Assembly: GCF_023205095.1 (NCBI RefSeq)
Contig: NZ_CP046242.1
Span: forward strand, 1,539,001-1,603,000
Direction of reading: 5' to 3'
DNA: 64,000 nucleotides
DNA from: Bizionia sp. M204
GTDB taxonomy: Bacteria; Bacteroidota; Bacteroidia; Flavobacteriales; Flavobacteriaceae
The stretch's first letter is position 1, and the number at the start of each line of letters is the position of its first letter. A program made the translations under genes and the position numbers. Below the pieces are notes generated by a model. That model saw only the letters and a list, made by a program, of their open reading frames with translations. It had not been told where the DNA came from and made no database searches. Positions 1 to 64,000 of this stretch are shown piece by piece.

Positions 1-1341
1 TCCTGTAAATGCTTGCGGAGAAACACCATCAGTAATATTTGTTGCATCTCCAGCATCAGTTACTACCACTTCAATGGTATATGTTGATGTACCACAGTCC
101 TCAATGACTGAAGTTGTAGCTGCTCCTGGTGTACAGTTTAAACAAATTACATCCCAATCCCAGTCTTGATTAGAAGCACAACTTTGAACCGAGCCATCAG
201 AATCTACAGCTACCGTAATAGAAGAACCGGAAGCAGTAAATTCTAGACCACTTAAGTTTCCGCCATTTGCACCTCTATATAATTCCGTTACGCCATCACT
301 ATCTATAATTACTAAATCATCACAACAATTTTCAATAGAACCAGCATTAAAAATAACTTTTAAGTTAGATCCATCACTACTTTCATAAACGAAGTCTGTG
401 TTATCATTAGCTGCATAACAAAATGTTGTGTTTAATGGCGTTCCGCACGTAACAATACTAGGACATTCATCATACGAAAAATTACCTAAAGTGAAATCGC
501 ATGCATTATCGGAATGAACCACCATTAAGGTTTGTGTCGTTCCAATTGCAAAAGGACCAGCTGTAGCAGTTGTTCCAGAAATTGGATATGTTGTGGTTCC
601 ATCAGAAACACCCGTAGCATCGCCAACGGTTGTAAACTCTACATTTACAGAATATTGAGAAGTAGCACAGTCTTGAACCACTGCAGAAGAATCAACCACT
701 GCAAAGGTGCAGGTAGGAGGTGTTCCATCTATATAGTTAAACTGAATGTTAGGTCTGTTGTTTATTACATCTGAAGTAGGTAACCCACAAGCTGTTGTTC
801 CGTCTCTTCTAACTGATCGGGCGCCATTTGCCGTATTTGCAGTTGTAGCTACTTGACCATAAGGTCCTGTATATGGGTTCTGTCCATCCGTACAAATATC
901 AATTACTATATTATCAACACCGTTCCAAACAAAATTAGATGTAAAGGTTATCATATCATAAACACCAGATGCTGTTACGGTAGGATCATAATCTGTTGGT
1001 CCAAAAACCGTTACTGTAGGTGATGTATTATGTGCTGCTGAATTGGTAGCTGCTGTATGGCCAATTTTGATTGTATAACCTAACAAGGCACCACCCGCAT
1101 AATCCCCGACTATATCAAAGCCTAAAGCTGTAATTTCATCAAAAGGTGTCATCATGGTACTTAATTCTGCAGCCGTATATACTACTTGGTACCGCATGGC
1201 ATTATAAAAGCCATTGATTGGATCAGAAGCCGTAGAGCCCGTAACATCTGTTCCAGAGCCAATAACGACCGTTTGCGCGTTAGCCTGCCACGTAAAGGCA
1301 AAAGCTAAAAACATAATAATTTGAATTGTAGTTTTTTTCAT
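1..1341 (-). CDS. Secreted multidomain surface protein, C-terminus beyond left edge
   Basis: An open frame of 447 codons starts at the ATG complementary to 1339-1341 and has no stop before the window edge, so the protein is incomplete at its C-terminus. It opens with a Sec signal peptide (MKKTTIQIIMFLAFAFTWQANA, cleaved near QA-QT). Residues 30-170 are an extracellular beta-rich region, followed near residues 215-275 by a module (VGDATGVSDGTT...TAGPFA.GTTQ...VVHSD.ACDF) that recurs almost unchanged in the next gene. A CUB-like stretch (YESSDGSNLKVIFNAGSIENCCDDLVI) follows. Because its neighbour carries a T9SS sorting domain, this one probably does too, but that part is not visible. No enzymatic motif was seen; adhesion or surface display is an inference. 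Confidence 0.85.
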   Translation of the reverse strand, partial: MKKTTIQIIMFLAFAFTWQANAQTVVIGSGTDVTGSTASDPINGFYNAMRYQVVYTAAELSTMMTPFDEITALGFDIVGDYAGGALLGYTIKIGHTAATNSAAHNTSPTVTVFGPTDYDPTVTASGVYDMITFTSNFVWNGVDNIVIDICTDGQNPYTGPYGQVATTANTANGARSVRRDGTTACGLPTSDVINNRPNIQFNYIDGTPPTCTFAVVDSSAVVQDCATSQYSVNVEFTTVGDATGVSDGTTTYPISGTTATAGPFAIGTTQTLMVVHSDNACDFTLGNFSYDECPSIVTCGTPLNTTFCYAANDNTDFVYESSDGSNLKVIFNAGSIENCCDDLVIIDSDGVTELYRGANGGNLSGLEFTASGSSITVAVDSDGSVQSCASNQDWDWDVICLNCTPGAATTSVIEDCGTSTYTIEVVVTDAGDATNITDGVSPQAFTG

Positions 1342-1550
1342 TTTAAAATTTGTTTAGTTAAATTAATAGACTTTTAATATACTACATTTATTATAGATGT
1401 TAAAAAATCCATAACAGTTTTATAATTTAACACCAAAGACAGGAATAGCTCCGTTTATAAAAGATAAGCTAGTAAAAACGTCAATATTATGTGTAAAAAA
1501 CGAGTAGAATATTTAATAGAAAAGCTTAATACCCTTCCAACCGAAATAAA

Positions 1551-1578
1551 AAAAACCCAGACTCTCGTCTGGGTTTTT
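1551..1578 (-). terminator. Intrinsic terminator after the 883-residue secreted protein gene
   Basis: An 11-bp perfect stem (AAAAACCCAGA / TCTGGGTTTTT) with a 6-nt loop lies 34 bases past the stop of the minus-strand gene ending at 1612. A- and T-runs flank both sides, so it could work in either direction. Confidence 0.8.
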
Positions 1579-1611
1579 CAATACAATATAATTTAATAAC
1601 TACTCCGCTTA

Positions 1612-4263
1612 TTAGTTTTTAATAACGCGAATTGTTTTCGTAGCATTACCAATAGTTACTTTAACAAAGTAAGCACCTGTTTGTAAGTTAGACATATCTA
1701 CCTCACTTGCAAATGTATTAGGAGCCGTACGAAGTACTTCTTGTCCTAACATGTTGTAAACAGCCACGTTACTAATATTATTTTGTGCTTTCACATTTAA
1801 CACATTTGACACTGGATTCGGATAATACGTAAACGCATTTGGAGAATCAAATTCATCTGTTGTCATGGTTTCACACTCTAACATAATTTTGTAAGTACCT
1901 GTTGTTGTACTACCATTTGAATAATGTGCGATATACACATAATATGTTTCTCCATCAACACTATCAACAATGGTGTATGATTCTTGACCAGTACTTTGAT
2001 CATCACAACCTATATTTACTAGCGCACCACAAGTACCACTTGTTATTGCTAATTCGTGATCAAAATCCGCATCTACCGTCACTATTAAATCTCCACCGTC
2101 ACCAGTAAAGGTATACCAAACGCCATTATTACCGATAGAACAGCCAGAGTCTTCTTGTGTTCCAGTAGAACCTTCCGTCGTTCCAGTAATACTATCTCCA
2201 CATGCAATAGCCTCTGCTGTAGCACATGAAATGTTAGTTGGTATTGGACCTGAAGTTGTAAACGTATATGGACCAGACCATGCACTTAAATCACCACCAC
2301 CACAATCAGCTTGCACATAGTAATCGTATGTTGTTAATGCGGTTAATCCAGATAATGGTTGTGGATTTGTTGTAGTTCCTGAAATTAATGTTCCTGTTCC
2401 TAATGTGAAATCTGTAACGCCCCATTCTACATTCCAAGTTGTTGCAGTTCCAGCTTCTACCCAGCCTAAATCCGCAGAGTTTTCTGTTATTGCCGAAGCT
2501 GAACCAGACGATGGCTGTAAACAACTTGGCGCTGTACCTACACATACGTCAAAACTTGTTCTAATTGAAGCAGAAGAACTATACGTATAAATTCTAAAGA
2601 AATACGTGTTTGCTGGTGTTAAACCTGATAAGTTAATTGGTGAATTAGGTGTATCTTGACATACTAAACTTGCACCACCACATGCATCAAAAACTTGAGT
2701 AACGATATCAGTTGCACCACCAGTATTAGTAATTGTAATTCTATGATCTGTACTTGTTGCAACAAAAGAATACCAAACATCATCATTTGCTGTACCGCTA
2801 CAACCTGCTAAACTTTGTGTTGCCCCTATAGTTGTTCCTGAAACAGAACTAGCACAAGAATAATCTGGATCCACAGTTAAAACTGTTGCATTTGAACACT
2901 CATCGTTTGATGGCGGACAAATAGTCTGTGTAACAGCTGCTTTAACAACTGTACAAGAATCATCATCATTATCATCGTTAAGTGTAATAACCACATCAAC
3001 ACCATTTACATAAGGACCAAATTGTAATGTTCCAGCAGCCGTTAAAGCTTGAGATGGGTTTCCTTGATCGTCTGAAACCGTTAAATCTGTTGCACTTCCC
3101 ATATCTGTTACTTCAACATCTACATAAAAACCACCACTTACATCACAGTCGTTTACTACAGTAACTGTTGAGGTAGATGCTGTACAGGTGTTTTCTGTTA
3201 TATCTAACGTATATGCTGTACTTTGCGGTGATGGATAGGTAGATATTACAATATAGTATGTTGTTCCTCCTATCAAACTAACTTCTGGGATACTAGGGTT
3301 TCCACTACTTTGCGTATCAGAATCCACACAAGTTACAAAAGGACATTGTTCGTATATAAATAAACCAGTCCATGAACCTGTCCCAGAAGTGGTCATATTT
3401 ACTGACATATCTGTTGCTGGAGTAAAACTATAAACAACATCATCACCTGTAAGATAACCAGAAGTAGAACAAGGCTCATCTGCACTACCGTAATCATCGC
3501 CATAATTAGACGTATTATCAGTTGTAGAATAAGGTAAAGCTCCAATAATAATTGAATTCTCGCAAACTTCACCTGGTAGTGTACATGATGTTATAAAATC
3601 ACCTAATGAAAAATCGCATGCGCTATCAGAATGAACAACAGAAAGGTTTTGTGTTGTGCCATTTGCAAATGGCCCAGCCATAGCTGTAGTTCCAGTAATA
3701 GGATAATTAGTTGTTCCATCAGAAACACCTGTAGCATCACCTACCGCAGTAAAATCTATATTAACCATAAAGGTTCCAGCTGCACAATCATCAACGACAG
3801 TAGAAGAAGCTATTTCAGCTGTTACACAAGGCGCAACAGGAACAACGATCATAAATGATGCTTCAAGCTCTTCTGGAGTTCCTTCACAAGAAGTAGATGC
3901 GTCTGTATCTTCACCATCATCCGGCGATACACCTCCATTATCACCTATTACATTTCCATAGGAAGTAATAGTAATAAGTGTACCATCCCAACCATCATCA
4001 TATTGATCGTAACAATTAACATAATAAGTCCCTGGTGGTAATGATATATTCTCATTGATCAAACCAGAACCATTACATTGCGTTCCATCACCTTGACCCC
4101 AAAATTGAGTACCTCCACCATCTGGTGCATCAGTAATAGACACCCACTTTTCTCCAGGGTAATCTCCTCCAGAAGTCGTAATATTAATTATTGATTGCGC
4201 ATATGTCTGCCACGAAAAAGCAAAACAACATAATGCAAATAAGTAAAATGTAAATTTTTTCAT
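1612..4263 (-). CDS. Large secreted T9SS cargo protein with repeated beta-sandwich modules and FN3 domain
   Basis: 883 residues: signal peptide (MKKFTFYLFALCCFAFSWQTYA), a cysteine-bearing N-terminal domain, the GDATGVSDGTT/AGPFANGTTQ module at about 160-225 shared with the gene at 1-1341, then three related extracellular modules, each with a (G/N)(D/N)(D/G)V(V/W)Y(S/T)F core (about 270, 500, 735). A fibronectin type III-like domain (SSGSASAITENSADLGWVEAG...YYVQADCGG) sits at about 635-720. The last ~75 residues are a typical type A T9SS sorting domain (YPNPVSNVLNV...GQEVLR...LQTGAYFVKV). It is therefore exported by Sec and then T9SS and anchored or released at the cell surface. Such modules resemble pre-peptidase C-terminal or carbohydrate-binding beta-sandwiches; ligand unknown. 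No catalytic motif was found. Confidence 0.9.
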   Translation of the reverse strand: MKKFTFYLFALCCFAFSWQTYAQSIINITTSGGDYPGEKWVSITDAPDGGGTQFWGQGDGTQCNGSGLINENISLPPGTYYVNCYDQYDDGWDGTLITITSYGNVIGDNGGVSPDDGEDTDASTSCEGTPEELEASFMIVVPVAPCVTAEIASSTVVDDCAAGTFMVNIDFTAVGDATGVSDGTTNYPITGTTAMAGPFANGTTQNLSVVHSDSACDFSLGDFITSCTLPGEVCENSIIIGALPYSTTDNTSNYGDDYGSADEPCSTSGYLTGDDVVYSFTPATDMSVNMTTSGTGSWTGLFIYEQCPFVTCVDSDTQSSGNPSIPEVSLIGGTTYYIVISTYPSPQSTAYTLDITENTCTASTSTVTVVNDCDVSGGFYVDVEVTDMGSATDLTVSDDQGNPSQALTAAGTLQFGPYVNGVDVVITLNDDNDDDSCTVVKAAVTQTICPPSNDECSNATVLTVDPDYSCASSVSGTTIGATQSLAGCSGTANDDVWYSFVATSTDHRITITNTGGATDIVTQVFDACGGASLVCQDTPNSPINLSGLTPANTYFFRIYTYSSSASIRTSFDVCVGTAPSCLQPSSGSASAITENSADLGWVEAGTATTWNVEWGVTDFTLGTGTLISGTTTNPQPLSGLTALTTYDYYVQADCGGGDLSAWSGPYTFTTSGPIPTNISCATAEAIACGDSITGTTEGSTGTQEDSGCSIGNNGVWYTFTGDGGDLIVTVDADFDHELAITSGTCGALVNIGCDDQSTGQESYTIVDSVDGETYYVYIAHYSNGSTTTGTYKIMLECETMTTDEFDSPNAFTYYPNPVSNVLNVKAQNNISNVAVYNMLGQEVLRTAPNTFASEVDMSNLQTGAYFVKVTIGNATKTIRVIKN

Positions 4264-4384
4264 TTTTAAATTGGTTTTAAATTAATAGTGCTCCAATATA
4301 TTACAATTAAAAAGGTTATACCATATCGATGAGATTGTTATCGATAAAAAGCACGATTTAAACGTTAAAAGGATGTTAATTTTT

Positions 4385-4396
4385 TATGCATGCATA
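4385..4396. promoter_or_regulatory. 12-bp perfect palindrome upstream of the secreted-protein gene
   Basis: TATGCATGCATA is perfectly self-complementary and lies about 120 bases upstream of the minus-strand gene starting at 4263. It resembles the dyad TTATGCGTGCATAA found in front of the MarR gene at 48534. A regulator binding site is possible; nothing else supports it. Confidence 0.3.
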
Positions 4397-4499
4397 GTAT
4401 AATTACTAAAACATTAAGGTATTCGCAGTAATGCTTTACATAAATTCAGAATAACACTTTAAAACCGTCCGTTTTAATACATATAATTTACTGACCTAA

Positions 4500-4679
4500 G
4501 CAACCATTTGCTCTGGTCTTCCCCACTTCTATACGCGCTTCAATAATATTCGAGCCTAGATTAACGATGGCAATAAAATCGTTGTATTATCAATTAGGGT
4601 CTCCCCAACTGGAAACATAATCTTTGCCACTTTTAAACGCCATTTAATCTGGCAAATCCAGTTCAGATAGTTACTTCTT
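4500..4679 (-). pseudogene. Decayed fragment of a BtuG-like beta-propeller gene
   Basis: Read on the minus strand in one uninterrupted frame, about 60 codons align without gaps to the two intact BtuG-like proteins downstream: LDLPD*MAFKSGKDYVSS then WGDPN**YNDFIAIVNL matches LDNPRYIVFDNGFGYITN and WGDPTDITDDYIAVMDL in the protein at 5529-7487. At least four in-frame stops interrupt it and no start is present, so it cannot be expressed as a protein. It is most simply a relic of a third tandem propeller gene, now separated from its paralogues by the DUF71 gene. The rest of the 490-base gap (4264-4755) is AT-rich and holds only the palindrome at 4385 and a promoter element at 4732. Confidence 0.6.
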
Positions 4680-4731
4680 TTAAATATACAAAAACACACA
4701 TTTTTTTCAATTTAATATGCCCTAAAAACCA

Positions 4732-4739
4732 TAGGTTTG
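4732..4739 (+). promoter_or_regulatory. -7 promoter element for the DUF71 gene
   Basis: TAGGTTTG matches the Bacteroidota -7 consensus TAnnTTTG and ends 16 bases before the ATG at 4756. No clear -33 TTG at the usual distance. Confidence 0.5.
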
Positions 4740-4755
4740 TACTCTAATTTGACTT

Positions 4756-5459
4756 ATGAAAACTTACAAAACCTACCTTAACTGGAGTACAGGAAAAGAC
4801 TCGGCGCTGGCACTTTACTATTTATTACAAGATGAACGTTATAGTGTTGAACAGTTTATTACTACGGTAAACACGGCTTTTAATCGTGTTTCTATGCATG
4901 GTATTAGGATTGCCTTATTGGAAAATCAAGTTGCTGCTTTAGGTATGCCCCTTTGGCAAATTAAACTTCCAGAACAACCAAGCATGGACGATTATAACAA
5001 AATTATGACCGAAGCGACAACGAAACTTAAAAAAGACGGTTATAGTTATGCTGCTTTTGGCGATATTTTATTAGAAGATTTAAAACAGTACCGTGAGGAT
5101 CAACTAGGGAGTCAAGGTATGAAAACGGTGTTTCCACTTTGGCAAAGAAATACCAAGCAATTAATGCAAGAATTTCTAGATTTAGGTTTTAAGGCTGTAA
5201 TAGTTTGTGCCGATGCTAATTATTTTACGGAAGATTTTGTGGGCAGAACGCTAGATGAAATTTAATAGCTACTTTACCAGAAGCAGTTGATCCATGTGGT
5301 GAAAATGGTGAATTCCATACCTTTTGTTTTGATGATCCCATTTTTAAAACACCTATAGCTTTTGAAATTGGTGAAAAGACTTATCGCGAATATCCAAAAC
5401 CAAATTCAGCCGGTGCCGCGTCAGGGTTTTGGTTTTGCGATTTAATTTCTAACTCATAA
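4756..5459 (+). pseudogene. DUF71/COG2102 ATP-pyrophosphatase (diphthine-ammonia-ligase-like, probable B12-salvage type), single-base frameshift
   Basis: The first 169 codons encode an adenine-nucleotide alpha-hydrolase domain with a PP-loop (WSTGKDS, residues 10-16) and run to FVGRTLDEI before a stop at 5263-5265. The missing C-terminus continues at once in another frame as NLIATLPEAVDPCGENGEFHTF...ending at 5457-5459; DPCGENGEFHTF is the hallmark of the family. Adding one A to the AAA run at 5258-5260 restores a 234-residue protein of normal length. Published comparative genomics proposed a B12-salvage branch of DUF71, and this copy lies in a B12 uptake locus, so an amidation step in corrinoid salvage is an inference from context. 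The lesion may be a real mutation or a homopolymer sequencing error. Confidence 0.85.
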
Positions 5460-5460
5460 A

Positions 5461-5505
5461 AAATGCCTCTATACTTAAACGTAACGTTTAAGTATAGAGG
5501 CATTT
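5461..5505. terminator. Bidirectional terminator with a 21-bp perfect stem
   Basis: Two 21-nt arms (5461-5481 and 5485-5505) are exact reverse complements with a 3-nt loop (TAA). The hairpin sits directly after the restored stop of the DUF71 gene (5459) and 24 bases past the stop of the minus-strand gene ending at 5529, so it serves converging transcripts. The stem is long for a bacterial terminator. Confidence 0.85.
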
Positions 5506-5528
5506 CAATTAGATATTAAAAAATTGTT

Positions 5529-7487
5529 TTACTGCTTGATCAGTTTATACAATCCGTTTTTATTTTGTGATGTTATTTTTACCAAATAAACACCTTGTTT
5601 TAAATTAGAAATATCGATAGTTTTTAAACGCGTATTTTTAAGTTGTTTTACTAACGTCCCTGTTATGTCGTACATTTCAATATCCATAACGTTACTAACA
5701 CCTTTTATGCTAAAGAAATTAGAAGCTGGATTCGGATATACTTTCAATTCGGTTAGCTTATTATCTGCCATACTCAAACTAGCTTGATTAATAACCCCAA
5801 TGGCATCTAAATCGAAACCACCAGAACCAAACGGTGTTGGATATGGATCGTTTATCATATTCCCATAAGAATCGTAAGTAGCAAACGCCGGATCAATAGT
5901 TCCAATAGCATCAATAACTTTTACGTGTGTAATTCTAGTTTTATCCAATAAAGGATTGTTAGGAATATCACTTAAATCGAAAGGTGTTCCAAAACCTGCA
6001 CGGTATTTTCCTGCTAGATTATTGATATAAGTAGCATCAACAGCTCCAAAACCACCTACTTGTGTATCCGTTTGCGTTTGACTATGTGCTGGAAATCTGA
6101 AATAATTAACACCATCTGAACTTACTTCAACAAAAGCCAGTTCTAAAAAAGTATCACTAAATGAGTTTTCAAAAACAGCAAAATCATATCCAGATCCGTC
6201 AGTAATTGGTGTATCAAAGGTTAAAATAGCATCACCTCCATCACCTAAACTTATAATCGCGTTATTAGCAATACCTATAACATTAGACTCTACACCTACA
6301 GTAGCATAACCACTTCCTGAGTCAGAAATATTGATTAAACCTCTTGTTACATCGGCACCTGAAGCCCAATCTACAAATAATGCATCCTCTTGGGCAATAG
6401 CAGTCGTTTCTGATTGACCTGCTGGTGGAGGATAGATACCCAATGGCATGTTATATTTGTATACCCCATTAGGAATAATACCTACGGTATAAGAGTTCTG
6501 AAACGTTCCTGTTGTATTGTAAGTAACGACTTTACCATCATTAACATAATTTTCAGCATCCGATAAATAAAGCACATTGTCTAGAAGCGATAATCCGTAA
6601 GCTAAAACAACGCCTTCCGATGCTGTATTGATGAGTTCCGTACTTGGCAAACCCCCTGTAAAATCAAAATTATAGATATTATTATCTACCACATAATAGG
6701 CTTGACCATTATCAACTTGTAAAAAATTTGGATGTTCCCCTGTGGCAAAGTTATAAACATCCATTTCAGAAAAATCGCTTAAATCTATTCTATATAGTTT
6801 CCCTAACGTTTCCTCACCTGTCCATGCTTCCTTTCCACCGCAAAGCACATATAAATAATCATGATCAGCTACAATAGAATTTGGTACATCGGAAACCGTA
6901 ATTTCTGAAACACTGTTATCGCTTAAATTGATTACTGAAACCGTATTTCCCTGACCATAACCACCTTGATGCGCAACAAATAATTGATTGTTTTGCTTTA
7001 TAATTTCTTCTGGTCCTTCAACTACTGGAATGGTACTTGTTATTGTATTTGTTGTTAAATCCATTACCGCTATATAATCATCAGTAATGTCTGTAGGATC
7101 ACCCCAATTGGTAATATATCCAAAACCGTTATCAAACACTATATAGCGTGGATTATCTAATCCCGTTGTAACGGTTGCAACATGGGCAAATGTTAGACGA
7201 TCAATCACGTTTACTTCATGACTTCCGTTTGACACGATATAAGAATTACCGCCATCAAAGCCCATCCCTTGAGCTAACTGCCCAATTTCCATACCTGGAT
7301 TTTCGGTTGCAAAAACATCATTACTAACCGTTCCTGAATTACTTATAAAAGAAACAGATGCTGTATCTGTACCAAACATGCCTTCATTTAAAACAAAAAC
7401 ACCATTATTGTAGCCGACTTGTGCAAAGCCGGAAAAGGTTAAAAAAGCAAAAATAGATGTTAATAAGAATAGATAATTTTTTTTCAT
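5529..7487 (-). CDS. BtuG-like beta-propeller surface protein with extra C-terminal domain and T9SS sorting signal
   Basis: 652 residues. Signal peptide (residues 1-22), then a YncE/BtuG-like beta-propeller to about residue 345 with repeat signatures (YNNGVFVLNEG, YITNWGDP, DYIAVMDLTTN, FVAHQGG, YVLCGGKE) closely matching its neighbour at 7509-8588. Residues ~355-560 form a separate domain (FAVFENSF, FLELAFVEVSSDGVNYFRFP, GGFDLDAIGVI). The last 75 residues are a type A T9SS sorting domain (YPNPASNFFSI...KQGVYLVKI). BtuG of Bacteroides is a surface propeller that captures B12 and sits on BtuB; membership in the riboswitch-led operon supports the same role. The middle domain might be a second ligand-binding or BtuH-like module, but I cannot confirm that. 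Third gene of the minus-strand operon, 21 bases after the lipoprotein gene. Confidence 0.85.
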   Translation of the reverse strand: MKKNYLFLLTSIFAFLTFSGFAQVGYNNGVFVLNEGMFGTDTASVSFISNSGTVSNDVFATENPGMEIGQLAQGMGFDGGNSYIVSNGSHEVNVIDRLTFAHVATVTTGLDNPRYIVFDNGFGYITNWGDPTDITDDYIAVMDLTTNTITSTIPVVEGPEEIIKQNNQLFVAHQGGYGQGNTVSVINLSDNSVSEITVSDVPNSIVADHDYLYVLCGGKEAWTGEETLGKLYRIDLSDFSEMDVYNFATGEHPNFLQVDNGQAYYVVDNNIYNFDFTGGLPSTELINTASEGVVLAYGLSLLDNVLYLSDAENYVNDGKVVTYNTTGTFQNSYTVGIIPNGVYKYNMPLGIYPPPAGQSETTAIAQEDALFVDWASGADVTRGLINISDSGSGYATVGVESNVIGIANNAIISLGDGGDAILTFDTPITDGSGYDFAVFENSFSDTFLELAFVEVSSDGVNYFRFPAHSQTQTDTQVGGFGAVDATYINNLAGKYRAGFGTPFDLSDIPNNPLLDKTRITHVKVIDAIGTIDPAFATYDSYGNMINDPYPTPFGSGGFDLDAIGVINQASLSMADNKLTELKVYPNPASNFFSIKGVSNVMDIEMYDITGTLVKQLKNTRLKTIDISNLKQGVYLVKITSQNKNGLYKLIKQ

Positions 7488-7508
7488 TGTATTGCGTTTA
7501 TTATTTAA

Positions 7509-8588
7509 TTAGTTGTTGTTATAAAATCCGTTAGGAATAAGTTTTACATTATAGTTTTCCTGAAAATCTCCTTGTAAGTTGTATACTAATACATCACCGT
7601 TAGAAACAAAATCTTTAGCATCTGCTATATAAATAGTTTCATTAATAATAGTAAAACCATACAATACCCCTAAATTTTGAGTGCTTGTAGTAAATAAGGG
7701 AGTTGCAGGTAGCCTAAAATCATTCAAATCCACCTTGTAAACGTCTCTATTTAAAGTATATAAAAGTAAATTATTATTAATTTCTAAATAATCTGGATGA
7801 ACACCATCTGCAAAAATAATTTGGTCGGTAACCTGGTTTGTTGCCATGTTTATTTTGTATAAACCGCCTAAAGTTTCAGCGCCTGTGTAATCTTCTTTTC
7901 CGGCGCAAATAACATATAAATCGTTATTATGAGTTACCATACTTCCTGGCATATCAGAAACATCAATACTAGCAGTAACTGTTTCATTAACCGCATCTAA
8001 CACCGATATTGTATTCCCATAACCCCAGCCACCATAATGCGCCACGTATAAAGTTCCATTATTATTCAATATGCCATCTGGCCCTTCTGCAACTGGAATA
8101 GTACTAATTATAGCGTTGGTTTCTGTGTCCAAAACAGCTACATAATCATCCGTAGTATCTGCTGGATCGCCCCAATTGGTTATGAAACCTTTAGCACCAT
8201 CAAAAGTCATATAACGTGGTGTTAAAATATCGTTTTCAATGGTTGTAATAAGCTCAAACGTATAGCGATTTACAACTTCAATAGTGTTGGAGTTGTTGAC
8301 TAGTATATATGCTTTATCTCCATAAAACGCCATACTTTGCGCTACATCGCCTAATTTTCTACCATTAACGCCATAAAATACGTTGTTATATACTTGGCCA
8401 GAGTTGTCTATAAATGATACCGAAGCATTGGAGTACGTATAACCTCCTTCATTTAAAACAAATATACCGTTGGCATAATCGCCAGATGGTGGCGGATTGT
8501 CAATTATAATTTCACGGTCGTTACTCGTACAATTCTGCAGCAATAAAACCGCAGCGAACATGACAACTAATTTCACCTGTTTATTCAT
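7509..8588 (-). CDS. BtuG-like surface lipoprotein, beta-propeller cobalamin-capture protein
   Basis: 359 residues starting with a lipoprotein signal (MNKQVKLVVMFAAVLLLQNC; Cys20 is the lipidation site). The remainder is one YncE/BtuG-type beta-propeller: YANGIFVLNEG, GFITNWGDPADTTDDYVAVLD, LYVAHYGGWGYGNTISVLD and LYVICAGKEDYTGAETLGGLYKI are blade signatures. Length agrees with BtuG, the outer-surface lipoprotein that binds B12 with very high affinity and delivers it to BtuB in Bacteroides. It starts 4 bases after the TonB receptor gene ends and shares its riboswitch-controlled transcript. Direct cobalamin binding is inferred from family and context. The gene after it encodes a paralogue that is T9SS-exported instead of lipidated. 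Confidence 0.85.
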   Translation of the reverse strand: MNKQVKLVVMFAAVLLLQNCTSNDREIIIDNPPPSGDYANGIFVLNEGGYTYSNASVSFIDNSGQVYNNVFYGVNGRKLGDVAQSMAFYGDKAYILVNNSNTIEVVNRYTFELITTIENDILTPRYMTFDGAKGFITNWGDPADTTDDYVAVLDTETNAIISTIPVAEGPDGILNNNGTLYVAHYGGWGYGNTISVLDAVNETVTASIDVSDMPGSMVTHNNDLYVICAGKEDYTGAETLGGLYKINMATNQVTDQIIFADGVHPDYLEINNNLLLYTLNRDVYKVDLNDFRLPATPLFTTSTQNLGVLYGFTIINETIYIADAKDFVSNGDVLVYNLQGDFQENYNVKLIPNGFYNNN

Positions 8589-8592
8589 AATT

Positions 8593-10428
8593 TCAAATAT
8601 TAAAGTTCAAATACATATTAAAATTTCTACCGGGCATAGGCCTGTTTTGCACACTTTCGTAGGATTCATTCCATAAATTAAGAACCTGTACACCTAGTAT
8701 ATATTTATTCGTTTTTTTACCAAGATTATATTCTATACCGAAATTAGCTACCATATAGCTATTAAGTATATGCTCTACAGCGTTATCCGTTGTAGTAAAA
8801 ACCTCTCCGTTATTTATAAATTGATAATAGGTAGACAGCTTTTTAAAGCTATAACTAACTGCAGTTGTCAGTTTATGATACGGCACATAAATAAGTTGCT
8901 TATCTGTTTTTTCATTTTTTGAAACCGTGTAGGCATAGGTTGCCGATACATTTATAGTATGCGCTCCAATTTTTTTATTAGCAGACAATATGCCTTCAAG
9001 ACCATAAATATTAACGTTCTCCGCATTTTCAGGTCGCCAAATACCGGCAACATCTGGTACCCATAATAATAAATCTTGGACTTTATTATAGTAACCGTTA
9101 ATGGTTAACGAAGCATTTGGAATATGTAAAACGTTACTCATTTCACCTTGATAGGATAACTCTGGTTTTAAGTTCGGATTACCAAATCCTTCCCAGTATA
9201 GATCATTGTAAGTGGGGATTCTGAAGTTTTTTGAAGTATTTAATTTCAAACTATAAAAGTTGGTGATTTCGGCTTGAATTCCTGCTGAATATAAAAATGG
9301 GTTTTCATAATTAGCATTTAATTCTTGACGCAAGCTAATTTCATACATAAACCGTTTGCTTAATTTATGTTTTAAACCCAAAAAAACAGACCCTAAATCC
9401 CGGTTTTCATGTTGTATATCAGAACCTTCGCCATTATTATGGTTGTAATTAAAGCCACCGCTGAAAAGCATACGGCCTAATTCATAATCTAAATTGTATT
9501 TTACAAACAGACTACCCACATCACCATAGGTATTATAATCTCTAGCTATATTGGGATAATATCTATAGTTTTCAGTGATATAAGCAACTTTAGCATTAGA
9601 CGTAAAATACGAGGATTTGGACACCCATTCCACCATACTTCGCGTATTAAAATCGTAGTATTTTGTTTCTAAAGCATTTGGCGTTGGAAGGGAGAAATTT
9701 CGTTTGCCATCATATAAATTAGTATAAAGATTAATGGCATTTTTCTTATCCAACTTAAAACCAAAAGTCGAACTGATATTCGTATTATTAAATTGACCGT
9801 TTTCATTGGTTCTGTTTGTTCCTAAATATTCGTAATCATTATCAGAACCTTGACGTGAAATACCTAATGAAAAGCTCGTGTTTTTCGTTGAATACCCCGT
9901 TTTATAGTCTAATCCGTAGGTGTTATAACTGCCGTATTTTAAAAAAAAATCATTTTCAAAACCTGCATTATACTTAATATTATTTTCCAAATAAATACTG
10001 CCGCCAATAGCATTACTACCATCCACAACGCCACCGCCACCAGACTTGACAACAACACGGTCAAATCCACGGGTATTAACAGTATTAAAATCTGTCTGAC
10101 CCGTTGTTTGTGAATTTATATTAATGCCATTCCATAAAACCGCCGTTTGTTGTGCCGTTGTCCCCCTGAAACTAGGCGAAGAAACCATACCTAAACCATT
10201 TTCTTTTAAGTAAATAGTGGTATTATAATTTAAAAGACTGGTAAGTGATGTTTGGTTGCGTTTTAAAACACTATCATTTAAAACGGTTTGCGTTGTTGTA
10301 TAAACCGAATCTTTTAATTTGATGTATTTCAAATTCACAGTATTCAATTCCGTAACCGGACTGACTTGCGCAAAAATTGCATAACAGAACAAAAATATCA
10401 ACAATGTGAAAAATCGATTCATAATCAA
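8593..10428 (-). CDS. btuB: TonB-dependent outer-membrane vitamin B12 receptor
   Basis: 611 residues, close to E. coli BtuB (~614). A signal peptide (residues 1-20, cleaved after YAIFA) precedes a TonB-box/plug region (LNDSVLKRNQTSLTSLLNYNTTIYLKENG, FRGTTAQQTAVLWNGI, VVVKSGGGGVVDGSNAIGGSIYL at ~125-150). The rest is an amphipathic 22-strand barrel with many aromatic ends, finishing in a terminal aromatic strand (NFNMYLNFNI). It carries no N-terminal CarboxypepD (SusC-type) domain, as expected for a vitamin transporter. First gene behind the cobalamin riboswitch, followed within 4 bases by the BtuG-like lipoprotein. The start ATG lies about 45 bases past the riboswitch aptamer. Substrate assignment rests on the riboswitch. 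Confidence 0.88.
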   Translation of the reverse strand: MIMNRFFTLLIFLFCYAIFAQVSPVTELNTVNLKYIKLKDSVYTTTQTVLNDSVLKRNQTSLTSLLNYNTTIYLKENGLGMVSSPSFRGTTAQQTAVLWNGININSQTTGQTDFNTVNTRGFDRVVVKSGGGGVVDGSNAIGGSIYLENNIKYNAGFENDFFLKYGSYNTYGLDYKTGYSTKNTSFSLGISRQGSDNDYEYLGTNRTNENGQFNNTNISSTFGFKLDKKNAINLYTNLYDGKRNFSLPTPNALETKYYDFNTRSMVEWVSKSSYFTSNAKVAYITENYRYYPNIARDYNTYGDVGSLFVKYNLDYELGRMLFSGGFNYNHNNGEGSDIQHENRDLGSVFLGLKHKLSKRFMYEISLRQELNANYENPFLYSAGIQAEITNFYSLKLNTSKNFRIPTYNDLYWEGFGNPNLKPELSYQGEMSNVLHIPNASLTINGYYNKVQDLLLWVPDVAGIWRPENAENVNIYGLEGILSANKKIGAHTINVSATYAYTVSKNEKTDKQLIYVPYHKLTTAVSYSFKKLSTYYQFINNGEVFTTTDNAVEHILNSYMVANFGIEYNLGKKTNKYILGVQVLNLWNESYESVQNRPMPGRNFNMYLNFNI

Positions 10429-10472
10429 TGAGCCCTTTACCCGAAAGCTTTTATTTTTAAGGTTATAAAATT

Positions 10473-10650
10473 GGCAGGTCTCCTGACTTGCGTCTTCATG
10501 TTGGTCTTCCCATCCAAAACGGACAGTGACTTGAAGTGTAACATGAAGCGTTATAGCTTACAGTTGCGGGAACAGCTCTGGATTTTAACCAGATTCCCTT
10601 TTAATTGAAGCAATCGTGAACATTTTTAACAGGATTTAAACACCACTTAA
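10473..10650 (-). promoter_or_regulatory. Cobalamin (AdoCbl) riboswitch controlling the btuB operon
   Basis: On the minus strand the leader contains the conserved cobalamin aptamer parts in order: AAAAGGGAA, GGTTAAAATCC, AGCTGTTCCCGCAACTGTAAGC (the B12 box region), GTCACTG, GGGAAG and the closing CAGGAGACCTGCC at 10474-10485. It lies between a TAnnTTTG element (10686-10693) and the btuB start (10428). Family knowledge: ligand binding shuts off translation or transcription of uptake genes when B12 is plentiful. It reads only toward btuB; the divergent ABC operon is not behind it. The 5' boundary is approximate. Confidence 0.93.
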
Positions 10651-10685
10651 AAACATGCTGATTTACTATCAAACCAAATTCACGG

Positions 10686-10693
10686 CAAAAGTA
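10686..10693 (-). promoter_or_regulatory. -7 promoter element for the btuB riboswitch transcript
   Basis: TACTTTTG on the minus strand matches TAnnTTTG and lies just upstream of the riboswitch, between it and the small gene ending at 10724. No matching -33 TTG was seen. Confidence 0.5.
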
Positions 10694-10723
10694 ATTATTC
10701 TTTTCAGATTAGCACCATGAACC

Positions 10724-10831
10724 TTATTTTTTCTTGGTCATTTTATAAAGTAAATAAATAAATCCTGCTAAAAAATGAAAGATTACAACGCCAGCTACTA
10801 TATATAATGTTACATTTGAACCGTCACGCAT
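10724..10831 (-). CDS. 35-residue single-pass membrane microprotein
   Basis: An ATG at 10829-10831 opens a 35-codon frame ending in TAA at 10724-10726. The product has a short polar N-terminus (MRDGSN), one strongly hydrophobic segment of ~22 residues (VTLYIVAGVVIFHFLAGFIY) and a basic tail (YKMTKKK), a textbook single transmembrane helix with a cytoplasmic KKK end. It lies immediately upstream of the btuB promoter and riboswitch on the same strand, in the gap between the outer-membrane and ABC arms of the B12 locus. Function unknown; a stabilising subunit of the neighbouring importer would be a guess. Chance frames seldom show such a clean helix plus tail, but conservation must be checked. 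Confidence 0.55.
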   Translation of the reverse strand: MRDGSNVTLYIVAGVVIFHFLAGFIYLLYKMTKKK

Positions 10832-10884
10832 AGTTAAAAATTTTCTATAAATTTACGTGATTTTTAATTCTTCAAACGTTACAA

Positions 10885-12042
10885 ATGTTACATAAAAAGA
10901 TAGTTTTCATTACGCTTCTATTGAGTTTATTTTTCTGGAATTGTCAAGACAAAACCAAGCAAGAAATTAGCCTACCCAAAACCAGCAAATCATCTATAAA
11001 AATTGATTATGCCGCAGGTTTTGCCATTACAAATTATGAAAATTCCACACTACTAACCATTAACAATCCTTGGCCAGATTCTGATAAAAACTACCGTTAT
11101 CTTTTGCTTACAAAAGCGCAGGCTGCTGTAAGCACATATAACAAAAGTGATTACGATGGCATAATTACTATTCCTGTTGAAAAAATGGTAGTTACATCAA
11201 CAACCCATATTCCTGCATTGGAATTATTAGAGGTTGAAAACACCTTAATTGGATTTCCAGGAACCGATTATATTTCTTCCGAAAAAACGCGACAATTAAT
11301 TGATTCGGGTGCTATTAGAGAACTCGGAAAAAATGAAGGCATTAATACCGAAGTATTATTGGAACTGAACCCAAATGTGGTGATTGGTTTTGGTATTGAC
11401 GGCAATAATAAAAGTTTTGAAACCATCAGAAAATCAGGAATTCCTGTTATTTACAATGGTGATTGGGTAGAAACTTCGCCATTAGCAAAAGCAGAATGGG
11501 TTAAATTTTTTGGAGCACTTTATAATAAAAGCAACCAAGCGGAATCTATTTTTAAAGCGATTGAAACCGATTATTTAGAAGCTAAAAGTTTAGCTGAAAA
11601 TGCCAGCAGCAAACCTAGGGTTTTAAGTGGTGCCATGCATAAAGACATTTGGTATTTGCCAAGCGGAACAAGTCCAGAAGCGCAACTTTTAAAAGATGCC
11701 AACGTAGATTATTTATGGGCAAATTCGGAAAGCAAAGGAAGCCTAGCTTTAAATTTTGAAGTGGTATTTAATAAAGCCAAAGATGCAGATATCTGGATTA
11801 GCCCTTCCTACTATAATTCATTGGAAGCTTTAGAAAAAGCTAATTCACACTACACCCAATTTGATGCTTTCAAAAATAAAAACATGTATTCTTTTGTTAA
11901 TACTGCTGGTAAAACAGGCGGTGTTACCTATTATGAAATAGGAACGGCCAGACCTGATTTGGTATTGAAGGACTTGGTAAAAATAGCACATCCTGAATTA
12001 CTTGAAAATTATGAACTACAGTTTTTTAAACGCCTAGAATAA
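10885..12042 (+). CDS. ABC-transporter substrate-binding lipoprotein, BtuF/FecB family (probably cobalamin)
   Basis: 385 residues. Lipoprotein signal (MLHKKIVFITLLLSLFFWNC, Cys20). The body is a periplasmic-binding-protein class III fold: TTHIPALELLEVENTLIGFPGTDYIS, a second-lobe entry NPNVVIGFGIDG, the interlobe helix with ETSPLAKAEWVKFFGALYNK, and C-terminal RPDLVLKDLVKIAHPELL. It is the first of three tightly spaced plus-strand genes (26 and 18 base gaps) for a FecCD-type permease and an ATPase. FecB-type proteins bind corrinoids, haem or siderophores. The adjacent B12 riboswitch operon makes cobalamin or cobinamide the best guess. No riboswitch-like sequence precedes this operon. Confidence 0.85.
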   Translation: MLHKKIVFITLLLSLFFWNCQDKTKQEISLPKTSKSSIKIDYAAGFAITNYENSTLLTINNPWPDSDKNYRYLLLTKAQAAVSTYNKSDYDGIITIPVEKMVVTSTTHIPALELLEVENTLIGFPGTDYISSEKTRQLIDSGAIRELGKNEGINTEVLLELNPNVVIGFGIDGNNKSFETIRKSGIPVIYNGDWVETSPLAKAEWVKFFGALYNKSNQAESIFKAIETDYLEAKSLAENASSKPRVLSGAMHKDIWYLPSGTSPEAQLLKDANVDYLWANSESKGSLALNFEVVFNKAKDADIWISPSYYNSLEALEKANSHYTQFDAFKNKNMYSFVNTAGKTGGVTYYEIGTARPDLVLKDLVKIAHPELLENYELQFFKRLE

Positions 12043-12067
12043 ACCGATATTTGCACGAATCCGTTTT

Positions 12068-13090
12068 ATGCATACCAACTATACATACGCTTTTATTACC
12101 CTCATAATCCTGCTGGTAATTTGCATTTTAGCAAATATTAGTTTGGGTTCGGTATCTATTCCCATATCGGCAATTTTTGAAAGTTTTGTTGGCACTTTAG
12201 ACCACGAATCTTGGTCCTATATTATTAAAGACTACCGCTTACCAAAAGCACTGACAGCGGTTTTAGTCGGTTCTGGATTAGGTATTTCTGGATTATTAAT
12301 GCAAACCTTATTTAGAAACCCATTGGCTGGTCCGTTTGTTTTGGGTATCAGTTCCGGCGCTAGTTTGGGTGTGGCACTCGTTATTTTAGGAGCTGGAGTT
12401 TTTGGTGGCGCATTTGCCACAATTTTTGTATCCAAATGGAGTATTATTATTGCGGCTAGTTTAGGGAGTTTTCTCGTGCTCTCAGCAGTTTTAGTGGTGT
12501 CTTCAAAAGTACGAGATACCATGGCTATCCTCATTATAGGACTTATGTTTGGCAGCATTACTGCTGCTGTGGTTAGTGTCCTCTCCTACTTTAGTAGCGC
12601 AGAACAACTTCAGCAATATATTTTCTGGGGATTTGGAAGTTTAGGAAACCTATCATGGCAAGAATTGGGTATTTTCTTTATCGTTTATAGCCTCGGCATG
12701 CTGTTGACAATTTTCTCAATCAAAGGTTTAAATTCACTTTTATTAGGTGAAAATTATGCGAAAAGTCTTGGATTAAACATCAAGCAAACGCGACTTATTA
12801 TTATTATTGCTACTAGTTTATTAGCGGGAACCATCACCGCTTTTGCTGGACCTATTGCTTTTATTGGTTTAGCTATTCCTCATATTACACGTCAAATTTT
12901 TACAACATCTAATCATAAAATATTAATTCCAGCCGTGTTTTTATTTGGCGCCATTATCATGCTTATTTGCGATAGTATTGCGCAATTACCAACTAGTGAT
13001 TATACCTTGCCAATTAACGCAATTACGTCATTAATGGGAGCTCCTGTGGTTATTTGGTTGTTAGTTCGTAAACGTAAAATGTTATTTTAA
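12068..13090 (+). CDS. ABC-transporter permease, BtuC/FecCD family
   Basis: 340 residues and hydrophobic throughout, with about ten predicted transmembrane helices, the normal architecture and length of BtuC/FecD permeases. Diagnostic motifs: DYRLPKALTAVLVGSGLGISGLLMQTLFRNPLAGP near residues 55-90 (R-L-P...G..LA.sG...Q...rNPLA.P), LGISSGASLG, the GENYAKSLGLNIKQTR coupling-helix region at ~220-240 that contacts the ATPase, and AGPIAFIGLAIPHITR. It moves the substrate delivered by the upstream binding protein across the inner membrane. Part of the divergent B12 locus; haem or siderophore specificity cannot be excluded by sequence alone. Confidence 0.9.
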   Translation: MHTNYTYAFITLIILLVICILANISLGSVSIPISAIFESFVGTLDHESWSYIIKDYRLPKALTAVLVGSGLGISGLLMQTLFRNPLAGPFVLGISSGASLGVALVILGAGVFGGAFATIFVSKWSIIIAASLGSFLVLSAVLVVSSKVRDTMAILIIGLMFGSITAAVVSVLSYFSSAEQLQQYIFWGFGSLGNLSWQELGIFFIVYSLGMLLTIFSIKGLNSLLLGENYAKSLGLNIKQTRLIIIIATSLLAGTITAFAGPIAFIGLAIPHITRQIFTTSNHKILIPAVFLFGAIIMLICDSIAQLPTSDYTLPINAITSLMGAPVVIWLLVRKRKMLF

Positions 13091-13108
13091 TAATAAAGAA
13101 TATAGAAA

Positions 13109-13903
13109 GTGACTAAAAGCAACCCACATACTATTCTTAAAACGGAAAACCTCACCATTGGTTACGCTTCCAAGAAAGCAAACACCATTGTGACTTCCAA
13201 TATTAATATGGCTTTAAAAAAAGGGCAGTTAATTGGTTTAGTTGGTGCTAATGGTATTGGTAAATCCACACTTTTACGAACGCTTACTCATGTGCAAGAT
13301 AAATTATCAGGTACGGTTTTTCTAAATGAAAAAAATCTAGAAACCTATACAAATGCTGATTTAGCTAAAACCATGAGTTTGGTATTAACTGAAAAAATTG
13401 CTTCTAAAAATCTATCTGTTTTTGAATTGGTGGCTTTAGGCCGACAACCGTATACCAATTGGGTTGGGAATTTATCTGCAAATGATTTGGAAGTTGTTAA
13501 TCGGGCTTTAAACCAAACCAATATTGAAGCATTAAAAGATAAAAAGTGCTTTGAATTAAGTGATGGTCAATTACAAAAAGTCATGATTGCACGTGCTTTG
13601 GCTCAAGATACCGATTTAATTATTCTGGATGAACCAACGACGCATTTGGATATGTATCACAAAGCTTACATATTAAAATTACTTCAAAAGTTGGTTAAAG
13701 AAACCCATAAAACCATTCTGTTTTCTTCGCATGAAATAGATTTGGCTATTCAATTGTGTGACACTATGGTGGTCATGACAAACAATACGGTTATAACCGA
13801 TACGCCTTGCAACCTGATTTCTGAAGGTGTTTTTGAAACCCTTTTCCCTAAAGATTTAATTGCTTTTGATAAAAAATCGGGAAGCTTTCGGGTTCGAAAA
13901 TAA
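13109..13903 (+). CDS. ABC-transporter ATP-binding protein, BtuD/FecE family
   Basis: 264 residues from a GTG start 18 bases after the permease gene. ATPase motifs are complete: Walker A GANGIGKST (~45-53), Q-loop region LSLVLTEK, signature ELSDGQLQKVMIARAL (a D in place of the first G of LSGGQ, common in this family), Walker B DLIILDEPTTHLD and switch His in FSSHEIDLA. It energises the FecCD-type permease. Last gene of the three-gene importer; no terminator hairpin was seen in the 111 bases before rmuC. Confidence 0.92.
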   Translation: MTKSNPHTILKTENLTIGYASKKANTIVTSNINMALKKGQLIGLVGANGIGKSTLLRTLTHVQDKLSGTVFLNEKNLETYTNADLAKTMSLVLTEKIASKNLSVFELVALGRQPYTNWVGNLSANDLEVVNRALNQTNIEALKDKKCFELSDGQLQKVMIARALAQDTDLIILDEPTTHLDMYHKAYILKLLQKLVKETHKTILFSSHEIDLAIQLCDTMVVMTNNTVITDTPCNLISEGVFETLFPKDLIAFDKKSGSFRVRK

Positions 13904-13986
13904 TTGGATCAATCCGTATTTCATTTTTATTGTTTTTGTGCGGTAAGTTCATCTTAAGAATTCTTCACGTTCCAATTAAAAAAAAT

Positions 13987-13994
13987 TATCTTTG
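13987..13994 (+). promoter_or_regulatory. -7 promoter element for rmuC
   Basis: TATCTTTG matches TAnnTTTG and ends 20 bases before the rmuC ATG. Confidence 0.5.
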
Positions 13995-14014
13995 GTGAAA
14001 TTCTCTTTTTAAAA

Positions 14015-15412
14015 ATGATTGACAGCCTTATTCTCATTATTGCTATTATTTTTTCGGGTGCTATTGGCGCCTATATTGGTCTGACTATTTCCAAACTAAA
14101 AAACAAAAGTGACACAAGTACTCTTGAGGAGCGGAACACTAATTTGCAGCAACAGCTATCTAATTTAAAGGTTTCTTTTGATGAAGAAACTCAAAAACAA
14201 CAATCCTATTTTAATCAACAAACAACGGATTTAAAAGAACTCCTATCCAAAATTGAAATTGATAGAGATGACATTAGAAAGGAAAAAGAACTTCTAAATT
14301 CAGAATTAGCACGACGTAATTCAGAATACGAAAACCTGGAACAACAACTTTTAAAACGCGATGAAGAATTAGAACTTCGCCAAGAACAATTACGTAAGGA
14401 TTTTGAGCTATTAGCTACTAAAATTTTAGACGAAAAAACAGAGAAGTTTACCCTTCAGAATAAAGAGAACATTAAAAATATTTTAAACCCGCTTCAAGAA
14501 AAAATTCAAATTTTCGAGAAAAAAGTAGACGATACACAAAAGGAAAGTATCAGCATGCATTCGGCTTTAAAAGAACAATTGTTGGGTTTAAAAGATTTAA
14601 ATCAGCAAATGACTATTGAAGCTACAAATCTAACTAGAGCTTTAAAAGGGGATAGTAAAATGCAAGGAAATTGGGGCGAATTAGTTTTAGAACGCGTTTT
14701 AGAAAAATCTGGTTTAGAAAAAGATAGAGAGTATTTTGTTCAGCAAAACTTTACAAGGGAAGATGGTACCAGAGTGCTTCCGGATATTGTATTGCATTTA
14801 CCGGATAATAAAAAAATGATTATTGACAGTAAGGTGTCATTAACAGATTACGAACGCTATGTAAACGCTGAAGATGATGAACGTGAAATTTATCTTAAAG
14901 CGCATATAAATTCTATTAGAAAGCACGTAGACCAACTTTCTGAAAAGAAATATGAAGATTTATACGATATAGAAAGTCCTGATTTTGTATTGCTTTTTAT
15001 TCCGATAGAACCGGCTTTTGCGGTAGCCATTAATGCAGACAATTCCATTTACAATAAGGCATTCGAGAAAAATATAGTTATTGTTACACCTTCTACCCTT
15101 TTAGCTACTTTACGAACGGTAGATAGTATGTGGAATAACGAAAAACAACAACAAAACGCCATTGAAATTGCCAGGCAAGCTGGTGCTTTATATGATAAAT
15201 TTGAAGGTTTAGTAAAAGACCTAACAGGTGTAGGAAAGAAAATTGACGATGCTAAAAAAGACTATTCATCGGCCATGAATAAGCTCGTGGAAGGAAAAGG
15301 AAACCTTATTACCAGTGTAGAAAAAATTAAAAAATTAGGTGCTAAAGCTAAAAAAGCATTACCCGAAGCTATTTTAAAAAGAGCAAAACTGTCTGCTGAT
15401 GACGACGAATAA
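14015..15412 (+). CDS. rmuC: DNA recombination protein RmuC
   Basis: 465 residues: one N-terminal membrane helix (residues 3-25, LILIIAIIFSGAIGAYIGLTI), a long coiled coil (30-190, rich in E/K/Q) and the RmuC nuclease-like core at ~205-400 with GNWGELVLERVLEKSGLEKDREY, DGTRVLPDIVLHLPDNKKMIIDSKVSLTDYERY and the PIEPAF segment. The D...D-x-K pattern (LPDIV...IIDSKVS) is that of a restriction-endonuclease-like fold. Family role: limits inversions at short inverted repeats and has been linked to defence against incoming DNA. Has its own promoter element and starts a three-gene run with 15427-16343. Confidence 0.93.
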   Translation: MIDSLILIIAIIFSGAIGAYIGLTISKLKNKSDTSTLEERNTNLQQQLSNLKVSFDEETQKQQSYFNQQTTDLKELLSKIEIDRDDIRKEKELLNSELARRNSEYENLEQQLLKRDEELELRQEQLRKDFELLATKILDEKTEKFTLQNKENIKNILNPLQEKIQIFEKKVDDTQKESISMHSALKEQLLGLKDLNQQMTIEATNLTRALKGDSKMQGNWGELVLERVLEKSGLEKDREYFVQQNFTREDGTRVLPDIVLHLPDNKKMIIDSKVSLTDYERYVNAEDDEREIYLKAHINSIRKHVDQLSEKKYEDLYDIESPDFVLLFIPIEPAFAVAINADNSIYNKAFEKNIVIVTPSTLLATLRTVDSMWNNEKQQQNAIEIARQAGALYDKFEGLVKDLTGVGKKIDDAKKDYSSAMNKLVEGKGNLITSVEKIKKLGAKAKKALPEAILKRAKLSADDDE

Positions 15413-15427
15413 CAAACAAATTATACG

Positions 15428-15796
15428 ATGAAAAATATAGTAACTAAATTAATAATTGCTTTAGTCCTAGTCATAGTTGGTTATGGATGTTTTATTTATT
15501 TTGCCACATATAGTGAAGGTATTCGCGCCGGCGAACTGGTGAAATTTAGTAGTAAAGGCGTTATTATAAAAACTTGGGAAGGCGAAATAAGTCAAGGTGT
15601 TTCAGAAGCCCAACTGTTTGAATTCTCTGTGGAAGATAACGAGGAGCAAGTCATAAAGGACTTAACAGAAATGCAAGGTAAATATGTAAAATTACATTAT
15701 TTTGAACGCTATAAAACCCTATTTTGGTTAGGTGACACCAAATATTTTATTACCAAAGTAGTATTGGATAAAGAACGCAATAACAGGCGCTATTAA
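15428..15796 (+). CDS. Conserved small membrane-anchored protein, function unknown
   Basis: 122 residues. One N-terminal hydrophobic helix (TKLIIALVLVIVGYGCFIYFA) followed by a soluble domain with alternating short strands (GELVKFSSKGVIIKTWEGEIS, EMQGKYVKLHYFERYKTLFWLGDTKYFITKV). The WEGE and HYxERYKTLFWxGDTxYFI pattern is familiar from flavobacterial proteins sometimes labelled 6-phosphogluconate dehydrogenase, a label nothing in this sequence supports. Starts 15 bases after rmuC and ends 1 base before the thioesterase, so it is co-transcribed. Likely periplasmic-facing; no enzyme motif. Confidence 0.8.
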   Translation: MKNIVTKLIIALVLVIVGYGCFIYFATYSEGIRAGELVKFSSKGVIIKTWEGEISQGVSEAQLFEFSVEDNEEQVIKDLTEMQGKYVKLHYFERYKTLFWLGDTKYFITKVVLDKERNNRRY

Positions 15797-15797
15797 T

Positions 15798-16343
15798 ATG
15801 AAGAAACCTTATAAAACTGTAGAATGTTCGCGTATTAGCATTGCAGAATTAATGCAGCCATCGCATTCTAATTTTGGTGGTAAAATTCATGGTGGTTATA
15901 TGTTGAGCCTAATGGATCAAATTGCATATGCCTGCGCTTCCAAACATTCAGAAAACTATTGTGTAACTGCTTCTGTGGATACCGTAAATTTTTTAGAACC
16001 GGTGGAAATTGGTGAGCTTGTTACCATGAAATCTTCTATTAATTATGTAGGAAAAACATCTATGGTTGTTGGAATTCGTGTGGAAGCGGAGAATATTAGA
16101 ACAGGACATGTTAAACATTGTAACTCATCCTATTTTACCATGGTTGCCAAAGATGATGAGGGAAAATCGTCGCCGGTTCCTGGACTCATTTTATCTTCTT
16201 TAGAAGAAGTAAGGCGATTTTTAAAGGCTATTGAACGTAATAAAACCAAGAAAAACAGGCTTATTGAGTTTAATAGTACCGATTTTGTTTTAGAAAATTA
16301 TTTGGAAGAATTAGCCGATTACAATATTAAAATTGACCTATAA
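15798..16343 (+). CDS. Acyl-CoA thioesterase, hotdog fold (YciA/BFIT-type)
   Basis: 181 residues. Hotdog-domain hallmarks: PSHSNFGGKIHGGYMLSLMDQIAYACASKHS (the N/D-x-x-GxxxGG active-site helix, residues ~22-50), VTASVDTVNFLEPVEIGELVTMKSSINYVGKTSMVVGI and the VKHCNSSYFTMVA strand. These enzymes release free fatty acid and CoA from acyl-CoA in the cytoplasm. The ~45 residues beyond the core (ERNKTKKNRLIEFN...) extend the usual length slightly. The gene follows the preceding frame by one base. Confidence 0.88.
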   Translation: MKKPYKTVECSRISIAELMQPSHSNFGGKIHGGYMLSLMDQIAYACASKHSENYCVTASVDTVNFLEPVEIGELVTMKSSINYVGKTSMVVGIRVEAENIRTGHVKHCNSSYFTMVAKDDEGKSSPVPGLILSSLEEVRRFLKAIERNKTKKNRLIEFNSTDFVLENYLEELADYNIKIDL

Positions 16344-16372
16344 TCTTAATTATATAGCCCAAACACCCTTTC

Positions 16373-16380
16373 TAAATTTG
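16373..16380 (+). promoter_or_regulatory. -7 promoter element for the satD operon
   Basis: TAAATTTG fits TAnnTTTG. It precedes the tandem 28-bp repeats, so transcription from here would place the repeats within a ~140-base leader of the SatD gene. Confidence 0.45.
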
Positions 16381-16402
16381 TTTTGATTACCAAGTATTTG
16401 GA

Positions 16403-16514
16403 TATTTCAATTAAATATTCGATATTTGATTATTCCTTTTAAAAGGAATATATTAAATTATTCCTTAATTATGGAATATTTTAAATTATTCATAAATAAA
16501 GGCATATAATTACA
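16403..16514 (+). repeat. Tandem 28-bp dyad repeats in the satD leader
   Basis: Two units at 16431-16458 and 16459-16486 share 23 of 28 positions, and each carries TATTCC-N8-GGAATA (the first is a perfect 20-bp palindrome at 16431-16450). A third degenerate unit begins at 16487 in exact register (ATTCA-N8-GGCAT), and a weaker fourth match may start at 16403. Dyad centres at 16440.5, 16468.5 and 16496.5 are exactly 28 bases apart. Likely protein-binding iterons or stacked leader hairpins; the adjacent SatD protein has its own helix-turn-helix. Confidence 0.7.
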
Positions 16515-16526
16515 ATATTAACAAAT

Positions 16527-17135
16527 ATGACTAGCGTTATTACAGGCGATATAATAAACTCTAAAAACGTCAAACCAGCTATTTGGTTGCCGCAGCTCAA
16601 GGATGCGCTAACCTTTTTAGAGTCCGACACGCGCTTGTGGGAAATATACAGAGGTGATAGCTTTCAAATAGAACTAAAAAACCCTCAAAACAGCTTTTTA
16701 CATGCTGTTTATATCAAAGCTTGTGTTAAAATGATAAAAGGCTTAGATGTACGCATAGCAATAGGAATTGGTACTAAAACATATCAAGGTGACACCGTAA
16801 CCGAATCAAATGGAGAAGCCTTTCAATTTTCTGGTGAAACATTAGAAAACCTAAAAAAGGACAAGATTAATTTAAAGCTAAAAACCCCGGATCCTATTTT
16901 AAATAGAGACCTAAATTTATACTTTAAATTAGCCTTGATGAGCATGGATAATTGGACCGTAAATTCTGCCGAAATTATAAAAACACAGATTGAAAATCCC
17001 CATAAGATTCAAAGTGAAATTGCACAACTAATTGGTATTAATCAAGAAGCCGTAAGCAAACGAATGAAACGCGCTAATCTTGAAGAAATATTAGAACTGA
17101 ACAACTTGTATATCATTAAAATAAGTAACTTGTAG
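16527..17135 (+). CDS. SatD-family protein with C-terminal helix-turn-helix
   Basis: 202 residues. The N-terminal SatD domain begins SVITGDIINSK (residues 3-13), continues with WEIYRGDSFQIEL (38-50) and RIAIGIGTKTYQGD. The C-terminus holds a DNA-binding helix-turn-helix, IQSEIAQLIGINQEAVSKRMKRA (~165-188). The family is named after the streptococcal sat (secretion and acid tolerance) locus; its activity is not established. Asp8 (TGDI) and Asp44 (RGDSF) plus the RIAIGIG strand are laid out somewhat like the palm of GGDEF/class III cyclase domains, which is only my inference. It ends one base before the DUF3307 gene and sits behind tandem dyad repeats, suggesting an autoregulated pair. Confidence 0.85.
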   Translation: MTSVITGDIINSKNVKPAIWLPQLKDALTFLESDTRLWEIYRGDSFQIELKNPQNSFLHAVYIKACVKMIKGLDVRIAIGIGTKTYQGDTVTESNGEAFQFSGETLENLKKDKINLKLKTPDPILNRDLNLYFKLALMSMDNWTVNSAEIIKTQIENPHKIQSEIAQLIGINQEAVSKRMKRANLEEILELNNLYIIKISNL

Positions 17136-17136
17136 G

Positions 17137-17841
17137 ATGATTTTATTGATAAAACTTGTTTTAGCACATTTAATTGGAGACTTTATCCTTCAACCAAAAT
17201 CTTGGGTAAAAAGTAAGGAAAAGAGAAAACTAAAATCGCCTAAACTCTACTTACATGTTGCCATTCATATGGCGTTGTTATTTATTCTCGTTTGGGATGT
17301 ATCCTATTGGGCATTACTACTAATTATTACAGTATTGCATTTTATTATAGATGCTATCAAACTGATTTTTCAAAATAAAAAAATCAAACGTCAATGGTTT
17401 TTTATTGATCAGCTGTTACACCTCATCAGTATTTTTGCTGCTTATTTCATCTACACAAATACATGGTTTACAACTTCTGAAATACCTACTGAATCTGCTC
17501 TACTTCTACTTACCTGTTTGCTATTTTTAACCAAACCTGTTTCTATAATCATGCAGGCTATTTTTAGCAAATGGAATATAGAGAAACTCACCAAGGGCAA
17601 CGAATCATTAAAGGATGCAGGCAAATATATAGGAATTCTTGAGCGTCTTCTGGTATTCCTATTTATTGTTATGAATCATTGGGAAGCTGTAGGTTTTTTA
17701 ATTACCGCAAAGTCCGTTTTTAGATTTGGTGATTTAAAAGAAAGTAAACACCGAAAACTCACGGAATACATTTTAATTGGCACGCTTATTAGCTTCGGAA
17801 TTGCCATCATTACCGGTATCATATTTCAAATATTGGTATAA
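17137..17841 (+). CDS. DUF3307 polytopic membrane protein, partner of SatD
   Basis: 234 residues with about six transmembrane segments. The start IKLVLAHLIGDFILQPKSWVKSKEKRKLKSPKLYLHVAIHM carries the DUF3307 signature: H10/D14 (AHLIGDFILQP) and a second histidine-rich helix (LHVAIH, then LHFIIDAIK and QLLHLI). The conserved in-membrane His and Asp residues (H-x3-D, H-x3-H, H-x3-D, D-x3-H) could bind a metal or form a catalytic centre; no function is known. The C-terminal third (KDAGKYIGILERLLVFLFIV...AKSVFRF) is also typical. Directly follows SatD and is closed by the terminator at 17845. Confidence 0.85.
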   Translation: MILLIKLVLAHLIGDFILQPKSWVKSKEKRKLKSPKLYLHVAIHMALLFILVWDVSYWALLLIITVLHFIIDAIKLIFQNKKIKRQWFFIDQLLHLISIFAAYFIYTNTWFTTSEIPTESALLLLTCLLFLTKPVSIIMQAIFSKWNIEKLTKGNESLKDAGKYIGILERLLVFLFIVMNHWEAVGFLITAKSVFRFGDLKESKHRKLTEYILIGTLISFGIAIITGIIFQILV

Positions 17842-17844
17842 AAA

Positions 17845-17868
17845 AACCACCAGATAAATCTAGTGGTT
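17845..17868. terminator. Bidirectional terminator between DUF3307 and a convergent T9SS gene
   Basis: AACCAC...GTGGTT stem with an inner GAT/ATC pairing, A-run on one side. It lies between converging stops at 17841 and 17892. Confidence 0.7.
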
Positions 17869-17891
17869 GTATATATTATATAAAAATTAAG

Positions 17892-18743
17892 TTACTGCTT
17901 TACAAAGCGCTTTGAAATAGTTTCTTTAGCATTTGAAATTCGCACTAAATAAACACCACTATTCCACTGACTCACATTTATGGATGTATTTATAGCATTA
18001 ATACGACCTTGATACACACGAGATCCTAAAATATTATAAACTTCAACTTTAGAAAAACTATTAGATGCAGGCACACGGATGTTTAGTTTAGACTTACTTG
18101 GGTTTGGATATATAGTAAAACCCAATTCCTTTGTAACATTAAAACGACTTAATGTTGTAGAGGCTGTAATATTATCAACACGTAATGTGGCTGCAATTAC
18201 TTCACCTTTCCAATTGTCAATTGAAGAATGACTTAAAATACGCATGGTTAACACATCTCCTAACACATCTGCAACAGAAGCAGGTCCTTGAACAACCGTA
18301 AAATCTGAAACATCTAGAGACAAAGCAACACTTGTCCAACCTGTACCAGCAGCAAGAAACACAGGGTTTGTAGAAACCATTCGTGTACCCATAGGTCCTT
18401 GAAACGCTAAACGTAAATTTAAATCGTTTGTTAACGCTTGCGCCTGAAATTGAATTTCGACAATTCCTTCCGAAATAAAATTACCAGACCATTGCGAAAA
18501 AGAGTTAAAAAACACCATTCTACCTCCTGCTCCATTACCACCGTTAGATGTGTATTCTAAAAAGTTATCATCAACACCGTTTGGTCCACCAGTGGTAATG
18601 TTTTCTGGTGCTCCAGAAGTAGTTCCAATAATCCAATTCTGAACGGTTCCATCCTCAAAATCATCTACTTGCCCTGCAGATACTTGAGCGAATGTCCAAA
18701 AAGAGACGGTTAAAAAAGGTATAAGAAGTAGTTTTCTAATCAT
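17892..18743 (-). CDS. Secreted T9SS cargo protein with a jelly-roll (CBM-like) domain
   Basis: 283 residues: signal peptide (MIRKLLLIPFLTVSFWTFAQ), a domain of ~185 residues beginning VDDFEDGTVQNWIIGTTSGAP and ending TLRVDNITAS, and a C-terminal T9SS type A sorting domain (YPNPSKSKLNI...SRVYQGRI...NSGVYLVRI). The DFEDG...W opening with a terminal RVDNI strand is that of family-4/16-type carbohydrate-binding or PEP-CTERM-like beta-sandwiches. No catalytic residues were found, so this is probably a stand-alone binding or display protein. Transcribed alone; its -7 element overlaps the terminator of carB. Confidence 0.85.
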   Translation of the reverse strand: MIRKLLLIPFLTVSFWTFAQVSAGQVDDFEDGTVQNWIIGTTSGAPENITTGGPNGVDDNFLEYTSNGGNGAGGRMVFFNSFSQWSGNFISEGIVEIQFQAQALTNDLNLRLAFQGPMGTRMVSTNPVFLAAGTGWTSVALSLDVSDFTVVQGPASVADVLGDVLTMRILSHSSIDNWKGEVIAATLRVDNITASTTLSRFNVTKELGFTIYPNPSKSKLNIRVPASNSFSKVEVYNILGSRVYQGRINAINTSINVSQWNSGVYLVRISNAKETISKRFVKQ

Positions 18744-18761
18744 AATAGGCTATTTACAAAA

Positions 18762-18769
18762 CAAAAGTA
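18762..18769 (-). promoter_or_regulatory. -7 promoter element of the 283-residue T9SS gene
   Basis: TACTTTTG on the minus strand, 18 bases before the ATG, with a TTTG at 18792-18795 giving TTTG-N22-TACTTTTG. Both elements lie inside the carB terminator hairpin. Confidence 0.45.
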
Positions 18770-18805
18770 ACGCTTTTTTGAAAATAAATTACAAAAAAGC
18801 GTTAC
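18767..18805 (-). terminator. carB intrinsic terminator
   Basis: Two exact 14-nt complementary arms (GTAACGCTTTTTTG and CAAAAAAGCGTTAC) with an 11-nt loop, 25 bases past the carB stop. Confidence 0.85.
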
Positions 18806-18829
18806 TAATAGGCACTAAAATTCTAGTAA

Positions 18830-21682
18830 TTACTTGCTTAAGTACATTTTACGTCTTGCATATAGGTTGTAAAATTCATCGTCTTTCAAGCTATCGATAA
18901 ACAAAATACTTTCACCTGTACTCTTCATTTCTGGCCCAAGCTTTTTATTAACATTTGGAAATTTATTGAAAGAGAACACAGGCTGTTTAATAGCGTAGCC
19001 TTCCAACTTTGGATTAAAGTTGAAATCGGTAACTTTCTTTTGGCCTAACATAACTTTTGTTGCGTAATTTACATAGGGTTCACCATAGGCTTTTGCAATA
19101 AAAGGAACTGTTCTGGATGCTCTTGGATTGGCCTCAATAATATATACCACATCGTCCTTAATGGCGAATTGTACATTTATTAATCCTACCGTATTTAAGG
19201 CTAAAGCAATTTTTTTAGTATGATCTTTTATTTGTTGCAACACCAAATCACCTAAATTAAAAGGTGGCAGCACACCATTACTGTCACCCGAGTGGATTCC
19301 ACAGGGTTCAATGTGCTCCATAATTCCAATAATATATACGTTTTCACCATCGCAAATAGCATCGGCTTCCGCCTCAATAGCACCATCTAAATAATGATCC
19401 AGTAACAATTTATTATCAGGCATTTGGCGTAATAAATCTACCACATGCTCTTCTAGTTCTTTTTTATTAATGACAATTTTCATACCTTGACCACCTAAAA
19501 CATAGGACGGTCTAACTAATATTGGAAAATCCAAAACATCCGCAATTGCTAAAGCTTCATCAGCATTTGTTGCCACATCAAATTCTGGGTAGGGAATATT
19601 ATTTTCTTTTAAAATAGTTGAAAAACTTCCTCTATCTTCAGCTAAATCTAGAGATTTGTAGGTTGTTCCAATAATTTTAATACCGTAGCGGTCTAATTTT
19701 TCTGCTAATTTTAAAGCTGTTTGTCCCCCCAATTGTACAATAACCCCTTCTGGTTTTTCATGACGAATAATATCGTAGATATGTTCCCAGAAAACAGGTT
19801 CAAAGTATAGCTTATCAGAAATATCAAAATCAGTTGAAACTGTTTCCGGATTACAGTTAATCATTATGGTTTCGTAACCACATTCCGCAGCTGCTAAAAC
19901 ACCATGAACACAACAGTAATCGAATTCAATACCTTGACCAATTCGGTTAGGTCCAGATCCTAAAACTATAATTTTCTTTTTATCTGTAACGACACTTTCG
20001 TTAGAGGATGCTATGTTGCCATTTTCTAACTCTACTTCATTTTCAAAAGTGGAATAGTAATAAGGCGTCTGTGCTTTAAATTCGGCAGCACACGTATCAA
20101 CTAATTTATAAACACGTTTAATTTTAAATTCTTCTCTCTTTGTATAAACTTGACTTTCCAAACATTTTAGCATGTGCGCTATTTGTCGATCACCATATCC
20201 TTTTTGCTTGGCTTCTAATAGCAAATCACGTTCAATAGTATCAATAGAGAAGTTAGAAATTTCTTTCTCCAAATGGTGTAATTCTTCATATTGTTTTAAG
20301 AACCACATATCAATTTTTGTAATTTCATGAATACGACTTAATGGAATACCCATTTGAATGGCATCATAAATAACAAAAACACGATCCCAACTTGCATTGG
20401 TTAGCTTTTCAATAATTTGATCGTAATTTTTATAACCTTTTCCGTCTGCTCCTAAACCGTTACGTTTAATTTCAAGCGATTGTGTTGCTTTATGCAAAGC
20501 TTCCTGGAATGAACGACCAATTGCCATAACCTCACCCACTGATTTCATTTGAAGTCCTAATGTTCTATCAGACCCTTCAAACTTATCAAAATTCCATCGT
20601 GGAATTTTCACAACTACATAATCCAAGGTCGGCTCAAATAAAGCGGACGTAGACCCGGTGATTTGATTGGTTAATTCATCTAAATTATAACCAATGGCTA
20701 ATTTGGATGCTACTTTAGCAATTGGATAGCCTGTAGCCTTACTCGCTAATGCTGAAGAACGAGATACACGTGGGTTAATTTCAATAGCAATAATATCTTC
20801 ATTGTTATCTGGACTTACCGCAAACTGCACATTACAACCACCTGCAAAATCGCCAATACTACGCATCATATGGATAGCCATATCACGCATGCGTTGGTAG
20901 GTTTTGTCGGACAATGTCATTGCTGGTGCAACCGTAATAGAATCGCCAGTATGGATTCCCATAGGATCCATATTTTCAATGGTACAAATAATAACAACGT
21001 TATCATTTCTATCGCGTAATAGCTCTAATTCATATTCTTTCCATCCTAAAAGTGCTTTATCAATCATTACCTCATGAATTGGAGAAATTTCCAATCCGCG
21101 AGTTAATAATTCATCAAAATCTTCTTCTTTATAAACAATGGAAGCTCCTGCTCCACCAAGTGTGTAGGACGCTCTAATTACTAAAGGAAAACCAAATTCT
21201 TGAGCAATTTCCTTACCTTTTAAGTAAGAGGTTGCTGTAGCTTGAGGCGCCATTGGAACTCCAATTTCTAACATAAGTTCACGAAATTTCTCACGATCTT
21301 CGGTTATGTTAATAGCTTCAATATCTACACCTATTAATTTCACATTGAAATCATCCCAAATTCCTTTTTCATCTGCTTCAATCGCTAAATTTAATGCCGT
21401 TTGTCCACCCATTGTTGGTAGAACAGCATCAATTTGTGGATGTTCATTTAGAATTTTAATGATGGATTTCGTGGTAAGCGGCAACAGGTAAACATGATCT
21501 GCCATGGAAGGATCTGTCATGATGGTTGCGGGATTAGAATTGATTAGAATAGTTTCAATTCCGTCTTCTCTTAATGATCGTAATGCTTGGGTTCCTGAAT
21601 AATCAAATTCGCAAGCTTGACCAATAACTATGGGTCCTGAACCTATAAGCAGAACAGATTTTATGTTTTTGTTTTTAGGCAT
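18830..21682 (-). CDS. carB: Carbamoyl-phosphate synthase large subunit, lacking the C-terminal allosteric domain
   Basis: 950 residues. Two homologous ATP-grasp halves are visible: N-half MPKNKNIKSVLLIGSGPIVIGQACEFDYSGTQALRSL, ASYTLGGAGASIVY, EINPRVSRSSALASKATGYPIAKVA; C-half KKIIVLGSGPNRIGQGIEFDYCCVHG, VRPSYVLGGQGMKIV, IEANPRASRTVPFIAKAYG. It makes carbamoyl phosphate from bicarbonate, two ATP and ammonia from the CarA subunit for pyrimidine and arginine synthesis. E. coli CarB has ~1073 residues with an allosteric MGS domain after ~936; here the protein ends at ...ARRKMYLSK right after the second synthetase half, so UMP/ornithine control through that domain is absent. This short form is usual in the phylum. 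No carA neighbour. Single-gene transcript with its own promoter and terminator. Confidence 0.96.
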   Translation of the reverse strand: MPKNKNIKSVLLIGSGPIVIGQACEFDYSGTQALRSLREDGIETILINSNPATIMTDPSMADHVYLLPLTTKSIIKILNEHPQIDAVLPTMGGQTALNLAIEADEKGIWDDFNVKLIGVDIEAINITEDREKFRELMLEIGVPMAPQATATSYLKGKEIAQEFGFPLVIRASYTLGGAGASIVYKEEDFDELLTRGLEISPIHEVMIDKALLGWKEYELELLRDRNDNVVIICTIENMDPMGIHTGDSITVAPAMTLSDKTYQRMRDMAIHMMRSIGDFAGGCNVQFAVSPDNNEDIIAIEINPRVSRSSALASKATGYPIAKVASKLAIGYNLDELTNQITGSTSALFEPTLDYVVVKIPRWNFDKFEGSDRTLGLQMKSVGEVMAIGRSFQEALHKATQSLEIKRNGLGADGKGYKNYDQIIEKLTNASWDRVFVIYDAIQMGIPLSRIHEITKIDMWFLKQYEELHHLEKEISNFSIDTIERDLLLEAKQKGYGDRQIAHMLKCLESQVYTKREEFKIKRVYKLVDTCAAEFKAQTPYYYSTFENEVELENGNIASSNESVVTDKKKIIVLGSGPNRIGQGIEFDYCCVHGVLAAAECGYETIMINCNPETVSTDFDISDKLYFEPVFWEHIYDIIRHEKPEGVIVQLGGQTALKLAEKLDRYGIKIIGTTYKSLDLAEDRGSFSTILKENNIPYPEFDVATNADEALAIADVLDFPILVRPSYVLGGQGMKIVINKKELEEHVVDLLRQMPDNKLLLDHYLDGAIEAEADAICDGENVYIIGIMEHIEPCGIHSGDSNGVLPPFNLGDLVLQQIKDHTKKIALALNTVGLINVQFAIKDDVVYIIEANPRASRTVPFIAKAYGEPYVNYATKVMLGQKKVTDFNFNPKLEGYAIKQPVFSFNKFPNVNKKLGPEMKSTGESILFIDSLKDDEFYNLYARRKMYLSK

Positions 21683-21698
21683 GTTGAAATATTTTGTG

Positions 21699-21706
21699 CA
21701 AAAGTA
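21699..21706 (-). promoter_or_regulatory. -7 promoter element for carB
   Basis: TACTTTTG on the minus strand, 16 bases before the carB ATG. Confidence 0.5.
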
Positions 21707-21726
21707 GTTAACGAATGGGTATAAAA

Positions 21727-21754
21727 AAAGGCGTTACCAATTTGGAACACCTTT
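21727..21754 (-). terminator. rpmH terminator
   Basis: AAAGGTGTT...AACGCCTTT stem (one G-T pair, one internal mismatch) ending in a T-run on the minus strand, 24 bases past the rpmH stop. Confidence 0.75.
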
Positions 21755-21777
21755 ATATATTAACAATTGTTAATTCA

Positions 21778-21939
21778 TTATTTTTTATGTCTTAACTCAG
21801 AAGATACAGATATTTTCTTTCTACCTTTAGCTCTTCTACGAGCAAGGACTTTTCTTCCATTAGCACTAGCCATTCTTTCTCTGAAACCATGCTTGTTTTT
21901 TCTTTTTCTTTTTGACGGCTGAAATGTTCTTTTACTCAT
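21778..21939 (-). CDS. rpmH: 50S ribosomal protein L34
   Basis: 53 residues, very basic: [20 protein letters not shown] followed by [21 protein letters not shown]. The L34 signature (KRTFQPSxxKRxxxHGFRxRM...GRxVLxxRRxKGR) is complete. The C-terminus is a few residues longer than in E. coli (46), as is usual in flavobacteria. It lies alone between a canonical promoter and a terminator, not beside rnpA/dnaA as in many bacteria. Confidence 0.97.
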
Positions 21940-21980
21940 TACTTATATCTTTAAAGTCTTCTTAATATCTTTTAACCTTG

Positions 21981-22000
21981 TTTAGGGTTCTATCCCTAAA
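21981..22000 (-). promoter_or_regulatory. Hairpin in the rpmH 5' leader
   Basis: TTTAGGG and CCCTAAA form a perfect 7-bp stem with a 6-nt loop in the ~65-base leader between the rpmH promoter and start codon. It may be a ribosomal-protein leader element or an mRNA stabiliser. Confidence 0.45.
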
Positions 22001-22008
22001 ACTGCGTG

Positions 22009-22039
22009 CAAATATACAAACCCTTTTTTATTTAACAAA
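22009..22039 (-). promoter_or_regulatory. Canonical Bacteroidota promoter of rpmH
   Basis: TTTG (22036-22039), a 19-base spacer and TATATTTG (22009-22016) on the minus strand: an exact match to TTTG-N19-TAnnTTTG. Confidence 0.8.
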
Positions 22040-22106
22040 CCTTATTTTAAAAATATTTTTTAGATAAAATTTTAGTTTCTTTGCAGTCCTTAAAAAAGGT
22101 AAAAAA

Positions 22107-23003
22107 ATGCAGAGAATTTTAGCAACTATTATATTACTATTCACCCTATTAGGCAGTAATACCTACGCACAAACGCAGTTGCAATATAAATTAAAAATTG
22201 GTGATAGCATGGCTGTTCACCAAAAAGCTAATCAAAAAATTACTCAAGATATTGATGGAACGACGCATGAAATGACTAATATTTTGGAAAGTAAGTTTGT
22301 TTTAGCGGTTAAAACTGTCACAGATAGCTCCTATATTTTAGATTTTACGTACAAACTTTTTAAACTGCAGTCAAACTCCAATTTATATGGCGAAATTATG
22401 TCTATTAATACAGATGCACCCATAGAAAAGGGCGATACCGAAGCGGCAATTTTCTCTGGACTAACACAATCTAAACTGAAGATTGAACTTTTAAAAACTG
22501 GTGATATTATAAGTGTTCGTGGTACAACACGCCTAATTAATAATATGATGAAACACGCGGGAATTGAAGACGAATTCACAAAACAAATCATGATTGAGGA
22601 AATGAAGAAAGAATTTGGTAGCCAAAGCCTTTCTGATAGTTTTGAACAATTTACCTTTATTTATCCGTTAAACAAAGTAGCTGTTAATGATAGTTGGGAA
22701 AACTTCTATTCGGGTGAAATGGAAGCTAAAAACACTTGGACTCTTAAAGCATTACGTCCAACGATTGACATTTTAGGAACAGCACAAGTTTCTTTAGAGT
22801 CTGAAGAAGAAAATTACAATATGATTTTAAAGGGCGAACAAAAAACGCTTATTTCTGCAGATATTAAGACAGGTATTGTAAAAACTATGTCTGTGACTTC
22901 TAAAACTCAAGGTAACACTGTATCTTTGCAAAATAATTCAGTAAAAATACCAACAACAATAAATTCGGTTACAACCTATAAAACGAAACTTTATGTACAA
23001 TAA
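22107..23003 (+). CDS. Secreted protein of unknown function (DUF6263-like)
   Basis: 298 residues with a clear signal peptide (MQRILATIILLFTLLGSNTYA) and then a soluble, strand-rich domain: LQYKLKIGDSMAVHQKANQKITQDIDG, FTYKLFKLQSN, FTFIYPLNKVAVNDSWENFYSG and a C-terminal TGIVKTMSVTSKTQG. The opening LxYKLKxGDxxxxxQxxxQxIxQxxxG is a repeating beta pattern seen in flavobacterial periplasmic proteins of the DUF6263 type; that name is from memory and tentative. It overlaps the next gene by 11 bases, so both are translated from one message. No T9SS signal or lipobox, so probably periplasmic. Confidence 0.75.
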   Translation: MQRILATIILLFTLLGSNTYAQTQLQYKLKIGDSMAVHQKANQKITQDIDGTTHEMTNILESKFVLAVKTVTDSSYILDFTYKLFKLQSNSNLYGEIMSINTDAPIEKGDTEAAIFSGLTQSKLKIELLKTGDIISVRGTTRLINNMMKHAGIEDEFTKQIMIEEMKKEFGSQSLSDSFEQFTFIYPLNKVAVNDSWENFYSGEMEAKNTWTLKALRPTIDILGTAQVSLESEEENYNMILKGEQKTLISADIKTGIVKTMSVTSKTQGNTVSLQNNSVKIPTTINSVTTYKTKLYVQ

Positions 23004-23559
23004 AATTATAAAATTAATCATAGCTATAGGCATCATTGCGTATGCCATTTATCAATTTGTAGAAGGCAACATTGGTAATGGTATCATGTTTATATTACTA
23101 TCATCAATTTTTGTGTTTCTATATTTTAAAAATGAATTTATTCTATTAGCATTCTTAAGACTTAGAAAGCAAGATTTTGAAGGTGCAAAAAAATGGCTTG
23201 ATAAAATTAAAAATCCAAGTAGTGCTTTAGTTCAGAAACAAGAAGGTTATTATTACTATTTACATGGCATAATGGTGTCTCAATCTAACATGAATGAAGC
23301 CGAGAAACACTTTAAAAAAGCTATTTCTTTAGGGTTATCTATGGATCATGATTTAGCCATGGCCAAATTAAATTTAGCTGGAATTGCCTTTACTAAAAAC
23401 AGAAAAAACGAATCTAAATTACTGCTTAAAGAAGCCGAAAAATTAGATAAGCGTAACATGCTAGCAGATCAGATTAAAATGATGAAAGAAAACATGAAGC
23501 GTTCTCAAGGGCCAAACCAACATTATGGTCAGAATCAAATGCGTGGAAGAAGACGTTAA
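22993..23559 (+). CDS. Membrane-anchored TPR-like protein (DUF2892-type N-terminus)
   Basis: 188 residues. Two N-terminal hydrophobic segments (IIKLIIAIGIIAYAIYQFV and NGIMFILLSSIFVFLYF), then a helical repeat domain from ~55 to 160 with TPR-like pairs (DFEGAKKWLDKIKNPSSALVQKQEGYYYYLHGI, NEAEKHFKKAISLGLSMDHDLAMAKLNLAGIAF, NESKLLLKEAEKLDKRNM). The tail is basic and Gln/Arg-rich (NQMRGRRR). Likely faces the cytoplasm and scaffolds another protein. Overlaps the secreted protein gene upstream and ends one base before the convergent cardiolipin synthase gene. Confidence 0.78.
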   Translation: MYNKIIKLIIAIGIIAYAIYQFVEGNIGNGIMFILLSSIFVFLYFKNEFILLAFLRLRKQDFEGAKKWLDKIKNPSSALVQKQEGYYYYLHGIMVSQSNMNEAEKHFKKAISLGLSMDHDLAMAKLNLAGIAFTKNRKNESKLLLKEAEKLDKRNMLADQIKMMKENMKRSQGPNQHYGQNQMRGRRR

Positions 23560-23560
23560 T

Positions 23561-25015
23561 TTATAGTAACGGAGACCATAGTCGGCAATAGGATTCTTTT
23601 AGTTTACAAAACTTGGAACGCTGTTGCCATTTTTCTAAAATAAGTTCTTCACTATCTTCAAGGTCTTCTAAAAAAATAGTTTTAAGTTCAACACTTGTTT
23701 CTTCATTATAGATAAGGGCGTTAATTTCAAAATTAATATTAAAACTCCTGTAATCTAAATTTGCCGTTCCAATCGTAGAAAACAAATCATCTACTACCAT
23801 TGTTTTTGCATGAATAAAGCCTTTAGTGTAGCGGTACACTTTTACTTTTGCTTCTAACAAGCGCTCAATATGTGAGTTGGTGGCATGTTTAGCTGTCCAA
23901 GAATCGGACGTTTTTGGAATAAGTAATCGCACATCCAAACCAATCTTTGCTGCCACCTGCAAAGCAGTAACAATTTCATCATTGGGAATAAAATAAGGTG
24001 TGGTGATATATACATAATCTTCAGCCGTATTAATGGCTACAAACATAGCTTCCATAATATTTGCCCAATCTGTATCGGGTCCACTTGCTGCAATTTGAAC
24101 GGCCTTGGTGGATTCAATTTGAACATGAGGGAATAACTCTGAAGAAATTTTACAACTAGAATTAGATACAAAGTCCCAGGTCATTAAAAAATGTACTTGA
24201 AGTGGTTTTAAGGCTTCGCCTACTATTCGTAAATGGGTATCGCGCCAATAGGAATCGCCATCTTTATAATTCACATAGCTGTCCGATATATTTACACCGC
24301 CCACATAGCCTATTTTTCCATCAATAATAGCAATTTTCCGATGGTTTCTATAGTTCATTTTACCCGTGAAATTGGGAAACAAAACAGGCATAAACGCATA
24401 AAATTCTATACCACTTTGGCGCATTTTTCTTTTAGTTCGCCATGACATTTTACTTCCCACATCATCAAAAGTTAAGCGGACTTTAATACCTTCCTTCGCT
24501 TTATCACAAAGAATATCAATAAGTTTTGTTCCAATATTATCGTCTTTTAAAATGTAGTATTCTAAATGAATATGATGTTTGGCACTTTTTAGATCTTCAA
24601 ATAATAACTCAAATTTCTTCTTCGCATTTTTAATTATTTGAAGTTCATTATGTAATGTTACAGGCGTGTTTTTATTGTTGTTAAGGAGGTAAACGAGTTT
24701 AATTTTTTCGTCTAAATAATCATCCAAATTATGAAGTTGGCTTTCACTTAACTCAAAATCTCTCCCCAGATTCTGAATAATTTGTTCGTTGAGAACATTT
24801 TTTCGATTGAAAATTTTATTCTTTCGGTATTCTTGCCCAAAAAAGTAATAAACTATCAGTCCTAAAAATGGAAAAACCACCAAAACCATTATAAAGGAAA
24901 GGGTTTTGGTGGGGTTTATGTTTTTAAATAAAATAGTAATGGCAGCCGAAATTGCCAAAACATAGTTCAGAATAATTGCAAGGATCCAAATATTATCTTT
25001 TAAGAAATCTAACAT
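23561..25015 (-). CDS. cls: Cardiolipin synthase (phospholipase D family)
   Basis: 484 residues. Two N-terminal transmembrane helices (IWILAIILNYVLAISAAITILF and LSFIMVLVVFPFLGLIVYYFFGQ) and two HKD catalytic motifs: NHRKIAIIDGKIGYVGGVN (~215-233) and HAKTMVVDDLFSTIGTANLD (~395-415). Two HxK(x)4D motifs and this length identify a bacterial ClsA-type enzyme that condenses two phosphatidylglycerols into cardiolipin and glycerol at the inner membrane. The start codon abuts the stop of the lytic transglycosylase gene upstream, so the three minus-strand genes 23561-26659 form an operon. Confidence 0.95.
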   Translation of the reverse strand: MLDFLKDNIWILAIILNYVLAISAAITILFKNINPTKTLSFIMVLVVFPFLGLIVYYFFGQEYRKNKIFNRKNVLNEQIIQNLGRDFELSESQLHNLDDYLDEKIKLVYLLNNNKNTPVTLHNELQIIKNAKKKFELLFEDLKSAKHHIHLEYYILKDDNIGTKLIDILCDKAKEGIKVRLTFDDVGSKMSWRTKRKMRQSGIEFYAFMPVLFPNFTGKMNYRNHRKIAIIDGKIGYVGGVNISDSYVNYKDGDSYWRDTHLRIVGEALKPLQVHFLMTWDFVSNSSCKISSELFPHVQIESTKAVQIAASGPDTDWANIMEAMFVAINTAEDYVYITTPYFIPNDEIVTALQVAAKIGLDVRLLIPKTSDSWTAKHATNSHIERLLEAKVKVYRYTKGFIHAKTMVVDDLFSTIGTANLDYRSFNINFEINALIYNEETSVELKTIFLEDLEDSEELILEKWQQRSKFCKLKESYCRLWSPLL

Positions 25016-25944
25016 TAAGGTTTTGTGGAGTAGTAACCGTCTTGCGGAATTTCAATAAAATAGTTTTTTCTAGACTTATTGTTTAAAAAAGGTTCACGCA
25101 ACCAAGGGTTGTGAATTTTTAAAATTTTATAATTAATGTTATATGTTTCTGCAAAAGCAGTAAAATCTGTAACCGCTGTATCTACCGCAACTTTATAGGT
25201 TGGAATGTTTTTATATAAGTCTTTATCTCTAAAATTAAAACCATATTTATCAGCGTTGGATAAAATTTCTTTTAAGGCCACAATTCTAAACATATAGCGT
25301 CCTGTTTCTTCACCTAAAAGCAAATCGTAATACCCAGTAACATTCTGTTCACTTAAACGTCTAGATATTCCAGACATTCCGGCATTATACGCGGCAGCTG
25401 CCAATGTCCATGACCCTAATTTCTCTTTGGATTTTTTCAAATAATCGCACGCGATTTCGGTAGACATTTCTAAATTATAACGTTCATCCACATTATCATT
25501 TACTTCCAATCCATATTCACGTGCAGTTGTTGGCATTATTTGCCAAACACCTCTGGCTCCTGCTGGCGATACAGCATTGGTTAACCCACTTTCTATTACT
25601 GCCAAATATTTAAAATCGTCTGGAACACCATGTTTTGCTAAAATAGGTTCAATAATTGGAAAGTACTTTTTAGCACGTTTAAACATGAGTAGTCCGTTGG
25701 ACTGCCAATAGGTATTTACCAATAATTCGCGGTCCATGCGTTCATAAATATCCGGATCTTTTAATGGTAAAGGTTCACCTGCAAAATCCAAATTATCAGG
25801 AATTTGAAGTGCATAAACATTATAATCGTTTATAAGTTGCTTTTCAAAATTTTCATCCGTTTTTGCGTTCTGTTGTGCAAAAATAAATAGGAAAGTTAAA
25901 CTTAACAATCCTACCATCATTAACATTCTTTTCATCAATTTCAT
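25015..25944 (-). CDS. Membrane-bound lytic murein transglycosylase, MltD/Slt type
   Basis: A 309-residue product when started at the internal ATG at 25944 (MKLMKRMLMMVGLLSLTFLFIFAQQ), which begins a good signal peptide; an upstream ATG at 25992 would add 16 non-signal residues and overlap the previous gene. The SLT domain shows the catalytic Glu in LAVIESGLTNAVSPAGARGVWQIMP and the following ERYNLEMSTEIACDYL and WTLAAAAYNAGMSG blocks. These enzymes cleave the MurNAc-GlcNAc bond of peptidoglycan forming 1,6-anhydro ends. No LysM repeat is present at the C-terminus, unlike E. coli MltD. Overlaps the cls start by one base. Confidence 0.9.
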   Translation of the reverse strand: MKLMKRMLMMVGLLSLTFLFIFAQQNAKTDENFEKQLINDYNVYALQIPDNLDFAGEPLPLKDPDIYERMDRELLVNTYWQSNGLLMFKRAKKYFPIIEPILAKHGVPDDFKYLAVIESGLTNAVSPAGARGVWQIMPTTAREYGLEVNDNVDERYNLEMSTEIACDYLKKSKEKLGSWTLAAAAYNAGMSGISRRLSEQNVTGYYDLLLGEETGRYMFRIVALKEILSNADKYGFNFRDKDLYKNIPTYKVAVDTAVTDFTAFAETYNINYKILKIHNPWLREPFLNNKSRKNYFIEIPQDGYYSTKP

Positions 25945-25978
25945 CTCTGTAAGTTTTTGTTTAAAGTTATAAAAAAAA

Positions 25979-26659
25979 TCAACATGATTCACTAGAACCC
26001 TCTAAAATAAGTTCTGGTAAATGTTCATTAAACCAACGGTATTTATTGAGGATCATGATATGTGTTCCTTTATCAATTGTAATGCAATTTTTAATATGCC
26101 TGTATGGGAAAACATTATCCAATGATCCATGTATATGGATAATATTTTCTGGAGCTTTATTTTGATTCCAACAAATCATTTCTTTAACTGCCCAATTAAT
26201 ATATCGTGGGTCTGTTACAGACAGATACTTTTTATAAAGCGCCACGCGTTTTTTAACGGTTTCTCCAAAAGCGTATTTTGCCAACACATCCATATTACCC
26301 ATTAAAGAAGCCGGAAACAATTTAAAGGCTTTAGTAGCGCGCATAATTTTCATCCGTTTGGGCATTTCCTTTTTGCTTTTTATACTAGAAATAATAATTA
26401 ATCGTTTAATTTTTAAATGCTTACTCATTTCCTGAACCAAAACACCACCAAATGAAACACCAATTAAGGCCACATTTTTTTCTGTTATTTGATTTACCAT
26501 ACGTAAAGCATAATTGGTAAGTGTTTCATTTTCTTCAGGAATTTGCCATTCCAACAAGTGAATTTTAAAATCTGATTCGGGTAATTTTATATATTCAAAA
26601 ATGGTTGAGCTAGCAGCTAATCCGGGCATAAAATATACATGTATTATATCTTGATTCAT
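25979..26659 (-). CDS. Alpha/beta-hydrolase
   Basis: 226 residues without signal peptide. The nucleophile elbow is GVSFGG (Ser ~69), the acid is probably Asp in HIHGSLDNVFP and the base His in KGTHIMIL, a complete triad in the usual order; the oxyanion region is YFMPGLAASSTIF. Substrate unknown. First gene of the operon that continues with the lytic transglycosylase and cardiolipin synthase, so a role in envelope lipid or cell-wall turnover is possible but only by association. A -7 element (TAGTTTTG, minus) lies at 26718-26725. Confidence 0.85.
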   Translation of the reverse strand: MNQDIIHVYFMPGLAASSTIFEYIKLPESDFKIHLLEWQIPEENETLTNYALRMVNQITEKNVALIGVSFGGVLVQEMSKHLKIKRLIIISSIKSKKEMPKRMKIMRATKAFKLFPASLMGNMDVLAKYAFGETVKKRVALYKKYLSVTDPRYINWAVKEMICWNQNKAPENIIHIHGSLDNVFPYRHIKNCITIDKGTHIMILNKYRWFNEHLPELILEGSSESC

Positions 26660-26704
26660 AAGGTATTAAAAGCCTTTATTATTAATAATGACAATATTTT
26701 TTCG

Positions 26705-26725
26705 TAAATTTGTGTTACAAAACTA
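26705..26725. promoter_or_regulatory. Back-to-back -7 elements of a divergent promoter
   Basis: TAAATTTG on the plus strand (26705-26712) serves the gene at 26777, and TAGTTTTG on the minus strand (26718-26725) serves the hydrolase operon. The two transcripts would overlap or interfere. A hairpin AAAACTAT/ATAGTTTT (26719-26740) lies in the plus-strand leader. Confidence 0.5.
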
Positions 26726-26776
26726 TATAAAAATAGTTTTCACTCCCTATAATTCCATTGAATAAAAAAGAATATT

Positions 26777-27073
26777 ATGATAGAAGAACATGAACTCATT
26801 GACAATGACTTTTTGCGTCAGTTTGAATTAAAAATAGACGATCAACTTGCAAAAATTGAATATTCACTTCAGGAACGTAAAATATTTTTAACAAAGCTTA
26901 TTATTCCGGAAGACGTATTTTCGGAAGCATTTCAAAACGAATTTATAATTATCGTTTTTAAAAACATTCAAGAGCGTAATTTGAGTGTTGTTCCTACAAG
27001 CCCTGAAATAGCCAGGTTTATTAGAAAAAACAGACAATACAAAAGTATGCTTCCCGTTGGTGTTCGCATCTAA
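26777..27073 (+). CDS. Small GNAT-related protein (PF14542-like), degenerate acetyl-CoA loop
   Basis: 98 residues. The C-terminal half, LSVVPTSPEIARFIRKNRQYKSMLP, matches the end of small Gcn5-related acetyltransferases (VxPxCPxxxxFIxxxxxYxxLL). The N-terminus (FELKIDDQLAKIEYSLQERKIFLTKLIIPEDVF) matches their beta hairpin. In the family the strand is followed by an R-G-x-G-x-A loop that binds acetyl-CoA; here the corresponding segment reads PEDVFSEAFQNEFIIIVF with no RGxGxA, so catalysis is doubtful. Own promoter and a strong terminator make it a monocistronic gene. Confidence 0.75.
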   Translation: MIEEHELIDNDFLRQFELKIDDQLAKIEYSLQERKIFLTKLIIPEDVFSEAFQNEFIIIVFKNIQERNLSVVPTSPEIARFIRKNRQYKSMLPVGVRI

Positions 27074-27140
27074 TTGGGAACATACCTATTTATTTTTCCT
27101 GCCAACGCCACTTTTTTTTATAATTGATAGAAAAACTACA

Positions 27141-27174
27141 AAAAAGGCGTGCTTTAATTAAAGCACGCCTTTTT
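27141..27174. terminator. Perfect 34-nt palindromic terminator
   Basis: AAAAAGGCGTGCTTTAA followed immediately by its reverse complement, flanked by A and T runs, between converging stops at 27073 and 27195. Works in both directions. Confidence 0.9.
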
Positions 27175-27194
27175 AAGTTTTATTAGTTACGATA

Positions 27195-28106
27195 TTAACT
27201 CTTTATAATTCGTTTAGTAACTGAACCAGTATCCGTAGCTACTTTTAATATATATACACCAGCGTGTAATTTACCTATATTTAGTCTTTCAATATTATTA
27301 GATTTTAAAACTAATTTTCCAGCAATGTCATATAACTCCGTTGAGAAATTAGAAACTGACTGTGGAAAATTAATATGAATATAATCTTGAGCCGGGTTAG
27401 GCGTTACAGAGATTTTTTCCATTGAAAAATCTTTTACAGAAAGTGGCGCCTCATCTCTAATTTGAAATCCTGAACTTGGAAAAGATTCACCAAGTAAACC
27501 AGAAATATTTGTCCAATTCGTCGCTCCAGCCCCAAATAAATTAGATGGGTCTATTAATACAGGTTCTTCACCAGAAACCGCAGCAGTTGAGCCAAACCAG
27601 TTCCACCTGTTCAATCCTGTAGTAGAGAAAGCTTCATTTACAGTTGGAAATGCCGCAATCCAATATGTTCCTGCTGGTAATGTAATTTGCGTTCCTCCAT
27701 TAGCATCTGTAACACGGACTGTAAAGTTGGCTGCACCAGCACCATCTTCATTTAATGTGAAGTCAGTTGCCGAAATTCCAGAAAGTTCAACAACACCTGT
27801 TCCAGGAACACTAGGATTACCATTTGGTACACCTGCATTATCAGCATAAATAAAAACATTAAAGCTTAATAAATTTGTAAAATTAACCGTATTACTTAAT
27901 AGCCCATAAATATCAATCTCTCCTAAAATAGTATTACTAGGCAGAACAAAGTCATCTGAAACATATACTCCAACGCCATCGTTCCCTTGAAAACTAACAA
28001 GTGCACTTCCTGCTGCGTTCACAGGTTGATCTATAACTACAGCTTGTGCATGGGATGCCCAAGTAAGTAAACATAACAATAAAGGTAAAATGTAATTTTT
28101 TTTCAT
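27195..28106 (-). CDS. Secreted T9SS cargo protein
   Basis: 303 residues: signal peptide (MKKNYILPLLLCLLTWASHAQA), a beta-rich domain of ~200 residues (VYVSDDFVLPSNTILGEIDIYG, YADNAGVPNGNPSVPGTGVVEL, LPAGTYWIAAFPTV, GLNRWNWFGS) and a T9SS type A sorting domain (SVTPNPAQDYIHI...GKLVLKS...HAGVYILKV). The VSDDFxLP...GxP...LPAGTYWI...WFG succession recurs in marine flavobacterial proteins of unknown role that look like galactose-binding or PEP-CTERM-type folds. No active-site motif. Monocistronic; only 55 bases separate it from the divergent oligopeptide-binding gene. Confidence 0.85.
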   Translation of the reverse strand: MKKNYILPLLLCLLTWASHAQAVVIDQPVNAAGSALVSFQGNDGVGVYVSDDFVLPSNTILGEIDIYGLLSNTVNFTNLLSFNVFIYADNAGVPNGNPSVPGTGVVELSGISATDFTLNEDGAGAANFTVRVTDANGGTQITLPAGTYWIAAFPTVNEAFSTTGLNRWNWFGSTAAVSGEEPVLIDPSNLFGAGATNWTNISGLLGESFPSSGFQIRDEAPLSVKDFSMEKISVTPNPAQDYIHINFPQSVSNFSTELYDIAGKLVLKSNNIERLNIGKLHAGVYILKVATDTGSVTKRIIKS

Positions 28107-28161
28107 AATTTTAAAGTTTTAGATTTATAACCGCTAAATATAGACAATCTAATTGATAATC

Positions 28162-29745
28162 ATGAAATATTACACTGTTATTTTTTTGCTCTTTTTAGGA
28201 TGTTCGTCTGATAAACAGGAGCTAACAAATATATTTAGGTATAATGAGCATAAAAACATCAGTTCTTTAGATCCTGCCTTTTCTAAAGATTTGGCAGATA
28301 TTTGGGCAACTAATCAGCTTTTTAATGGTTTGGTGGAAATGGATGACAGCTTAAACGTTAAACCAAGTATTGCTAAAAACTGGGTAGTTTCAGATAGTGC
28401 TAAAACCTATACATTTACCTTACGTCATGACGTGTATTTTCATAATCATGGATTATTTGGTGAGGATTCTACCAGAACGGTAAAGGCTTCCGATTTTGAA
28501 TACAGCTTTAACCGAATAAAAGACAAACAAATTGCATCGCCTGGTAGCTGGGTGTTAAATAAAGTAGAGGACTTTTATGCGGTTAATGATTCTATTTTCG
28601 AAATAAAACTGACACAGCCCTTTCCTGCTTTTTTAGGTTTACTAACCATGAAGTATTGTTCCGTAGTTCCGAAGGAAATTGTAGAACATTATGGCACTGA
28701 TTTTAGAGCACATCCAATTGGTACTGGTCCCTTTAAATTTAAACGATGGGAAGAAAACTTAAAGCTCGTTTTCAGAAAGCATACTAATTATTTCGAATCT
28801 GATAAACAAGGTAAAAAGCTTCCGTATTTAGAAGCTATTGCCATAACATTTCTTCCGGATAAGCAAAGTGAATTTTTACAATTTGCACAAGGAAACATAG
28901 ACTATGTATCTGGTTTGGATGCATCATATAAGGATGAAATTCTAACAGCCAATGGAACACTTCGTGACAATTATGCCAATGATGTAAACATGATACGTGG
29001 TCCTTATTTAAATACGGAATATTTGGCGTTTTATATGGATTCTGACGTTGCGGAAATACAATCAGAATATATTAGAAAAGCAGTAAATTATGGTTTTGAC
29101 AGAGAGAAAATGATGATTTACCTGCGGAATGGCGTTGGTATTCCAGCTCATGGCGGATTCATTCCAAAAGGCTTACCTGGTTATAGTCAAAAATCCGGAT
29201 TTAATTATCAGCCTGAAAAAGCAAAAGAATTGGTTGAACAATTTAAAACAGAAACTGGAAATAGAAACCCTGAAATCACGATTACAACCACCAGTAATTA
29301 TTTAAGTTTTTGCGAGTATATCCAGAGAGAACTCCAAAAAACTGGTCTATTAGTTTCTATTAATGTAATTCCTGCTTCTAGTTTAAAAGACTCTAAAGCA
29401 AATGGTAAATTAGATATGTTTCGCGCTAGCTGGGTAGCAGATTATCCAGATGCTGAAAATTATTTATCACTCTACTACAGCAAAAATTTTGCACCTAATG
29501 GTCCTAATTACACACATTATAAAAATGACCAGTTTGATGCTTGGTATGAACAGGCTTTTACAGAAACTAACACTTTAGAAAGAGAACGGCTTTACACCAA
29601 AATGGATAGTTTAGTTATGGCCTCTGCACCTGTTGTACCTATGTTTTATGATGAAGTTGTCCGATTTACAAGGAAAAACATTTCGGGTTTGGGTATCAAC
29701 CCCATTAACTTATTGGAGTTAAAACATGTGAAAAAGACTGATTGA
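28162..29745 (+). CDS. ABC-transporter substrate-binding lipoprotein, OppA/DppA family
   Basis: 527 residues from the ATG at 28162 (a TTG three codons upstream is a weaker alternative). MKYYTVIFLLFLGC is a lipoprotein signal with Cys14. SBP_bac_5 hallmarks follow: ISSLDPAFSKDLADIWATNQLFNGLVEMD, PSIAKNWVVSDSAKTYTFTLRHDVYFHNH, HPIGTGPFKFKRWEENLKLVFRKHTNYF, IRKAVNYGFDREKMMIYLRNGVGIPAHGGFIPKGLPGY. These proteins deliver peptides or similar solutes to an inner-membrane permease; no permease or ATPase is encoded beside it here, so it is an orphan or works with one elsewhere. Confidence 0.9.
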   Translation: MKYYTVIFLLFLGCSSDKQELTNIFRYNEHKNISSLDPAFSKDLADIWATNQLFNGLVEMDDSLNVKPSIAKNWVVSDSAKTYTFTLRHDVYFHNHGLFGEDSTRTVKASDFEYSFNRIKDKQIASPGSWVLNKVEDFYAVNDSIFEIKLTQPFPAFLGLLTMKYCSVVPKEIVEHYGTDFRAHPIGTGPFKFKRWEENLKLVFRKHTNYFESDKQGKKLPYLEAIAITFLPDKQSEFLQFAQGNIDYVSGLDASYKDEILTANGTLRDNYANDVNMIRGPYLNTEYLAFYMDSDVAEIQSEYIRKAVNYGFDREKMMIYLRNGVGIPAHGGFIPKGLPGYSQKSGFNYQPEKAKELVEQFKTETGNRNPEITITTTSNYLSFCEYIQRELQKTGLLVSINVIPASSLKDSKANGKLDMFRASWVADYPDAENYLSLYYSKNFAPNGPNYTHYKNDQFDAWYEQAFTETNTLERERLYTKMDSLVMASAPVVPMFYDEVVRFTRKNISGLGINPINLLELKHVKKTD

Positions 29746-29775
29746 ATTTAATGAAAGAGGTGAAATTTTTAGATG

Positions 29776-30951
29776 CTATTCTCTTCTAAATCGTTTGGTT
29801 TCTTCAAATACATGCTCCAAAATAGCGGCATCTTTTTCCGTAAATTCTATGTCGCGTCGTGACATAACAACTTCGGCAACTTCAAAAGCTTTTTTGGTTA
29901 AATAAGTTGTAAACCCACTGCTTCCTCCCCAAGAAAAACTTGGCACGAAATTTCGTGGAAATCCACTCCCAAAAATATTAGCACTAACACCTACAACCGT
30001 TCCCGTATTAAACATGGTGTTAATACCACATTTACTGTGGTCACCCATCATGAGTCCACAGAATTGTAAACCTGTTTTTGCAAATCCTTCTTTTTGGTAA
30101 TCCCACAGGCGCACTTCCGCATAATTGTTTTTTAAATTCGAGTTATTAGTATCGGCACCTAAATTGCACCATTCGCCAATAACAGAATTTCCTAAAAATC
30201 CATCATGACCTTTATTAGAATAGGCGAAAATTACAGAATTAGTAACCTCTCCTCCTACCTTACTATGAGGTCCAACCGTTGTTGGGCCGTAAATTTTAGA
30301 AGCCATTTTCACGGTTGCATGATCACATAAAGCAAAAGGTCCGCGAATAACGCTTCCCTCCATAACTTCGGCATCCTTACCTATATATATTGGCCCATTT
30401 GTAGCATTCAAGGTTACAAAATCCAGTTTGGCACCTTCTTCAATAAAAATAGATTCCGGATGAATGGTATTTACCGTTGCTGGAATGGGTTGCGATTTTC
30501 TATTCGTTGTTAGTAGTTCAAAATCATCTTGAATCGCTTCGCCGTTTTTAGAAAAAATATCCCATGTATTTTCAACTTTTAAAAGCGAATCAGTATACTC
30601 AATGGCCTCATAAGAATCAAAATTAACCTCCTCTTGAGATTCTTTCGTGTAAAAAGCAATTACATCCTCATCCTTAAAAATAGCTTGGTTTTCACTTAAA
30701 TCTGTAATCATGGCTACCAATTCATCATTAGGTAAATAGGATGCATTAATCATGACATTCTGCTCCATTTCAACCATTGGGTATTTGTCCGATAAATACT
30801 CTTCAGTGACTGTCGTGGTTGTAGAGCCTAAATAAAGTTCCCATTTCTCACGAATAGTTAATATACCAATACGAATATCGGCAACCGGACGCGTGTATGT
30901 AAATGGCAATAAATTATTGCGCGAAGGACCATCAAAAAGAATGTAGTTCAT
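29776..30951 (-). CDS. GlmU-family two-domain protein (nucleotidyltransferase-like plus left-handed beta-helix)
   Basis: 391 residues from ATG 30951 (MNYILFDGPSRNNLLPFTYTRP). A start 13 codons earlier would lie inside the rpmE2 terminator hairpin and is rejected. Residues 1-190 resemble a nucleotidyltransferase domain with FTYTRPVADIRIGILTIREKWE; residues 190-380 are hexapeptide repeats of a left-handed beta-helix (AEVMEGSVIRGPFALCDHATVKMASKIYGPTTVGPHSKVGGEV, CGINTMFNTGTVVGVSANIFG). This matches the alternative GlmU-like family of Bacteroidota, thought to act in UDP-GlcNAc-type sugar activation; the exact reaction is unproven. Convergent with the oligopeptide-binding gene. Confidence 0.85.
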   Translation of the reverse strand: MNYILFDGPSRNNLLPFTYTRPVADIRIGILTIREKWELYLGSTTTTVTEEYLSDKYPMVEMEQNVMINASYLPNDELVAMITDLSENQAIFKDEDVIAFYTKESQEEVNFDSYEAIEYTDSLLKVENTWDIFSKNGEAIQDDFELLTTNRKSQPIPATVNTIHPESIFIEEGAKLDFVTLNATNGPIYIGKDAEVMEGSVIRGPFALCDHATVKMASKIYGPTTVGPHSKVGGEVTNSVIFAYSNKGHDGFLGNSVIGEWCNLGADTNNSNLKNNYAEVRLWDYQKEGFAKTGLQFCGLMMGDHSKCGINTMFNTGTVVGVSANIFGSGFPRNFVPSFSWGGSSGFTTYLTKKAFEVAEVVMSRRDIEFTEKDAAILEHVFEETKRFRRE

Positions 30952-30977
30952 GTTATATGCTTTTTGGTAAAAATAAA

Positions 30978-31006
30978 AAAAGCCTTTCAATAGTTGAAAG
31001 GCTTTT
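30978..31006 (-). terminator. rpmE2 terminator
   Basis: 13-bp perfect stem (AAAAGCCTTTCAA / TTGAAAGGCTTTT) with a 3-nt loop, 23 bases past the rpmE2 stop on the minus strand. Confidence 0.85.
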
Positions 31007-31028
31007 AGAAATATATTTTGGACTAAAT

Positions 31029-31280
31029 TTATTTTTTAAATTTAGCGTATTTAGTTTTAAACTTGTCAATACGACCAGCCGTATCAATTAATTTAGATTT
31101 ACCTGTGTAAAAAGGGTGTGATGTTCTAGAAATCTCCATTTTAATTAATGGATATTCAACACCTTCCACTTCTAAAGTTTCGTTCGTGTTTGCTGTAGAT
31201 TTTGTTAAAAAAACGTCGTCGTTAGACATGTCTTTAAACGCTACTACTCTATAATTTTCTGGATGTATTTCTTTTTTCAT
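31029..31280 (-). CDS. rpmE2: 50S ribosomal protein L31, type B
   Basis: 83 residues: [20 protein letters not shown], then [20 protein letters not shown] and a C-terminal [14 protein letters not shown]. It lacks the CxxC zinc-binding cysteines of type A L31 and has the type B length and the SHPFYTGK block, so it is the zinc-independent form. Single gene between a near-consensus promoter and a terminator. Confidence 0.96.
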
Positions 31281-31317
31281 CGCTAAATGCTTTAATATCT
31301 TAACTTTTTTCGAAGTG

Positions 31318-31347
31318 CAAATTTAGGCAATTTTAATAACTATGCAA
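31318..31347 (-). promoter_or_regulatory. Canonical promoter of rpmE2
   Basis: TTG (31345-31347), a 19-base spacer and TAAATTTG (31318-31325) on the minus strand. Leader of about 30 bases. Confidence 0.8.
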
Positions 31348-31517
31348 TACTTTTTTAATTTATTTATATGAAATATGTCATATTACTAAATTATTCAGTC
31401 TTACCTCTATTTTCTTATTGCTTTTTTACACTTTTCTCTTCAATATGCAAAAGTAAACAACTTCCCATAATTACACAATAGAGCTTATTTAAAATACAGT
31501 TTATTGTAACGTTTTGC

Positions 31518-31525
31518 TATATTTG
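31518..31525 (+). promoter_or_regulatory. -7 promoter element for the DUF4199 gene
   Basis: TATATTTG, 40 bases before the ATG at 31566. Confidence 0.5.
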
Positions 31526-31565
31526 TTTACTAACTTTTTATAATCAACTAAAAGAAATTAACAAA

Positions 31566-32096
31566 ATGGAAACATCTACTAAATCAATTGCAATTAATTT
31601 CGGTCTGTACCTTGGCGGAATTTTATCATTATTAACTGTTATGGCTTATGCCATAAGTCTAGATTTATTTACGAAATGGTGGTTTGGAATTGCCATGATG
31701 ATTTTGGTTATTGTTTTAGGTGTTATGTCTTCAACAAAATCAAGAGGTGCACTAAATGGCTTTATTAGCTTTAAAGGTGCTTTTACATCTTTTTTTATCA
31801 CAGTCCTTATAGGTTTAGTGATTAGCACCGTTGTTAGTTATGTAATTTTCAATATTGTGGATCCAGAAGCGTCAGGAATATTACAAGAAAAAATACTTGC
31901 GTCACAGGTTGAAATGATGCGTGGCTTTGGTGCTCCAGAAGAATCTATTGCCCAAATAGTTGAAGAAATGGAAAAGCAAGAAGACATGTACTCCTTGGGT
32001 AATATTTTACAAGCTTTAGCATTTCAATTAGTCGGATTTAGCGTCGTTGGCCTTATTGTAGCTTTGGTTGTTAAAAAAGAAGATATACAAGCTTAA
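31566..32096 (+). CDS. DUF4199 membrane protein
   Basis: 176 residues with four hydrophobic segments (FGLYLGGILSLLTVMAYAI, WWFGIAMMILVIVLGVM, AFTSFFITVLIGLVISTVVSYVIF, ILQALAFQLVGFSVVGLIVALVV) and a Glu/Met-rich loop (PEASGILQEKILASQVEMMRG) between the third and fourth. This layout and the SFKGAFxxxFxxxLIGxxIS segment identify DUF4199, an uncharacterised Bacteroidota inner-membrane family. It is followed by the GT2 gene after 43 bases, a pairing I associate with flavobacterial genomes from memory. Confidence 0.85.
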   Translation: METSTKSIAINFGLYLGGILSLLTVMAYAISLDLFTKWWFGIAMMILVIVLGVMSSTKSRGALNGFISFKGAFTSFFITVLIGLVISTVVSYVIFNIVDPEASGILQEKILASQVEMMRGFGAPEESIAQIVEEMEKQEDMYSLGNILQALAFQLVGFSVVGLIVALVVKKEDIQA

Positions 32097-32106
32097 ATAA
32101 TTTCGT

Positions 32107-32114
32107 TACTTTTG
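32107..32114 (+). promoter_or_regulatory. -7 promoter element for the GT2 gene
   Basis: TACTTTTG, 25 bases before the ATG at 32140, suggesting the glycosyltransferase can be transcribed separately from DUF4199. Confidence 0.45.
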
Positions 32115-32139
32115 GTGTTTCACATATGAAATCACGTAC

Positions 32140-33081
32140 ATGAATATATCAGTAGTCATACCACTACTTAACGAACAAGAGTCTTTAATAGAACTACATG
32201 ATTGGATTGCAAAAGTTATGCAATCCAATCATTTTTCTTATGAAATCCTTTTTATTGATGATGGTAGCACAGATGATTCTTGGAAAATCATTCAACAGCT
32301 TTCCGAAAAAAATAACGCAGTAAAAGGCATTCAGTTTTTAAGGAATTTTGGAAAATCCCAAGCTTTACACGCTGGTTTTGAAAAAGCACAAGGCGATGTT
32401 GTAATTACCATGGATGCCGATCTTCAGGACAATCCAGAAGAAATTCCTGATTTATACAATATGATTCTATCGGAAGGTTTTGACATGGTTTCCGGTTGGA
32501 AGAAAAAACGCTACGACGCCGTACTTTCTAAAAATATGCCGTCTAAATTGTTCAATTGGGCAGCTCGAAAAACGTCGGGTGTTAAACTCAATGATTTTAA
32601 TTGCGGACTAAAAGCATACCGACGAAATGTGGTAAAAAACATTGATGTAAATGGTGAAATGCATCGTTATATTCCGGTATTAGCAAAAAATGCAGGCTTT
32701 ACTAAAATTGGTGAAAAAGTGGTGCAGCATCAAGCTAGAAAGTATGGCGAAACAAAATTTGGAATGGATCGTTTTATTCACGGTTTTCTAGATTTAATTA
32801 CCATTTGGTTTATTTCCAGATTTGGAAGAAGACCCATGCATTTATTTGGTGCACTTGGCGTCATGATGTTTGCTATTGGATTTGCATTTTCCTTTTATTT
32901 AGGAATTGATAAACTATTTTTAAATCCTGATGGTCGTCTTATTACAGACAGACCACAGTTTTTTATTGCTTTGGTAACCATGATAATTGGTACGCAATTT
33001 TTTGTTGCTGGCTTTCTAGGCGAAATTATATTGCGAACCAAAGAAAACAGAAAGCGGTATTTAATAAAAGATGCTATTTAA
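32140..33081 (+). CDS. Glycosyltransferase family 2, polyprenyl-phosphate sugar transferase type (GtrB/DPM1-like)
   Basis: 313 residues. GT-A fold start ISVVIPLLNEQESLIELHDW, nucleotide-binding IDDGSTDDSW, the DxD metal site in VVITMDADLQDNPEEIP (~86-102) and the acceptor region LNDFNCGLKAYRR, HQARKYGETKFGMDRFIHG. Two C-terminal transmembrane helices (LFGALGVMMFAIGFAFSFYLG and FFIALVTMIIGTQFFVAGFLGEI) place it at the inner membrane. Enzymes of this type move a sugar from a nucleotide donor to undecaprenyl phosphate for surface-glycan or lipid A modification. The next gene makes activated hexose phosphates, which fits. Confidence 0.92.
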   Translation: MNISVVIPLLNEQESLIELHDWIAKVMQSNHFSYEILFIDDGSTDDSWKIIQQLSEKNNAVKGIQFLRNFGKSQALHAGFEKAQGDVVITMDADLQDNPEEIPDLYNMILSEGFDMVSGWKKKRYDAVLSKNMPSKLFNWAARKTSGVKLNDFNCGLKAYRRNVVKNIDVNGEMHRYIPVLAKNAGFTKIGEKVVQHQARKYGETKFGMDRFIHGFLDLITIWFISRFGRRPMHLFGALGVMMFAIGFAFSFYLGIDKLFLNPDGRLITDRPQFFIALVTMIIGTQFFVAGFLGEIILRTKENRKRYLIKDAI

Positions 33082-33141
33082 CAGTTATCTAGCACACATT
33101 TTTATGAATTTCGTACTATTGTACGCTACTTTATTTTAACT

Positions 33142-34872
33142 ATGACACATATTAAACCTGAATTATTAGCGCGTATAAACACATGGTTAACGCCTACTTT
33201 TGATACAGAGACTCAAGAATATATAAAAAACTTAATCGCCACCAATCCCGCGGAATTGCAGGAAGCTTTCCATAAAGATTTAGAGTTTGGAACTGGTGGT
33301 ATGCGCGGTATTATGGGAATCGGGACCAACCGAATTAACAAATATACACTAGGAAAAAACACACAAGGCTTAAGCAACTATTTAAAACAAAGCTTTCCTG
33401 GCGAAATTATAAAAGTTGCCATTGCTTTCGATTGCCGACATAACAGCCAATCTTTAGCCAAATTGGTTGCTGATGTATTTTCAGCCAATAATATTGAAGT
33501 CTTTTTATTCCAAGATTTACGTCCAACACCAGAATTATCCTTCACCCTAAAATATTTAAAATGCCACTGTGGCATAGTTTTAACGGCATCTCATAATCCG
33601 CCAGAATACAACGGTTTTAAAGTGTATTGGCAAGATGGTGGCCAATTAGTACCACCGCAAGATGCTGAAATTATTGCCGAAATTAATCGATTAGAATATG
33701 CTGAAATTAATTTTGAAGCGCAAGAACCGTTAATTAATTATATTGGTGAAGCTCTAGATAATGTATTCATTAATGCTTCCGTTAAAAATGGAAGTTTTAA
33801 TACACATCAAAAAGCAAAAGATAATCTGAATATTGTTTTCACTTCCTTACATGGCACATCTATTACTATTATTCCGGAAACCTTAAAACGAGCGGGTTAT
33901 AATCAAGTTCATATTGTTGAAGAGCAAGCCAAACCAGACGGTGATTTTCCTACGGTAAAATCGCCAAATCCTGAAGAACCAGCAGCCTTAAAAATGGCTT
34001 TGGAATTAGCTGAAAAAGTACAAGCTGATATTGTTATCGGTACCGATCCCGATAGTGATCGGGTTGGTGTAGCTGTTAGAGATTTAGATAATGAAATGAT
34101 TATCCTTAATGGAAATCAAGCCATGATAATCATGACGGAATTTTTGTTAAAGCAATGGAAAAAAGCGGACAAAATTAAAGGTAAGGAGTTTATTGGCTCT
34201 ACCATTGTATCCACACCTATGATGCAACAGTTAGCAGATGCATATCAGGTGGAATGTAAAATTGGCTTAACCGGATTTAAATGGATAGCTAAAATGATAA
34301 AAGACTTTCCAGAACTTAATTTTATTGGTGGTGGTGAAGAAAGTTTCGGGTTTATGGTTGGCGATTTTGTTCGCGATAAAGATGCTGTTACCGCAACTCT
34401 TTTGGCTTGCGAAATTGCAGCCCAAGCAAAAGCACAAGGCAGCTCCATTTATGAAGCATTAATCAACTTATATATAGAACATGGCTTTTATAAAGAACGT
34501 TTAGTTTCTATCACTAAAAAAGGTATTGAAGGTGCTCAAGAAATCAAACAGATGATGTATGATGCACGGGAAAACCCTTTAGAAAAGGTGAATGGATCTA
34601 AAGTTATGAAAATTGAAGATTATCAATTATCACAATCCAGGCAATTAAGCAATGGCTATATTGAACAAATTCATGTGCCAAAATCCAATGTGCTTATTTA
34701 TTATTTGGAAGATGGTAGTCAAATAGCTTTAAGACCAAGTGGCACTGAACCCAAAATTAAGTTTTACATTAGCGTTAATACCACTCTGGACAATGTGTCA
34801 GCGTTTCAAGCAACGGAACAGAAATTGGAAAACAAAATTGATGCAATTTTGAAGGAGATGAATCTAAACTAG
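33142..34872 (+). CDS. Phospho-sugar mutase (phosphoglucomutase/phosphomannomutase family)
   Basis: 576 residues. All four domain motifs are present: catalytic phosphoserine loop [17 protein letters not shown] (~149-165), metal-binding [13 protein letters not shown] (~304-316), sugar-recognition [10 protein letters not shown] (~397-406) and phosphate-binding [13 protein letters not shown] near the C-terminus. The N-terminal [18 protein letters not shown] is the usual entry. It interconverts hexose 1- and 6-phosphates; the preferred sugar cannot be told from the motifs. The stop codon is followed directly by the ATG of the exporter gene, so the two are translationally linked. Confidence 0.95.
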
Positions 34873-36702
34873 ATGAAAAAAATAATAATACAATTACTAC
34901 CTTATATAAAGAAATTTAAGTCGCATGTTTTCTTAAATATCTTTTTTAATTTACTCTATGCCTTATTTAGTGCTTTAGCTTTTATTGCATTAATTCCTAT
35001 GCTTAATGTGTTATTTGATAAAACCACTATTGTTACGGAAGCACCAGTTTGGAATGGAATTTTCGATCTTAAAAATTATAGTCAAGATTTACTTAACTAT
35101 AAAGTTAGTGGTTATTTGGTGGATGGCAATGCACAAATGGCATTAGTAATTGTTATCGCTATTGTTATATCCACGTTTTTATTGAAAAATCTCTTTGGCT
35201 ATTTTGCTATGCAACATGTTATGTATTTAAGAAACGGGGTTTTAACGGCTTTGAGAAAAGACATGTATCAAAAAATAATTCAATTACCCTTGAGCTTTTA
35301 TTCAAAAAGGCAGAAAGGTGATGTAATGGCGCGAATTTTAGGTGATATTAACGAAATGCAAAATTCATTTTTTATCGTTTTAGAGCTTATTGTCCGAGAG
35401 CCATTAACCATCATATTTTCATTAGCATTGATGTTTACAATAAGTTGGGAGTTATCCGTTTTTGTGCTTTGCTTTATTCCAATCGCCGGTTTTTTAATCT
35501 CAAGAATAGGTAAAAGCTTAAAAAGTAATTCGCTAAAAGCACAGCAAGAATCTGGTAAATTAATTTCTATTGTTGAAGAATCATTAACCGGATTAAAGAT
35601 TGTAAAAGGTTATACAGCTGAACCGATTTTTACTAAAAATTTTACAAATTCAGCGGATAGTATTTTGAGATTGTCCAATAAAATTGGCTTAAAAAATAAT
35701 TTAGCTGGACCGGTTAGCGAAGTATTAGGAATAGCTACTATTGCGGTACTATTGTGGTACGGCGGAAAATTAGTACTAATTGATAACATTATTGAAGGCA
35801 CAACGTTCATAGCTTTTATGGGTTTAGCCTATGCTATATTAACGCCTGCAAAAGCAATTAGTAAGGCCAGTTATAAAGTTAAAAATGGAATGGCAGCTGC
35901 CGATCGTGTTTTCGAAATTCTACATGAAGAAGACAACATGGAAGATAATCCTGATGCCATAGATTTCAAGGATTTTAAAGATAAAGTTTCTATCAATAAA
36001 ATTTCGTTTAAATACGATAATGACCTGGTTCTTAAAAACTTTAGCCTGCATGTGGAAAAAGGCAAAACCGTTGCACTTGTTGGACAATCTGGTAGTGGTA
36101 AAAGTACTATTGCGAATTTGGTTACCCGATTTTATGATGTAAATGAAGGCAATATTACTATAGATGGTATCGATATAAAAAACATGAATAAAAAGTCCTT
36201 AAGAGACCAAATGGGATTAGTAACCCAAGATTCCATTTTATTTAACGATTCTATAAAAAACAACCTATTAATTGGTAAACCAGGTGCTACAGATACGGAA
36301 GTTATTGATGCTTTAAAAATAGCCAATGCTTGGGAGTTTGTTCAAGAGCTACCCAATGGAATTAATACCAATGTTGGCGATGCTGGAAATAATTTTTCTG
36401 GCGGACAAAAGCAGCGTTTAAGTATAGCTAGAGCTGTTCTTAAAAACCCACCGATAATGATTCTGGATGAAGCCACTTCAGCTTTAGATACCGAAAGCGA
36501 ACGATTGGTGCAAGTGGCGCTTGAGAACATGATGAAAAACCGAACATCTATTGTTATTGCACACCGTTTATCCACTATTCAGAATGCCGATTTAATTGTT
36601 GTTATGCAACATGGTCAGATTGTGGAACAAGGAACACATACCGAATTAATAGACAAAAATGGCATGTACCGCAGGTTGGTAGAAATGCAAAGTTTTGAGT
36701 AG
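34873..36702 (+). CDS. MsbA-like ABC exporter (fused membrane and ATPase domains)
   Basis: 609 residues. Six transmembrane helices in residues 1-330, with the exporter motif LPLSFYSKRQKGDVMARILGDINEMQ at the first coupling region. The ATPase domain has Walker A GQSGSGKST (~397-405), Q-loop LVTQDSILFNDSI, signature NFSGGQKQRLSIARA, Walker B IMILDEATSALD and H-switch IAHRLSTIQNAD. This half-transporter works as a homodimer, as in lipid A or lipid flippases. Location after a mutase and a polyprenyl-phosphate glycosyltransferase suggests a lipid-linked glycan or lipid A substrate, which is an inference. Confidence 0.92.
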   Translation: MKKIIIQLLPYIKKFKSHVFLNIFFNLLYALFSALAFIALIPMLNVLFDKTTIVTEAPVWNGIFDLKNYSQDLLNYKVSGYLVDGNAQMALVIVIAIVISTFLLKNLFGYFAMQHVMYLRNGVLTALRKDMYQKIIQLPLSFYSKRQKGDVMARILGDINEMQNSFFIVLELIVREPLTIIFSLALMFTISWELSVFVLCFIPIAGFLISRIGKSLKSNSLKAQQESGKLISIVEESLTGLKIVKGYTAEPIFTKNFTNSADSILRLSNKIGLKNNLAGPVSEVLGIATIAVLLWYGGKLVLIDNIIEGTTFIAFMGLAYAILTPAKAISKASYKVKNGMAAADRVFEILHEEDNMEDNPDAIDFKDFKDKVSINKISFKYDNDLVLKNFSLHVEKGKTVALVGQSGSGKSTIANLVTRFYDVNEGNITIDGIDIKNMNKKSLRDQMGLVTQDSILFNDSIKNNLLIGKPGATDTEVIDALKIANAWEFVQELPNGINTNVGDAGNNFSGGQKQRLSIARAVLKNPPIMILDEATSALDTESERLVQVALENMMKNRTSIVIAHRLSTIQNADLIVVMQHGQIVEQGTHTELIDKNGMYRRLVEMQSFE

Positions 36703-36739
36703 ACTCTAGTCTTCTTACGCTATATTTTCTGTTCCAATC

Positions 36740-36770
36740 CTTCGGTTCGCTGAAGACGATCGTTTTTTTT
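36740..36770 (+). terminator. Possible terminator after the exporter gene
   Basis: CTTCGG-TTCG-CTGAAG forms a 6-bp stem with a TTCG tetraloop, followed after seven bases by eight T residues. The gap before the T-run makes it a weak candidate. Confidence 0.4.
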
Positions 36771-36825
36771 ACAAAGTCTCATTAAACTTTTTTACCTTCT
36801 GCTAGTCTAAAGTAAAAATCGATTT

Positions 36826-37368
36826 GTGAATTCCGAAACCCAATTAGTAGCCGATTTAAAGTCTGAAAGCAAACGTCATGTCGCTTTCAACGATTTGGTA
36901 ACGCAATACAAAGAGCGACTATATTGGCATATTCGTCATTTTGTTAAATCGCACGACGATACAGATGATGTTTTGCAGAATACCTTCATAAAAATTTATC
37001 GAAATATTGATAACTTTAAAGGTGACAGCAAATTATTTTCTTGGATGTACCGGATTGCAACTAATGAAGCCTTAACATTTATAAATAAGCGCGCTAAAGA
37101 GATGCAAATTACCAATGAGGAAGTTCAGGATTTAGCAATAGCAAATTTACAAGCTGATGTGTATTTTGAAGGAGATGATATTCAACTAAAATTACAGCGA
37201 GCTATTGCTAGGTTACCCGAAAAGCAACAACTCGTTTTTAATATGAAGTACTTTCAAGATTTAAAATACAAAGACATGTCTGAAATTTTAGAAACTAGTG
37301 AAGGCGCTTTAAAAGCATCATATCACATTGCGGTTAAAAAAGTAGAGGACTACTTACTGAACGATTAA
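36826..37368 (+). CDS. ECF-type RNA polymerase sigma factor
   Basis: 180 residues from a GTG start. Region 2 (HIRHFVKSHDDTDDVLQNTFIKIYRNIDNFKGDSKLFSWMYRIATNEALTFINKR, about residues 35-90) contains the DDVLQ core-binding helix and the -10 recognition WMYRIATN block. Region 4 (LPEKQQLVFNMKYFQDLKYKDMSEILETSEGALKASYHIAVKKV, ~130-175) carries the -35 helix-turn-helix. There is no sigma-70 region 1 or 3. It leads a three-gene operon with a putative anti-sigma factor and a periplasmic sensor. Confidence 0.93.
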   Translation: MNSETQLVADLKSESKRHVAFNDLVTQYKERLYWHIRHFVKSHDDTDDVLQNTFIKIYRNIDNFKGDSKLFSWMYRIATNEALTFINKRAKEMQITNEEVQDLAIANLQADVYFEGDDIQLKLQRAIARLPEKQQLVFNMKYFQDLKYKDMSEILETSEGALKASYHIAVKKVEDYLLND

Positions 37369-37399
37369 ACCTTTTTAAGAAATTTGAGTCTAAACAGTA

Positions 37400-37894
37400 A
37401 TGAAAAACAGTAAATTACATACTATAAAAAAAACAGGTTTTAAAACACCGGATAACTACTTCAAGAATTTTGAGGAAACACTTTTAAGTGAAATAGCTCT
37501 TAAGGAACAAAGTAAGGCATCGGGTTTTAAGGTACCAGAAAATTATTTTGAAACGTTCCAAGTTCCAAAACTTGATATAGTTTCAGAAGAAAAAACGGAA
37601 ACAAAGGTTATTCCGCTCTTCTCTAAAAAAACCTGGCTCTACGCTGCTAGTATTGCTGCTATTGCCATTTTAGTGATAAGTTTGCCAGATTTTAATAAAC
37701 CGGTTAGTTTTTCATCATTAGATAACGAAAGTATTGAAGATTATATCCTTTCAAATGATTATGAATCATCAACCTTAAACAACCTTATTATTGATCCTTC
37801 AGCTTTTGAAGATGCTATTTACACAGACGCTTTAAGCGATGTGTCATTAGAAAGTTATTTGTATAACAATTCAGAATTAGAAGACCTTGAATAA
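37400..37894 (+). CDS. Putative membrane anti-sigma factor with duplicated N-terminal motif
   Basis: 164 residues: an N-terminal cytoplasmic part with two copies of GFK(T/V)P(D/E)NYF.(N/T)F (residues 13-23 and 42-52), one transmembrane helix (WLYAASIAAIAILVISLP, ~77-94) and an acidic periplasmic tail (ESIEDYILSNDYESSTLNNL...ELEDLE). No zinc-binding HxxxCxxC anti-sigma motif is present. Position between an ECF sigma gene and a periplasmic Spy-like gene, plus the single-pass topology, suggests an anti-sigma factor; this is inference. The duplicated motif may be the sigma-binding surface. Confidence 0.75.
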   Translation: MKNSKLHTIKKTGFKTPDNYFKNFEETLLSEIALKEQSKASGFKVPENYFETFQVPKLDIVSEEKTETKVIPLFSKKTWLYAASIAAIAILVISLPDFNKPVSFSSLDNESIEDYILSNDYESSTLNNLIIDPSAFEDAIYTDALSDVSLESYLYNNSELEDLE

Positions 37895-37910
37895 GACTAA
37901 AACATACAAA

Positions 37911-38360
37911 ATGAAACAGACAATTTTAATATTAGCAACTGTATTGTTTAGCACAGTTGGCTTTTCACAAAATCGTGATGCCCATCATGAAAAAATTAAA
38001 ACCTTAAAAGTAGCTTATATCACAGAAAAATTAAATTTGACCCAAACCGAAGCACAGAAATTCTGGCCTATATATAATAAGTTTGAGGAAGATCACAATA
38101 AACTTCGCCACGACTTATCTGATAAGCGAAAAGATATAGATATGGAAAATTTAACGGAAAGCAACGCCAAAAGTTTAATTAAGGAAATGGAATTGCTTTA
38201 CGAGAAAAGATATCAGTCTTATCAGAAATACATGAAAGACTTACAAACCGTTTTACCGGCTAAAAAAGTCGTTTTACTAAAAAAAGTAGAAGATGATTTT
38301 AAACGTAAAATGTTTGAAGAATATAAAAACCGACACGGAAAGTCCAAAAACACGCCTTAA
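37911..38360 (+). CDS. Periplasmic Spy/CpxP-like sensor protein of the sigma operon
   Basis: 149 residues from the ATG at 37911 (MKQTILILATVLFSTVGFSQ, signal peptide); an in-frame TTG at 37887 would overlap the preceding gene and prefix the signal with polar residues. The mature part is almost entirely helical and charged. LNLTQTEAQKFWPIYNKFEEDHNKLRHDL resembles the LT..Q...f..i......LR repeat of Spy/CpxP proteins, which bind unfolded or metal-stressed proteins in the periplasm. Third gene of the operon, closed by the terminator at 38363. Sensor of envelope stress for the sigma/anti-sigma pair is a reasonable guess. Confidence 0.8.
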   Translation: MKQTILILATVLFSTVGFSQNRDAHHEKIKTLKVAYITEKLNLTQTEAQKFWPIYNKFEEDHNKLRHDLSDKRKDIDMENLTESNAKSLIKEMELLYEKRYQSYQKYMKDLQTVLPAKKVVLLKKVEDDFKRKMFEEYKNRHGKSKNTP

Positions 38361-38362
38361 TA

Positions 38363-38390
38363 AAAAAAGCAGCCAACTGGCTGCTTTTTT
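38363..38390. terminator. Bidirectional terminator after the sigma operon
   Basis: GCAGCC-AACT-GGCTGC stem extended by six A-T pairs; lies between converging stops at 38360 and 38393. Confidence 0.88.
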
Positions 38391-38392
38391 TA

Positions 38393-39445
38393 TTAGTTTC
38401 GTTTAAAAAGAAGTTTACTAACCCTGCCTTGTCCAGATGCATAAGCAACACTGTCATTTAAAAAACGAATGGAATAAAATCCTTCGTCTGACAGGTGTGT
38501 CCATGTTGTACCATTATCATTGGAATAATCCATGCCTTTAAATCCAACAGCTAGCAATTCTTTACCGTCACTATTTGGAATATACTGGACACAACTGCGA
38601 TAACCAGGTTCTTTGTTTTCAGCAACTAATTCCCATGTTTTTCCGCCATCTATTGTTCTAATTTTATTAGCTGAATTATTGTCAGGCTTGGTGTAATCAC
38701 CACCAATAGCAAAACCAATCATGTCATCATAAAAATCAATAGAATACATACCTGTAGTCTCTAATCCTTGAATAATAGGTGTCTGAAAAACTTCCCATGT
38801 TTCACCTTTATCTCCAGAATATAATACCGTACTTACCTTCCCACCTGTTGCAACCCAGGCCTTTGCTCCTTTTACCACAATGTTGGTATTACTCGCAGCA
38901 AATGCCGCAGAACCATTACTTGCATCTGGCAACTTATCACACGGAATTTTTTGCCATGTATTACCACCATCTCTGGTAATAATAATACTTAAACAAGTAT
39001 CTGTAGCATCACCGATGGCAATACCTTCTTGTTTATTCCAAAATGCCATAGCATCATAAAACACCTTCTCATGAACCTCTTTATATACTAATTCCATAAT
39101 TCCTGAATTAGATGTTTTAAACATTAATGCGGGACTTCCTACATTCAACATAAAAAAATCTTCAGAATTATTCCCTATTGCTCGAAACTCTAAATTTAAT
39201 GAGTCATGAGTCTGTTCTGAAATTAACCATTTATTCGACTCCATATCACATAACCCATAGGTATTATTATTTGCGCCAAAGGCCAAGCTTTTAGAATCTA
39301 GTATCTGTAAAGCACGAATACTCAAGGTAGAATCTTCTAATATTGTTTCAATTTCAACGCTTGAAATAGGCAACGCATATTTTTTTGAATCATTCTTACA
39401 AGCCACAATTGTTAGTACTATTAAAACTAGAAACAAATTTTTCAT
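38393..39445 (-). CDS. Lipoprotein with BNR-type beta-propeller repeats (Ycf48/sialidase-like)
   Basis: 350 residues. Lipoprotein signal (MKNLFLVLIVLTIVAC, Cys16). At least four BNR/Asp-box repeats are visible: ITRDGGNTWQKI, YSGDKGETWEVF, RTIDGGKTWELV and YSNDNGTTWTHL (consensus SxDxGxTW), spaced 50-60 residues, so it folds as a beta-propeller. The family is often called photosystem-stability-factor-like or oxidoreductase; no cofactor or catalytic sialidase arginine triad was identified. Likely a surface or periplasmic lipoprotein with a scaffolding role. Monocistronic. Confidence 0.85.
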   Translation of the reverse strand: MKNLFLVLIVLTIVACKNDSKKYALPISSVEIETILEDSTLSIRALQILDSKSLAFGANNNTYGLCDMESNKWLISEQTHDSLNLEFRAIGNNSEDFFMLNVGSPALMFKTSNSGIMELVYKEVHEKVFYDAMAFWNKQEGIAIGDATDTCLSIIITRDGGNTWQKIPCDKLPDASNGSAAFAASNTNIVVKGAKAWVATGGKVSTVLYSGDKGETWEVFQTPIIQGLETTGMYSIDFYDDMIGFAIGGDYTKPDNNSANKIRTIDGGKTWELVAENKEPGYRSCVQYIPNSDGKELLAVGFKGMDYSNDNGTTWTHLSDEGFYSIRFLNDSVAYASGQGRVSKLLFKRN

Positions 39446-39519
39446 GATGAGTTATTTTGTATAAAAATAGAAAAGCTAAACGAATATTTAGATAAACTTC
39501 TAAAGAAATAAACTTTGTG

Positions 39520-39527
39520 TACCTTTG
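39520..39527 (+). promoter_or_regulatory. -7 promoter element for rsmB
   Basis: TACCTTTG, 76 bases before the ATG at 39604; the TTC at 39498-39500 could be a weak -33 element. Confidence 0.45.
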
Positions 39528-39603
39528 CATGCTTTTAAATAACTAAAAAGTATTTTGGAAATGTTTTAGAAAACAGTTTCGGAATGCAATACATATATAC
39601 AGA

Positions 39604-40815
39604 ATGCGATTACACAGAAACTTATGTTTTGCCGTTATAGATGGTTTAACACTAATATTTAATGAAGGGAAATATGCTGATAAAGTCATACAGCAATTAT
39701 TAAAACGCGATAAACGTTGGGGAAGTCGCGATCGTGGTTTTGTAGCAGAAACAACCTACGACATTGTAAGGTGGAAACGCTTATATTCTGAAATCGCAGA
39801 GGTAAAAGAACCGTATAGCCGTGAAGATTTATGGCGTGTTTTTGCCGTATGGGCAACTTTAAGAGGTATTAAATTACCCGATTGGAAATATTTTGAAAAC
39901 ACACCTTCACGTAAAATTAAAGGCCGTTTTGATGAATTGTCTAAAATTAGAAAATTTAAAGAATCTATTCCAGATTGGATGGATGAGTTAGGCGTTAAAG
40001 AATTAGGCGAAGCGGCTTGGACTAAAGAAATTGCTGCTTTAAATGAGCAAGCAGATGTTGTTTTGCGTGTTAATACACTCAAAACAACCAAGGAAAAACT
40101 ACAAGCTGAATTATTCGATTTAGAGATTGACACAGAATTTATCAAAGACTACCCAAACGCTTTAAGATTAAAAGAACGTGCCAATGTGTTTACATCCGAT
40201 GCCTTTAAAAACGGACATTTTGAGGTGCAAGATGCATCATCTCAACTAGTTGCGGAATTTTTAAATGTGGAGCCTGGAATGCGCGTGGTAGACACCTGCG
40301 CTGGCGCCGGAGGAAAAACATTGCATATAGCATCCTTAATGGAAAATAAAGGGCAAATTATTGCATTAGATATTTATGCCAATAAACTAAATGAACTAAA
40401 ACGTCGTGCCAAACGAAATGGCGCTCACAATATTGAACCAAGACATATTGATTCCACGAAAGTCATTAAAAAACTATATGATAAAGCCGATCGTGTTTTA
40501 ATTGATGCACCCTGTTCTGGTTTAGGCGTTTTACGAAGAAACCCCGATGCGAAATGGAAATTAGAACCTGAATTTTTAGATAAAATAAAAATTACTCAAC
40601 AAGAAATTCTTCAACAGTACTCCCGAATTGTAAAGCCTGGAGGACAAATGGTTTATGCCACCTGCTCCATTTTACCTTCTGAAAATCAGAATCAAGTTAA
40701 AACATTTTTAGCTTCCGAAGCTGGAAAAGATTTTACATTTGTAAAAGAGAATAAAGTATTAGCTTCGAAAACTGGTTTCGATGGATTTTATATGGCCTTA
40801 CTTCAAAAAAAATAA
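39604..40815 (+). CDS. rsmB: 16S rRNA (cytosine-967-C5)-methyltransferase
   Basis: 403 residues. The N-terminal ~130 residues are NusB-like RNA binding (LIFNEGKYADKVIQQLLKRDKRWGSRDRGFVAETTYDIVRWKRLY). The methyltransferase shows the SAM site DTCAGAGGKTLHIASLM, ALDIYANKLNELKRRAKRNG, catalytic IDAPCSGLGVLRRNPDAKW and the second conserved cysteine in YATCSILPSENQNQV, the two-cysteine arrangement of m5C RNA methyltransferases. It methylates C967 of 16S rRNA. An alternative in the same family (other NOL1/NOP2/Sun enzymes) is less likely because of the NusB domain. Confidence 0.9.
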   Translation: MRLHRNLCFAVIDGLTLIFNEGKYADKVIQQLLKRDKRWGSRDRGFVAETTYDIVRWKRLYSEIAEVKEPYSREDLWRVFAVWATLRGIKLPDWKYFENTPSRKIKGRFDELSKIRKFKESIPDWMDELGVKELGEAAWTKEIAALNEQADVVLRVNTLKTTKEKLQAELFDLEIDTEFIKDYPNALRLKERANVFTSDAFKNGHFEVQDASSQLVAEFLNVEPGMRVVDTCAGAGGKTLHIASLMENKGQIIALDIYANKLNELKRRAKRNGAHNIEPRHIDSTKVIKKLYDKADRVLIDAPCSGLGVLRRNPDAKWKLEPEFLDKIKITQQEILQQYSRIVKPGGQMVYATCSILPSENQNQVKTFLASEAGKDFTFVKENKVLASKTGFDGFYMALLQKK

Positions 40816-40827
40816 AAAATTAATAGC

Positions 40828-42669
40828 ATGAAAAAACTTTACACCCTACTCGTTTTATTAATAAGCACCGTTGCTTTTGCACAGATTCCAACTAATTATT
40901 ACAATTCAGCGACTGGCACAGGATACACGCTTAAAACCCAATTAAAACGCATAATTAACACAGCAGATGACGGTTTAACACCAGAGTATTACCATAATGA
41001 CCAAGGCTACAATGCTATGGATGGTTTTATTTCTACCTATGAATTAGATAATTATTATGAAGTGGGAAGTAATACTATTTTAGACCCATATTCTGAAAAC
41101 CCTAATGGCCCAGACCCATACACATTTACCCCAGGAACTGACGAATGTGGCAGTTATAATAGTGAAGGTGACTGTTACAATAAAGAGCACGTAATTCCGC
41201 AATCTGTTTTTAATGAGCAAACGCCAATGCGCAGTGATGCACATGAGTTACTACCAACTGATGGCCGTGTTAATGGATTTAGAGGTAGTTTTCCGTTTGG
41301 AAGAGTGGATGATTCCAACTTAACAAACCAAAATGGTATTACAAATCCAACACAAAACGGCTCCAAATTAGGTGGAAATTTAAATAGTGGCTATTCTGCG
41401 GGATATTCAGGAACTGTTTTTGAACCAATTGATGAATTTAAAGGCGATATTGCTCGTATTCATTTCTATTTTGCAACCCGTTATGAAGATCAAGTTGCGG
41501 GTTGGGGAGGTTACGCCATGTTCAATGGGACATCTGATGTGGTTTTTGAAGAAACCTTCTTAAATATATTATTACAATGGCACGCTATGGATCCGGTTTC
41601 CCAAAAAGAAATTGATAGAAATAATAATATTTTCTATAACCACCAATCTAATAGAAACCCGTTTGTAGATCATCCTGAATATGTAAATGCTATCTGGAAC
41701 CCAACGCCAGATACAGAAGCACCTTCCATGCCTACTAACTTAATTGCATCTAATCCAACCGATAATACTATTGATTTAAACTGGACCGCTGCAACTGATA
41801 ATGTTGCCGTTACTTCTTACGATATTTATGTTGAAGGCATTAATTCCTTTAATACATCGGGCACCAATTTTACAGTTCCTGGTTTAACACCAGACACCAA
41901 CTATTGCTTTACAATTAAAGCCAAAGATGCAGCAGGAAATGAATCAGGTTTTAGTAACCAAGCTTGCGAAACTACAACAGACAATGGTGTGGGTGTTAAT
42001 TGCATGGCTGAAACGTTTGAGAGTATTCCTGCAAACGCTGGTAATTACGTTACCAGAACCTGGACAGGTGACAATGGTGGCGACTGGACGGCAACTGAAG
42101 CCAGAACAGATCAAACTATTACCAATAGAGCTATAACTATTAGAGGCGGAAGCCTCACGGCTCCAACTACAACTGGAGGTATAGGTAGTTTTACCGTAAC
42201 AACAAAACGTGTATTTGGAGGTACAAGTGGAACGTTCAATTTAAAAGTGAATAATACAATTGTAGGCACTATTCCTTATGGCGATCAAGATGTTGCACAA
42301 ACTATTACTATTCAAAATATAAATATTGAAGGTTCTGTTTCAATTGTTATTGATGATAATAGTGGTCCTAGTAATAGGGTTGCTTTCGATGATTTATCTT
42401 GGACATGTTATACGAATTTAAGCACGGACGATTTTACGATTTCGAACATTAATATGTACCCTAACCCTGTAAAAAACAGTTTAAACATTAACTTAAATTA
42501 CCCGAACCAAACGCAAATAGACATTTACAATGTACTTGGTAAAAAGGTAATCTCTAAAGTTATCTACAAATCGGACATAATTAATACCGAACAGTTAAGT
42601 AGTGGTATGTACATTGTGCGGATTAAACAAAATGAAACTTCAATAAGCAAAAAGCTCATTAAAAAATAA
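40828..42669 (+). CDS. Secreted endonuclease I-family nuclease with FN3 and T9SS sorting domain
   Basis: 613 residues: signal peptide (MKKLYTLLVLLISTVAFAQ), an endonuclease I catalytic domain to about residue 290 (DCYNKEHVIPQSVFNEQTPMRSDAHELLPTDGRVNGFRGSFPFG with catalytic His in KEHVIPQS; DIARIHFYFATRYED; LLQWHAMDPVS; HQSNRNPFVDHPEY), a fibronectin type III domain (APSMPTNLIASNPTDNTIDLNWTAATDN) at ~295-385, a beta-sandwich of ~130 residues (MAETFESIPANAGNYVTRTWTGDNGG) and a T9SS type A sorting domain (YPNPVKNSLNI). It degrades extracellular nucleic acids, presumably for phosphate or nucleotide scavenging. Starts 12 bases after rsmB. Confidence 0.92.
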   Translation: MKKLYTLLVLLISTVAFAQIPTNYYNSATGTGYTLKTQLKRIINTADDGLTPEYYHNDQGYNAMDGFISTYELDNYYEVGSNTILDPYSENPNGPDPYTFTPGTDECGSYNSEGDCYNKEHVIPQSVFNEQTPMRSDAHELLPTDGRVNGFRGSFPFGRVDDSNLTNQNGITNPTQNGSKLGGNLNSGYSAGYSGTVFEPIDEFKGDIARIHFYFATRYEDQVAGWGGYAMFNGTSDVVFEETFLNILLQWHAMDPVSQKEIDRNNNIFYNHQSNRNPFVDHPEYVNAIWNPTPDTEAPSMPTNLIASNPTDNTIDLNWTAATDNVAVTSYDIYVEGINSFNTSGTNFTVPGLTPDTNYCFTIKAKDAAGNESGFSNQACETTTDNGVGVNCMAETFESIPANAGNYVTRTWTGDNGGDWTATEARTDQTITNRAITIRGGSLTAPTTTGGIGSFTVTTKRVFGGTSGTFNLKVNNTIVGTIPYGDQDVAQTITIQNINIEGSVSIVIDDNSGPSNRVAFDDLSWTCYTNLSTDDFTISNINMYPNPVKNSLNINLNYPNQTQIDIYNVLGKKVISKVIYKSDIINTEQLSSGMYIVRIKQNETSISKKLIKK

Positions 42670-42673
42670 TTTC

Positions 42674-42701
42674 AAAAAGCGACTTTAACAAGTCGCTTTT
42701 T
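42674..42701 (+). terminator. Terminator after the secreted nuclease gene
   Basis: AAAAAGCGACTT-TAAC-AAGTCGCTTTTT, a 12-bp perfect stem followed by T residues, 5 bases past the stop. Confidence 0.9.
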
Positions 42702-42774
42702 TTATGGTTAATAACAGCGTGGATAACTCGGCATTTTCAATAATAGAAATAGTAATTATTACGTTGAAAAAAAG

Positions 42775-42782
42775 TAAATTTG
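42775..42782 (+). promoter_or_regulatory. -7 promoter element for purL
   Basis: TAAATTTG, 52 bases before the ATG at 42835. Confidence 0.5.
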
Positions 42783-42834
42783 CATTTTAAACAACCTGCC
42801 AGACGAATAGAAAGGCAACTATAACTCATACATA

Positions 42835-45800
42835 ATGATTCATTTCTTCGGAAACCAAAACAGTAAAATATTTGCTGTTCAAGCAACAAAAGAATTATCA
42901 ACCGAAACCATATCTAAATTAGTGTGGTTATTTGGCAACCAACCAAAAATAGAACAAGCATCTCTAGATGCTTTTTTTTGTTGGACCTCGCGCTGCCATG
43001 ATTACACCTTGGAGTACCAATGCTGTGGAAATCACGCAAAACATGGGTATTGAAGGTATTATCCGTATTGAAGAGTTTCAAGCAACTGATGAAGATTTCA
43101 AGGATTATGATCCTATGATTTCGGAAAAATACAACGGGTTACATCAAGATTCTTTCTCTATTGATATTAAGCCAGAAGCTATTTTAAATATTGATAATAT
43201 TTCGGCTTACAACCAACAAGAAGGACTCGCTTTAAATGATGAAGAAATAGCATACCTAGAAGGCGTTTCAAAAAAAATAGGCAGACCATTAACCGATTCA
43301 GAAGTTTTTGGTTTTTCGCAAGTAAATTCGGAGCATTGTCGCCATAAAATCTTCAATGGCACTTTTGTAATTGATGGTGAAGAAAAACCAAGCTCACTTT
43401 TTAAATTAATAAAAGAAACATCTAAACAACATCCAAACTCCATTGTTTCAGCATATAAAGATAACGTGGCTTTTGTAAAAAGGCCCACGAGTAGAACAGT
43501 TTGCACCTAAAACGGCTGACAAACCTGATTTTTACCAAATAAAAGAATTTGATTCTGTTATTTCACTTAAAGCAGAAACACACAATTTCCCAACAACGGT
43601 TGAGCCTTTTAATGGAGCTGCAACAGGTTCAGGTGGTGAAATTCGCGATCGATTAGCAGGTGGAAAAGGCTCATTACCATTGGCTGGAACAGCTGTTTAT
43701 ATGACAGCCTATTCCCGATTGGAAGAAAAGAGATTTTGGGAAGAAAAAATGGAAGCACGTCCTTGGTTGTACCAAACACCAATGGATATTTTAATTAAAG
43801 CCTCTAATGGTGCTTCAGATTTTGGAAACAAATTTGGACAACCACTTATTTGTGGTTCTGTGCTAACATTTGAACACGAAGAAAACACAGCATCTAGTAA
43901 TGCAAAAGCAAGGAAACTGGGCTATGATAAAGTTATCATGCAAGCTGGTGGCATTGGTTATGGCAAAGCAGATCAAGCGATAAAAGACACACCAAAAGAA
44001 GGCGACAAAATAGTTATTCTTGGTGGAGAAAACTACCGAATTGGCATGGGTGGCGCAGCCGTTTCATCAGCAGATACGGGAGAGTTTGCTTCAGGAATTG
44101 AATTAAATGCTGTTCAGCGTTCCAACCCAGAAATGCAAAAACGTGCTGCAAATGCAGTTCGTGGTATGGTGGAAAGTGATGAAAATTTTATTATTTCTAT
44201 TCACGATCATGGTGCTGGTGGTCACTTAAATTGTTTAAGTGAATTGGTTGAAGACACTGGAGGTAAAATTAATTTAGATAAATTACCTGTTGGAGATCCT
44301 ACCCTTTCTGCTAAAGAAATTATTGGAAACGAGTCTCAAGAACGAATGGGATTAGTGATATCTGACAAACATATTGAAACCTTACAAAAAATTGCAGAAC
44401 GTGAGCGTTCGCCAATGTACACGGTTGGCGATGTTACAGGTGATGACCGTTTTACGTTTGAATCTAAAACCACTGGCGAAAAACCTATGGATTTAGCCTT
44501 GGCAGATATGTTTGGAAGCTCTCCTAAAACCATCATGACAGATAATACGGTTGTCAGAAAATATAAGAATCCAAGATATAAATCGAAAAACGTACTCATC
44601 TATTTAGATCAAGTTTTACAGTTAGAAGCTGTGGCTTGTAAAGATTGGTTAACTAATAAAGTAGATCGTTGTGTTGGAGGAAAAGTAGCCAAGCAACAAT
44701 GTGCTGGCCCCTTACAATTGCCCTTGAATAACTGTGGCGTTATGGCTTTGGATTATAAAGGAAAAGAAGGCATTGCAACATCTGTTGGTCATGCACCTAT
44801 TTCAGGATTAATTTCACCTAAAGCTGGCAGTAGAAATGCCATTACAGAATCGCTTACCAATATTATTTGGGCGCCTTTAAAAGATGGATTAGAAAGTGTT
44901 TCATTGTCTGCCAACTGGATGTGGCCTTGTAAAAATGAAGGTGAAGATGCACGGCTATATGAAGCTGTTGAAGCGGTTTCAGAATTTGCCATCGATTTAG
45001 GAATTAATGTTCCCACTGGAAAAGATTCACTTTCCATGAAGCAAAAATATCCAAATGAAGACGTTATTTCCCCTGGAACGGTTATTATTTCAGCTGCTGG
45101 AAATTGTAATGATATTACCAAAGTTGTAGAGCCTGTTTTTCAAAAAAATGCGGGAAACATCTATTATATCAACATTTCTCAAGATGATTTTAAATTAGGT
45201 GGAAGTTCATTCAACCAAACCTTAAATGCCATTGGAAATGAAACGCCAGATATAACAAATCCAGGATTTGTCAAAACCGTTTTTAATACTATTCAGGATT
45301 TAATTAAAGCTGACAAAATTGTTGCAGGACATGATGTGGCTTCAGGTGGTTTAATTACAACACTTTTAGAAATGTGTTTTGCAGATGTGAATTTAGGAGC
45401 CGAATTAAATCTAACGGACTTGGCTGAAACAGATTCTATCAAGCTCTTTTTCTCTGAAAATGCAGGAATTGTTTTTCAAGCAGCTGATGATTCAATTGAA
45501 CAGATATTAACAGATGCAAATATTGAATTCTTCAATATAGGAACCATTCAAGAAAGTGATGTGTTAAGCATTATTAATGATGATGAAGTTTTCACATTAA
45601 CCATTTCAAGACTACGTGATGTTTGGTATAAAACATCTTTCCTATTGGATCAAAAACAAACGGCAAACGGTTTGGCACAAGACAGATTTGATAATTATAA
45701 AAACCAACCATTAGAATATATATTCCCTAAACATTTTATTGGGAAACTTCCTGCCATTCAGAACGCTAGTGAAGAATCTCGCCCAAAAGCCGCTATTCTA

Positions 45801-46526
45801 CGAGAAAAAGGTTCAAACTCTGAACGCGAAATGGCTAACGCCATGTATTTAGCTGGATTTGATGTGAAGGATGTTCATATGACCGATTTAATTTCTGGTC
45901 GTGAAACACTTGAAGATATTCAATTTATTGGAGCTGTTGGTGGTTTTTCAAATTCAGATGTATTAGGTTCTGCTAAAGGTTGGGCAGGTGCTTTTAAATA
46001 CAATGAAAAAGCCAACACAGCTTTAAAGAATTTCTTTAAACGTGAAGACACACTTTCTGTTGGTATTTGCAATGGCGCACAACTTTGGATGGAACTGGAA
46101 TTGGTTAATCCAGACCATGATACACATGGAAAATTAACGTATAATAATTCCAAAAAACACGAAAGTTCATTTACTTCTGTGGAAATCCAGAAGAACAATT
46201 CTGTTATGTTATCCAGTTTAGAAGGCTGCAAATTAGGCGTTTGGATATCTCATGGCGAAGGTAAATTTAGTCTACCTAACAAGGAGAAAGATTATAACAT
46301 TGTTGCTAAATATGGCTACGAAGGTTATCCAGCAAATCCTAATGGTTCAGATTTTAATACGGCTATGATGTGTGATAAAACAGGAAGACATTTAGTAACC
46401 ATGCCGCATATTGAGCGCTCAACATTCCAATGGAACTGGGCAAATTATCCAGAAGGCCGAAAAGATGAAGTGTCTCCTTGGCTAGAAGCATTTGAAAATG
46501 CTAAAAATTGGATTATGAATAAATAA
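42835..46526 (+). pseudogene. purL: Phosphoribosylformylglycinamidine synthase (large fused form), two single-base frameshifts
   Basis: Three reading-frame pieces join into one ~1229-residue FGAM synthase. Piece 1 runs to about 42975 (...EQASLDAFF); piece 2 continues in the next frame (VGPRAAMITPWSTNAVEITQ) to about 43480 (...NVAFVK); piece 3 resumes as GPRVEQFAPKTADKPDFYQIKEFDSVISLKAETHNFPTTVEPFNGAATGSGGEIRD and is open to 46526. Removing one T from the run at 42972-42979 and one A from 43477-43481 restores the whole protein. The C-terminal glutaminase has nucleophile Cys in VGICNGAQLWM and SHGEGKF. It converts FGAR, ATP and glutamine to FGAM in purine synthesis. Two homopolymer indels within ~510 bases of an otherwise intact, normally essential gene point to sequencing error rather than decay. 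Confidence 0.9.
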
Positions 46527-46552
46527 TTTAAAAGTATAATTAATTACTAATC

Positions 46553-46586
46553 AAGGAGCTTGGATATTTCAAGCTCCTTTTTTTCT
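46553..46586 (+). terminator. purL terminator
   Basis: AAGGAGCTTG and CAAGCTCCTT form a 10-bp perfect stem with a 7-nt loop and a T-run, 27 bases past the purL stop. Confidence 0.9.
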
Positions 46587-46646
46587 GTAGTCATTTTAAT
46601 ATCAGTTTTTTTTCATAATTTGCAAGTCTTCAAACTTCATATAAAC

Positions 46647-48416
46647 ATGACTCAAATTACCAGGATTTTTGATTTTCCACAACATCAGTTGGAAACATAC
46701 AATTTAGATAAGGCATTAACTTCCAAAAAAAATGGTAAATGGGAATCTATTTCCTCACAAGAATATGTGGATCAGTCAAATGCTATTAGTCGTGGGTTAC
46801 TGCGTTTAGGCGTACAACCTAATGATAAAATTGCTATAATTTCAACCACAAACAGAACGGAATGGAATGTAATGGATATAGGTATTTTACAAATTGGCGC
46901 TCAAAATGTGCCTATTTATCCAACGATTTCCAAGGAAGATTATGAATATATTTTAAATCATTCTGGCGCCACCTATTGCTTTGTTTCGGATGGGGATATT
47001 TTAGAAAAATTAAATGACATTAAGGGTCAAACAAAATTAAAGGCGGTTTACACATTTGATGATGTGGTGAATGAAAATAGCTGGAATGACATTTTAGAAT
47101 TAGGTAAGGACACCAGCAATCAGTCTGAAGTTGATGCCCGTAAATTGGCTGTAAAAAGTGAAGATTTAGCAACTCTAATATACACATCGGGAACTACAGG
47201 AAGACCAAAAGGCGTTATGTTATCTCATAAAAATTTAGTCTCCAATGTATTGAATAGTGAAAAACGAGTACCGTTTGATTATGGTCATTCTAAATCATTG
47301 AGCTTCCTTCCTGTTTGTCACGTTTTTGAACGGATGATTTTGTACCTATACCAATATTGTGGTGTGGAAATTTATTTTGCCGAATCTATCGAGAAAATGA
47401 GTGATAACCTCAAAGAAATTAAACCAAATGTAATGACCGCTGTACCGCGTCTTTATGAAAAGGTTTTTGACAAAATTGTCGCTAAAGGTGGTGAATTATC
47501 AGGAATTAAAAAGGCACTTTTCTTTTGGGCTGTAGATTTAGGATTAAAATACGAACCTTATGGCGCTAATGGTTGGTGGTATGAAACCCAACTAAAATTA
47601 GCTAGAAAATTAATTTTTAGTAAATGGAAAGAAGGATTAGGAGGTCAATTGGATTTAATGGTATCCGGTAGCGCGGCATTGCAACCGCGATTAACACGTG
47701 TTTTTGCAGCAGCTGAAATGCCAATCATGGAAGGTTATGGCTTAACAGAAACCTCTCCCGTAATTTCCGTAAATGATATGAGAGACGGCGGTTTTCGCGT
47801 TGGAACCGTTGGTCGCGTTATTGATCAGGTCCATGTGAAAATTGCAGACGACGGTGAAATTTTAGTTAAAGGACCAAATGTGATGATGGGCTATTTTAAA
47901 GATCCTGAAAAAACAAAAGAAGTCATGACAGATGACTATTTCCACACGGGCGATATTGGCGAAATTGATCCAGATGGTTTCCTGAAAATTACAGATAGAA
48001 AAAAAGAAATGTTTAAAACGTCTGGTGGTAAATATGTAGCTCCAGCACTATTAGAAAATAAATTTAAACAATCACGGTTTATTGAGCAAATCATGGTTAT
48101 TGGTGAAGGTGAAAAAATGCCAGCTGCTTTAATTCAAATCAATTATGAATTTGTTGAGGAATGGGCAAAACGACATAATCATCCCTTAAAATCTAAAGAC
48201 GATATTCCTTCAAGCCAAATTTTACGCGATCGTATTCAAGAAGAAATAGATGAAGCCAACCAAAAGTTTGGCCATTGGGAACAAATTAAAAAGTTTGAAA
48301 TAACTCCCGATGCATGGACCATAGAAGGCGGACACTTAACGCCTACCATGAAAATGAAACGAAAGGTTATTAAAGAAATTTATAAAGACCTCATCGAAAA
48401 AATATACCGTCCTTAA
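46647..48416 (+). CDS. Long-chain fatty acid-CoA ligase (AMP-forming)
   Basis: 589 residues from the ATG at 46647 (MTQITRIFDFPQHQLETYNL). An in-frame ATG at 46560 lies within the purL terminator hairpin, so it is not the start. ANL-superfamily motifs are complete: P-loop LIYTSGTTGRPKGVMLSH (~180-197), MEGYGLTETSPVISVN, HTGDIGEIDPDGFLKITDRKKEMFKTSGGKYVAP and a C-terminal lysine region TPTMKMKRKVI. The enzyme activates fatty acids to acyl-CoA via acyl-AMP. It lies just upstream of the MarR-fad operon with a terminator between them, so it is transcribed separately. Confidence 0.93.
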   Translation: MTQITRIFDFPQHQLETYNLDKALTSKKNGKWESISSQEYVDQSNAISRGLLRLGVQPNDKIAIISTTNRTEWNVMDIGILQIGAQNVPIYPTISKEDYEYILNHSGATYCFVSDGDILEKLNDIKGQTKLKAVYTFDDVVNENSWNDILELGKDTSNQSEVDARKLAVKSEDLATLIYTSGTTGRPKGVMLSHKNLVSNVLNSEKRVPFDYGHSKSLSFLPVCHVFERMILYLYQYCGVEIYFAESIEKMSDNLKEIKPNVMTAVPRLYEKVFDKIVAKGGELSGIKKALFFWAVDLGLKYEPYGANGWWYETQLKLARKLIFSKWKEGLGGQLDLMVSGSAALQPRLTRVFAAAEMPIMEGYGLTETSPVISVNDMRDGGFRVGTVGRVIDQVHVKIADDGEILVKGPNVMMGYFKDPEKTKEVMTDDYFHTGDIGEIDPDGFLKITDRKKEMFKTSGGKYVAPALLENKFKQSRFIEQIMVIGEGEKMPAALIQINYEFVEEWAKRHNHPLKSKDDIPSSQILRDRIQEEIDEANQKFGHWEQIKKFEITPDAWTIEGGHLTPTMKMKRKVIKEIYKDLIEKIYRP

Positions 48417-48421
48417 ATAAC

Positions 48422-48450
48422 AAACTCCTAATTCTTTAGGAGTTTTTTTT
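48422..48450 (+). terminator. Terminator after the acyl-CoA ligase gene
   Basis: AAACTCCTAA/TTAGGAGTTT 10-bp stem with a 4-nt loop and a run of nine or more T residues. Confidence 0.9.
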
Positions 48451-48483
48451 TGTCCAATAGCAATGTTAAAATTTTCCAATTTG

Positions 48484-48497
48484 TTATGCGTGCATAA
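48484..48497. promoter_or_regulatory. Candidate MarR operator
   Basis: TTATGC-GT-GCATAA is a 6+6 inverted repeat lying just upstream of the -7 element of the marR gene, where a bound repressor would block RNA polymerase. Autoregulation by the adjacent MarR protein is the usual arrangement in this family. Confidence 0.5.
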
Positions 48498-48508
48498 TAA
48501 ATTTTTAC

Positions 48509-48516
48509 TATATTTG
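48509..48516 (+). promoter_or_regulatory. -7 promoter element of the marR-fad operon
   Basis: TATATTTG, 17 bases before the ATG at 48534 and 11 bases after the candidate operator. Confidence 0.6.
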
Positions 48517-48533
48517 GTTTCCAATAAGTAAAT

Positions 48534-48989
48534 ATGAAGGATAAAACCATCGATTATATATTTAGAACCACATGGTTAGCTATTAATAAAATGTATAACG
48601 AAGAGGCAGCAAAATTTGAGACAAGTATGTCTACCGGATTTGCATTATTAAGTATAGACCCTGAACACGGCACGGCAAGTACATCATTAGGTCCTAAAAT
48701 GGGCATGGAAGCTACAAGCCTTTCTAGAACTTTGAAAATCATGCAGGATAAAGGACTTATAGAGAGAAAACCAAACCCTGAAGATGGTCGTGGTGTTATT
48801 ATTCACTTAACCGAATTTGGTCGTGAAAAACGGGCCTATTCAAGAGAAAAAGTTTTAACGTTTAATGAAGCTATTCGTAAAAATGTTTCAGCAGAAAAAC
48901 TAGAAAGCTTTTATGAAGTTGCAGACATTATCAATAACATGATATCTAACAAGAAAATTTACAACCAAAAAGAACACAATCCTAAATAA
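48534..48989 (+). CDS. MarR-family transcriptional regulator of the fatty-acid degradation operon
   Basis: 151 residues. Winged helix typical of MarR: STGFALLSIDPEHGTASTSLGPKMGMEATSLSRTLKIMQDKGLIERKPNPEDGRGVIIHLTEFGREKRAYSREKV (about 33-110); recognition helix ATSLSRTLKIMQDKGL and wing RKPNPEDGRGVIIHLT. Terminal helices form the dimer interface. It starts the operon with the fused dehydrogenase/hydratase (1-base gap), thiolase and acyl-CoA dehydrogenase, so it most likely represses them until an acyl-CoA or related ligand binds. The ligand is not deducible from sequence. Confidence 0.9.
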   Translation: MKDKTIDYIFRTTWLAINKMYNEEAAKFETSMSTGFALLSIDPEHGTASTSLGPKMGMEATSLSRTLKIMQDKGLIERKPNPEDGRGVIIHLTEFGREKRAYSREKVLTFNEAIRKNVSAEKLESFYEVADIINNMISNKKIYNQKEHNPK

Positions 48990-48990
48990 T

Positions 48991-51399
48991 ATGAGTAAAC
49001 GTAGAATAAAAAAAGTAGCAGTTATTGGCTCTGGAATTATGGGAAGCGGCATTGCTTGCCATTTTGCCAATATTGGTGTCGATGTCCTATTATTAGACAT
49101 TGCTCCTAGAGAATTAACCGCTAAAGAAGAAGCTAAAAAACTAACTTTAAATGATAAAGAAGTTAGAAACCGCATCGTTAATGATTCATTAACAGCCGCT
49201 TTAAAATCTAAACCCTCTCCTATTTATCATCAAAAATTTGCCAGCCGCATTACTACAGGTAATTTAGAAGACGATATTGCAAAGGTAAAAGATGTAGATT
49301 GGATTATTGAGGTTGTTGTTGAACGTCTTGATATTAAGAAGCAAGTTTTTGAAAACCTGGAAAAACACAGAACGCCAGGTACTTTAATTACATCTAATAC
49401 CTCGGGTATTCCTATTCACTTTATGAGTGAAGGTCGTAGTGAAGATTTCCAAAAACACTTTTGTGGAACACACTTTTTCAACCCAGCACGTTACTTAAAA
49501 TTATTTGAAATTATTCCTGGTCCAAAAACAGATCAAGCGGTATTGGACTTCTTGAATGAGTACGGTGAAAAGTTTTTAGGTAAAACATCCGTTATAGCTA
49601 AAGATACACCAGCCTTTATTGGAAATAGAGTGGGAATATTTAGTATCCAAAGTTTATTTCACGCTGTTAAAGATTTAGATTTAACTATTGAAGAAGTAGA
49701 CAAACTATCTGGACCCGTTATTGGCCGTCCAAAATCGGCAACCTTCCGTACAGTAGATGTTGTTGGATTAGACACTTTAGTACACGTTGCTAACGGAATT
49801 AGAGAAAATTGTCTTAAAGATGAACGTTTAGAGTTGTTTGAATTACCAGATTTCATCAATACCATGATGGAAAACAAATGGTTAGGAAGTAAAACAGGTC
49901 AAGGGTTTTATAAGAAGGTAAGAAAAGATGATGGATCTTCAGAAATTCTGTCACTGGACTTAAACACATTAGAATATAGAGAAAAAAAACGCGCGAACTT
50001 TGCAACCTTGGAATTAACCAAAACCGTTGATAAAGTTATTGATCGTTTTAAAATTCTTGTAAAAGGAAAAGATAAAGCGGGTGAATTTTACCGTAAGAGT
50101 TTTGCGGCATTATTCGCTTACGTCTCTAATCGTATTCCTGAAATAGCAGATGATCTATACAAAATTGACGATGCTATGAAAGCAGGCTTCGGTTGGGAAC
50201 ATGGACCTTTCCAAATTTGGGACGCTATTGGTGTTGAAAACGGAATTGAAATGATGAAAGCTGAAGGTTTAGAGCCTAATGCTTGGGTGAATGACATGTT
50301 AGCATCAGGAAACAAATCTTTCTACACAGTAAAAGAAGGTGCTACTTACGCTTATGATATTCAGAAGAAAGCGCAGGTGAAAATTCCGGGACAAGATAGT
50401 TTTATCATTTTAGATAATATTAGAAAATCCAATGAAGTCTTTAAAAATTCAGGCGTTGTTATTGAAGATTTAGGAGATGGCATCTTAAACTGTGAATTCC
50501 AAAGCAAAATGAACACCATTGGTGGCGATGTTTTAGCTGGCCTTAATAAAGCGATAGATTTGGCTGAAAAAGATTTTGACGGATTAGTTGTTGGAAATCA
50601 AGCCGCTAACTTCTCTGTGGGCGCAAATATAGGAATGATTTTCATGATGGCTGCCGAACAAGAGTATGATGAATTAAATATGGCTATCAAATATTTCCAA
50701 GATACCATGATGCGCATGCGCTATTCTTCAATCCCTACAATTTCTGCACCTCACGGTATGGCTTTAGGTGGTGGATGTGAATTATCGCTTCATGCTGATA
50801 AAGTAGTTGCAGCAGCAGAAACTTACATGGGACTTGTAGAGTTTGGTGTTGGTGTTATTCCTGGTGGTGGAGGTTCTAAAGAAATGGCTTTAAGAGCTCA
50901 AGATCTTTTCGAAAAAGGCGATGTCCAATTAAATATTCTACAAGAGCATTTCTTAACCATTGGTATGGCTAAAGTATCAACTTCTGCTTATGAAGCTTTC
51001 GACTTAAACCTGCTACAAAAAGGTAAAGATGTGGTTGTGGTAAATAAGGACCGACAAATTGCCGTTGCTAAACAACATGCCAAATTAATGGCAGATTCAG
51101 GTTATACGCAACCGGTAAAACGTACAGACATTAAAGTTCTTGGAAAACAAGCTTTAGGAATGTTTTTAGTAGGAACAGACTCCATGCAAGACAGCAACTA
51201 TATTAGCGAACACGATATGAAAATAGCTAATAAGTTGGCGTATGTAATGGCAGGCGGAGATTTATCTGAACCAACATTAGTAAACGAACAATATCTATTG
51301 GATTTAGAGCGTGAGGCATTTTTATCACTTTGTACGGAACGTAAAACATTAGAACGTATTCAGCACATGTTGAAAACAGGAAAACCATTAAGAAACTAA
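48991..51399 (+). CDS. Fused 3-hydroxyacyl-CoA dehydrogenase/enoyl-CoA hydratase, dehydrogenase domain first
   Basis: 802 residues. The N-terminal half is the NAD-dependent dehydrogenase (VAVIGSGIMGSGIACHFANIGVDVLLLDI, Rossmann GxGxxG at ~11-16; HFFNPARYLKLFEIIPG; IANRVGIF-like FIGNRVGIFSIQSL and EVDKLSGPVIGRPKSATFRTVDVVGLD), followed by a second C-terminal dehydrogenase repeat (FRTV..., FYKKV). The crotonase fold lies after ~residue 480: GLVVGNQAANFSVGANIGMIFMMA, PHGMALGGGCELSLHADKVVAAAETYMGLVEFGVGVIPGGGG with its two Glu residues. The domain order is opposite to that of E. coli FadB/FadJ, where hydratase comes first. It catalyses hydration of enoyl-CoA and oxidation to 3-ketoacyl-CoA. Confidence 0.93.
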   Translation: MSKRRIKKVAVIGSGIMGSGIACHFANIGVDVLLLDIAPRELTAKEEAKKLTLNDKEVRNRIVNDSLTAALKSKPSPIYHQKFASRITTGNLEDDIAKVKDVDWIIEVVVERLDIKKQVFENLEKHRTPGTLITSNTSGIPIHFMSEGRSEDFQKHFCGTHFFNPARYLKLFEIIPGPKTDQAVLDFLNEYGEKFLGKTSVIAKDTPAFIGNRVGIFSIQSLFHAVKDLDLTIEEVDKLSGPVIGRPKSATFRTVDVVGLDTLVHVANGIRENCLKDERLELFELPDFINTMMENKWLGSKTGQGFYKKVRKDDGSSEILSLDLNTLEYREKKRANFATLELTKTVDKVIDRFKILVKGKDKAGEFYRKSFAALFAYVSNRIPEIADDLYKIDDAMKAGFGWEHGPFQIWDAIGVENGIEMMKAEGLEPNAWVNDMLASGNKSFYTVKEGATYAYDIQKKAQVKIPGQDSFIILDNIRKSNEVFKNSGVVIEDLGDGILNCEFQSKMNTIGGDVLAGLNKAIDLAEKDFDGLVVGNQAANFSVGANIGMIFMMAAEQEYDELNMAIKYFQDTMMRMRYSSIPTISAPHGMALGGGCELSLHADKVVAAAETYMGLVEFGVGVIPGGGGSKEMALRAQDLFEKGDVQLNILQEHFLTIGMAKVSTSAYEAFDLNLLQKGKDVVVVNKDRQIAVAKQHAKLMADSGYTQPVKRTDIKVLGKQALGMFLVGTDSMQDSNYISEHDMKIANKLAYVMAGGDLSEPTLVNEQYLLDLEREAFLSLCTERKTLERIQHMLKTGKPLRN

Positions 51400-51403
51400 A
51401 AAA

Positions 51404-52594
51404 ATGAAACAAGCATATATAGTAAAAGCATACAGAACAGCCGTTGGGAAAGCTCCAAAAGGTGTGTTCCGTTTTAAAAGAACAGACGAATTAGCTGCAG
51501 AAACCATCAAATACATGATGAAAGAACTGCCTAATTTAGATCCAAAACGCATTGACGATGTTATAGTAGGTAATGCTATGCCAGAAGGTTCACAAGGTTT
51601 AAACATGGCACGACTAATCTCTTTAATGGGATTAGATATTGTTGATGTTCCTGGTGTTACTGTAAACCGTTTTTGTTCATCTGGAATAGAAACAATAGGA
51701 ATGGCAACGGCTAAAATTCAAGCTGGAATGGGCGACTGTATTATTGCAGGAGGTGCAGAAAGCATGAGTTCGGTTCCTATGACAGGTTTTAAACCAGAAT
51801 TAAATTATGACCTTGTTAAATCTGGTCATGAGGATTATTATTGGGGAATGGGAAATACGGCTGAGGCCGTAGCCAAGCAATTCAACGTATCTCGTGAAGA
51901 TCAAGATGAGTTTGCATATCATTCACATATGAAAGCTTTAAGAGCACAAGCTGAAAATCGCTTTCAAGATCAAATAGTACCTATAGAAGTTGAACAAACC
52001 TATGTAGATGCTAATGGTAAAAAGGCCACAAAATCATATACGGTAACCAAAGATGAAGGACCACGTGCAGGGACAAGTAAAGAAGCTTTAGCAAAATTAC
52101 GAGCGGTATTTGCTGCTGGAGGAAGTGTAACTGCTGGAAACTCATCGCAAATGAGTGATGGTGCTGCCTTTGTTATGGTTATGAGTGAGGATATGGTTAA
52201 AGAATTAGGTTTAGAACCCATTGCGCGTTTAGTAAACTATGCTGCTGCTGGTGTTGAGCCTCGAATTATGGGTATTGGTCCTGTAAAAGCTATTCCAAAA
52301 GCATTAAAACAAGCTGGTTTACAACAGTCAGATTTGGAGCTCATAGAATTGAATGAAGCCTTTGCTTCTCAATCATTAGCCGTAATTAGAGAATTAGACT
52401 TAAATCCAGATATCATTAATGTAAATGGAGGCGCCATTGCTTTAGGTCATCCACTAGGTTGTACTGGTGCCAAATTATCAGTTCAGTTATTTGATGAAAT
52501 GCGCAAACGCAACATGGCCGGTAAATATGGCGCTGTAACCATGTGCGTAGGAACAGGACAAGGTGCTTGTGGAATTTTTGAATTCCTGAAATAA
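51404..52594 (+). CDS. Acetyl-CoA acyltransferase (3-ketoacyl-CoA thiolase)
   Basis: 396 residues starting 4 bases after the fused dehydrogenase gene. Thiolase motifs: acyl-enzyme cysteine in TVNRFCSSGIETIGMATAKIQAG (~88), SMSSVPMTG, the ELNEAFASQSLAVIREL His-containing segment region, NVNGGAIALGHPLGCTGAKLSVQL (catalytic His) and the second Cys in VTMCVGTGQGACGIFEF at the C-terminus. It cleaves 3-ketoacyl-CoA to acetyl-CoA and a shortened acyl-CoA, the last step of the beta-oxidation cycle. Between it and the next gene are 103 bases with no terminator, so the operon probably continues. Confidence 0.95.
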   Translation: MKQAYIVKAYRTAVGKAPKGVFRFKRTDELAAETIKYMMKELPNLDPKRIDDVIVGNAMPEGSQGLNMARLISLMGLDIVDVPGVTVNRFCSSGIETIGMATAKIQAGMGDCIIAGGAESMSSVPMTGFKPELNYDLVKSGHEDYYWGMGNTAEAVAKQFNVSREDQDEFAYHSHMKALRAQAENRFQDQIVPIEVEQTYVDANGKKATKSYTVTKDEGPRAGTSKEALAKLRAVFAAGGSVTAGNSSQMSDGAAFVMVMSEDMVKELGLEPIARLVNYAAAGVEPRIMGIGPVKAIPKALKQAGLQQSDLELIELNEAFASQSLAVIRELDLNPDIINVNGGAIALGHPLGCTGAKLSVQLFDEMRKRNMAGKYGAVTMCVGTGQGACGIFEFLK

Positions 52595-52697
52595 ACACGT
52601 TATAAAACCCAGTCTAAAAAATTAGACGTAACCAGAAATTAAATCAACAAAATACAGTTTAGAATTTAGTTACTAGCTGTTTAGAATCAACAAAAAA

Positions 52698-54509
52698 ATG
52701 GAAGCAAAAAAAGATAAAGACATCCTAAGAGGTGGCCAATTTCTTGTAAAAGAAACGAATTGCGAAGATGTGTTCACACCTGAAGATTTTTCAGAAGAAC
52801 AAACAATGATGAAAGAATCGGTTAAAGAATTTAATGACCGAGAAATTATTCCTCATAAAAACCGCTTTGAAGCAAAAGATTTTGCCTTAACGGAAGAAGT
52901 TATGAAAAAAGCTGGTGATATGGGCTTTTTAAGTGTTGCTGTTCCCGAAGAATACGGTGGAATGGGCATGGGCTTTGTATCTACTGTTTTAACTTGCGAC
53001 TATATTTCAAGTGGAACCGGATCTTTTAGTACCGCATTTGGCGCACATACTGGAATTGGAACAATGCCAATTACACTTTACGGAACTGAAGAACAAAAAC
53101 AAAAATACGTACCAAAATTAGCCTCGGGTGAATGGTTTGGCGCATATTGCTTAACAGAACCAGGTGCTGGATCGGATGCCAATTCTGGAAAAACAACCGC
53201 TACCCTATCTAATGATGGAAAATCGTATAAAATTAACGGTCAGAAAATGTGGATTTCAAACGCAGGCTTTTGTCACTTAATGATTGTTTTTGCCCGAATA
53301 GAGGATGATAAAAATATTACAGGTTTCATTGTAGAATATGACAAAGAAAACCCAAATGGCATTACTCTAGGTGAAGAAGAACATAAATTAGGAATTCGCG
53401 CCAGTTCTACACGTCAAGTTTTCTTTAGTGATACAGTTGTATCTGCTGAAAATATGTTAGCAGGTCGTGGTGAAGGTTTCAAAATTGCTATGAATGCTCT
53501 TAACGTTGGTCGTATTAAATTAGCTGCTGCATGTTTAGATTCGCAACGTCGTATTTTAACAACAGCCGTTACGTATGCTAATGAACGTAAACAATTTAAC
53601 ACACGTATTTCAGACTTTGGAGCTATTAAAGTGAAATTAGCTGAAATGGCAGCCAGTGCCTATGCCGGTGAATCGGCAACATATAGAGCGTCTAAAAACA
53701 TTGAAGATCGTATTGCTTTGCGTCAAGCCGCTGGAAATTCGCATCAAGAAGCAGAATTAAAAGGTGTTGAAGAGTATGCTATTGAATGTTCTATTTTAAA
53801 GGTAGCTGTTTCTGAAGATGTTCAGAATGCTGCTGATGAAGGCATTCAAATTTTTGGTGGTATGGGATTCTCGGAAGAGACACCTATGGAAGCCGCCTGG
53901 AGAGATGCACGTATTGCTCGAATTTACGAAGGTACAAACGAAATCAACCGGATGTTAGCTGTTGGTATGCTTGTTAAAAAAGCCATGAAAGGTCATGTTG
54001 ATTTATTAGGCCCTGCTCAAAAGGTACAGGATGAATTAATGGGAATACCGTCATTTGATACACCAGATTATTCTGAATTATTTTCGGAAGAAAAGGAAAT
54101 GATTAAGAAACTGAAGAAAACATTCTTAATGGTTGCTGGTGGAGCCGTTCAAAAATTTGGTCCAGATTTAGAAGCACATCAACAATTATTAATTGCTGCT
54201 GCTGATATTTTAATCGAAATTTATATGGCAGAATCGGCTATATTAAGAACCGAAAAGAATGCGAAACGCTTTGGTGAAGACGCCCAATCTGCGCAAATTG
54301 CTATGGCCAAATTATATTTATATCACGCCGTGGATATCGTAGAAGAAAAAGGAAAAGAAAGTATTATTTCTTTTGCTGAAGGTGATGAACAACGTATGAT
54401 GCTTATGGGCTTAAAACGTTTTACTAAATATGCAAATTATCCAGATATTGTAGATTTACGTAAAGAAATTGCTGAAAAAGTAAAAGAAGAAGAGAAATAT
54501 TGTTTTTAA
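52698..54509 (+). CDS. Acyl-CoA dehydrogenase, long form with C-terminal extension (VLCAD/ACAD9-like)
   Basis: 603 residues. FAD-dependent ACAD core at ~30-430: [87 protein letters not shown] with catalytic Glu in RIYEGTNEI. About 170 extra C-terminal residues ([26 protein letters not shown]...) are like those of very-long-chain enzymes, where they aid membrane association and dimerisation. It introduces the trans-2 double bond into acyl-CoA, the first oxidation of the cycle. Last gene of the MarR operon, ending in a strong terminator. Confidence 0.94.
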
Positions 54510-54535
54510 GTATAGATTAAGTTTAGTTAGAAGCG

Positions 54536-54570
54536 AAAAGCCGTTCCGAAATTCGGAACGGCTTTTCTTT
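54536..54570 (+). terminator. Terminator of the fad operon
   Basis: AAAAGCCGTTCCGAA and TTCGGAACGGCTTTT form a 15-nt perfect stem (1-nt loop as written) followed by T residues. Confidence 0.92.
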
Positions 54571-54599
54571 TTATGTATTTTTATTGAAAATTTTTCATA

Positions 54600-56234
54600 A
54601 TGAAAACATCCATATACTTTTTAGCCATAGTATTAATCCCATTTACATTATTCAGTCAAGGTTTACTTCAAGAAAAAAACACCTTTACACATCAAGACAC
54701 GCTTCGTGGTTCCATAACACCAGAACGCGAATGGTGGGATTTAAACTATTATCATTTAGATATTTCTGTAGATCCAGATACCAAATTTATTAAAGGAAAA
54801 AACACGGTTAAATACACCGTTTTAAAACCATATGCCGTTATGCAAATCGATTTACAAGAACCTTTATATATAACCAAGGTCACACAAAATGGCAAGGAAT
54901 TGAAAGCATCGCGTGATGGTAATGCCTATTTTATCGGATTGATTGATAAACAAATTCTTGGCTCCAACAATGCTATTGAAATACACTACGAAGGCCATCC
55001 AAAAGAAGCCATTCGTGCACCGTGGGATGGTGGTTTTTCATGGAAAAAAGATACTAACGGCAATCATTTTGTAGCCACATCTTGTCAAGGTCTAGGCGCT
55101 AGTATTTGGTGGCCGAACAAAGACCACATGTATGACGAGGTGGATAGCATGGATATTAGTGTAACTGTACCAAAAGGACTAATGAATGTCTCTAACGGTC
55201 GTTTACAAAGTATTGTTCAAAATAAATCAACTACAACATATAATTGGGCTGTAAAAAATCCGATTAATAATTATGGTGTGAATGTAAATATTGGTGATTA
55301 TGTACATTTTTCCGAAGTTTATCCAGGTGAAAACGGGCCTTTGGATATGGATTATTATGTACTCCGTGATAATTTAGAAAAAGCAAAAGCACATTTTAAA
55401 GATGCGCCTCGCATGATGGAAGCCTTTGAGCATTGGTTTGGACCATATCCATTTTATGAGGATGGTTTTAAATTAGTGGAAGTTCCGTATTTAGGCATGG
55501 AGCACCAAAGTTCTGTAACCTATGGGAATCACTATAAAATGGGGTATTTAGGTAACGATTTATCGGAATCTGGTTGGGGCTTAAAATTCGATTTTATCAT
55601 TATTCATGAAGCGGGACACGAATGGTTCGCCAATAATATCACGAATAAAGATATTGCCGATATGTGGATTCACGAGGGGTTTACCTCCTATTCTGAAAAT
55701 TTATTTGTCGATTATTTTTATGGCAAAGAAGCCTCTGCCGATTATGTGATTGGTACCCGAAAACGCATTCAAAATGATAGACCTTTAATAGGAACTTATA
55801 ATGTAAATAAAGAAGGCTCTGGTGATATGTATTACAAAGGAGCTAATATGTTGCACACCTTGCGACAATTAGTTGCTGATGACGAAAAATGGCGCCATAT
55901 TTTACGTGGATTAAACAAAACGTTTTACCATCAAACCGTAACAACCCAACAGATTGAGGATTATATTAGTGAAAAATCTGGAATAGATTTAACCGCATTT
56001 TTTAATCAATATTTACGTCAGTCACAAATTCCTAATTTGGAATATAGTATTAGCAATGGTAGTTTAAAATACCGCTGGAATCATGTTGTTGCCAATTTTG
56101 ATATGCCTATCCAAGTAACTTTTAATAATAAAGATCAGTGGATTTATCCAACTACCGAATGGAAAACAACGCCTATTTCAGATGAAAAATTGATAGTTGA
56201 TAACGATTTTTACGTGCAAGTTTCTAAATTATAA
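54600..56234 (+). CDS. M1-family zinc metallopeptidase, exported
   Basis: 544 residues with a signal peptide (MKTSIYFLAIVLIPFTLFSQ). Zinc site HEAGHEWFANNITNKDIADMWIHEGFTSYSE (HExxH-x18-E, ~337-367) as in aminopeptidase N/leukotriene A4 hydrolase. The usual GxMEN exopeptidase motif is here LGMEHQSSVTYG (~301-312), with His in place of Asn. The N-terminal beta domain (DLNYYHLDISVDPDTKFIKGKNTVKYTV) is typical; no C-terminal T9SS signal. It hydrolyses peptides, probably in the periplasm. Monocistronic: preceded by the fad terminator. Confidence 0.92.
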   Translation: MKTSIYFLAIVLIPFTLFSQGLLQEKNTFTHQDTLRGSITPEREWWDLNYYHLDISVDPDTKFIKGKNTVKYTVLKPYAVMQIDLQEPLYITKVTQNGKELKASRDGNAYFIGLIDKQILGSNNAIEIHYEGHPKEAIRAPWDGGFSWKKDTNGNHFVATSCQGLGASIWWPNKDHMYDEVDSMDISVTVPKGLMNVSNGRLQSIVQNKSTTTYNWAVKNPINNYGVNVNIGDYVHFSEVYPGENGPLDMDYYVLRDNLEKAKAHFKDAPRMMEAFEHWFGPYPFYEDGFKLVEVPYLGMEHQSSVTYGNHYKMGYLGNDLSESGWGLKFDFIIIHEAGHEWFANNITNKDIADMWIHEGFTSYSENLFVDYFYGKEASADYVIGTRKRIQNDRPLIGTYNVNKEGSGDMYYKGANMLHTLRQLVADDEKWRHILRGLNKTFYHQTVTTQQIEDYISEKSGIDLTAFFNQYLRQSQIPNLEYSISNGSLKYRWNHVVANFDMPIQVTFNNKDQWIYPTTEWKTTPISDEKLIVDNDFYVQVSKL

Positions 56235-56325
56235 GTTTTAAATTTTTTTTGAATTTGCCTTAACATAGCTTTAAGAGAAAGAAGCAAACAATAACTTATT
56301 TTCGCATGTCCCATAACTACTAAAC

Positions 56326-56880
56326 TTGAAAGAAAAACGTAAAAAATTAGCAAAACAATCACGATGGTATCGTAAAATGCATCGCTTTATTGCTATGCCC
56401 TTGGTTGTATTTATGTTTATTCTTGGAGCTACAGGTCTACTCCTTACTTGGAAAGATGAGTTACAACTAAAACCAAAGTCTCAAAAAGCAATAAATCAAC
56501 AATTGGAATTGATTAGTTTGGATAGTATTCAAGCTATTGCCATCAATTATGTAAACTTACAGAACTTACCATCTGAAATAAACCGAATTGATTACAGACC
56601 CTCTAAAGGCATTGCCAAAATACGCTTTGAAACCCATTTCACTGAAATTCAAATTGATTGTTATTCGGGTACTATTCTTTCAGACAAAACTCGAACGGCT
56701 GATATTATTGAAATGATACATGATGGTTCCATTCTGGATTATCTTTTTGGAAATCAGTCCAAACCTATAAAATTATTATATTCAACCATTAGCTCATTTG
56801 GCTTGATTTTATTAGCTTTTACGGGATTTTGGTTGTGGCTAAAACCGAAACAGATTAAAATGAAAAAACGATCAAATTGA
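56326..56880 (+). CDS. PepSY-domain membrane protein
   Basis: 184 residues from a TTG start (the closest alternative ATG lies well inside the first helix). One N-terminal transmembrane helix (WYRKMHRFIAMPLVVFMFILGATGLLLTWKDE, the PepSY_TM signature with H19 and W42), a periplasmic PepSY-like domain (~60-140: INRIDYRPSKGIAKIRFETHFTEIQIDCYSGTILSD) and a second helix (LYSTISSFGLILLAFTGFWLWLKP). Proteins of this type often accompany iron/siderophore reduction or uptake; no such gene is adjacent, so the role is open. Convergent with the AAA+ ATPase gene 31 bases away. Confidence 0.85.
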   Translation: MKEKRKKLAKQSRWYRKMHRFIAMPLVVFMFILGATGLLLTWKDELQLKPKSQKAINQQLELISLDSIQAIAINYVNLQNLPSEINRIDYRPSKGIAKIRFETHFTEIQIDCYSGTILSDKTRTADIIEMIHDGSILDYLFGNQSKPIKLLYSTISSFGLILLAFTGFWLWLKPKQIKMKKRSN

Positions 56881-56911
56881 CCGCTTTTTCATTTTAGTAT
56901 AATTGCTATGT

Positions 56912-58378
56912 TTATAAATCACTAATGAAACTACCATAGGGATCTTTAAACTGCAGTCCTTCTGTAAAGCGGTATTTGCTCAATAATTTATGTTCCACTA
57001 AAGCCCAAAGCACAAATTCTTTCACGAAATAACTTTCTTTTTTGGAAAGTTTTGGTTGGTGTTCACCTATTAAATCATCTAAAGGTGATACGGATTCTAA
57101 TAATGATTTATACGCCTTATCCCGTAAATCGTCTAGCAATTCAAATTCATCCGTGTTATTAAAAAACCAAGATACAATGGGATCATACGGGCTTTCTTCA
57201 TTTTGTTTTCGGAGTTTTTCTATCTTCGGAAAAAACTCGGGAAATAAACTTTTAACGGCGTCACCAATTAAATTATAAGCCACTTGGGCTGCGCCTTCCT
57301 GTTCGCCTTCGTAAACCAATTCTACTTTTCCTGTAATGGCAGGAATAATGCCAAGAAAATCAGATAATCGTAACGTTGTTTTAGCATCGCCTGCTTTTAG
57401 CGCACGTAATTCAGCCGTACTTAATAAATTCTCAAAAGCTGTAATACTCAATCTAGCACTAACACCACTTTTTTCATCAATAAAATCGCTTTCACGGGCT
57501 TCAAAAACTATTTGTTCTAATAAATCTTTAGCCAATTCTGGTACATGAATATTTTCTTTTTGGCGTAAATCGGATTTAGCTTCTTGCTGTGTAATCCGTT
57601 TAGCCGTTTCAATATCATCTGGATAGTGTGTTAATATTTGAGAACCAATTCTATCTTTCAATGGTGTAATAATGCTACCCCGATTGGTATAATCTTCAGG
57701 ATTTGCGGTAAAAACGAACTGCATATCTAAAGGTAATCGCAATTTAAATCCACGAATTTGAATATCGCCTTCCTGCAAAATATTAAATAAGGCTACTTGT
57801 ATTCTAGCTTGTAAATCTGGCAACTCATTAATAACAAAAACACAGCGATTTGCACGTGGAATCATGCCATAATGAATGACACGATCATCAGCATAACTCA
57901 ACTTTAAATTGGCTGCTTTTATAGGATCTACATCACCAATAATATCGGCTACCGTAACATCAGGTGTCGCTAATTTTTCGGCAAAACGCTCACTTCTATG
58001 CATCCAAGAAATTGGGGTGTTATCACCTTTTTCATTAATTAATTCTTTGGCGTATCGGGAAATTGGATTCAAAGGATCATCATTTATTTCAGAACCTTCA
58101 ACAACGGGAATATATTCATCTAACAAAGTGAGCATTAAACGCGCTAAACGGGTTTTTGCTTGTCCACGGAGTCCTAATAGGTTAATATTGTGTCGTGATA
58201 AAATAGCACGTTGTAATTCGGGGATAACGGTATTTTCATACCCATGAATTCCTGTAAAAATAGGCTCCTTACGTTTAATTTTTTCAATTAAATTGTCTCG
58301 TAATTCATCTTTTATGGATCGCGATGTATAACCTGATTTTTTTAATGCGCCTAATGTACTTATGTTTTCTATTTTCAT
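56912..58378 (-). CDS. MoxR/ChlI-like AAA+ ATPase
   Basis: 488 residues. Walker A GLRGQAKT (69-76) fits the MoxR GxxGxAKT form. The Walker B position reads CVFVINELPDL, with Asn184 where Asp is normal, while Glu185 is kept. Sensor 1 FTANPEDYTNRGSIITPLKDR and the ChlI-like insert (SEINDDPLNPISRYAKELINEKGDN...) before the second beta hairpin are clear; the C-terminal ~170 residues form helical lid and accessory domains. Related enzymes remodel partner proteins with VWA domains, for instance in Mg-chelatase. The VWA gene at 58457 precedes it on the same strand (78 bases apart), so the two probably form a chaperone pair of unknown client. Confidence 0.9.
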   Translation of the reverse strand: MKIENISTLGALKKSGYTSRSIKDELRDNLIEKIKRKEPIFTGIHGYENTVIPELQRAILSRHNINLLGLRGQAKTRLARLMLTLLDEYIPVVEGSEINDDPLNPISRYAKELINEKGDNTPISWMHRSERFAEKLATPDVTVADIIGDVDPIKAANLKLSYADDRVIHYGMIPRANRCVFVINELPDLQARIQVALFNILQEGDIQIRGFKLRLPLDMQFVFTANPEDYTNRGSIITPLKDRIGSQILTHYPDDIETAKRITQQEAKSDLRQKENIHVPELAKDLLEQIVFEARESDFIDEKSGVSARLSITAFENLLSTAELRALKAGDAKTTLRLSDFLGIIPAITGKVELVYEGEQEGAAQVAYNLIGDAVKSLFPEFFPKIEKLRKQNEESPYDPIVSWFFNNTDEFELLDDLRDKAYKSLLESVSPLDDLIGEHQPKLSKKESYFVKEFVLWALVEHKLLSKYRFTEGLQFKDPYGSFISDL

Positions 58379-58456
58379 ATTTCTTTGTTTAGATTAGAGA
58401 AAGAAGACATTATTTAAATTTAATAATGCTTTCTCTTTTCGTTTTTTGTCTTTTAA

Positions 58457-59584
58457 TTATCCCTTAATCCGTTTCTTTCTATTACTTTCATAATCTTCAA
58501 AAATCATTTCGCCTAAACCTTTTAAGCCTGTATAAAATGCTTTCCCTTGATTTGCTTTTGTAAATTCTTCAACAAACTGCATTAAATAGGGATCTTGAGC
58601 AATCATAAACGTAGTAATGGGAATATGTAATTTTCTGGCTTGTTGCGCCATAGCATAACATTTATTAGTAATGTGAGGATTTAAACCATTACTATCTTTA
58701 TAATAAGTGCCATCTGGTAACTTTAAGCAACTGGGTTTGCCGTCTGTAATCATAAATATTTGCTTGTTCGTATTTCGTTTTCGTCGTAATAAATCCATAG
58801 CCAATTGCAATCCTGCCACTGTATTGGTATGATAAGGTCCCACAGTTAAATACGGTAAATCCTTAATTTTAATTGGCCACGCATCGTTTCCAAAAACCAA
58901 AATATCAAGTGTATCTTTTGGATAGCGTGTGGTAATTAATTCTGCCAATGCCATGGCCACTTTTTTGGCTGGCGTAATCCGATCCTCACCATATAAAATC
59001 ATACTATGGCTAATATCAATCATTAAAATGGTGCTCATTTGCGATTTATGCGTGGTTTCTTCAACCACTAAATCATCTTCAGTTAAATTAAAATTTCCTA
59101 ACCCATTATTAATTTGGGCATTCCGAAGACTTTCCGTAATATTCACTTTATCCACGCCATCACCAAACTGGTAATTTCTAAAATCGCCTGTATGCTCATC
59201 TCCTATTCCAAGGCCTTTACTTTTATGATTACCGCTTCCACTCTTTTTTAAATTACCAAAAATTTGGGCTAAAGCAGATTGTCTAATAGCACGTTCCGTT
59301 TTTGCGGTAATGGCTGTCCCTTTTTTACCATCCGGACGAATTTCCTCACGAATGTAGCCTTTCGCTTTTAAATCTTCAATAAAGTCTTCAATGGTGTAAT
59401 CGGGCGTTGTTAACTTGTATTCTTCATCCAATTGTTTTAACCAATCTATTGCTTCATCAAAATCACCCGATGTATGGGTAATCAGCTCTTTAAAAATATC
59501 AAAAAGTTTCTCAAACGGACTTAGTGAAGGCGATTCATATTGTGTAAATACGAAGCCTTTTCTGTGTGTATTTTCTTTTTTCAT
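58457..59584 (-). CDS. VWA-domain protein, partner of the MoxR-like ATPase
   Basis: 375 residues. Residues 1-180 are a charged, helical N-terminal region (KLFDIFKELITHTSGDFDEAIDWLKQL). The von Willebrand factor A domain spans ~185-365 with an intact MIDAS motif: D190-x-S192-x-S194 (MIDISHSMILYG) and the later TDGKPS. Such a metal-ion site normally coordinates Mg2+ to an acidic partner residue. It is encoded directly before the ChlI/MoxR-like ATPase and is presumably its substrate adaptor. No transmembrane segment, so cytoplasmic. Confidence 0.9.
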   Translation of the reverse strand: MKKENTHRKGFVFTQYESPSLSPFEKLFDIFKELITHTSGDFDEAIDWLKQLDEEYKLTTPDYTIEDFIEDLKAKGYIREEIRPDGKKGTAITAKTERAIRQSALAQIFGNLKKSGSGNHKSKGLGIGDEHTGDFRNYQFGDGVDKVNITESLRNAQINNGLGNFNLTEDDLVVEETTHKSQMSTILMIDISHSMILYGEDRITPAKKVAMALAELITTRYPKDTLDILVFGNDAWPIKIKDLPYLTVGPYHTNTVAGLQLAMDLLRRKRNTNKQIFMITDGKPSCLKLPDGTYYKDSNGLNPHITNKCYAMAQQARKLHIPITTFMIAQDPYLMQFVEEFTKANQGKAFYTGLKGLGEMIFEDYESNRKKRIKG

Positions 59585-59681
59585 GCATCATAAAATTACG
59601 ACAATTTTCACTCAAATATTAGGGCCTTAACATCTATTTAAGTTTTCTTGCTTAACTTTAAGGCAAACTAAACCACCACTT

Positions 59682-62600
59682 ATGAAAAAACGATTTCTTC
59701 TATTATCCCTATTTATATCAATTTCAGGGTTTACGCAAGATTTCAACCTCGATTTAGTAAAAAACATGAAACCCAGAAATATTGGTCCTGGTGGCATGTC
59801 TGGGCGTGTAACTGCTATTGATGTTGTTCATTCCAATCCAAACATAATGTTTGTTGGTACGGCTTCCGGCGGTTTATGGAAATCGACTTCAGGTGGCATA
59901 AAGTGGGATCCTATTTTCGATCATGAAGTTACAGCATCTATTGGTGCGGTTGCTATTCAGCAATCAAACCCGAGTGTTATTTGGGTTGGTACTGGTGAAG
60001 GGAATCCTAGAAACAGTTTAAATGGTGGGTATGGAATTTACAAATCTTTGGATGGTGGCAAAAACTGGCAAGCTATGGGTTTAGAGAAAACACGACATAT
60101 TCATCGTGTGGTTATTGACCCAACAAATCCGAATGTGGTTTATGCCGCTGCCATTGGCTCACCTTGGGGTGAACATCCAGAACGCGGAGTTTATAAAACG
60201 ACGGATGGTGGAAAAACATGGGAAAACATTCTCTTTGCCAATAATAAAACGGGTGCTGCCGATTTAATTATGGATCCAACCAATCCTAACAAATTAATTG
60301 CTGCCATGTGGGAACACAAACGCGATCCTTGGTTTTTTAATTCAGGAGGTGAAGGTTCGGGCATGCACATTACCTTTGATGGTGGTGATACGTGGAAAAA
60401 AATAACCGAAAATGAAGGATTTCCTTCCGGGAATTTAGGAAGGATAGGTGTTGCCATTGCGCCAAGTAAACCAGATGTTATTTATGCTTTGGTTGAGGCC
60501 AAAAAAAATGCACTTTACAAAAGTGAAGATGGCGGCTTTACATGGCGCAAAATTAATGACAAAAATGATATTGGCGATAGACCATTCTATTATTCTGAAA
60601 TATATGTGGATCCGCAGAATGAAAATCGCGTGTATTCGGTTTTTACCTATGTAAATGTCAGTCAGGATGGTGGAAAAAGCTTTCAAAGACTCATGCCTAC
60701 GTATGGTGTAGATAATGGAGTTCATCCAGATCATCACGCTTGGTGGATGCACCCTGAAGATGGTAGTTTTATGATTGATGGTAACGACGGTGGCTTGAAT
60801 ATTACCCATGATGGTGGTGACACTTGGCGTTTTATAGGAAATCTTCCCGTTGCTCAATTTTATCATATAAATGTTGATAATGATTTTCCTTATAACGTAT
60901 ATGGAGGGATGCAAGACAATGGTTCTTGGCGTGGACCAGCTTATGTTTGGCGTGCACAAGGCATTAGAAATAGTTATTGGCAAGAAATTAGTTTTGGTGA
61001 TGGTTTTGATGTGGTGCCAGACAAAGACGATTCGCGTTATGGTTGGACTATGAGTCAAGAAGGTTCCGTAAGTCGGTATGATTGGGAAACTGGAAGTAAT
61101 TACACGGTAAAACCCATCCATCCAGATCCGAATGTAAAATTACGTTTCAATTGGAATTCAGCAATTAACATAGATCCCTTTAATAATAGCACCATTTATT
61201 TTGGCAGTCAATTTGTCCACAAATCAACTGACAAAGGCGAAACTTGGACTATTATTTCAGACGATTTAACAACCAACGATCCTGAAAAACTCAAACAAAA
61301 TGAAAGTGGTGGTTTAACCATGGATGCAACTGGAGCTGAAAACCATTGTACCATTTTGGTAATAGAACCCTCACCTATTGAAAGCAACATGCTTTGGGTT
61401 AGCACCGATGATGGTCATGTTCACATTACCCATAATGGTGGCGAAACCTGGTCTGACGTATCCAAAAACATCAAAGGGTTACCAGCTGGTAGCTGGATTC
61501 CACAGATTAAAGCATCGAATAAAAATAAAGGTGAAGCGTTACTGATTGCGAATGATTACAGACGTTTTAACTATGAGCCTTATGCCTATAGAACTACTAA
61601 TTACGGGAAAACGTGGACGCGTATTGTTAATGCAAACGATGTAGAAAGCTACACACTGTCAATTATTGAAGATTTAGAAGAACCCAATTTACTATTTTTA
61701 GGAACAGATGATGGTTTATATATATCTATAGACGCTGGAAACAAATGGACAAAATGGACCGAAGGTTTCCCAACAGTATCGGTTAAGGATTTAGTGATTC
61801 AACCAAGAGAACACGATTTAGTAATTGGTACCTTTGGTCGTGCAGCATGGGTTTTGGATGATATTAGACCCTTACGAGCCATGGCAAAAAACAAGCAAAT
61901 GCTCAGCGCAGATTTAGAATTGTTTAGTCCACCAATTGCCTATCAAGGCACTTACCAACAACCAACCGGAAGTCGTTTTGGAGCAGATGCTACGTATCAT
62001 GGTGAAAATCGCAGTTATGGTGCTGAACTCTCCTATTTCGTGAAAGTAGATTCAATTAAAGCGAAAGAACAAAAACTAAAAGAATCATCTGAAGCAGAAG
62101 ATCAGACAGAAGTTTCACTTGAAGACGAAGATACTTCAGAAGTCGAAGAGAAATCTATGGCCACCAAGGACACCATCACCTTACAGTTTTATGATGGCGA
62201 CAGACTAATTAGAACCTTAAAACGTAAAACACCTAAAGAAACAGGAGTTCATAAATGGACATGGTATATGGATGAAGCTGGTGTTCCCCGTGCATCCAGA
62301 TCCATTAGAAAACAAACAAGCGAATCGGGTGGTGTTTCGGTTAAGCCTGGAACATACCGTGTGGTCATGACTTATGGAACGGAAACTTCTGAAAAAAATA
62401 TTAAAGTTAAATCAGATCCGCGATTAAATGTAACACAAGCTAATATAGATGCCATTTATAATACATCTAAACGTTTAGAAGTGCTCCAAGAAAAAATGGC
62501 AAATGCTGTAAAACAGCTTGTTGAAAGCAAGCAGATTGCCGATAAATATGCATCAGATTTAAAAAAATTAAATAAAGAAAAATACAAGGATGCCATAAAA

Positions 62601-62912
62601 CAGTCTAAAGAGGTTTCTGAACAGGCAGATGAACTTATCAACCTATATTTAGGAAAACCAGATAAGCGTCAAGGTATTACGAATTCAGATGATATTCCCG
62701 TAAGTAGTAGATTAGGAACAGCAGGTTGGTATTCTAGATCTCGTAAAAATGGGATAACAACTACTGAAGACATCTTGATAAAACACGCAGAAGATGCCCT
62801 TAACGAAGCTACTAATAAAACAAATGCTTTCTATAAAGAATCTTGGAGAACCTATCAATCTGAAATGGAAAAACTACAACTCAATCCTTTTAAACCTGTT
62901 AAAATCTTTTAA
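59682..62912 (+). CDS. Large secreted BNR/VPS10-type beta-propeller protein (glycosyl-hydrolase-like)
   Basis: 1076 residues. Signal peptide (MKKRFLLLSLFISISGFTQ), then a double ten-bladed type propeller core to ~residue 740 with many Asp-box repeats (KSTSGGIKWDPI, KSLDGGKNWQAM, KTTDGGKTWENI, ITFDGGDTWKKI, KSEDGGFTWRKI, ITHDGGDTWRFI, HITHNGGETWSDV). A charged linker (EDQTEVSLEDEDTSEVEEK at ~800) precedes a beta domain (ITLQFYDGDRLIRTLKRKTPKETGVHKWTWYMDEAGVP) and a C-terminal coiled coil (~900-1000). The sortilin/VPS10-like family is often annotated as glycosyl hydrolase; no conserved catalytic pair was recognised. No T9SS signal at the C-terminus, so probably periplasmic or secreted by another route. 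Confidence 0.88.
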   Translation: MKKRFLLLSLFISISGFTQDFNLDLVKNMKPRNIGPGGMSGRVTAIDVVHSNPNIMFVGTASGGLWKSTSGGIKWDPIFDHEVTASIGAVAIQQSNPSVIWVGTGEGNPRNSLNGGYGIYKSLDGGKNWQAMGLEKTRHIHRVVIDPTNPNVVYAAAIGSPWGEHPERGVYKTTDGGKTWENILFANNKTGAADLIMDPTNPNKLIAAMWEHKRDPWFFNSGGEGSGMHITFDGGDTWKKITENEGFPSGNLGRIGVAIAPSKPDVIYALVEAKKNALYKSEDGGFTWRKINDKNDIGDRPFYYSEIYVDPQNENRVYSVFTYVNVSQDGGKSFQRLMPTYGVDNGVHPDHHAWWMHPEDGSFMIDGNDGGLNITHDGGDTWRFIGNLPVAQFYHINVDNDFPYNVYGGMQDNGSWRGPAYVWRAQGIRNSYWQEISFGDGFDVVPDKDDSRYGWTMSQEGSVSRYDWETGSNYTVKPIHPDPNVKLRFNWNSAINIDPFNNSTIYFGSQFVHKSTDKGETWTIISDDLTTNDPEKLKQNESGGLTMDATGAENHCTILVIEPSPIESNMLWVSTDDGHVHITHNGGETWSDVSKNIKGLPAGSWIPQIKASNKNKGEALLIANDYRRFNYEPYAYRTTNYGKTWTRIVNANDVESYTLSIIEDLEEPNLLFLGTDDGLYISIDAGNKWTKWTEGFPTVSVKDLVIQPREHDLVIGTFGRAAWVLDDIRPLRAMAKNKQMLSADLELFSPPIAYQGTYQQPTGSRFGADATYHGENRSYGAELSYFVKVDSIKAKEQKLKESSEAEDQTEVSLEDEDTSEVEEKSMATKDTITLQFYDGDRLIRTLKRKTPKETGVHKWTWYMDEAGVPRASRSIRKQTSESGGVSVKPGTYRVVMTYGTETSEKNIKVKSDPRLNVTQANIDAIYNTSKRLEVLQEKMANAVKQLVESKQIADKYASDLKKLNKEKYKDAIKQSKEVSEQADELINLYLGKPDKRQGITNSDDIPVSSRLGTAGWYSRSRKNGITTTEDILIKHAEDALNEATNKTNAFYKESWRTYQSEMEKLQLNPFKPVKIF

Positions 62913-62942
62913 AGAAATTAATATAATGAAGGTAAGAATGCT

Positions 62943-62978
62943 AAAAATGCTTTAATCTAAAACGATTGAAGCATTTTT
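62943..62978. terminator. Terminator between converging genes
   Basis: AAAAATGCTT and AAGCATTTTT (10-bp stem) with an inner AATC/GATT pair; its 3' arm ends at the crp-family stop codon (62978). Confidence 0.75.
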
Positions 62979-63655
62979 TAATCCACACGTTTTAAGCCTT
63001 CAATATCTGTAATCGTTATATGTTTACCAGATGTGGCAATCAATTTTTCCTTTTTAAACTGTGATAAAATTCGAATGGCAGATTCCGTTGCTGTACCTAC
63101 AATACTAGCATAATCTTCACGTGATAATATAACATTTAATGCTCCAGACGAATCCACACCAAAAACATGTTGAATATAAATTAATGTTTCCGCCATACGT
63201 TGCTTAACGGATTTTTGAGCCATATTAATTAGGTCGTCTTCTGCACTTCGCAAATCTTTTGCTAAATTCTGCAATACATCAAATGAAAAATTTTGATTTT
63301 CGTGTAAAGGCGTAATTATTTGATCTTTCGGCACAAAACACAGTTCAATATCATTTAAAGCCACAGCACTTAAATTGGTCCGCTCATCACTAATAATAGA
63401 ACGTTGCCCTAGAAGTTCCCCTTTTCCGAGTAGTTTTACGGTATGATCTTTACCATTAGCACTTAATTTGGTTAGCTTGCAAACACCACTACGAACACAA
63501 TAAACGCCATGAAGGGATTCGCCTTCATCAAAAATAATATCACCTTTTTTGTAAAAACGTGTTGTTTTACAAGCTGATACTTTTCGCAATTCTTCAGTAG
63601 TCATAGCATTTAAAGAATTTAATTGTTTTGCAATACAGGATTCACATTTACTCAT
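62978..63655 (-). CDS. Crp/Fnr-family transcriptional regulator
   Basis: 225 residues. The N-terminal cyclic-nucleotide-binding-like beta-roll (~29-120: FYKKGDIIFDEGESLHGVYCVRSGVCKLTKLSANGKDHTVKLLGKGELLG) has the usual turn glycines but lacks the cAMP-binding RS-x-A signature. Six cysteines lie at 4, 7, 29, 53, 59 and 106; a CxxC start and C29/C106 could hold an Fe-S cluster as in FNR, though spacing differs. The C-terminal helix-turn-helix is SREDYASIVGTATESAIRILSQFKKEKLI with E and R in recognition positions. Divergent from a CcoI-like gene, so it probably controls microaerobic respiration. Confidence 0.92.
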   Translation of the reverse strand: MSKCESCIAKQLNSLNAMTTEELRKVSACKTTRFYKKGDIIFDEGESLHGVYCVRSGVCKLTKLSANGKDHTVKLLGKGELLGQRSIISDERTNLSAVALNDIELCFVPKDQIITPLHENQNFSFDVLQNLAKDLRSAEDDLINMAQKSVKQRMAETLIYIQHVFGVDSSGALNVILSREDYASIVGTATESAIRILSQFKKEKLIATSGKHITITDIEGLKRVD

Positions 63656-63678
63656 ATCAGCCTAAAATAAGTTAACAT

Positions 63679-63686
63679 CAAAAATA
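63679..63686 (-). promoter_or_regulatory. -7 promoter element of the Crp/Fnr gene
   Basis: TATTTTTG on the minus strand, 23 bases before the start at 63655. Confidence 0.5.
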
Positions 63687-63694
63687 CACAATAC

Positions 63695-63708
63695 ATGACA
63701 AAAATCAT
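63695..63708. promoter_or_regulatory. Candidate Crp/Fnr-type operator
   Basis: ATGAC-AAAA-ATCAT is a near-palindrome (ATGA...TCAT) of the FNR/CRP half-site type in the divergent gap. Its centre is ~40 bases upstream of the inferred start of the CcoI-like transcript (a class II activator position) and ~26 upstream of the regulator's own start. Confidence 0.5.
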
Positions 63709-63729
63709 ATTAAATCAAAGCTTATATTT

Positions 63730-63737
63730 TACCTTTG
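63730..63737 (+). promoter_or_regulatory. -7 promoter element of the CcoI-like gene
   Basis: TACCTTTG, 25 bases before the ATG at 63763. There is no -33 TTG; the operator at 63695-63708 occupies that place, which fits activator-dependent transcription. Confidence 0.6.
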
Positions 63738-63762
63738 CAAAAGGTATAAATGGGCAAATTTT

Positions 63763-64000
63763 ATGGAACAACACAAATGTTTCCACTGTGGTGATATATG
63801 CGATTCAGAACAAATCACTTACGACGAAAAATTATTTTGTTGTAATGGCTGTAAAACGGTTTATGAAATTTTTTCAGAAAACGACTTAACCTGTTATTAC
63901 GACTTACAAGCATCACCAGGTTCTGCACCGAAAGAAATTCAGGGCAAATATGACTTTTTATCAAAAGAAAACATTATTGAAAAACTCACGGAATTTAATG
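63763..64000 (+). CDS. N-terminus of a CcoI/FixI-type copper-translocating P-type ATPase, runs off right edge
   Basis: 79 codons are visible with no stop: MEQHKCFHCGDICDSEQITY, then LFCCNGCKTVYEIFSENDL. The CFHCG...C plus FCCNGCKxVYxI cysteine pattern is the cytosolic N-terminal zinc-ribbon-like module of CcoI/FixI ATPases, which supply copper for assembly of cytochrome cbb3 oxidase. The metal-transport core lies beyond the window, so the assignment rests on this module and on the Fnr-type regulator next door. ccoN/O/P genes would be expected to follow. Confidence 0.8.
   Translation, partial: MEQHKCFHCGDICDSEQITYDEKLFCCNGCKTVYEIFSENDLTCYYDLQASPGSAPKEIQGKYDFLSKENIIEKLTEFN

Follow-up and report, generated by a model that had tools for sequence, protein, structure and literature searches.

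What reads the tandem dyads that precede the satD-DUF3307 gene pair in Bizionia sp. M204, and to what end? The pair is widespread in Bacteroidota, and in the open-access literature we found no described function there for either gene, no functional study of SatD or DUF3307 and no operator or DNA-binding function for SatD. We analysed a stretch of 64,000 nucleotides around the locus (the window; contig NZ_CP046242.1, positions 1,539,001 to 1,603,000), for which an initial annotation had proposed that the repeats are bound cooperatively by the adjacent HTH protein or form an RNA switch of repeated hairpins. We consider it highly probable that the array is the operator of SatD, through which the protein would repress its own satD-DUF3307 operon by cooperative occupancy, with relief via its cyclase-like domain.

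The array occupies positions 16431-16506, between a thioesterase gene that ends at 16343 and satD, which starts at 16527. Sequence and repeat finder agree on two perfect TATTCC-N8-GGAATA dyads and one degenerate dyad spaced exactly 28 bp apart, none of them assigned to a strand; this bears out the initial annotation, which had described two good units and a degenerate one with dyad centres 28 bases apart, the first being a perfect 20-bp palindrome. That palindrome is unit 1 (TATTCCTTTTAAAAGGAATA, 16431-16450, half-sites 16431-16436 and 16445-16450), followed by unit 2 (TATTCCTTAATTATGGAATA, 16459-16478, half-sites 16459-16464 and 16473-16478) and by the degenerate unit 3 (TATTCATAAATAAAGGCATA, TATTCA-N8-GGCATA, 16487-16506, half-sites 16487-16492 and 16501-16506), found by the repeat finder, whose TATGCC-type half-site recurs among other Bizionia arrays. 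A degenerate left half-site, TATTTC, lies in register at 16403-16408 on the forward strand, 28 bp upstream of the first full half-site and inside the promoter spacer; it is here that the feature had first been taken to begin. By base count the linker between dyads is 8 bp, equal to the 8 bp inside each dyad, so that half-sites follow every 14 bp in alternating orientation and the array is better described as six 6-bp half-sites at a 14-bp step. A lattice of this kind, with its alternating two-fold axes, would be required by subunits chained through two sorts of two-fold contact.

The motif ATTCC-N8-GGAAT occurs twice in the window, both times in the array, against a mean of 0.05 in 100 dinucleotide shuffles of the window, none of which reached two. 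The longer pattern TATTCC-N8-GGAATA-N8-TATTCC-N8-GGAATA matches with no mismatch at 16431 and with two at 16459, as compared with 0.00 occurrences in the shuffles. The array is real and chance is excluded. No second array with fewer than three mismatches across three half-sites was found in the 3.36-Mb Bizionia genome; the array thus appears unique to satD in this organism, which makes autoregulation the best reading.

An operator array would be expected upstream of satD orthologues and in letters that change together with the recognition helix of the protein, and both were found. SatD homologues are present in 63 of 149 related genomes and in many beyond that set, the closest named relative being Bizionia algoritergicola with 96% SatD identity. 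When the leader was compared across relatives, as the initial annotation had suggested, the array proved to be conserved upstream of satD orthologues, being present by a fixed, stricter score threshold in 171 of 184 Bacteroidota SatD loci, and 97.8% of the 184 scored above all their own shuffles. Some of the 13 loci below the threshold are explained by fragmentary genes or wrong starts. The array finder is biased to half-sites beginning with TAT, a bias from which autocorrelation is free; in the first 60 loci the best autocorrelation shift upstream of satD was 28 bp in 41 and 29 bp in 12, and a control stretch further upstream gave no comparable peak. Across relatives the spacing is 28 bp, or 29 bp in some lineages, and the half-sites are spelled TATTCC, TATCAC, TATCGG/TATCGT, TATTAG, TATAAG, TATTAC, TATCTG and in other ways. 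The gene upstream of the array varies by lineage while the array remains with satD.

The variable spelling allowed us to ask which SatD residues follow the letters, in a set of 150 non-redundant loci and about 180 SatD positions. Corrected mutual information with half-site bases 4, 5 and 6 is highest at residue 178, residues 174 and 175 coming close to it, and in the structure model all three belong to helix 173-182, which is the second one in the predicted HTH. Among SatD pairs that are 55-70% identical outside the HTH, bases 4-5 are shared in 90% when residue 178 is the same and in 14% when it differs. On a tree from which the HTH had been left out, residue 178 changed on the same branch as bases 4-5 in 22 cases, as compared with 5.2 expected (p 1.4e-12 from a simple count of branches), followed by residues 175 and 174, while the best column outside the recognition helix reached only 4e-4; these p-values come from parsimony on a single FastTree tree with all branches weighted equally. 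A strict independent-pairs test on well-supported branches left too few pairs, and co-change counts were used with the other columns as control. About half of the residue-178 changes have no accompanying base change, many of these being between small or similar residues. Lys at this position mostly pairs with TATTCC, Glu with TATC[G/T], Gln with xAG, and Thr, Ser, Asn or Met mostly with TATCA; the helix scaffolds VSKRxKR and ISKGLKR, though different, both pair Lys178 with TATTCC. By these computations the half-site letters co-evolve with the SatD recognition helix.

The same pairing was met from the side of the DNA. A DNA-pattern search covered 299 genomes from the family of the window and 151 from a Pedobacter-type family, and SatD was then looked for in 44 of those with matches. 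The pattern picked out 52 arrays, of which 43 precede a satD on the correct strand at a distance of 2-121 bp, and in the first 30 SatD proteins Lys178 accompanies TATTCC in 15 of 16 cases and Glu178 accompanies TATCGG in 14 of 14; the blindness of this search is weakened by the prior removal by eye of coding-looking matches (the TATTTCACT family and a few singletons) and by the possible presence of some of its species among the earlier named loci. SatD as the binder, which was one part of the earlier proposal, is strongly supported by array conservation and by the co-evolution of the letters, whereas its other part, cooperative binding, is suggested by the geometry. SatD thus gains a likely role as a DNA-binding autoregulator, with a site predicted for every species and a residue-to-base code open to test by single substitutions. 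The loci also form a natural data set in which specificity shifts jointly in a regulator and in every copy of its tandem operator. The locus L010, where two TATTCC dyads are followed by TATCA-type dyads upstream of position 1501 and SatD has Gly178, belongs to this data set, its mixed array looking like a possible intermediate between two spellings. In another genome (locus L057 of G056) the satD copy holds several in-frame stops and is apparently decayed, and by inspection even distant SatD homologues in other classes seem to be accompanied by dyad repeats with other letters.

In regards to the proteins, satD (16527..17135, forward strand) would encode a nucleotidyl-cyclase/GGDEF-like palm domain, at about residues 1-125, fused to a C-terminal HTH that carries the recognition helix 173-182 with Lys178, as judged from profile, model and covariation. 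The family, PF16264, is named after the sat locus of Streptococcus mutans; the window protein matches its profile over nearly the full length at 25 bits, below the curated cut-off of 29, which several orthologues pass, and 44 of 55 aligned relatives match at E 0.01. The structure model is confident (pLDDT 96), and its predicted palm fold (residues 1-125) resembles the DosC GGDEF domain with VIA Z up to 9.8. A sequence profile of this domain also places DosC and Ma1120 on top, at weak E-values of 0.1-0.2, and aligns RGDSF of SatD to GGDEF and GDGF. Asp8 and Asp44 are invariant in 55 SatD sequences; Asp44 aligns to the Asp of the GGDEF or cyclase GDGF motif, and Asp8 is without a residue-by-residue alignment. 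SatD resembles class III nucleotidyl cyclases and GGDEF proteins in its predicted palm fold and may share their two metal-site aspartates, but the identity is only about 9-20%, the palm is fused to an HTH and catalysis is putative. The cyclase-like domain points to a nucleotide signal.

The partner gene (17137..17841, forward strand) encodes a DUF3307 protein (PF11750, 102.3 bits against a cut-off of 23), presumably a membrane protein, with an all-helical model and many invariant His and Asp residues, for which a fold search returned no PDB match with E below 1. It forms a predicted operon with satD, with which it is conserved as a pair, its start typically overlapping the satD stop by about 4 bases across loci. 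Seventeen loci at first seemed to lack DUF3307, an artefact of a strict motif, as most of those examined carry it directly downstream. Neither protein matched defence-system models, and SatD was absent from phage records and had one distant match in plasmid records. A 4HBT-type thioesterase gene adjoins the pair, upstream in the window (15798-16343), and by sequence likeness a thioesterase-like gene lies downstream of DUF3307 in L086 and perhaps in L177.

How such sites could act depends on where the promoter lies. In the window, a candidate -33 element TTTG (16397..16400) and a candidate -7 element GATATTTG (16421..16428), both on the forward strand, precede unit 1, the latter set within the register of the linkers and fitting TAnnTTTG, the consensus of the flavobacterial -7 box (PMC9723704). 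TAnnTTTG is enriched in the arrays (121 occurrences, against 12 for the reversed pattern), and 78 of the 121 are at one phase, starting 8 bases past the dyad centre. In most loci a TTG lies about 20 bp upstream of the in-register TAnnTTTG, a consensus match only, with a spacing that follows partly from the 28-bp repeat. A candidate -7 box (TAnnTTTG or GAnnTTTG) is present in 114 of 150 loci, and in 61 of these 114 all modelled dyads are upstream of the last such box. In six Bizionia loci a promoter-like block, TTTG-N20-GATATTTG, is conserved directly upstream of unit 1, its two TTTG elements keeping the 28-bp register, so that there the units may be part of the leader and work as a roadblock further downstream. 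The placement of the units in the 5' leader, as first suggested, is plausible for Bizionia only; in most lineages with a candidate -7 box the last box is at or beyond the downstream end of the array.

These observations would fit together as follows. SatD would read the 6-bp half-sites through its C-terminal HTH, and paired half-sites would form 20-bp dyads that recur every 28 bp, which is also the distance between the -33 and -7 TTTG of the candidate promoters. The candidate -7 boxes keep the register of the dyads and are placed in the linkers, so an array covered by SatD would hide the promoter or, in Bizionia, the edge of the promoter together with the bases transcribed first. In this way SatD would repress satD-DUF3307 through the cooperative filling of neighbouring sites, and repression would be relieved through its cyclase-like N-terminal domain.

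The alternative that survives best, which we still regard as rather improbable, is that SatD binds the array but activates the operon. Dyads placed between in-register TTTG elements 28 bp apart are compatible with it at the sequence level, as a dyad inside the -33/-7 spacer is the arrangement of MerR-type activators. However, repression is the better fit to the several in-register sites, to a -7 box that half-site and linker overlap and to autoregulation by a single component, and many of the promoters are near the -7 consensus and should need no activator.

It is quite unlikely, in turn, that an unlinked regulator, for instance of XRE type or HipB-like, owns the sites and regulates DUF3307 with SatD as a bystander, even though the geometry of the array has a close counterpart elsewhere. 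The O1-O2 operators of HipB in E. coli hipBA read TATCC-N8-GGATA with 28 bp between operators, as counted on the published O1O2 oligonucleotide (PMC3376134, PMC3920265), and thus share with the SatD array a half-site that starts with TAT, the N8 inside the dyad and the 28-bp step; the HipB operon is autoregulated, with cooperative binding, and among PDB sequences the HTH of HipB comes closest to that of SatD, though the match is weak (E 0.04). This likeness concerns the HTH and not the full proteins; HipB is a small antitoxin without a palm domain, its partner is the kinase toxin HipA and not DUF3307, and the letters of SatD half-sites vary by lineage. We therefore take HipB O1-O2 as a working precedent for how binding could be cooperative, by analogy, and not as evidence of membership. 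Some arrays do lie away from satD, and one genome (G1073) has an array and no detected satD, as a separate binder would allow; but the recognition helix covaries with the letters above any other SatD column, and the letters of the array predict residue 178 in further genomes. The tandem C-boxes upstream of the genes of controller (C) proteins, which are small HTH autoregulators, offer a further comparison for the arrangement, but C proteins also activate, serve restriction-modification genes and have another protein architecture.

We give equally little credence to the dyads being repeated hairpins in a 5' leader, whether as a switch, an attenuator or a protein-binding RNA. The leader folds better than its shuffles (-19.9 as compared with -10.35 kcal/mol, z -3.55), as any perfect dyad would, and the candidate promoter upstream of the units in Bizionia would let them be transcribed. 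Within dyads the complementarity is 0.860, no higher than the 0.857 obtained when the two halves come from different dyads of one array, and for the inner eight bases, too, pairing within a dyad has no advantage over pairing between dyads. This points to selection on one half-site common to the dyads, as expected of DNA that a protein reads. Compensatory pairing specific to each hairpin was sought across arrays and not seen, and an Rfam search gave no family match. Among lineages that have a -7 candidate, most place the last box downstream of all or nearly all dyads, so that most of the array would not be transcribed there, and an RNA switch would not be expected to show strict 28-bp phasing or to covary with a protein helix. 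We therefore rejected the RNA switch of the initial annotation on the within- versus between-dyad comparison, Rfam and promoter position. A selfish or structural repeat without regulatory role would explain why the tandem units are alike within each locus, but it is extremely improbable given the fixed place upstream of satD in distant lineages, the dyad symmetry, the in-register -7 boxes and the covariation with the protein.

With SatD retained as the probable reader of the arrays upstream of its own gene, the arrays away from satD and the one in G1073 (L442:3047-3108, TATCGG), a genome without a detected SatD, indicate that there are further roles or further binders. A second TATCGG array is carried by four genomes that belong to one genus (L435, L436, L437, L438); it lies near trpS in three and, in one, where a small gene has its 3' end, and it may serve as a terminator and not as an operator. 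In Pedobacter-type genomes, too, TATCGG-type arrays were seen apart from satD (L440:2986-3033, L439:3025-3072, L441:3075-3108 and L218 at about 2039-2086): the one in L440 is followed by TATATTTG and immediately precedes a phage terminase and major head gene, that in L439 is near a phage ATPase, and that in L218 is near a DnaC-like loader. In Bizionia algoritergicola, two related prophage-like regions (L219:3019-3052 and L220:2615-2648) have three half-sites in the host spelling TATTCC/TATGCC near start codons. Prophages may use the SatD of the host and, if these arrays are confirmed, phages would be using the private spelling of a host regulator. It is a tentative and on balance doubtful extension that SatD is a nucleotide-responsive, cyclase-fold regulator forming a chain of alternating dimers on a 14-bp lattice that drifts with the recognition helix, and that prophages carry host-spelled lattices which tie their own genes, such as the terminase operon, to it.

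Lattices of TATCG type are also found in IMG/VR viral contigs (L239-L358), in at least 120 stretches, 48 of them with at least four exact half-sites, as compared with 46 stretches for a reversed-pattern control, none of which has four half-sites; no SatD was found in the viral stretches with these lattices that were examined. Arrays of four TATTCC half-sites in viral contigs lie inside coding sequence and were judged to be coding coincidences. About half of the four-site viral cases come from one phage group, in which the array lies between convergent genes and resembles a bidirectional terminator, and the rest are single contexts.
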